From IMG/VR virus record IMGVR_UViG_3300021425_000208, positions 1 to 22,683 of that record: a stretch of DNA of 22,683 nt. One strand, given 5' to 3'. A program made the translations under genes and the position numbers. Positions 1 through 22,683 of the stretch are shown here, one piece after another (within the stretch, counting starts at the first letter, position 1; every line of letters starts with the position of its first letter). Under the pieces are notes generated by a model. The model was not told where the DNA came from. It did not search any database and worked only from the letters and a program-made list of their open reading frames with translations. The DNA is from a virus.

Positions 1-183
1 TCAGAAAATTGTATTGAAAAAGACAATGAAACCTGTGAAGATGAGCAAAGTCAATCAATAACTCACACAATTGAAAAAAGTAGGTCGCTTTCAAACAGAA
101 CTTTTGAGTCAAGATCTATAAATACGATAAGTAGAAAACTCTGTATTCGTGAAAAAGAAGAGCAATCCTATTGTTTTGATTGA
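1..183 (+). CDS. C-terminal end of an unrecognised protein (partial)
   Basis: Frame 1 is open from the first base to a TGA at 181-183, giving the last 60 residues of a protein whose start lies outside the window. The segment is hydrophilic, rich in Ser, Glu, Lys and Arg, with four scattered cysteines that do not form an obvious metal site. I do not recognise the family. The direction matches the following genes. Its reality as a coding region rests on the open frame and on the sigma70-type promoter that starts just after its stop codon. Confidence 0.5.
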   Translation, partial: SENCIEKDNETCEDEQSQSITHTIEKSRSLSNRTFESRSINTISRKLCIREKEEQSYCFD

Positions 184-195
184 TTTTAATATTTC

Positions 196-224
196 TTGAC
201 TTTTTCAAAATTATCTGATATTCT
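196..224 (+). promoter_or_regulatory. sigma70-type promoter with extended -10
   Basis: TTGACT (196-201), a 17-nt spacer and TATTCT (219-224) preceded by TG one base upstream (TGA at 216-218). This matches the shared promoter design of the window. The predicted start of transcription, about 231, falls inside the AGGAG ribosome site (227-231) of the gene at 238, so the leader would be very short. Confidence 0.65.
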
Positions 225-237
225 ATAGGAGAAAACA

Positions 238-471
238 ATGACACAAGAAGGATATTATATCAAAGCCACTGTAGATCGATGTGACGCAAAAGAAGCTTTA
301 TTAAAGACGCCAGAAGAAGGTGCTATTCATGTAACAGAATCCACAGGAGGTGCTTGGCGAGAAAATATGAGAGTGGGTGCTGACTATGTTCAGAAGAATC
401 GTATTAAAGCATTGAGCTTGGAAAAGGTTCGAGCACAAATTGAATCACGAGGAGGATTTTTAGACCTATGA
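238..471 (+). CDS. Small hypothetical protein, 77 aa
   Basis: ATG at 238 follows AGGAG at 227-231 and a sigma70-type promoter. The 77-residue product is soluble and mixed-charge, with no signal peptide or membrane segment. No family is recognised. Its stop codon (TGA 469-471) overlaps the ATG of the next gene at 468 (ATGA), so the two are probably translationally coupled. A small gene directly behind a strong host-type promoter is typical of early or middle phage genes; that timing is inference. Confidence 0.7.
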   Translation: MTQEGYYIKATVDRCDAKEALLKTPEEGAIHVTESTGGAWRENMRVGADYVQKNRIKALSLEKVRAQIESRGGFLDL

Positions 472-626
472 AAAAAAGACGCAAAGCTTCGAAAAGAACA
501 GTGCGCTGCACAATGTGCACACAATATCGTTGGTTTGGAAATAATGAAGGTCGTTGGAATCGTAACACTAAGAAAAGAAAACATGCAGCAAAGGAGCAGT
601 TGAAAGAATATGCCCGGTCAATTTAA
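468..626 (+). CDS. Small basic CxxC protein, 52 aa
   Basis: The frame opens with an ATG that overlaps the previous stop (ATGA) and runs 52 codons to TAA at 624-626, overlapping the next gene by 17 bases. The product is strongly basic (N-terminus MKKRRKASKRTVR), with one Cys-Thr-Met-Cys knuckle at residues 14-17, two tryptophans and a Lys/Arg-rich C-terminal half. One CxxC pair could bind zinc only as a dimer or with other ligands. Basic charge plus a knuckle suggests nucleic-acid binding, which is inference. An AGGAGG-like ribosome site (450-455) lies at a plausible distance. Confidence 0.6.
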   Translation: MKKRRKASKRTVRCTMCTQYRWFGNNEGRWNRNTKKRKHAAKEQLKEYARSI

Positions 627-1104
627 CGATAAACTCAAAGCAGAATATAATCCACCATTTACATGGAAACTGGTAAGTCCATTGTCATTTACATCGGATG
701 AAATTACAGAAGATGACGCAGTTGTGCTAAAAAGAATTGGTATGGAAAATGACCTTTCAAAAGATGGAACAATTGGCTATACAGTTACAGCACCGATTGG
801 TTTTGAAACAAACTTAGCATCTGTGCCAAGACTATTTTGGAATATTATGTCGCCTTGGGATGTTGCCCGCAGTGCAGTTATTCATGATTTTCTTTATTTG
901 AATTGTGCGAAAGCATATCCTAAATTACTTCATGACGATCCAGATATTGGTGAACTTACATGGAAAGATGCACGAAGAATTTCAGATAAGATTTTTCGTT
1001 TAGCAATGCGGTGTTCTGAACCTGCTGTTCCTAAATGGAAGATTGGCACAGCATACCGTGCTGTTCGTATGTTTGGTGGAAAACCAGCAAGAACAATATC
1101 TTAA
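610..1104 (+). CDS. DUF1353-family phage protein
   Basis: The 164-residue product shows the DUF1353 pattern: a hydrophobic strand followed by 'TNLASVPRLFW' (about residues 75-85), then 'SAVIHDFLYLNC' (about 93-104), then a helix with 'ARRISDKIFRLAM' and 'AYRAVRMFGG' near the C-terminus. DUF1353 proteins are widespread in tailed phages and prophages, usually without a proven function; the conserved HDF and Arg residues suggest an enzyme or structural accessory. Length is normal for the family. ATG at 610 overlaps the end of the upstream small gene, suggesting one operon starting at 238. Confidence 0.8.
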   Translation: MPGQFNDKLKAEYNPPFTWKLVSPLSFTSDEITEDDAVVLKRIGMENDLSKDGTIGYTVTAPIGFETNLASVPRLFWNIMSPWDVARSAVIHDFLYLNCAKAYPKLLHDDPDIGELTWKDARRISDKIFRLAMRCSEPAVPKWKIGTAYRAVRMFGGKPARTIS

Positions 1105-1140
1105 TTTACTATCTTATGTTCTTTTAGTGAGGATTCTTCG

Positions 1141-1299
1141 ATGAGATATTTATTTGTCTGTTTTTTACTTGTTGCCTGTGGTGACATTCCGAAAGAAGGT
1201 GATGGCTCTGAAAAAGTAGAGGTGAAGATGGAACTACAATATGACAATGGGACTAAAAGATTAGGTCCTTTGCTTGAATATATAGAATTAGATTATTAA
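1141..1299 (+). CDS. Tiny lipoprotein, 52 aa
   Basis: ATG at 1141 lies seven bases after GAGGA (1129-1133). The 52-residue product begins with a short positive N-end, a hydrophobic core (YLFVCFLLV) and a lipobox Leu-Val-Ala-Cys at residues 10-13. That predicts signal peptidase II cleavage and a mature lipid-anchored peptide of about 40 residues, mostly acidic and polar. I do not recognise the family. It ends just before the tmRNA acceptor piece. Small phage lipoproteins include spanins and superinfection-exclusion proteins, but nothing here decides between such roles. Confidence 0.65.
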   Translation: MRYLFVCFLLVACGDIPKEGDGSEKVEVKMELQYDNGTKRLGPLLEYIELDY

Positions 1300-1307
1300 G
1301 AAATTTG

Positions 1308-1571
1308 CTCGTTGACCTGAGAAGATAGACACGTAAGACATCAGTGCAAATCTGATCGCCTCCACCATTCACATTTTACGAAGTGTCAATGTTGGGGGCG
1401 TATTTAGACTCGATTACGGTTGAAAATATCAGAGAGGGCGAATGACCATGTGGGTCTAAAACACAAACTAAATCAACTGCAAATCCAGCTGATTATACTT
1501 CAGCACAGATGGCAATGGCCGCCTGATAGCTGACGAGGATTGAGGCTGTTCCTTGTCACCAAAACAGTCTC
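1308..1571 (+). ncRNA. ssrA: Circularly permuted (two-piece) tmRNA
   Basis: The acceptor piece comes first: a T-arm with stem ATCAG (1340-1344), loop TGCAAAT (1345-1351) and stem CTGAT (1352-1356), then the acceptor strand CGCCTCC (1357-1363), A, and an encoded CCA (1365-1367). After a 26-nt intervening segment the coding piece starts with GGGGGCG (1394-1400), which pairs with CGCCTCC over seven base pairs including one G-U. A D-loop-like stretch follows. The tag frame runs from GCA at 1479 to TGA at 1524-1526 and reads ANPADYTSAQMAMAA, backed by a second stop (TAG). TATC (1427-1430) can pair with GATA (1324-1327), joining the two pieces. A 9-bp helix (1541-1549 with 1563-1571) closes the 3' part. 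The 5' and 3' ends are estimates. tmRNA with SmpB rescues stalled ribosomes and tags their products for proteolysis. Confidence 0.9.
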
Positions 1572-1576
1572 ACCAT

Positions 1577-1620
1577 CCTAACACAATCCTAACATTCATC
1601 TAACTGAAATCTAACATTAT
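1577..1620 (+). promoter_or_regulatory. Four 11-bp-phased direct repeats, probable Pho boxes
   Basis: The heptamers CCTAACA (1577-1583), CCTAACA (1588-1594), TCTAACT (1599-1605) and TCTAACA (1610-1616) are each followed by four spacer bases, an exact 11-bp period. PhoB-type regulators bind 7-bp direct repeats with 4-bp spacers, and the array lies just upstream of pstS, so host phosphate-starvation control is a strong inference. A -10-like TAAATA (1626-1631) follows nine bases after the last heptamer. The motif keeps a TAAC core rather than the E. coli CTGTCAT. Confidence 0.75.
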
Positions 1621-1636
1621 TTTTCTAAATAGAAAT

Positions 1637-1657
1637 GAGGTAATGTCGCCTCTTTTT
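1637..1657 (+). terminator. Weak hairpin plus T-run before pstS
   Basis: GAGG (1637-1640) can pair with CCTC (1649-1652), extended by a U-G pair, with a 6-base loop and TTTTT at 1653-1657. It could end the tmRNA transcript or attenuate the pstS leader. The stem is short, so this is a tentative call. Confidence 0.35.
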
Positions 1658-1682
1658 CTAACATTTAGCCGAGAATTCATTT

Positions 1683-2633
1683 ATGAAAAAACTTTTTCTA
1701 CTACTCACACTCATCACACTATCCGCAACCGCATTCGCAAGAGAACAGATTAAAATTGTAGGTTCATCAACCGTTTATCCATTCACAACAGTTGTTGCTG
1801 AAAAACATGGACGAAATGGATTTAAAACACCGATTGTAGAATCAACAGGAACCGGTGGAGGAATGAAACTTTTTTGTGCTGGATTAGGACCACAACATCC
1901 TGATTTCACCAATGCTTCCCGTGCTATCAAAGGTAGCGAAAAAGAATTGTGTGCGAAGAATGGCGTGACTGATATTATTGAAATCAAAGTAGGAAATGAT
2001 GGTATTGTTTTTGCCAACAAAGCAGGAGAAAGAAGAATGAATCTAACTGTTGGTGAATTATGGAAAGCAATGGCAGAACATGGGCCAAAACCAACAAATT
2101 GGAATCAGATTCATCCACGATTTCCAAATCAACCAATTAAAATTATGGCGCCTCCTCCAACTTCAGGAACAAGAGATGCTTGGAATTCATTAGTGATGCA
2201 AAAAGGATGTGCTATGGCTGGTGTGCATAAATCTTTAGGAAAAAAGAAATGCGTGCAATTTCGTGAAGATGGTGTAGTTGAAGAAGCTGGTGAAAATGAT
2301 ACACTGATTGTCAGAAGATTAGCAAATGATCCAGAAACATTTGGTATTTTTGGATTTTCTTTTCTTGACCAAAACCGAGATCAAATTCAGGGTTCACTCA
2401 TTGATAATGTAGAGATTTCATTGGATAGTATTCAGAACTATTCATACCCAATTAGCCGACCACTATTTGTATACGCCAAGAAGGCACATGTTGGTGTGAT
2501 TCCTGGTATGCAAGAATTTATGGATGAATATGTTTCTGATGCGGCAATGGGAGAATATGGGTATCTCTCTGATGAAGGATTAGTTCCTTTGAGTGATACA
2601 TTGCTCAACTTAGTAAGAGCAAGTGTAGAATAA
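1683..2633 (+). CDS. pstS: PstS-type periplasmic phosphate-binding protein
   Basis: The 316-residue product has a Sec signal peptide (residues 1-19, cut after TAFA) and then the phosphate-binding fold. Visible motifs are 'IVGSSTVYPF' (about 24-33), 'ESTGTGGG' (about 54-61), 'DFTNASRAI' and 'PPPTSGTRDAWN' (about 157-168), which supply the phosphate ligands in this family. PstS captures phosphate for the PstCAB importer; no pstCAB genes follow, so the phage protein must work with the host permease. Phage pstS genes are well known in marine T4-like phages. Four Pho-box-like repeats lie upstream, which implies induction in phosphate-starved cells. The ribosome site is weak (GAGA at about 1671). 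Confidence 0.92.
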   Translation: MKKLFLLLTLITLSATAFAREQIKIVGSSTVYPFTTVVAEKHGRNGFKTPIVESTGTGGGMKLFCAGLGPQHPDFTNASRAIKGSEKELCAKNGVTDIIEIKVGNDGIVFANKAGERRMNLTVGELWKAMAEHGPKPTNWNQIHPRFPNQPIKIMAPPPTSGTRDAWNSLVMQKGCAMAGVHKSLGKKKCVQFREDGVVEEAGENDTLIVRRLANDPETFGIFGFSFLDQNRDQIQGSLIDNVEISLDSIQNYSYPISRPLFVYAKKAHVGVIPGMQEFMDEYVSDAAMGEYGYLSDEGLVPLSDTLLNLVRASVE

Positions 2634-2658
2634 ATAGATCTTTTAAAGGAGACCTATT

Positions 2659-2916
2659 ATGTATAAATTATTTTTAGTATTAGCCTTGACACTCTTTGTT
2701 GTAGGCTGCTCATCTCATCGTCATTCAATGTTTGAAGAACAAGATCATTTTCACAGTTGTGATGGTTCAATGGTTTATGTTGAAGAACCAGTTGTTGATT
2801 GTTGGGAAACTTTGAGAGATGATATCATCGAAGAGTTGAGAAATTCACCAGAGAGTCCATATCATGATTTTCATCATGAACATCCACATGACCATAATGA
2901 AGATGCGATAGGCTAA
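2659..2916 (+). CDS. His-rich lipoprotein downstream of pstS, 85 aa
   Basis: ATG at 2659 follows AAGGAG (2646-2651). The N-terminus is a lipoprotein signal with lipobox Val-Val-Gly-Cys ending at Cys17. The mature part is acidic and has histidine clusters near both ends, including the dense run HDFHHEHPHDH near the C-terminus, so divalent-metal binding is plausible. It follows pstS by 25 bases and is probably co-transcribed from the same phosphate-regulated promoter. I do not recognise a family. Its TAA (2914-2916) overlaps the stop codon of the convergent tail gene (2913-2915), leaving no room for a separate terminator. Confidence 0.7.
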   Translation: MYKLFLVLALTLFVVGCSSHRHSMFEEQDHFHSCDGSMVYVEEPVVDCWETLRDDIIEELRNSPESPYHDFHHEHPHDHNEDAIG

Positions 2917-3566
2917 AACTCACCACCATAAATGACAGAGGCTGCTGTTTCAGTAACTTCTGTCAAACTCAACGCACGAATTTTCCCACCACGAATTGCT
3001 AACACATTATTTTCTTCAAACTTAGGAATGTCTACATCTTTCAAAGATTTAAGTGTGGAAAAACGATTTCGAAATGTAACTGTTTTCAAATTGTTTCGAT
3101 CACTTGCTTCAATTGAAAGTCCTTCGCTACCTTTGAAATTTAAAGTATCTGAATAGTTAGCAGTAAGAGTTTTACTGTTGATGTGAATTTTATCGAAACT
3201 ATTTTGCTCTACATCAACAACCATTTTATTCTTAGGATTTCTTTTAACAGAAAATCCTGAGTATTCAGTAAAATTGATACGGTCAAATCCAGATTCACTA
3301 TTCACATCAAATAATGTAAAACCAAGTCTTTCAAAATCATTTGTAAGTGTTCCCGTAGTTGATTGCTGATAAACACTACAAACTAAATCTTTTTCTTCTT
3401 GAGTTGTAGTTGTTGAATATAATGCTGCATTATGAACTTTATCAACTTCTTTTGTTGATACTTTACCATCACTTACAATTTCTTCGGTAAGACTTAAACT
3501 TTGTGTAGCTTCATCTAAAGTATTATTGTTATAGATTAATGCTGCTTTGATTTTATCTAAAGACAT
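2913..3566 (-). CDS. Probable tail/fibre-associated structural protein, 217 aa
   Basis: This is the last gene of a six-gene minus-strand block. The 217-residue protein has a helical, Glu/Lys/Ser-rich N-terminal third and a beta-rich remainder with repeated short strands (for example 'GFSVKRNPKNKMVVDVEQNS'), as in phage fibre and baseplate-attached proteins. There is no signal peptide, membrane segment or catalytic motif. The structural role rests mainly on position next to genes with clearer fibre signatures. No strong ribosome site precedes the ATG at 3566; it starts four bases after the upstream stop, so translational coupling is likely. Confidence 0.55.
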   Translation of the reverse strand: MSLDKIKAALIYNNNTLDEATQSLSLTEEIVSDGKVSTKEVDKVHNAALYSTTTTQEEKDLVCSVYQQSTTGTLTNDFERLGFTLFDVNSESGFDRINFTEYSGFSVKRNPKNKMVVDVEQNSFDKIHINSKTLTANYSDTLNFKGSEGLSIEASDRNNLKTVTFRNRFSTLKSLKDVDIPKFEENNVLAIRGGKIRALSLTEVTETAASVIYGGEF

Positions 3567-3570
3567 TGAA

Positions 3571-3906
3571 TTAAGATGTATAAGTTGGAATTACATTCAC
3601 CTGCCCTTGTAAAAGAATCGAACGCACACCAGATGTATGTAATAACATAACATCATAATTATAATGACCAGGTGGAATTGTTTTTGTTATCTGAGAATCC
3701 ATAAACAAAACAAAATCAGAATCATTTTTTAAAACTTCAAATTTCCAAAATTTTTTTGATTCATGATTTTTTCTCATTTGAGCAAATAATGAATAGTTAG
3801 TTAAACATTCAGGTGCGTTTTCAAGTTCAGTACACTGAACACCACGAACAAAATCAGCTCCAGTAAAAACATCAATGATTGACAAATTTGTTTGTGGTGT
3901 TCCCAT
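3571..3906 (-). CDS. Small beta-rich tail protein, 111 aa
   Basis: The protein resembles small Ig-like or adaptor proteins seen with phage tail fibres: a charged 'FAQMRKNHESKKFWKFEV' region (about residues 42-59), then alternating strands, a 'TIPPGHYNYDVML' turn (about 76-88) and a final strand 'GQVNVIP'. The G-x-Y-x-YDV pattern is common in this group of phage structural proteins; assignment is by pattern only. It sits between two other minus-strand tail-module genes, five bases from each, and has no signal or membrane segment. Confidence 0.6.
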   Translation of the reverse strand: MGTPQTNLSIIDVFTGADFVRGVQCTELENAPECLTNYSLFAQMRKNHESKKFWKFEVLKNDSDFVLFMDSQITKTIPPGHYNYDVMLLHTSGVRSILLQGQVNVIPTYTS

Positions 3907-3911
3907 AGTTC

Positions 3912-4091
3912 TTAGTTTGATTGTTGTTGAGTTTCTTCTGACAACTCTTTCTTCATTTCATTGATCATTGCAACAGCACCAACATTCATGAGTTTTTGCT
4001 GAGTCAATTGATCGATTCTTTTTTCAATTTCTTCTTGCATGTTTTTAATTTCTTCAAATTTTTGTTCAAGCCATTCAACACTTACAGACAT
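3912..4091 (-). CDS. Short coiled-coil protein, 59 aa
   Basis: The minus-strand ATG (4089-4091) follows an excellent ribosome site (TGAGGAG read on the minus strand). The frame runs 59 codons to TAA at 3912-3914. The product is almost wholly helical with heptad-like hydrophobics (VEWLEQKFEEI, MQEEIEKRIDQL, MNEMKKEL-type spacing) and ends in a Gln-rich tail, so a coiled-coil oligomer is likely. It fills what would otherwise be a gap in the tail block. A trimerising fibre accessory or small chaperone would fit, but no family is recognised. Confidence 0.7.
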   Translation of the reverse strand: MSVSVEWLEQKFEEIKNMQEEIEKRIDQLTQQKLMNVGAVAMINEMKKELSEETQQQSN

Positions 4092-4100
4092 AAAATCTCC

Positions 4101-4676
4101 TCATAAAAATATTTTAATTGTAAACCTCGATACATCATGACGGTCAATTAAATTGACATCTGAAATATTTGTTTTACCAGTTTTGACCACACAATTATTT
4201 GTTTCTCGGTCAAAAACGGCACCATAGTTAAGTTCTTCTCCAAAGTTATCAAACTTTTGAATATCTAAACTTACAGTATAAGCATTATTTGGAAATGGTG
4301 AAACGAAATATAATTTATATTCGCCCACATCAATCTTTTCTACTCTCTGTATGTTTACTTTATTTATTATAGTTTCAGAAGAAGGGACAAAATCTAATTC
4401 AGAATAATAGCGATAATCATGTGTATATGGAGGTCTTACTTTTGAGTAAACATCAATTTTTTGGTCTTTCAAATCATTTAGATTTGACCTGCGATAATCT
4501 ACAACAGCACGAAAGATTTCTTTTGGATCGGCTGTGAAATAATTGATAGAATTTGATGATGCATCATTGTAGAATAACCTACCATCTTTTAGATTGATTG
4601 CTAATTCACCATCTAGTAAAGAAGTTGGTTGTCTTCCATCTACATCTGAATTTTTGATTTTGACTACATTCGCCAT
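4101..4676 (-). CDS. Tail fibre-type protein with phage fibre N-terminal motif, 191 aa
   Basis: Residues 1-38 carry a motif common at the start of phage fibre subunits: 'KIKNSDVDGRQPTSLLDGEL' followed by 'AINLKDGRLFYND'. This segment typically forms a virion-attachment or collagen-like knob element. The rest is beta-rich (for example 'YKLYFVSPFPNNAYTVSLDI') and could form the distal domain. The start overlaps the end of the S74-domain gene by 13 bases, with a GAG-containing ribosome site inside that gene. No enzymatic motif is visible. A distal or side fibre is the best guess. Confidence 0.7.
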   Translation of the reverse strand: MANVVKIKNSDVDGRQPTSLLDGELAINLKDGRLFYNDASSNSINYFTADPKEIFRAVVDYRRSNLNDLKDQKIDVYSKVRPPYTHDYRYYSELDFVPSSETIINKVNIQRVEKIDVGEYKLYFVSPFPNNAYTVSLDIQKFDNFGEELNYGAVFDRETNNCVVKTGKTNISDVNLIDRHDVSRFTIKIFL

Positions 4677-5101
4677 AGTTTCTCAACTTTCTTATCCATT
4701 TCTTTCATTCCAGCAATCAACAAAGCAATTAGTCTTGTGTAATGAACACCAGTAAGTTCACCTTTTTTACTTTCTGTGAGTTCTGGGTAGACGTTAATAA
4801 CTTCTTCAGCAATTAAACCGGGAACATTTTTTTCTGTTTTTGATTTGACTGAATCATAAATGACTGGATGAAATTGACGAATCATTCCCATAGCATTTGT
4901 AATTTCTTGAATGTTTTCTTTTGATGCTAAAGTTGATTCTTGAACTACACTTTGAACAGTGATTGTTCCATTCACATCTCTTTTAACAAGAGTGTCTGCA
5001 ACATTCGCAGAGGTTGCCGCATTCAAATCATTCAGTGCTTGATTGAAAGAATCTCGCCAAGTGCTAAAATCATCAGTAAATTCAATAGGATCAATAGGCA
5101 T
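4664..5101 (-). CDS. Small fibre protein with C-terminal S74 intramolecular chaperone
   Basis: The 145-residue protein has a short helical N-terminal part (about 1-50) and a C-terminal S74 (endosialidase-type) chaperone domain. Ser56-x4-Lys61 followed by ENI aligns with the family's SDxxLKENI motif, so the Ser-Lys self-cleavage dyad is present. Further family motifs are 'PVIYDS', 'PGLIAEEV' and 'HYTRLIALLIAG' ending in a coiled coil (about 120-144). S74 domains trimerise fibre ends and then cut themselves off; here cleavage would leave only about 55 residues. That is short for a fibre, so it may chaperone neighbouring proteins in trans (inference). Confidence 0.85.
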   Translation of the reverse strand: MPIDPIEFTDDFSTWRDSFNQALNDLNAATSANVADTLVKRDVNGTITVQSVVQESTLASKENIQEITNAMGMIRQFHPVIYDSVKSKTEKNVPGLIAEEVINVYPELTESKKGELTGVHYTRLIALLIAGMKEMDKKVEKLWRM

Positions 5102-5136
5102 AGTATTATCTCGGAAAAAAAAAATTAAAAAAAGAC

Positions 5137-5165
5137 TTGACTTTTTTAGGAAACTACTGTATTAT
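5137..5165 (+). promoter_or_regulatory. Candidate antisense sigma70 promoter in the tail block
   Basis: On the plus strand TTGACT (5137-5142), a 17-nt spacer and TATTAT (5160-5165) form a good sigma70 match. It points away from the minus-strand genes, so its transcript would be antisense to the gene at 5146-5541 and could continue into the exonuclease gene at 5616. Unlike the other promoters here, TG abuts the -10 box without the usual intervening base. The stretch is very AT-rich. Confidence 0.35.
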
Positions 5166-5541
5166 AAAAGACTAGAACATTATCACCATTGTTAATTGGA
5201 GCATGAAACTGAACTATTGATGCGTCAACCAAGGCGATAATTTGATAGTCACGTACTTTATAGCTTCCCGTAGCAGGATCTGTTGATGAAGGTGCTTGAA
5301 TTTGACCCTCAACAAATACTAAAGCATTATAAATATCTGTAGGTTTAGAAATGCGAATAAGAGTTTCGCCGTCAGGACTTGGATCACCTGCTACAACCGT
5401 TTCAATATACTCAAACATTTTTGGTTTGACTGCTTCAAGATATGCCTTTGAAACAGCATCATCTGGATCAACCGCAGTGCCAACATTCTTAATGCGAAAA
5501 TTACTTAGGTTGAGATCACGATCCATTGTAGTTTCTGACAT
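5146..5541 (-). CDS. Tail fibre/structural protein, 131 aa
   Basis: The N-terminus carries 'NLSNFRIKNVGTAVDPDDAV' followed by 'SKAYLEA' (residues 11-37), the 'xIxNvxxPxxxxDAxxKxYv' motif found in many phage tail fibre proteins. The C-terminal part (about 55-131) is beta-rich. Length is far below a classical long fibre, so the fibre appears to be built from several small polypeptides. It is the first gene of the minus-strand block; an AAGGGAAA ribosome site precedes the ATG at 5541. Two late-promoter-like boxes lie 40-62 bases upstream. Confidence 0.7.
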   Translation of the reverse strand: MSETTMDRDLNLSNFRIKNVGTAVDPDDAVSKAYLEAVKPKMFEYIETVVAGDPSPDGETLIRISKPTDIYNALVFVEGQIQAPSSTDPATGSYKVRDYQIIALVDASIVQFHAPINNGDNVLVFYNTVVS

Positions 5542-5580
5542 GATTTCCCTTCTTAGTGTTTTGAAATTATTTTACTAAGT

Positions 5581-5603
5581 TATTTATGCTTTTACTATTT
5601 ATC
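5581..5603 (-). promoter_or_regulatory. Two late-promoter-like boxes for the tail block
   Basis: Read on the minus strand, CATAAATA (5581-5588) and GATAAATA (5596-5603) each match the T4 late box TATAAATA at seven of eight positions and lie 40-62 bases upstream of the first tail gene. Late transcription of tail genes would be expected. AT-rich sequence makes single matches unreliable. Confidence 0.35.
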
Positions 5604-5615
5604 AAAGAATGATTT

Positions 5616-6284
5616 ATGATTTTACCTGAAAAACCTGAATATACCTTTGCTCAACTCAAGACAAAAAACATTGATGGCAAAAGACATTACGTTACCACAG
5701 AGGGTGATTCCTTTGTATCAATCACAACGCTCCTCGGACACTTTAGCGCAAAAGGAATTGCCGCATGGCGAAAGAAAGTTGGAGAAGAAGAAGCTAATCG
5801 AATCACTGCTGAATCCTCATCTAACGGCACAGCAATGCACAATTCTCTTGAGGTATACCTCGAAGGGGGAGATTACAAAAAAACAATCAAATCGCAAAGT
5901 GAACAAAATCAATTTGATTGTATAAAAGATCATTTAGACCAGTATCTTCAAGCTACTTGGTGGCAAGAAGAACCTCTTTATTCAAATCGTCTCGGAGTCG
6001 CAGGCCGAGTTGATATGATTGGTGTCTATGAAAATGCGCCAACAATCATAGACTTTAAAACTTCTCGTAAATTTAAGAAAAAAGAGTATATCACTAACTA
6101 CTTCGAACAAGCGACTTTTTATGCCATGGCGTTCTATGAAATGACAGGTTACCCAATCAAAGATATATGTATTCTCATTTCTGTAAACAAAGGTGAAGAA
6201 CTTCAAGTTTACAGAGAAAAAGTGAGCAACTATATGGGTTCACTTCACTCAAAAATCAAAGAATATAAGGCATTACAACAATGA
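5616..6284 (+). CDS. PD-(D/E)XK exonuclease
   Basis: The 222-residue protein shows the RecB/MGME1-like nuclease core in order: 'GTAMHNSLE' (His75, Glu79), 'GRVDMIG' (Asp133), 'IIDFKTS' (Asp146-x-Lys148) and a following 'EQATFYAMAFY' helix with Gln165 and Tyr169 (QxxxY). These are the metal-binding and catalytic residues of the family. Such single-domain exonucleases are common in marine T4-like phages and probably act in recombination, repair or host DNA degradation. The gene diverges from the tail block; its own promoter is unclear. Its stop overlaps the next start (ATGA at 6281-6284). Confidence 0.88.
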   Translation: MILPEKPEYTFAQLKTKNIDGKRHYVTTEGDSFVSITTLLGHFSAKGIAAWRKKVGEEEANRITAESSSNGTAMHNSLEVYLEGGDYKKTIKSQSEQNQFDCIKDHLDQYLQATWWQEEPLYSNRLGVAGRVDMIGVYENAPTIIDFKTSRKFKKKEYITNYFEQATFYAMAFYEMTGYPIKDICILISVNKGEELQVYREKVSNYMGSLHSKIKEYKALQQ

Positions 6285-6553
6285 AATCCTTTTCAACTGT
6301 AGCTACACAAATAAAAAAGATGACAAAGATCGATCTTCTTCTCAAGAAACAGGCAGAGAAATTGATTGAAATGAATCCTTTCTTTCGTGAGCATCAAGAA
6401 GAAAATGTTTTTATTCACTGGAAGAATGGTCAGCCATTTCTTCTACCGCACAAGATGTCGGGCAAAGAAGCCAAGCAGCAAGGCTTTGAGACAATGGTCA
6501 ACACGGTCCGTCTTTCCTCCATTCTCCAGGGAAAAGCCCACATCAGCACTTGA
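6281..6553 (+). CDS. Hypothetical protein coupled to the exonuclease, 90 aa
   Basis: ATG at 6281 overlaps the exonuclease stop codon. The product is basic and mostly helical in its first 40 residues, then has a short 'ENVFIHWKNGQPFLLP' strand pair and a helical end with 'MSGKEAKQQGFETMVNTVRL'. There is no signal or membrane segment. Translational coupling suggests a role with the exonuclease, but no family is recognised. Its TGA (6551-6553) lies inside the -35 hexamer of the next promoter. Confidence 0.7.
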   Translation: MKSFSTVATQIKKMTKIDLLLKKQAEKLIEMNPFFREHQEENVFIHWKNGQPFLLPHKMSGKEAKQQGFETMVNTVRLSSILQGKAHIST

Positions 6554-6583
6554 CTTTTTCCTAACACTCTGCTAATATAAATA
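6550..6583 (+). promoter_or_regulatory. sigma70-type promoter overlapping a perfect late box
   Basis: TTGACT (6550-6555), a 17-nt spacer and TAATAT (6573-6578) with TGC just upstream form an extended -10 promoter. The same stretch contains TATAAATA (6576-6583), a perfect T4-type late box, so it might be used both early and late. It drives the candidate small RNA at 6588 and possibly the gene at 6710. Confidence 0.65.
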
Positions 6584-6587
6584 TTGA

Positions 6588-6684
6588 AACATCATGAGTC
6601 TGTGAGTCACGCCACTCAGAGAGGTGACGAGATCTTTCACATTGCTATCAGAAGAATCCAGCGCACTCGATGAGTGATTTTTTT
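6588..6684 (+). ncRNA. Candidate small RNA, about 95 nt
   Basis: A promoter at 6550-6578 and a hairpin with T-run at 6664-6684 bracket a stretch with no plausible reading frame. Two mutually exclusive hairpins can form: TGAGT (6603-6607) with ACTCA (6614-6618), or GTCAC (6606-6610) with GTGAC (6624-6628). It is not a recognisable tRNA. It may be a free small RNA, or a structured leader of the gene at 6710 with a leaky terminator. Ends are estimates. Confidence 0.5.
6664..6684 (+). terminator. Intrinsic terminator
   Basis: CACTC (6664-6668), a three-base loop and GAGTG (6672-6676) are followed by a run of T residues (6678-6684). The stem is only five base pairs, so termination may be partial, letting some transcripts reach the gene at 6710. 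Confidence 0.55.
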
Positions 6685-6709
6685 AATTTATTTTTCTGAG
6701 GATTTTTTT

Positions 6710-6907
6710 ATGTTTTCAAATTTGCCATCAATAGAAGATACTCCGGAGGAGATAGAGAAATTCAAATACAACTTTCGCAAAGCATGGGATTTTGATTTTC
6801 AGGACAGGAGTCCAACAGAAAAAGTCATGCGAGGTCTTTTTCAATCGACTGTTGATGCTAATGATAAATGCTGGCGAGAAATCGCACTACTTCAGAAAAT
6901 AGCTTGA
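6710..6907 (+). CDS. Hypothetical acidic protein, 65 aa
   Basis: I place the start at the ATG at 6710 because GAGGA (6698-6702) lies eight bases upstream; the longer frame from 6674 would start inside the terminator hairpin. The product is acidic and aromatic-rich, predicted helical ('TPEEIEKFKYNFRKAWDF'), with no signal or membrane segment and no recognised family. The TGA at 6905-6907 lies inside the next promoter's TTGACA. Confidence 0.65.
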   Translation: MFSNLPSIEDTPEEIEKFKYNFRKAWDFDFQDRSPTEKVMRGLFQSTVDANDKCWREIALLQKIA

Positions 6908-6932
6908 CATTTTTAATTGACTGTGATATAAT
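6904..6932 (+). promoter_or_regulatory. Perfect-consensus sigma70 promoter
   Basis: TTGACA (6904-6909), a 17-nt spacer and TATAAT (6927-6932) are both exact consensus hexamers, with an extended TGA at 6924-6926. This is the strongest promoter in the window. The expected start is about 6939, just upstream of a full AGGAGG ribosome site (6956-6961). Confidence 0.88.
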
Positions 6933-6965
6933 GTGTTTTTGAAGTCAATTGTTTTAGGAGGTTTT

Positions 6966-7235
6966 ATGTCACGAACTTATCGCAATCCTGCTTCGAAAAA
7001 TTCTATATTTCGCAAACCTCGGCATAAAGGAGCTTTAGTCGCCGCATCCGATGAATACGGAATTCGCAAGAAAGCAATTCCCCCAACAGACTATGATGAT
7101 ATTCCTGTAGCAGGAATTCATGAAGACTTTCACCTTTATAAATTGGACCGCAAAACTGACAAACTTTTTCGTGACCTTCGCAAGGAACGAGAGCGAATTT
7201 ATAACGAAAGCATAGAACAACCTCAAATTGCTTGA
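6966..7235 (+). CDS. Hypothetical basic protein behind the strongest promoter, 89 aa
   Basis: The start at 6966 is set by AGGAGG at 6956-6961; the longer frame from 6933 would begin upstream of the predicted transcript start. The product is basic and probably partly disordered: an Arg/Lys/Ser-rich N-terminus, a central 'PPTDYDDIPVAGIHEDFHLY' stretch (about 40-59) and a C-terminal charged helix (about 60-82). No family is recognised. A perfect promoter plus a perfect ribosome site suggests heavy expression early in infection; host-takeover roles are typical of such genes, but this is inference. Confidence 0.75.
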   Translation: MSRTYRNPASKNSIFRKPRHKGALVAASDEYGIRKKAIPPTDYDDIPVAGIHEDFHLYKLDRKTDKLFRDLRKERERIYNESIEQPQIA

Positions 7236-7257
7236 CAACTAAATCTTATTTTTTCGG

Positions 7258-7276
7258 TGGAGGCTTCACGCCTCCA
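7258..7276 (+). other. Stem-loop in the leader of the next gene
   Basis: TGGAGGC (7258-7264) pairs with GCCTCCA (7270-7276) around a TTCAC loop, a GC-rich 7-bp stem between two genes. No T-run follows, so it is not an ordinary terminator. It ends nine bases before the AGGAG of the gene at 7296 and may protect or punctuate the message. Confidence 0.55.
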
Positions 7277-7295
7277 TTCACATTTAGGAGAAAAT

Positions 7296-7481
7296 GTGAG
7301 AGAACTTTTAGATATAAGAACACCTCAACAATCAGCACACGACCTACGACAACGAGTTCATGAACTGAATCAAAATAAAAGAGGTGATTTTTATTCACTC
7401 TTGCCAGTCTATTGCGAAAGAAATCCTGTAGTATATTATTACTTAGTTAAAGAATATGAAACTAAATCTTATCGTTACTGA
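7296..7481 (+). CDS. Hypothetical protein, 61 aa, GTG start
   Basis: The frame is open from a GTG at 7257, but that start lies in a stem-loop. The GTG at 7296 has AGGAG five bases upstream (7286-7290) and is preferred. The 61-residue product is polar and charged, ending in a Tyr-rich segment ('NPVVYYYLVKEYETKSYRY'). It overlaps the next gene by 26 bases. No family is recognised. Confidence 0.6.
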   Translation: MRELLDIRTPQQSAHDLRQRVHELNQNKRGDFYSLLPVYCERNPVVYYYLVKEYETKSYRY

Positions 7482-8250
7482 AATTGACCGAAAACTCGCC
7501 ACACACTTTGTTGAAAAAACTCATTACTCACCCATTATGCCAAGACTGACAAGACATTTTCTTGGGTTTTACCAAGAGAATGAATTGAAAGGTGTATTGA
7601 CACTTGGTTGGGGAACAAGACCACGACACACAATTCAGAAGTTATTTCCTTCTTTAAACACCGATGATTATTTCGAAATTGGAAAGATGTGCATGGGTGA
7701 TGAAATGCCAAGAAATTCTGAATCACAGATGGTTGCTCAGACTGTCAAGTGGTTGAAACAATATCATCCATCAAGAATCTTTCTCTACACAATGGCCGAT
7801 GGTATCATGGGTAAATGTGGCTATGTGTATCAAGCATCAAACTTTTATTATGGTGGTCAATATCTGACAATGGTTTATTTGATGCCCAATGGTGAGAAAC
7901 TTCACCCTCGTTCCACAAAGAAACTTCTAATCGAAAATCAGGAATTCTCAGGTCGCAAGAAACTTCACTGGATGACCAGAGACTTCATGAATCATAAAGG
8001 TATTCGCCTGATTGAAGGTCAAATGTTTCGCTACATTTATCCTTTGAACAAGACCGCAAAAAGAATGATGGAGAAAGAATCCACCACAGAGTGGACAAAG
8101 AACTATCCAAAAGACCATGACTTGATTTGGTACGACAAAACTACATTACCTAAACAGGTCATTACAAAACCGAATTTCACATATGAGAATATGGAATTCA
8201 ACCCTCAAGCACAGAAATCTTCTGAAATCAATCTCTTAGAACTTTTTTAA
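7456..8250 (+). CDS. Mom-like (GNAT-fold) DNA-modification protein
   Basis: The 264-residue protein matches the Mom family pattern: 'VEKTHYS' (His22-Tyr23), 'LKGVLTLGWGT' (about 44-54), 'FEIGKMCMGDEMPRNSESQM' (about 74-93), 'RIFLYTMADGIMGKCGYVYQ' with 'ASNFYYGG' directly after (about 109-136). In phage Mu, Mom adds a carbamoylmethyl-type group to adenine, protecting DNA from restriction; related GNAT-fold proteins are scattered in phages. The C-terminal third (about 170-264) is basic. Substrate and product here are unknown. It overlaps the previous gene by 26 bases, so start coupling is likely. Assignment is by remembered motif pattern, not by a search. Confidence 0.68.
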   Translation: MKLNLIVTEIDRKLATHFVEKTHYSPIMPRLTRHFLGFYQENELKGVLTLGWGTRPRHTIQKLFPSLNTDDYFEIGKMCMGDEMPRNSESQMVAQTVKWLKQYHPSRIFLYTMADGIMGKCGYVYQASNFYYGGQYLTMVYLMPNGEKLHPRSTKKLLIENQEFSGRKKLHWMTRDFMNHKGIRLIEGQMFRYIYPLNKTAKRMMEKESTTEWTKNYPKDHDLIWYDKTTLPKQVITKPNFTYENMEFNPQAQKSSEINLLELF

Positions 8251-8258
8251 AAAAATAC

Positions 8259-8286
8259 TTGACATTCCTGTCCAATCTGATATGAT
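8259..8286 (+). promoter_or_regulatory. sigma70-type promoter with extended -10
   Basis: TTGACA (8259-8264), a 16-nt spacer and TATGAT (8281-8286) with TGA just upstream. Unlike most promoters here, its -35 lies after the upstream stop codon (TAA 8248-8250). It serves the small gene at 8316, which has TAGGAG at 8304-8309. Confidence 0.8.
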
Positions 8287-8315
8287 CTGATCTTTCAATA
8301 AGATAGGAGAGCAGA

Positions 8316-8450
8316 ATGACTAAAGAAGAAAGAATCGCCGACCTCCAAGAAAAAATTCGCACCTGGGATGAGACCCGACTCGCCACACAAGGCCGAGCAG
8401 GCAAGCGCCGACTCGAATTTTTTTTAAAAGAACTCGAAAAAAGTTCTTGA
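8316..8450 (+). CDS. Small charged helical protein, 44 aa
   Basis: ATG at 8316 follows TAGGAG (8304-8309) and a dedicated promoter. The 44-residue product is an alternating acidic/basic helix (MTKEERIADLQEKI, then RTWDETRL and GKRRLEFFLKELE), suggesting a short coiled coil. Its stop codon (8448-8450) sits inside the -35 hexamer of the AAA ATPase promoter, and a 7-bp hairpin (8428-8434 with 8442-8448) covers the gene end. A gene this short between two clean promoters is probably real; no family is recognised. Confidence 0.7.
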   Translation: MTKEERIADLQEKIRTWDETRLATQGRAGKRRLEFFLKELEKSS

Positions 8451-8475
8451 CATTTTCGAATTCTTCTGATAAGAT
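8447..8475 (+). promoter_or_regulatory. sigma70-type promoter of the AAA ATPase gene
   Basis: TTGACA (8447-8452), a 17-nt spacer and TAAGAT (8470-8475) preceded by TGA. The upstream TGA stop (8448-8450) is embedded in the -35 box. In the leader, CAACT (8491-8495) and AGTTG (8500-8504) form a small hairpin before the ribosome site. Confidence 0.85.
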
Positions 8476-8538
8476 CTTTAACATGATGAGCAACTAAGTA
8501 GTTGTTCGAATACGAAAACGCCATACGAAAGGAATACC

Positions 8539-9534
8539 ATGGCAAAAAGAATCTCCCTCGCTCAGTTCAGCACCGGCATCGTAGCACATTACGGAAAAGA
8601 CGTTATGTCTCGTAAAGAAGTCAATGAATATGCTTCGTATGCCGGTGTGAGCAGACCAGACGGATGGGATTCCGACAAAATTTTCAAAGATGCTCAAAGC
8701 AAGAACGCCAGCGGCTACCGCTTCAGCGCCTCCACAGCACAAACAAATCGTGCTAAAATTGATTACGCCACACTCGGCACTGACACACAAGTCAATGAGA
8801 TCTTCGAAGATCTTGAGATGTTGACAGAAGTTGTGTCAAAGCGCAAAATCAATTCTCTCATCGTGAACGGCTCTGCCGGTGTTGGCAAAACACATACAGT
8901 GATTGCTACTCTTGAGCAGAAAGGTCTTGTGAAAGACCGTGATTTCATCGTGTTGAAGTCCAAGACTTCTCCACTTGGCCTCTATATGACACTATTCATG
9001 CATCATGACAAAGTGATTGTGCTTGATGACATGGATGATGCACTTCGCAATGATGATTGTTCCGCTATTCTCAAAGCCGCTCTTGATTCTTACGATGTTC
9101 GTGAAATCAGTTGGTCTTCGAAGAAGATGGCGAATGTTGTTGGTGCTGACAAGAAGACTCGCACCGCAATCGAGAATGAAGCTCGAACTGCTCTGCTCAA
9201 TGGCGAGACAGATGTTGCTTTGCCAAATCGTTTCATCTTCAAGGGTCAAGTGATTTTTGTCAGCAATCTTTCTCAAGATAAGTTTGACAAAGCTGTGCAG
9301 TCTCGTTCAGTTTGTATTGACTTGACATTGAGTGACAAGCAAGTTTTCTCTCGCATGAAGTCTGTTGTGACCAACTTGAACAATGCTCAAGTTGCCGAGA
9401 AAGCCCTGACACAAATCGTCGATAAATACAACAAAGGCCAAGTCAATTTGCCTAATCTTCGAACTGTCATCAACTATGCTAATATTCTCTCCAGCAATGT
9501 CAAGAATGCTGACCGCTTGAGCAAGTATTGCTGA
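8539..9534 (+). CDS. AAA-type ATPase
   Basis: The 331-residue protein has a Walker A motif GSAGVGKT (residues 111-118) and a Walker B 'VIVLDD' (Asp163-Asp164), with the remaining AAA core through about 270 ('GQVIFVSNLSQDKF' resembles the sensor-1 strand, 'SRSVCIDL' an arginine-bearing segment). The N-terminal 70 residues form a separate domain that could bind DNA or a partner. P-loop ATPases of this size occur in many T4-like marine phages without a fixed name; helicase loading or remodelling roles are inference. The gene has its own strong promoter and is visibly less AT-rich than its neighbours. Confidence 0.85.
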   Translation: MAKRISLAQFSTGIVAHYGKDVMSRKEVNEYASYAGVSRPDGWDSDKIFKDAQSKNASGYRFSASTAQTNRAKIDYATLGTDTQVNEIFEDLEMLTEVVSKRKINSLIVNGSAGVGKTHTVIATLEQKGLVKDRDFIVLKSKTSPLGLYMTLFMHHDKVIVLDDMDDALRNDDCSAILKAALDSYDVREISWSSKKMANVVGADKKTRTAIENEARTALLNGETDVALPNRFIFKGQVIFVSNLSQDKFDKAVQSRSVCIDLTLSDKQVFSRMKSVVTNLNNAQVAEKALTQIVDKYNKGQVNLPNLRTVINYANILSSNVKNADRLSKYC

Positions 9535-9644
9535 TGCTTTTCGTTATTATTGTTCTGGTGTTTGTCCTCGGTAAAGCCGAGGCACCAGAACAGATTCAAT
9601 GTTCATCTCCAAGTGAGACTACATCATGTTCTACTACACTGTAA
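9534..9644 (+). CDS. Possible secreted micro-protein, 36 aa
   Basis: ATG at 9534 overlaps the ATPase stop (TGATG), a common coupling arrangement. The 36 codons encode a hydrophobic stretch (LFVIIVLVFVLG) with an Ala-x-Ala-like cleavage context (KAEA), then a short Ser/Thr-rich tail with two cysteines. It overlaps the next start by 19 bases. The same DNA also forms a very strong RNA hairpin (9551-9592), so its conservation could reflect RNA structure rather than a protein. Confidence 0.4.
   Translation: MLFVIIVLVFVLGKAEAPEQIQCSSPSETTSCSTTL
9551..9592 (+). other. Strong bulged RNA hairpin, 16 base pairs
   Basis: TGTTCTGGTG (9551-9560) pairs perfectly with CACCAGAACA (9583-9592). After a 5-base bulge (TTTGT, 9561-9565) CCTCGG (9566-9571) pairs with CCGAGG (9577-9582) around a TAAAG loop. 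There is no T-run, so it is not a standard intrinsic terminator. A processing site, mRNA stabiliser or regulatory element is possible. Confidence 0.75.
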
Positions 9645-9811
9645 AGATTCGCACCACAGATAATCAAATTCTTGTAGTTAATGGTTATCAGCAGAATGGT
9701 AAACTCACCAAAAAAACCGCAGAGCAAATTGCCCGTGAAGAGTTGAGTGACCCTAAGCATTGTTCTGCTGCAGTATACAATTCAAATGGCAAAAAAATCT
9801 ATTCACGATAA
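9626..9811 (+). CDS. Small hypothetical protein, 61 aa
   Basis: ATG at 9626 has AAGTGAG (9611-9617) upstream. The 61-residue product begins with two beta strands (MFYYTVKIRTTDN, ILVVNGYQ), then a helix 'KTAEQIAREELSD' and a final strand pair around 'AAVYNSNGKKIYSR', a compact alpha/beta arrangement. No family is recognised and there is no signal or membrane segment. The next gene starts nine bases after its stop. Confidence 0.65.
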   Translation: MFYYTVKIRTTDNQILVVNGYQQNGKLTKKTAEQIAREELSDPKHCSAAVYNSNGKKIYSR

Positions 9812-9819
9812 GAGGAATC

Positions 9820-10329
9820 ATGGGACTTGATATGTTTGTTCGAGAAATTCGTTCATGGGAAAAACAAGAACTTTCACGATTTGCACAAGCAATTCTCAAC
9901 ACAATACCGAAATCCTTCAATGTGAACAATCCTGATCCGGATGTCGAAGAGAATTTCAATATTGATTCATTTTTAGCTAAACATCCTACAATACCAGTAC
10001 CTTACAAACTCGGTGAAGAACTTTGTTATTGGCGTAAACATCCAGATGTACATGGTTGGATGAAAAACTTATTCTTTGACAAAGGTGGTATCACAACTTC
10101 AGACTTCAATCATGATACGATCTTTCTCACCCGTGAGAATGTTACAGATCTTGAAAAGGCCATTCAGCAAAAAGAATTACCTCCAACATCAGGTTTCTTT
10201 TTTGGCTCATCTTATGGTGATGACAAAGAATGGGAAGAATATCGTAATGAACAAGACCGAATATGTATTGAAAAAATGTTCAAGGCTCTTGATAATGGCT
10301 CATCAATTTATTACACTTCATCATGGTGA
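9820..10329 (+). CDS. Conserved phage protein starting MGLDM, 169 aa
   Basis: The start at 9820 is chosen because AGAGGA (9811-9816) precedes it and because this protein group starts with Met-Gly-Leu-Asp-Met; the frame is open further upstream. Recognisable family features are 'GEELCYWRKHPDVHGWM' (about residues 66-82) and a C-terminal 'YYTSSW'. Proteins of this pattern are frequent in phages and have no established function. It is soluble, acidic and Trp-rich. The next gene starts four bases after its stop, implying an operon with the genes up to 12716. Confidence 0.8.
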   Translation: MGLDMFVREIRSWEKQELSRFAQAILNTIPKSFNVNNPDPDVEENFNIDSFLAKHPTIPVPYKLGEELCYWRKHPDVHGWMKNLFFDKGGITTSDFNHDTIFLTRENVTDLEKAIQQKELPPTSGFFFGSSYGDDKEWEEYRNEQDRICIEKMFKALDNGSSIYYTSSW

Positions 10330-10333
10330 TATT

Positions 10334-10690
10334 ATGGCAAAGAGAATCCGTGGTGGTAAATTAACTGCTCAACAGAAACTGATTGCTGAATGTAAGGCCT
10401 TCAACAAAGGTCTTTCTCCTCGTTTGAGAAAAAGCCTCGAAGAATTTGTTGCCTATAAATATGGCTATGTGACAGCAACTTATCGTTCGATACCCAAAGA
10501 AGAGGTTGTATATCGACGTGAAGAACAGCAGATACCAAGCTTGAACAGCGGTGTTCTCTGTGCTACAAAAAAGAAAGAACAAGTATATACTGGTGAAGTT
10601 GTAACTGGTGTTGCAACAATGCATAAATCAAATGCTGTTCCTGTGGTCAATAATGAACAAGCGAAAGACTTAGCCTCAATGAGAAGATAA
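10334..10690 (+). CDS. Conserved basic phage protein, 118 aa
   Basis: The start at 10334 is set by position after the previous stop; the longer frame upstream only shadows the preceding gene. The first 50 residues are basic and helical ('MAKRIRGGKLTAQQKLIAEC'), followed by a Tyr/Arg-rich linker and a C-terminal block 'YTGEVVTGVATMHKSNAVPV' that ends in a Met-Arg-Arg tail. I recall this MHKSNAVPV-type ending from other phage proteins of unknown function. No catalytic motif is evident. Confidence 0.75.
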   Translation: MAKRIRGGKLTAQQKLIAECKAFNKGLSPRLRKSLEEFVAYKYGYVTATYRSIPKEEVVYRREEQQIPSLNSGVLCATKKKEQVYTGEVVTGVATMHKSNAVPVVNNEQAKDLASMRR

Positions 10691-10691
10691 C

Positions 10692-11051
10692 TTGTCAAAA
10701 CTCTCAGAAAAAGATTTAGAATCACTTCGGCATTCTGCTGAAGTTTATATGGTCAATAAAATCTATGATGATTTTCATTTTCCATTTATTGTTTCATTTG
10801 GTAAAAAACATATCTTTCAAGAATTCTCTCATGGAGATATTCATCTAGGCGTGCTTTATCTTGAATGGCACAAACTTGAAAATGAAAGAAGAGGATATTA
10901 TAAACCAACTTGGTTGAATTCGTTTGAAGAAGCCGCTGAAAAAGCGATTGAAATTCAATCGAATAAAATTGTGGATGAAGAAAAGTTATATCGTTATCAT
11001 CAATCTTATTTTTCAGACATTTATAATCCACCTGAAAGGTTATATTCATGA
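10692..11051 (+). CDS. Hypothetical protein, 119 aa, probable TTG start
   Basis: The TTG at 10692 lies just after the preceding stop, with the purine-rich GAGAAGA (10681-10687) as ribosome site; the next ATG (10749) has no ribosome site. The product is aromatic-rich and helical, with a central 'HGDIHLGVLYLEWHKLENER' segment, and has no membrane region. No family is recognised. The gene overlaps pyrF by four bases (ATGA), so the two are translationally coupled. Confidence 0.65.
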   Translation: MSKLSEKDLESLRHSAEVYMVNKIYDDFHFPFIVSFGKKHIFQEFSHGDIHLGVLYLEWHKLENERRGYYKPTWLNSFEEAAEKAIEIQSNKIVDEEKLYRYHQSYFSDIYNPPERLYS

Positions 11052-11695
11052 AGCCTCTTGATCGAATTATATTATCACTCGATACAACTGATACTGATTA
11101 TGCAAATCGAATGATTGAAAAATATTCAGAAAGAATCTATGGATTTAAACTGAATCATTTATTGTTCAATCAACATTCACTTCTTCGTTATTCTTATACA
11201 GATGTTCCGACTTTGGTTGATTATAAACTATTTGATATACCAAACACCATGATCGAAATTTTGATTGATCTGATTGACCGTGGTGTTGATATGGTGACAG
11301 TTCATATGGCAAACAGTCAAGTATCTTTGGATATTCTTGCTGACTATGCTGACAAAATCAAAATCTGTGGCGTAACATTGTTGACCAGCTGGACTGATGC
11401 TGATTGTCAGACACGATATGGTAAAACTCCCGCCGAACTATATGCTCAGAGTATTGCTGAGATGGAGAAATATGGTTTCTGGGGAATGATTTGTGCGCCA
11501 ACAGATTTACAGTATGCTCAAATGGCAAATACATCTCTCAAAAAAATATGTCCTGGTATTCGCCCCAATACCTCAATCGCAACCTTGATTAGCACAGATG
11601 ACCAAGTTCGAATTATGACACCTGACCAGGCAATTGAAGCAGGAGCAGACTACTTGGTGATGGGCCGATCCTTCTACGAATATGTCAATGATTGA
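11048..11695 (+). CDS. pyrF: Orotidine 5'-phosphate decarboxylase
   Basis: The 215-residue protein has the full OMP decarboxylase signature: 'LSLDTT' at the N-terminus, 'GFKLN' (about 32-36), the catalytic DxKxxDIPNT block (Asp58, Lys60, Asp63), 'TVHMA', 'CGVTLLTS', 'CAPTDL', 'PGIRP' (169-173) and 'ADYLVMGRS' (200-208). It converts OMP to UMP, the last step of de novo pyrimidine synthesis. Length fits bacterial PyrF. All key residues are present, so it should be active. In a phage it would boost UMP for nucleotide supply. It overlaps its neighbours on both sides, in an operon with the methyltransferase. Confidence 0.93.
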   Translation: MKPLDRIILSLDTTDTDYANRMIEKYSERIYGFKLNHLLFNQHSLLRYSYTDVPTLVDYKLFDIPNTMIEILIDLIDRGVDMVTVHMANSQVSLDILADYADKIKICGVTLLTSWTDADCQTRYGKTPAELYAQSIAEMEKYGFWGMICAPTDLQYAQMANTSLKKICPGIRPNTSIATLISTDDQVRIMTPDQAIEAGADYLVMGRSFYEYVND

Positions 11696-12716
11696 ATACT
11701 TTCTTAATCGTAAGAATTCCTTACGAGAATTATCAGATTCTGAATTTGACCATATGGTTGATCATTTTGCTGAAGAACTTTCACAAATGAATTATTGTTA
11801 TTCATATCGTAACATTGAACTTCATAACGATTGGAAAGAATTGTGTAAATATGATACAACTTTTCTTCGAAATTCAGCGTCAACAACAAGGATTGGATTG
11901 AAGTTGTGTGAACATTTCTTTCCAAATTTCTTTGAGATTCGAAATGCGAAAGGTCAAAGTTTTGCGAACAGTTGGACAAAGGAGAATCTGGTCAAAATTC
12001 TGAAATGGAATCGCAAGTCGCATCACACACCATATCTCTCGGAGCTTCGTAGAGGTGTTTATTTCTGCTGTGGCTTGACGAAAAACACCATGTTCAGACC
12101 TCACATCGCAAAAACGGTTTGTGCGAATTTTTCGAAAAAAACGGTTTTGGATCCTTGTTGCGGTTGGGGTGGCCGAATGCTTGGTGCCCTTGCCGCAGGC
12201 AAGTATTATATCGGATTTGAACCAAATGGTGATACTCATCATAACTTGTTACAACTTGCGGATTTTCTGAACGCTCGAAGCCGTGTTGAAATTTACAATG
12301 ACGGTGCTGAGAACATGACTAAATATGATTTTAAGAATGTTGATTTGATTCTTACATCTCCTCCTTATTTCAACTTAGAGATTTATTCAGAATCAAAACT
12401 TCAATCTGAGAATATGTTCTCAAGTTATGATGAATGGCGAGATGAATGGTTGAAGCCTGTGATTCATCACTCTCTTGACAAATTGAATAATGATGGTTAT
12501 TCGGCATGGAATGTTCATAATGTAGGTAAAATGAAAATGATTTCTGATGTTGAGAAAATTCACAAAGAATATGGATATGATGTGACCTCTGAAATCTCCT
12601 TATCTTCTTCGAAACGCCAAGCAAACAACCATCGTCAGAAAAACAACGACCTGACAAGAGTATTTTATTCAACCGAGCGAAAGCAAAAAAATGCTTTTCT
12701 CGAAATTTTCTCTTGA
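11682..12716 (+). CDS. DNA methyltransferase, paralogue 1
   Basis: The 344-residue protein has an AdoMet-binding motif I 'DPCCGWGGRMLG' (157-168) followed by motif IV 'TSPPYF' (225-230), the order and form of amino-methyltransferases that modify N6-adenine or N4-cytosine. The first 150 residues form a family-specific N-terminal domain ('SYRNIELHNDWKEL', 'GLKLCEHFFPNFFEI', 'FRPHIAK') shared with the second copy at 16864. There is no partner endonuclease, so it is probably a solitary phage enzyme protecting or marking its DNA; the target is unknown. The start overlaps pyrF by 14 bases; a second ATG at 11688 is possible. TGA (12714-12716) lies inside the next -35 box. Confidence 0.82.
   Translation: MSMIEYFLNRKNSLRELSDSEFDHMVDHFAEELSQMNYCYSYRNIELHNDWKELCKYDTTFLRNSASTTRIGLKLCEHFFPNFFEIRNAKGQSFANSWTKENLVKILKWNRKSHHTPYLSELRRGVYFCCGLTKNTMFRPHIAKTVCANFSKKTVLDPCCGWGGRMLGALAAGKYYIGFEPNGDTHHNLLQLADFLNARSRVEIYNDGAENMTKYDFKNVDLILTSPPYFNLEIYSESKLQSENMFSSYDEWRDEWLKPVIHHSLDKLNNDGYSAWNVHNVGKMKMISDVEKIHKEYGYDVTSEISLSSSKRQANNHRQKNNDLTRVFYSTERKQKNAFLEIFS
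12674..12702 (+). terminator. Possible hairpin at the end of the methyltransferase gene
   Basis: CGAG (12674-12677) pairs with CTCG (12699-12702), and inside it AAAGCA (12680-12685) pairs with TGCTTT (12692-12697). The structure lies in the last codons of the gene, just before the next promoter. The following T-run is weak, so it could separate two transcription units but is unproven. Confidence 0.3.
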
Positions 12717-12741
12717 CAAAGAGAAAATTATCTGATATGAT
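12713..12741 (+). promoter_or_regulatory. sigma70-type promoter before the phosphoesterase/halogenase operon
   Basis: TTGACA (12713-12718), a 17-nt spacer and TATGAT (12736-12741) with an extended TGA. The stop codon of the methyltransferase gene (12714-12716) is inside the -35 hexamer. The likely transcript start is about 12748. Confidence 0.85.
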
Positions 12742-12794
12742 CTAATCTGAGGTAAGAATTGAATGACCTAAAATTCACAACAGCTGGAGAATAT

Positions 12795-13352
12795 ATGCAA
12801 GGTGAAATCTTCTTAACGTCTGATACGCACTATTGTCATTCAAACATATTGAATTTCAAAGATTTTAATGGCAATGCTGTTCGTGGTCAATTTGCGACTG
12901 TTGAAGAAATGAACGAGTGTATGTTCGATGGATGGAATGAGACAATTCGTGAAAACGATACTGTCTATCATCTTGGTGATTTAGCAATGGGTCCATATAA
13001 GAAAAGTGATTTTGCTGAACGATTTCGTTCATTACCTGGTAAAAAATATTTGATTGTAGGTAATCATGATGATATCAAGTGGTGTGTAAAGAGTAAATTA
13101 TTTAAAGAAATTACAATGTGGAAAAAGTTTAAAGATAAAAAATTACTTCTTACACACATACCTGCGGATGTAAGTAATTTGAAATTTTATACTGAAGAAG
13201 ATCGAATGATTAATATTCATGGTCACATTCATAACTTAAAAAGCCCTACAAAAAATCATCGATGTGTTTGTGTTGAATGGACAAACTATAAACCAATACA
13301 TATTGATGAAGTTGAACAATTAAATAACTATACAGAAAGAATCTATGAATAA
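12795..13352 (+). CDS. Calcineurin-like metallophosphoesterase
   Basis: Starting at the ATG at 12795 (TGGAGA at 12785-12790 upstream), the 185-residue protein begins 'MQGEIFLTSDTHYCHSNI', the normal N-terminus of this family. The metal-binding signature is complete: Asp10-x-His12, Gly61-Asp62, Gly89-Asn90-His91-Asp92, 'THIPAD' and Gly143-His144-x-His146. A TTG start at 12759 with GAGG upstream would add 12 residues. The enzymes cleave phosphomono- or diesters; substrate is unknown here, with nucleotide or RNA ends among the options. The stop overlaps the halogenase start by eight bases, so the two are expressed together. Confidence 0.9.
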   Translation: MQGEIFLTSDTHYCHSNILNFKDFNGNAVRGQFATVEEMNECMFDGWNETIRENDTVYHLGDLAMGPYKKSDFAERFRSLPGKKYLIVGNHDDIKWCVKSKLFKEITMWKKFKDKKLLLTHIPADVSNLKFYTEEDRMINIHGHIHNLKSPTKNHRCVCVEWTNYKPIHIDEVEQLNNYTERIYE

Positions 13353-14928
13353 AATTGTAATTGTTGGTGGGGGAACTTCAGGCTGGTTTACCGCAGCCGC
13401 TATTTCTAAAAATTTACCAGAAGTTGATTTGACTTTAATTGAATCATCAGACATACCAACAATTGGTGTGGGTGAATCGACAATTCAAAGTATAAGATTA
13501 TTTTTTGATGAATGTTTAGGTATTGATGTTCATGACTTTTTAAAAGAAGTTGACGGCACACTTAAAGTTTCAATTGCTTTTTCGAATTTTTCAAATCAAT
13601 TGGAAAAATTTCAATATCCATTTGGTGATGTTTTACTTCATAATCAACAACTTCTTTTCAGTACTGATGAATATGAAAATGTTTGTCTTCAGGGATCTGA
13701 TTTATCTTTTATTGATTTGTTAAATTATGGTAATGATAATTCTTTATTCGCTGAATATAATAAACTTCCTGTTCCTCAGAATTCTGAAGATTATCTTTTA
13801 TTCACAAAAAATTGTGCTTTTCATTTTGATGCTTCGAAAATGGCAATTTTTCTCAAGAATAAGTTTTGTTCAAATATTAAACATATTCAAGCAACAATCA
13901 CAGAAGATCAAATTAAAGTAGATGAAGATGGTATTCAAAGTATTCATTTGAATGATGGTACTGAAATTACAGCAGATTTATTTATTGACTGTACAGGATT
14001 TAAATCATTACTGCTTGAAAAGAAATTAGGTGTTTCCTTTAACAACTTTGACTTTCTTGTAAATGATAGCGCAATAGCGGCAAGAATTCCATATCAAAAT
14101 GAAATAGAACAAAAAGAAAAGATACATAACACTACATTATGCACAGCAGTTGAAGAAGGTTGGACTTGGGAAATTCCTTTGTGGAATCGTTTAGGTGCCG
14201 GATATGTTTATTCATCTCAATTTACATCTAGAGAAAAAGCAGAACTTGATTTTCGTGAACAATTTGATTGGACTGGACCTGTAAACTATATTTCATTTCG
14301 ACATGGATTTCATGAAAAAATGATTTACAAAAATGTTGCAGCAATTGGTCTTTCTTATGGTTTTATTGAACCTTTAGAATCAACTGGATTAGTAACAACG
14401 CATAATAATATTATGTTATTGCTTGATGAGATTCAAAAAAATCGTTCATCATCATTTTTGAATTCAATTTCAAAAGAAGGTATGAACGGACATTCAAGGT
14501 CTGTGATTAGAGGTTTTGCTGATTTTGTCTTTACACATTATGTGTTAACAAATAAAGATCATAATGCTTATTGGAAACATATGACACAAAAAGCATTTTA
14601 TTCTCATCCAGATTCAGATGTATATGTAAGTTCATTAAATAAAACCATACCTTATCATGGTAATAATATAATTATATCAAGAGAACATTTAGGTCCTTAT
14701 TGTATATCAAAAGGATTTAATCCAGTTGATTTTAATTTCTTTAGCAAATTCTCACTAAAGATGGTCAAAGAATTTGACCAATTATTTTCGAATAGTAATT
14801 ATCATTCATATCAAAAAGCAATTGCAAATGAAGTTCGTAATCACACATCAATGAGAAAAAAACAAATACTTGACTCAAAGGATTTTGTTTCTACGTATGA
14901 TTACTTAAAAAATGAATTTTATACCTAA
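13345..14928 (+). CDS. FAD-dependent halogenase (tryptophan halogenase family)
   Basis: The 527-residue protein has the FAD-binding 'GGGTSGW' (residues 8-14), the 'IGVGEST' loop (40-46), the catalytic lysine in 'GTLKVSIAF' (Lys74), the halogenase fingerprint 'GWTWEIP' (272-278) and 'GFIEPLESTGL' near the FAD/halide site. All are intact, so an active halogenase is expected, using FADH2, oxygen and halide to make an enzyme-bound hypohalous species. Related genes occur in marine T4-like cyanophages, and one cyanophage enzyme (VirX1) was shown to prefer iodide. The natural substrate is unknown. No flavin reductase is visible in the window, so FADH2 must come from the host. Confidence 0.92.
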   Translation: MNKIVIVGGGTSGWFTAAAISKNLPEVDLTLIESSDIPTIGVGESTIQSIRLFFDECLGIDVHDFLKEVDGTLKVSIAFSNFSNQLEKFQYPFGDVLLHNQQLLFSTDEYENVCLQGSDLSFIDLLNYGNDNSLFAEYNKLPVPQNSEDYLLFTKNCAFHFDASKMAIFLKNKFCSNIKHIQATITEDQIKVDEDGIQSIHLNDGTEITADLFIDCTGFKSLLLEKKLGVSFNNFDFLVNDSAIAARIPYQNEIEQKEKIHNTTLCTAVEEGWTWEIPLWNRLGAGYVYSSQFTSREKAELDFREQFDWTGPVNYISFRHGFHEKMIYKNVAAIGLSYGFIEPLESTGLVTTHNNIMLLLDEIQKNRSSSFLNSISKEGMNGHSRSVIRGFADFVFTHYVLTNKDHNAYWKHMTQKAFYSHPDSDVYVSSLNKTIPYHGNNIIISREHLGPYCISKGFNPVDFNFFSKFSLKMVKEFDQLFSNSNYHSYQKAIANEVRNHTSMRKKQILDSKDFVSTYDYLKNEFYT

Positions 14929-14945
14929 CATAAGAGAAGAAGTTT

Positions 14946-15122
14946 ATGTTTGATATAGTATTTGGTGGTCTTTTATTCCTCGCATTCGGTGTTGGTGCGG
15001 TTCTGATTACTCTCTTTTTTGTCCTATGGCCAATACAAGCAAAAAGGCGACATGATTATTGGTGCCATCGAGATAACTTAGCACCCGGTGATGACCATGG
15101 AAATCAGGAGCCACATGTATAA
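14946..15122 (+). CDS. Small membrane protein, 58 aa
   Basis: ATG at 14946 has AGAGAAGAAG (14935-14942) as ribosome site. The first 30 residues are one hydrophobic membrane helix (FGGLLFLAFGVGAVLITLFF); the C-terminal half is polar with His, Trp and one Cys. The positive cluster QAKRRH after the helix suggests the N-terminus faces out. It lies 17 bases after the halogenase and overlaps the next small membrane gene by eight bases. Function is unknown. Confidence 0.65.
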   Translation: MFDIVFGGLLFLAFGVGAVLITLFFVLWPIQAKRRHDYWCHRDNLAPGDDHGNQEPHV

Positions 15123-15309
15123 ACTAATTGATCGAATCACGCATCATCTACCAGAGACTATTCAAATCAATCCAAGAAGAAGAAAGATTCTTTCGAATAT
15201 TCTTTATTATGGAGCCTTAGTCAATGCGATTGTCTTTATGTTTCTTTACCTGACATTGTATTATGGCTATGATGTTTTTGGACTCAAAGAATTAATAAAA
15301 AAGACTTGA
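15115..15309 (+). CDS. Small membrane protein, 64 aa
   Basis: The ATG at 15115 is preferred because AGGAG (15106-15110) precedes it; the frame is open from 15088. The N-terminal 30 residues are basic and amphipathic (with Pro-Arg-Arg-Arg-Lys), followed by one membrane helix at about residues 31-53 ('ILYYGALVNAIVFMFLYLTL') and a short charged end. Function unknown. Overlap with the previous membrane gene suggests a functional pair. The TGA at 15307-15309 lies inside the next -35 box. Confidence 0.65.
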   Translation: MYKLIDRITHHLPETIQINPRRRKILSNILYYGALVNAIVFMFLYLTLYYGYDVFGLKELIKKT

Positions 15310-15334
15310 CATTCTCAAAACAATGTGCTAAGAT
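15306..15334 (+). promoter_or_regulatory. sigma70-type promoter of the coiled-coil gene
   Basis: TTGACA (15306-15311), a 17-nt spacer and TAAGAT (15329-15334) with TGC just upstream; the previous stop codon is inside the -35 hexamer. The transcript would carry the coiled-coil gene and then the structured RNA ending near 16310. Confidence 0.85.
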
Positions 15335-15378
15335 CTTTAAATAAAATAAACGAATACACAACTCTCGAGGAGAACATT

Positions 15379-15963
15379 ATGCAAATCAATCTACGCAAAG
15401 CAAGTGCCCTTCAGTCTGACATTCAATCACTGATTCGCTCCATTCATGTGGAGACACGTGCTTCTTTCGAAGAGCGTGATGCCGTGGCTGAAGAGATGAC
15501 AGAGGCCATCAGCGAGTGGAGGACCAACCTTGAGCGTAAAACTGACCTCATCAATGTCCTTTTTGGCATTCGTGAAAAGGTTGGTGTTGCGAATGCCGAG
15601 TGTGGCCTCAACACAAAGCTCACCGAGTTTCGTCGAGTTTCCGAGCAGAAGGAATTGATCGAGGATACCATTGATGGCCGAAGAGGCCGAATGCTGACCA
15701 TCGAGCAGGTGGTTGAAAAACTCACCAAGATGGAAGAAAGAGTTGAAAACGCCAAAGAAGCCCTCTTTGGCCGAAGCCGTGATATCGAAGTGTATACTGA
15801 ACTTCTTGGCAAGGAGGATCTAGATAGCTATCGTAAAGAGATTCGTTCTCTCAAAAAACTTCAACGTTCAATCAATGAGGAGGTGCTCGAACTAAATATT
15901 CGCACTCACATTGTATTATCGGAAGCGGAAGTTCAAGTTCTCAGAAACGAGGACTTGGTCTGA
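15379..15963 (+). CDS. Long coiled-coil protein, 194 aa
   Basis: The start at 15379 is fixed by GAGGAG (15367-15372); the frame open from 15325 begins upstream of the expected transcript start. The 194-residue product is almost entirely charged helix, with heptad-type spacing over about residues 10-70, 85-140 and 150-185, and no signal or membrane part. The family is not recognised. Its base composition stands out: the 60 bases at 15481-15540 contain 34 G/C, against 17 in a sample 60 bases of the halogenase gene (13801-13860). High expression or separate origin could explain this. Confidence 0.75.
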   Translation: MQINLRKASALQSDIQSLIRSIHVETRASFEERDAVAEEMTEAISEWRTNLERKTDLINVLFGIREKVGVANAECGLNTKLTEFRRVSEQKELIEDTIDGRRGRMLTIEQVVEKLTKMEERVENAKEALFGRSRDIEVYTELLGKEDLDSYRKEIRSLKKLQRSINEEVLELNIRTHIVLSEAEVQVLRNEDLV

Positions 15964-16310
15964 CGCCCAGTGGATTGTAGGTAAGAAACGGTCAATATCA
16001 GCAATATGCTGAAACACAACTACTGAAACCTCCAAACTGGTTGTCAATGTTTTCGGGATAAGGTCTTGGCGGACCTTCTTTGTTTATTTGCTCCCGAAGT
16101 TAGACCATTGTTTAAATGTTAGCATTGTTCATTGCTGCCTTCGGGTTATGTTGTTTTGTTTCGTTGACACGCCTCATTTACAATCCACACCCAAAGACAT
16201 TCGAATAGGGAATCCTAGCAGATGCTCCCAGTATAGCTTACGAAAGGCCAAGAGCATGGTACAAGTAGAAGTCTGGCTGCGAAGATTCCCTATTTGAGTG
16301 TCTTTTTTTA
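15964..16310 (+). ncRNA. Large structured non-coding RNA, two domains
   Basis: This roughly 350-base gap has no convincing reading frame but many long inverted repeats. Domain A is closed by GTGGATTGTA (15970-15979) pairing with TACAATCCAC (16179-16188). Inside are hairpins TCAGCA/TGCTGA (15998-16003 with 16007-16012), ACAACT/GGTTGT (16016-16021 with 16039-16044), and a stacked stem CAATG/CATTG (16045-16049 with 16106-16110), TTCGGGA/TCCCGAA (16052-16058 with 16092-16098) and AAGGTC/GACCTT (16060-16065 with 16072-16077). Domain B is a 19-bp helix (16196-16214 with 16284-16302) around a possible pseudoknot, ending in a T-run. It does not match tmRNA, RNase P or SRP RNA motifs that I know. Strand is set by the terminator and promoter. 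Confidence 0.75.
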
Positions 16311-16313
16311 TTT
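16196..16313 (+). terminator. 19-bp terminal helix and T-run ending the structured RNA
   Basis: Bases 16196-16214 and 16284-16302 pair continuously over 19 positions (17 Watson-Crick, two G-U), immediately followed by TTTTTTTATTTT (16303-16314). This is a very strong intrinsic terminator but encloses 69 bases with further pairing, so it is more than a simple terminator. Confidence 0.7.
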
Positions 16314-16332
16314 TAAGCATGTGAAAAATTTG

Positions 16333-16340
16333 TATAAATA
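16333..16340 (+). promoter_or_regulatory. T4-type late promoter box
   Basis: TATAAATA, the exact T4 late consensus, lies intergenically just after the terminator and 36 bases upstream of the ATG at 16376. It would drive the membrane/spanin/gp33/gp59 block. Such boxes also occur by chance in AT-rich DNA, but position and the nearby gp33-like gene support it. Confidence 0.65.
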
Positions 16341-16375
16341 GTAAGAGAATATTTCAACATTTATCTTACAGAAAA

Positions 16376-16849
16376 ATGACAAATATAATTCACGACCGAA
16401 GAGATTCACATGAACGCCGAGTAACACATGACCGGCGAGACAGTGAAGAAGATAATTTTTATACGGATCAAAGAAAAGAAGAACGAAGAAGCGACAAAGA
16501 CCGTCGACAGTTGACAAGACGGAATCAACATGATCGACGAGTTCAAACTGTGAATGTGACAAATGACCGTCGAAAGTCTTCACGAAGATTTACGGATGCT
16601 GCTCAATTTCAAGAAGCATTGTCAGTAAAATCTGAAGAAGTGAATTTAGAAGCGTTACCTGATTGGGTGAGTGGTACATTACAAGAAGCTGAGAAAAGAA
16701 GGGCTGAACAACCAGCATTGTCACCACCTCCTGTAGATATGACCGGATCGGAAAACAAAGAAAAGTATTTTGATGTGTGGGTGGTCACAGTTACACTAAT
16801 TATTCTTTTATGTTTCATGGGAGCAGGTTATATATTTTATTTTACTTGA
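16376..16849 (+). CDS. Arginine-repeat tail-anchored membrane protein 1, 157 aa
   Basis: The first 71 residues carry Arg-Arg pairs, often as Asp-Arg-Arg, at 8, 14, 20, 37, 43, 48, 54, 65 and 70, so mostly spaced five or six residues. A less charged linker (about 72-128) follows, then one membrane helix near the C-terminus (about 132-155, 'VWVVTVTLIILLCFMGAGYI'). With no signal peptide it should be a tail-anchored inner-membrane protein with the basic repeat in the cytoplasm. The gene at 17793 has the same plan. Function is unknown; binding of nucleic acid or acidic lipid at the membrane is inference. The ATG has no strong ribosome site (ACAGAAA upstream). Confidence 0.75.
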   Translation: MTNIIHDRRDSHERRVTHDRRDSEEDNFYTDQRKEERRSDKDRRQLTRRNQHDRRVQTVNVTNDRRKSSRRFTDAAQFQEALSVKSEEVNLEALPDWVSGTLQEAEKRRAEQPALSPPPVDMTGSENKEKYFDVWVVTVTLIILLCFMGAGYIFYFT

Positions 16850-16863
16850 GAAAAAGATTATGA

Positions 16864-17793
16864 ATGTCAGCAAAATTACCGATCGATATTACAACTGAAG
16901 AAATTATAGCATTAGATTTTCGTTACTCTTATACAAATTCAGAACTATATAAAGATTGGCAGAAATTACAAAATACAATCTTATATAAAACAGGTTCTCA
17001 ATTCAAACCAGGATTGAAACTTTGTCAGCACTTTTTTCCTAATTTCTGGAAAATCGAAAATTCGAAAGGATTATCTTTTGAAAAATGTTGGCAAGATCGA
17101 ACATTGATGAAGAAAATTCATGAATGGGGTTTGAATTCAATGAGTTCTCTATGGCTCTCATGGATTCGCAGAGCCGTATACTTAGCGGGTGGTTTACCAA
17201 ACTCATCTTATTACCGTCCGCATTTTTCAAAACAAATCATTGAGCAATTCTCAAAGAAGAAAAATGGAATCTTATTTGATCCTTGTGCTGGTTGGGGCGG
17301 GCGTATGCTCGGAACTGTGGCTGCTGGCTGGTCTTATGTTGCATGCGAACCGAATCGAGAAACGTATGAGAATTTATCAAAACTGATTGATTTTCTTGAC
17401 ATCTCGAATTCTGTCACACTACATAACATACCGGCAGAAAAGTTTACCTATGACCAAAAGGTAGATGTTGTTCTTACATCTCCACCTTACTTCAACCTTG
17501 AAATATATACGAGAGACTTAGACCAATCGTATCATCGTTATCTTGAATATGAAACTTGGAATGAAAAATGGTTTCGGCCATTGATGGAAAATTCAATGTC
17601 AATGCTGAATGAGAATGGTCTTTCTTGCTGGAATGTAATGAATTTTGGCAAACAAGACCTTGTTGAAACAGTCATTGATGTTCATGTAAAAAATAATTAT
17701 CGCTATCTTGACCGTGTTGGTTTTACAAGTCCTCTTGCGAATATAAGAAACCTTAAAAATAAAGACGTTACTTATATTTACCAAAGGATTTAA
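16864..17793 (+). CDS. DNA methyltransferase, paralogue 2
   Basis: The 309-residue protein is a clear paralogue of the product of 11682-12716: the same N-terminal signatures ('YSYTNSELYKDWQKL', 'GLKLCQHFFPNFWKI', 'YRPHFSK'), motif I 'DPCAGWGGRMLG' (139-150) and motif IV 'TSPPYFNLEIY' (205-215). AdoMet-dependent methylation of N6-adenine or N4-cytosine is expected. It lacks about 25 N-terminal residues of copy 1 and has a different C-terminal end. It lies between two arginine-repeat membrane proteins; its TAA overlaps the next ATG (TAATG), indicating coupling. The ribosome site is weak. Confidence 0.82.
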   Translation: MSAKLPIDITTEEIIALDFRYSYTNSELYKDWQKLQNTILYKTGSQFKPGLKLCQHFFPNFWKIENSKGLSFEKCWQDRTLMKKIHEWGLNSMSSLWLSWIRRAVYLAGGLPNSSYYRPHFSKQIIEQFSKKKNGILFDPCAGWGGRMLGTVAAGWSYVACEPNRETYENLSKLIDFLDISNSVTLHNIPAEKFTYDQKVDVVLTSPPYFNLEIYTRDLDQSYHRYLEYETWNEKWFRPLMENSMSMLNENGLSCWNVMNFGKQDLVETVIDVHVKNNYRYLDRVGFTSPLANIRNLKNKDVTYIYQRI

Positions 17794-18164
17794 TGTTAGA
17801 CGAATATGAAATCAAACTAAATGAGAAATCAAGTAGATTTTTATATGATACAAAGAGTGCTGACCGAAGACAATATGTTCAACGAAGAGCAACATCAGTA
17901 AGAAGAGAATTAGCAGACCGCCGACGTGAACAGCTTGCTGTTGAAGTTGAAAGACGTAAAGAACAAAGACGAAAGTTAAATGATCGAAGATTCTTTGAAG
18001 AGAGAAGAGTTACTTCAAATTACTCTCAAGAAAGATTAGAAGAAGAAAGACGAAAACTTGAATTTCGAAAAAGTGGAGATGCTCCTTTTTATGTGATTGC
18101 ATTTGTTTTTCTTGGACTTTTACTTTCAATGGGATATTTTTTATACACTGAATTTTTTATATAA
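17793..18164 (+). CDS. Arginine-repeat tail-anchored membrane protein 2, 123 aa
   Basis: ATG at 17793 overlaps the methyltransferase stop and follows AAAGGA (17783-17788). Arg-Arg pairs occur at 25, 31, 37, 43, 54, 59, 65, 71 and 86, again five to six residues apart with one gap, three of them as Asp-Arg-Arg. A single membrane helix lies at the extreme C-terminus (about 99-118, 'FYVIAFVFLGLLLSMGYFLY'). This is the same layout as the protein from 16376, so the two are probably paralogues or at least built alike. The periodic basic doublets suggest a long helix with one positive face. Function unknown. Confidence 0.78.
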   Translation: MLDEYEIKLNEKSSRFLYDTKSADRRQYVQRRATSVRRELADRRREQLAVEVERRKEQRRKLNDRRFFEERRVTSNYSQERLEEERRKLEFRKSGDAPFYVIAFVFLGLLLSMGYFLYTEFFI

Positions 18165-18170
18165 ACGATT

Positions 18171-18554
18171 ATGTGGGCCTCAAGAATATATTTACTTATT
18201 ATAATACTTGCTATTTTGGGAGGCTTGTGTTATACTGCATATAACTATGTCATGATGACAAGAGCAGAGATTGCAACATTGAGAGAAAATTCAGTGAAGC
18301 TCGAAGGTGCTGTAAAACAATCTCAAGAAACAATTACTCAGATTCAAAAGCAGCAAGTTCAAATTGAAGATGCTACTAAAGAATTACGAATTGGACTCGA
18401 AAAAGCTGAAGTATATCAAGATGAAATAAGTCAAAAGTTAAGAGATCATAATCTCACAAAATTGGCAAATGCCAAACCCGGTCTTATTCAAAAGAGAGTC
18501 AATGATGCAACTCAGAAGTTATTTAAAGAGATGGAAGAAATTACTGCTAATTAG
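18171..18554 (+). CDS. Candidate inner-membrane spanin (Rz-like), 127 aa
   Basis: The protein has one N-terminal membrane helix (about residues 5-27) and then a long periplasmic coiled coil (about 33-95, 'LRENSVKLEGAVKQSQETI' and onward), the standard i-spanin layout. The next gene starts inside this one in another frame and encodes a lipoprotein, as in Rz/Rz1 pairs. Spanins bridge and fuse the two membranes at the end of lysis in Gram-negative hosts. No holin or endolysin is recognised nearby. Start is the ATG at 18171, six bases after the previous stop; the ribosome site is weak. Confidence 0.65.
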   Translation: MWASRIYLLIIILAILGGLCYTAYNYVMMTRAEIATLRENSVKLEGAVKQSQETITQIQKQQVQIEDATKELRIGLEKAEVYQDEISQKLRDHNLTKLANAKPGLIQKRVNDATQKLFKEMEEITAN

Positions 18555-18921
18555 TAGTCTTCCTTCTTTTTTATTTGGCTGTTCAATTTTTTCAACTCCA
18601 AAACCTGAACCGCCACCACCTGAACCTAAGGTCATTATTGAAACAAAGTTTGTTGAAAAAAACATTCCGATTCAACCACGACCAAAAGGTTTAAAATTTA
18701 ATGATGTTCAATGGTATGTAGTCACACCTGAGACTGTTGATTCACTCGTTCCGATGTTTGAAAAACAGTTGGGTGAAAAGTGGGCATTCTTTGTAATCTC
18801 AGTCAAAGATTATGAGAATCTTGCATTGAATGTGGCTGATATCAAAAGATATCTTGAACAACAGCGTGAATTGATTATATATTATGAAACTGCTGTTCAA
18901 CCAACAGAAACAACCGAATAG
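18502..18921 (+). CDS. Candidate outer-membrane spanin lipoprotein (Rz1-like), 139 aa
   Basis: I place the start at the ATG pair 18502/18505 (AAGAGAG at 18492-18498 upstream); the frame is open from 18469. A lipoprotein signal (basic n-region, 'LLLISSLPSFLFGC') is followed by the proline-rich 'TPKPEPPPPEPK', typical of Rz1, then a folded domain ('GLKFNDVQWYVVTPE', 'FFVISVKDYENLALNVADIK') and a helix to the end. It overlaps the i-spanin gene by 53 bases in another frame. At 139 residues it is longer than classical Rz1. The C-terminal domain resembles conserved phage proteins I have seen, so a role other than spanin remains possible. Confidence 0.65.
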   Translation: MMQLRSYLKRWKKLLLISSLPSFLFGCSIFSTPKPEPPPPEPKVIIETKFVEKNIPIQPRPKGLKFNDVQWYVVTPETVDSLVPMFEKQLGEKWAFFVISVKDYENLALNVADIKRYLEQQRELIIYYETAVQPTETTE

Positions 18922-18929
18922 GAGGTCCA

Positions 18930-19217
18930 TTGTTTGAAACTGTTGAAAGCTTTCAAAAGAAAATTTATGTATTACAACAAAAAACTAAACAAACTTTGAT
19001 TGAAACAATTGTACAATTTTGTGAACAAAATCAATATGAATATGAATCCGTTGCCCCATTCGTTACAGGTAAACTCAAATCAGATATCGAAGATGAAGGA
19101 CACCAACGAAACCTTTTTGATAAACGAAAGAAACCAAAGGAGAGGAAGTTTCCAGACATCTTTAGTCAACCCAAAGGAAGTAAAAGAAGCATATCAAGCA
19201 ATAAAGCTTCATTTTAG
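18930..19217 (+). CDS. 33: gp33-like late-transcription co-activator, TTG start
   Basis: TTG at 18930 follows GGAGG (18921-18925) at good spacing, so the non-ATG start is well supported. The 95-residue protein has the gp33 core at about residues 22-62: 'LIETIVQFCEQNQYEYESVA' followed by 'PFVTGKLKSDIEDEG' and 'NLF', which parallels T4 gp33. gp33 bridges RNA polymerase, gp55 and the sliding clamp on late promoters; T4 gp33 ends in a clamp-binding hydrophobic tail, and 'KFPDIF' (about 73-78) could play that part, but about 17 more residues follow, encoded over the overlapping next gene. Position before gp59 and gp32 matches T4. The similarity is from memory, not a search. Confidence 0.72.
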   Translation: MFETVESFQKKIYVLQQKTKQTLIETIVQFCEQNQYEYESVAPFVTGKLKSDIEDEGHQRNLFDKRKKPKERKFPDIFSQPKGSKRSISSNKASF

Positions 19218-19758
19218 TTCAAAAAATTATAATTATAACAAATACGAGGGCAAGGTCAAACTTGCTCAATTCAAGGACATTGCTCCTTACGCTATGATCG
19301 CAAAGGGTAAAAGAAAGGATGATTTCCCAGATTTTTTTATACCAGGCATCTTTCAAAACCCTAAAGCCAAGATCGAACACTTTTTATCCGAAGACTATAT
19401 ATCTGTTTGGAAATATTGGGTGAGCTATCAAAACGCACCTAAATACTTCTTTGAACGAGAATGTATTGAATTACGAGAACATATTGAAAAACAAAAAATA
19501 CAATTTGATGAGATGTTTCGAATCAAGGAAAGAGAATTACCCTTGATTTATAAACTGATTGTGAAGAATCAAGTTTCCCCTCAAACTATTTTTTATCTCA
19601 ACCAAGTTCTGAGCTTTTATGATCGAATTAATCCAAAAATTACGGAGAATATTTTCTTTCCGATCATTCAAAAGCGTTTGAGCAAAGTTGAGACCTTTGT
19701 TAAGCCAAGAGAAAAAGGAGAATTAAAAAAAATCGTCAGGGACGTTTTTTGTTCTTGA
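19093..19758 (+). CDS. 59: gp59-like helicase loader
   Basis: The 221-residue product (T4 gp59 has 217) shows the gp59 pattern 'EVKEAYQAIKLHFSSKNYNY' followed by 'NKYEGKV' near residues 31-57, then a basic helical body, and lies between gp33-like and gp32-like genes as in T4. gp59 loads the gp41 helicase onto gp32-coated forks. The start is uncertain: homology suggests a start close to 19165, but no ATG, GTG or TTG exists there, and the nearest upstream in-frame ATG is 19093, with a weak ribosome site. The gene overlaps the gp33-like gene by 125 bases. Its last codons carry the terminator and -35 box of the gp32 unit. Confidence 0.75.
   Translation: MKDTNETFLINERNQRRGSFQTSLVNPKEVKEAYQAIKLHFSSKNYNYNKYEGKVKLAQFKDIAPYAMIAKGKRKDDFPDFFIPGIFQNPKAKIEHFLSEDYISVWKYWVSYQNAPKYFFERECIELREHIEKQKIQFDEMFRIKERELPLIYKLIVKNQVSPQTIFYLNQVLSFYDRINPKITENIFFPIIQKRLSKVETFVKPREKGELKKIVRDVFCS
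19724..19750 (+). terminator. Terminator inside the end of the gp59-like gene
   Basis: CGTC (19734-19737), an AGG loop and GACG (19741-19744) are flanked by an A-run (19725-19732) and TTTTTT (19745-19750). The A/T runs can extend the stem, and the element could work on both strands. It separates the late block from the gp32 promoter that starts five bases later. Confidence 0.65.
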
Positions 19759-19783
19759 CATTTATAATTTTATATGCTATACT
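19755..19783 (+). promoter_or_regulatory. sigma70-type promoter of the gp32-like gene
   Basis: TTGACA (19755-19760), a 17-nt spacer and TATACT (19778-19783) with an extended TGC. The gp59-like stop codon (19756-19758) is inside the -35 hexamer. The leader of about 44 nt ends in AAGGA (19824-19828); no clear gp32 operator pseudoknot is visible. Confidence 0.85.
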
Positions 19784-19833
19784 GTTTAATGTGTAGTAGA
19801 AAAGTTTTCCGAACCTAAAGATAAAGGAACATT

Positions 19834-20763
19834 ATGAACTTCAAAGATGCACTCAAATCCCGAACCTCAAGACTTCAATCAATGCAAGCCCGACTCGAAA
19901 AAGAGTCAAAGTCTTCTTCATACGAAGACACACGATTCTGGCGACTTGAAGGTAAAGACGGGGTTGGCTCTGCTATCATTCGTTTTCTTCCACCACCTCC
20001 AAATGAAGAGAAAGAATATGTTCGTTATTATCGCCATGAGTTCAAAGGCAATCATGGCTGGCTGATTGATAATTGTCCGACAAGTATCGGTGAAAAATGT
20101 CCGATTTGTGAGGCAAACAATCTGCTTTGGTCTGAAGGCGGTTCTGAGAATGAAGAACTTGCTCGTTCACGCAAGCGTCGAATGAAGTATGTTTCAAACA
20201 TTCTTGTTGTTCAGGACAATGCCAATCCTGACAATGTAGGTAAAGTATTTTTGTTCCAATATGGCGCAAAAATCTTTGAATTCATTCAAGAAAAAATTGA
20301 TCCTCCGACACCAGAATTCGATGACATGAAGCCAGCGGATCCTGTGTATGTGTTTGATTTTCTTGAAGGCTGTAACTTCCGTCTAAGAATGCGACGTGAA
20401 AAAGGTTACATCACCTATGACAAATCATCATTTGATGAGCCTACTGAACTTGCTGAAAATGATGAAGCCATGGAAGCAATCTGGCGTGCACAGCATTCTC
20501 TCACAGAATTCGAAAGTGCTGATTATTACAAGTCCTACGATGACTTAAAAAAGCGTTTCGTATCTGTCACTACAGGTGAAACTGTAGCCGCTAAGACACC
20601 ATCCATTGTCGAAGCTCCTCAAGAAGATGAAGAGGTTGTTGCTGAAACAAAAAAGCGAAAGCAACCTGATTTTGTCTCAAAATCTGACCGTGTCTCAAAA
20701 CCCACTGATGAAACTGATGGTGATGATGAATTGGCATTCTTCGAAAAACTAGCAGAAGAGTAA
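19834..20763 (+). CDS. 32: gp32-like single-stranded DNA-binding protein
   Basis: The 309-residue protein has a basic Ser/Thr N-terminus (KSRTSR at 8-13, like the cooperative LAST motif), a zinc site His68-x12-Cys81-x7-Cys89-x2-Cys92 that follows T4 gp32 (H-x12-C-x9-C-x2-C), an OB-fold core to about 230, a variable linker and an acidic C-terminal tail (DETDGDDELAFFEKLAEE). In T4 this tail contacts gp59 and polymerase factors. gp32 coats single-stranded DNA in replication, recombination and repair. The gene has its own promoter behind a terminator, suited to high early output, and sits right after the gp59-like gene. Confidence 0.93.
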   Translation: MNFKDALKSRTSRLQSMQARLEKESKSSSYEDTRFWRLEGKDGVGSAIIRFLPPPPNEEKEYVRYYRHEFKGNHGWLIDNCPTSIGEKCPICEANNLLWSEGGSENEELARSRKRRMKYVSNILVVQDNANPDNVGKVFLFQYGAKIFEFIQEKIDPPTPEFDDMKPADPVYVFDFLEGCNFRLRMRREKGYITYDKSSFDEPTELAENDEAMEAIWRAQHSLTEFESADYYKSYDDLKKRFVSVTTGETVAAKTPSIVEAPQEDEEVVAETKKRKQPDFVSKSDRVSKPTDETDGDDELAFFEKLAEE

Positions 20764-20764
20764 A

Positions 20765-20938
20765 ATTAAAGACCTTATCTTTTCTTTAGTTGGTGCTGTA
20801 ATATACATTTCGGGTGAACTACCAAATGTCCTTGAACAAATTGAAATAGACCTTCAAGTAATTTCTTTTCTTGTTGCTGAGGAAACAAGGATTCGTAAGC
20901 CCGAAATTTATTATCAGGTTGTTAATTTCATGGAGTGA
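20765..20938 (+). CDS. Short ORF after gp32, no standard start codon, 57 aa
   Basis: A frame open from 20753 to TGA at 20936-20938 encodes a protein-like sequence ('LIFSLVGAVIYISGELPNVL', then 'QVISFLVAEETRIRKPEIYY'). It contains no usable ATG, GTG or TTG start; an ATT at 20765 with AGAAGAG just upstream could serve, coupled to gp32 termination. It ends six bases before the next ATG. It may be a genuine gene with an ATT start or a decayed remnant. No family is recognised. Confidence 0.35.
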   Translation: MKDLIFSLVGAVIYISGELPNVLEQIEIDLQVISFLVAEETRIRKPEIYYQVVNFME

Positions 20939-20943
20939 TTAAA

Positions 20944-21975
20944 ATGAGAGAGTTTTATTGTAATGAACGAGATGCTGATGGTTATGATACAGGTAATCGC
21001 ATTGAATATATAAAGTCTTTTCGTCAAACAGCCGCTCAAAAAATTCTATCTGAACTTCGTATTTCTTCTGGTGAAAAAGAAAAGATGACAAAAACGAAGA
21101 CAATTGATCCTCAGGGATATGAAACAGGTATGAAGTGTGAACAAATGTTCGCAGACCTCACTCAATGTGGTCAAATGGATGATGAATCAGCTTTGAATCC
21201 TCAAGGTATTTGGTGGGCTTCAGAATATTATCGTATAGTTCATAAAACTGAAGAACCTTGTTATGATGCTGATTTCATTTTACGAAAAACAAATGAAGAT
21301 GATCCGATCAAGCTTGATGTGAAAGGGCAGAAATATCGAAGCAAGCCAGATTATCCTTACGATGGTCGCCCTCCAGCAGATCGTTTAGTTTGGGTGCCAA
21401 TGTATAATGTTGAATTTCAATTATCTGGCTTTTATAATACAGATTATTATGTGTTTATGTTCGCTCATGAAAATAATAATGCAGGATACATAGCAGGGAT
21501 TGTTGATGTTGATGAATTTATTGAAAAAGCTGACACTTATCCAGCTATGAGAATAGGTGATATGAACCTACCAAAATCAAAAGCTATGAAACTTGAAGAT
21601 TTAGTTTACTTAGATCGAACAGAGGAACTTGGAATCAAGTATAATTTTGGTTTTGAAAATGTATCAGATGACGAATGTTTTTATATAGTGAATAAAGGAA
21701 TTGATTGCACAATCTCTTGTTCTGAAATATTACCGAATGGTGATGAGAACTTATGCTATAAAGATGTGCCTTTCAAAACAAGAGTGGAAAAAAATTTTCC
21801 TTGTTCATCTTATACAAAGAAACATCTTGCTCAACTTGATCTTAATAAAAAAGGTTATTTTATCGATAATGAAAATTTAGGTAAATATATTTGTAATTTT
21901 GCTGAATACAAAGATAATAAGAAATACACTCTTCATGTTCCTCGTGAGAATGTTCATTATAAAATAGGGAGCTAA
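20944..21975 (+). CDS. Putative PD-(D/E)XK-type nuclease or related phage protein, 343 aa
   Basis: The ATG at 20944 has GGAG (20932-20935) at proper spacing; a GTG at 20935 is less likely. In the N-terminal half a helix with Glu66 ('KCEQMFADLT'), an acidic strand 'CYDADFIL' (Asp108/Asp110) and 'PIKLDVKGQ' (Asp125-x-Lys127) line up as the PD-(D/E)XK nuclease core. The C-terminal half (about 150-343) is acidic and aromatic with seven cysteines and no known domain. Nuclease activity is therefore a hypothesis. No membrane segment or signal is present. It precedes the transporter gene by three bases, so they are co-transcribed. Confidence 0.5.
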   Translation: MREFYCNERDADGYDTGNRIEYIKSFRQTAAQKILSELRISSGEKEKMTKTKTIDPQGYETGMKCEQMFADLTQCGQMDDESALNPQGIWWASEYYRIVHKTEEPCYDADFILRKTNEDDPIKLDVKGQKYRSKPDYPYDGRPPADRLVWVPMYNVEFQLSGFYNTDYYVFMFAHENNNAGYIAGIVDVDEFIEKADTYPAMRIGDMNLPKSKAMKLEDLVYLDRTEELGIKYNFGFENVSDDECFYIVNKGIDCTISCSEILPNGDENLCYKDVPFKTRVEKNFPCSSYTKKHLAQLDLNKKGYFIDNENLGKYICNFAEYKDNKKYTLHVPRENVHYKIGS

Positions 21976-21978
21976 GTT

Positions 21979-22683
21979 ATGTTTCGTTTCTTTCTCGACA
22001 AGTCCTATTGGCATTGGTCCATTTTAGGCACTTTGGTGATTCTTAGTTCTGTCTGGTATTCAGTTCAGTTGGATGTTCAAATAAATCAGTGGTTTGGAAC
22101 ATTTTATGACTTGTTGCAGAAAGCACTCTCAGCACCAAATGCGGTAACTCTTGATGAATTTTATAGTCAACTATATACATTCTTTCAGATTGCCGCAATT
22201 TATATTGTTGTCAATGTTGTCTTTAATGGATTCTTTGTGAATCATTATTGCTTTCGTTGGCGAAAATCAATGGCGGATTACTATCAAGAAAACTGGCAAA
22301 AAGCAAGAACAATTGAAGGAGCTTCTCAACGTGTTCAAGAGGATACTCTCAAGTTTGCAAGATTGACAGAAGACCTTGGCGTTGGTCTGCTTGAATCAAT
22401 TCTCATGCTCGTTGCCTTTGTGCCTATTCTTTATGGACTTTCAAAAAGTGTGACTGAGCTACCTTATTTTGGTCAAGTTGATCATGGTCTTGTTTGGGTT
22501 GCTCTGACAACTGCTCTTGGTGGTACTGTTCTTCTTTCCTTAGTAGGTGCGAAACTACCCGGTATTGAATACAATATTCAGAAAGAAGAAGCCAGCTATC
22601 GTAAAGAACTTGTTTATGGTGAAGATGATGAAACAAAAGCCGACAACATGAGCATTCATCATTTGTTTTATAAAGTTCAGAAG
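21979..22683 (+). CDS. sbmA: SbmA/BacA-like peptide transporter (truncated by window end)
   Basis: The frame is open from ATG 21979 to the last base, 235 residues. It aligns closely by memory with the middle of SbmA/BacA: 'WSILGTLVILSSVWYSVQL', 'WFGTFYDLLQKALSAP', 'VNHYCFRWRKSMADYY', 'IEGASQRVQEDTLKFA', 'GAKLPGIEYN' and 'YRKELVYGEDDETKA'. These inner-membrane proteins import peptides, including antimicrobial peptides and bleomycin, using the proton gradient. At least four hydrophobic segments are visible. The protein starts where E. coli SbmA is near residue 80, so it lacks that protein's N-terminal part. A membrane transporter in a phage genome is unusual. Confidence 0.88.
   Translation, partial: MFRFFLDKSYWHWSILGTLVILSSVWYSVQLDVQINQWFGTFYDLLQKALSAPNAVTLDEFYSQLYTFFQIAAIYIVVNVVFNGFFVNHYCFRWRKSMADYYQENWQKARTIEGASQRVQEDTLKFARLTEDLGVGLLESILMLVAFVPILYGLSKSVTELPYFGQVDHGLVWVALTTALGGTVLLSLVGAKLPGIEYNIQKEEASYRKELVYGEDDETKADNMSIHHLFYKVQK

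Follow-up and report, generated by a model that had tools for sequence, protein, structure and literature searches.

A circularly permuted two-piece tmRNA gene beside pstS in a T4-like phage fragment, and an apparent allele swap next to a Seg-like ORF in sister phages

The window, the whole 22.7-kb stretch of DNA that was analysed, is a fragment of a T4-like phage, as marked by gp32, tail-fibre and other genes; its gp32 is nearest to those of cyanophage-type myoviruses (about 42% identity). The T4-like gp32 and tail genes support the phage origin assigned by an earlier, sequence-only reading of this DNA. That reading also placed a tmRNA next to a phage pstS, which is supported by a PF12849 match in the downstream gene. 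The features of the locus are as follows:

1308–1367, + strand: acceptor piece, with strands of the cross-piece helices, the T-arm, the 3' acceptor strand, discriminator A and an encoded CCA (RF04321 match from 1307; cofold)
1340–1356, + strand: T-arm ATCAG-TGCAAAT-CTGAT, 5 bp with a 7-nt loop
1357–1367, + strand: 3' acceptor strand CGCCTCC, then A1364 and CCA 1365–1367
1368–1393, + strand: intervening segment of 26 nt, presumably removed on maturation
1394–1571, + strand: coding piece, with the 5' acceptor strand, the partner strands of the cross-piece helices, the tag frame and the 3' pseudoknot (RF04321, RF01850, cofold)
1394–1400, + strand: 5' acceptor strand GGGGGCG, pairing with 1357–1363
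1479–1529, + strand: tag frame ANPADYTSAQMAMAA, then TGA TAG (synonymous-biased change)
1531–1571, + strand: 3' H-type pseudoknot, which ends the gene
1531–1538 and 1551–1558, + strand: pseudoknot stem 1, TGACGAGG paired with CCTTGTCA
1542–1550 and 1563–1571, + strand: pseudoknot stem 2, GAGGCTGTT paired with AACAGTCTC (covaries with the relative L221)
1637–1652, + strand: terminator-like hairpin with a T-run after it, in the gap that separates the tmRNA from pstS (consensus match only)
1683–2633, + strand: pstS-like phosphate-binding protein gene, 3' of the tmRNA (PF12849, E 4e-38)

A circularly permuted two-piece tmRNA had been proposed at 1308–1571. This was confirmed with the RF04321 model (tmRNA_permuted), which aligned end to end (model positions 1–213) with 1307–1526 of the + strand at 70.2 bits (E 6.7e-12), above the gathering score of 47. 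The coordinates of the sequence-only reading for the CCA (1365–1367), GGGGGCG (1394–1400) and the start of the tag (1479) proved correct. ARAGORN, suggested as a further check, called no gene in the window and no tmRNA in the relatives, and would have failed if used alone. As a standard gene finder misses the window tmRNA, surveys of phage tmRNAs that rely on ARAGORN alone probably give numbers that are too low. A DNA search with the window tmRNA across phage records returned a chance match only, and a scan of the 300 bases before the gene gave no sigma-70-like promoter.

The acceptor helix forms across the linker with all seven pairs, the third being G.U (G3.U70), which is the alanine identity element of tmRNA. 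The tag ANPADYTSAQMAMAA has 15 codons, an Ala resume codon, a hydrophobic -AA end and tandem stops. In the region before the tag, at the place of pseudoknot 1 (PK1), the Rfam alignment and the cofold showed a 4-bp hairpin (GACC/GGTC) only. The tmRNA folded better than shuffled sequences (z −2.52; 1/200). Cofolding of the two cut pieces gave an interaction energy of −16.3 kcal/mol, against −7.8 ± 4.0 for shuffled pieces (5/100 as good), and both predictions, the fold and the cofold, contained the expected acceptor, T-arm and cross-piece helices, including the helix that joins the tRNA-like part to the mRNA-like part. Several cross-piece positions are non-standard pairs in the Rfam alignment of the window copy.

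The window tmRNA was compared with those of L123 (IMG/VR), L221 (whose contig encodes a gp32 71% identical to that of the window) and Pelagibacter phage Mosig. Acceptor and T-arm sequences vary among the four copies and pairing is complete in all; G3.U70 and A-CCA are constant. In pseudoknot stem 2, L221 and the window differ on both strands, showing covariation. The tags of the window and L123 differ at 10 nucleotides and 2 amino acids (6.5 expected; P 1e-4), and those of the window and L221, whose tag is ANNNDYTSAQVAMAA, at 13 nucleotides and 3 amino acids (8.1 expected; P 1.5e-4). The helices are kept by two-sided changes and the tag changes are mainly synonymous, which indicates that the tmRNA is under selection, purifying in the case of the tag. 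The linker can also form a hairpin (1371–1386); the linker hairpins of the relatives differ in sequence, and the L221 and Mosig linkers fold more strongly. We left this hairpin out as evidence because shuffled sequences fold as well as the window linker alone.

A copy in decay or without function, such as host DNA that was captured and has fallen out of use, would agree with the failure of ARAGORN to call the gene and with an Rfam score lower than those of L221 (87.7) and Mosig (93.6). However, all tested helices survive double changes across alleles, the tag changes mainly at synonymous sites, and the tandem stops, CCA and G3.U70 are intact; we regard decay as very unlikely. It is highly probable, judging from the sequence, that 1308–1571 is a circularly permuted ssrA gene that functions in the phage.

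The locus is conserved. L221 carries a permuted tmRNA at the same place, and a convergent tail gene, like that of the window, follows the gene next to it; this neighbouring gene, judged by eye, looks like a PiT-type phosphate permease in place of pstS. A permuted tmRNA adjoins pstS in the IMG/VR phage L110 as well, and the closest isolate homologue of the window PstS is that of Mosig (55.6%). Host tmRNA genes are common integration targets, which would favour reading the window copy as what remains of an attachment site after a temperate phage had integrated into host ssrA. Such integration has been noted in the phage literature (PMC9004378). Nevertheless, the window has the two pieces in full and not just a 3' fragment, the phage belongs to the T4-like group, L221 has kept the locus at a gp32 identity of 71%, and no integrase was present among the subset of ORFs scanned in the 22.7-kb fragment, making a remnant extremely improbable.

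Between the tmRNA and pstS, four direct repeats starting with CTAAC lie at exactly 11-base spacing (1578–1617). This array was reproduced in 0/100 shuffles, and its spacing is that of Pho boxes. The repeats suggest that the phage pstS may be under host PhoB control, as has been reported for cyanophages (PMC10976474).

We infer that the phage gene is expressed, processed, charged and used with SmpB to the benefit of the phage; a self-supplied ribosome rescue, as the sequence-only reading had it, is plausible. A single transcript would carry the acceptor piece ahead of the coding piece. Host tRNA-processing enzymes would excise the 26-nt linker, and the acceptor and cross-piece helices would keep the two resulting RNAs joined. 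With G3.U70 present, host AlaRS could charge this complex with alanine. No SmpB gene was found in the 22.7-kb fragment, and therefore host SmpB would be needed; bound to it, the charged complex would enter ribosomes stalled on broken mRNA, where the tag would be added and the ribosome released at TGA. Host proteases would then degrade the tagged protein, and infection would benefit from ribosome recycling kept up while mRNA is degraded.

The phage RNA might instead compete with or retune host tmRNA, for example through a tag that host proteases handle differently. In line with this, the phage lineage keeps its own tag, the tag-coding pattern had no match in 84,980 bacterial genomes, and in E. 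coli the host tmRNA is inhibited by a phage tmRNA that lacks a tag (DS6A; PMC11915505). The window tag, however, starts with Ala and ends in -AA as tags usually do, the expected degradation signal, and its coding frame is kept; we consider competition or retuning unlikely and ribosome rescue the preferred reading.

A permuted phage tmRNA next to pstS had been called uncommon, which is not supported in that form: 53 of 133 unique phage tmRNAs are two-piece, 50 of these 53 are marine or aquatic, and Melnitz and Mosig are among them (PMC9004378). A tmRNA database contains 79 bacteriophage sequences of all forms (PMC11915505). In IMG/VR, one acceptor pattern was found at at least 120 loci, and 60 of the matches listed have a complete T-arm; L110, with its neighbouring pstS, is one of these. 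Phage-borne permuted tmRNAs are thus already established, and because they have been published, the window tmRNA is a known kind of gene; what it contributes is a further lineage of ribosome-rescue RNA in viruses, divergent and under selection. Like the window, Mosig and Melnitz are marine T4-like myophages with a permuted two-piece ssrA (PMC9004378), but their tags are different and their ssrA genes have no detectable DNA similarity to the window copy. Mosig likewise encodes PstS, although its pstS lies about 18 kb from ssrA, whereas the two genes are adjacent in the window. A glutamine riboswitch is reported in both Mosig and Melnitz (PMC9004378); none was found in the window with Rfam.

The bacterial permuted families (RF04321, RF01849 alpha, RF01850 beta and RF01851 cyano) have gene order, acceptor, T-arm, cross-piece helices and tag in common with the window. 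With the older bacterial models, the best match of the window was to beta_tmRNA (1260–1598, 43.4 bits, E 2.6e-12), under that model's own cut-off of 84, whereas the L221 copy passes alpha_tmRNA (55.4, cut-off 50). The permuted form had been taken to point to a host clade with permuted ssrA. The permuted form stands, but the step to a host clade is weak because Melnitz, a phage of OM43, has an ssrA of alphaproteobacterial type that does not match the lineage of its host (PMC9004378), and the tag and pseudoknot have no convincing bacterial match. Six pseudoknot-pattern matches were scattered over unrelated phyla and were treated as chance.

Comparison with two sister contigs of IMG/VR, L123 and L122, revealed a replacement that covers most of the gene:

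1303–1531, + strand: stretch replaced in L122 and L123 by a Seg-like ORF and a divergent tmRNA front part and tag

On the left flank, L123 is 97.6% (1–1113) and 96.8% (1114–1302) identical to the window; on the right, the two are nearly identical from 1532, with 156 consecutive matching bases, so that identity resumes at the border of tag and pseudoknot. The L123 cassette consists of a 261-aa ORF and a poorly aligning tmRNA front part, and the whole tmRNA genes are 68% identical, the identical 3' end included. The same cassette is present in L122, which comes from a different metagenome and whose left flank is only 72–83% identical. In L123, a 162-base insertion (L123 4497–4658) separates the 1–1113 and 1114–1302 blocks, just upstream of a small lipoprotein-like ORF that precedes the tmRNA. 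The ORF-linked allele appears to have a 6-bp T-stem and a GGCAGTT loop (L123 5626–5730), and the stop codon of the endonuclease-like ORF overlaps the opening bases of the acceptor piece.

The 261-aa ORF matched NUMOD3 with 18.1 bits (E 0.0026), under the cut-off of 20.4, and Pfam gave no GIY-YIG match in the L123 and L122 ORF. Its relatives include a Seg-like HEG of Aeromonas ZPAH1 (E 8e-4) and a Vibrio phage ORF (E 3e-8) that is itself akin to many Seg-like HEGs. A profile search of PDB sequences with the L123 ORF returned nothing relevant, and the predicted structure was unusable (pLDDT 34). The endonuclease-like gene is absent from the window. Among the 25 commonest Pfam/PHROG families of the ORFs immediately flanking 60 other viral permuted tmRNAs there was no homing-endonuclease family, and therefore an HEG neighbour is not a general feature of these genes. 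A search with a small HEG profile likewise gave nothing convincing.

An assembly chimera could still produce such a swap, but two contigs assembled from different metagenomes share the junction of HEG and tmRNA, and each of the two alleles has a tmRNA of intact structure. The swap fits homing by a putative endonuclease with co-conversion of a tmRNA, and on the simplest reading the window would hold the endonuclease-free allele of a tmRNA replaced by homing in its sister phages. We propose tentatively, as a serious possibility, that the phage tmRNA gene is a homing target: the Seg-like product would cut the HEG-less window allele, repair would copy the endonuclease together with the divergent tRNA-like half and tag and end at the shared pseudoknot, and tmRNA alleles would hitchhike between phages. 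The swap suggests that tmRNAs are traded between viruses.

The segB gene of T4 is located within a group of tRNA genes, whose preferential inheritance SegB brings about, and homing of this type co-converts flanking sequence (PMC2988022). A further paper, which does not mention tmRNA, finds an enrichment of SegB homologues around phage tRNAs (PMC13096335). L122 and L123 resemble the T4 case in that a Seg-like gene stands free next to the gene of a structural RNA, and in the replacement of flanking sequence between related phages; they differ in that the neighbour is a tmRNA rather than tRNAs and in that the product of the L123 ORF is a putative nuclease. The allele swap beside a Seg-like ORF in sister phages seems to be a new observation. 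With flanks about 97% identical, the allele pair offers a natural test of two questions: can the tRNA-like half and the 3' pseudoknot be interchanged, and does homing disseminate ribosome-rescue RNAs in the way that SegB disseminates tRNA genes? If the homing reading is true, tmRNA alleles spread and swap between phages as homing-endonuclease hitchhikers.

Several other genes were found in the window. Two proteins (16376–16849 and 17793–18164) have arginine-rich DRR..ERR repeats and a C-terminal hydrophobic, probably membrane, segment, and a family search gave no convincing match for them. An orotidine 5'-phosphate decarboxylase-like gene lies at 11048–11695, a tryptophan halogenase-family protein is encoded at 13345–14928, and an SbmA/BacA-like peptide transporter (E 6e-98) at 21979–22683 is cut by the contig end. 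A Mom-family protein at 7456–8250 (PF25680, E 2.5e-56) suggests that the phage may modify its DNA. The T4-type late promoter word TATAAATA occurs five times, at 117, 5328, 6576, 10454 and 16333, all on the + strand, with 1.1 occurrences expected.
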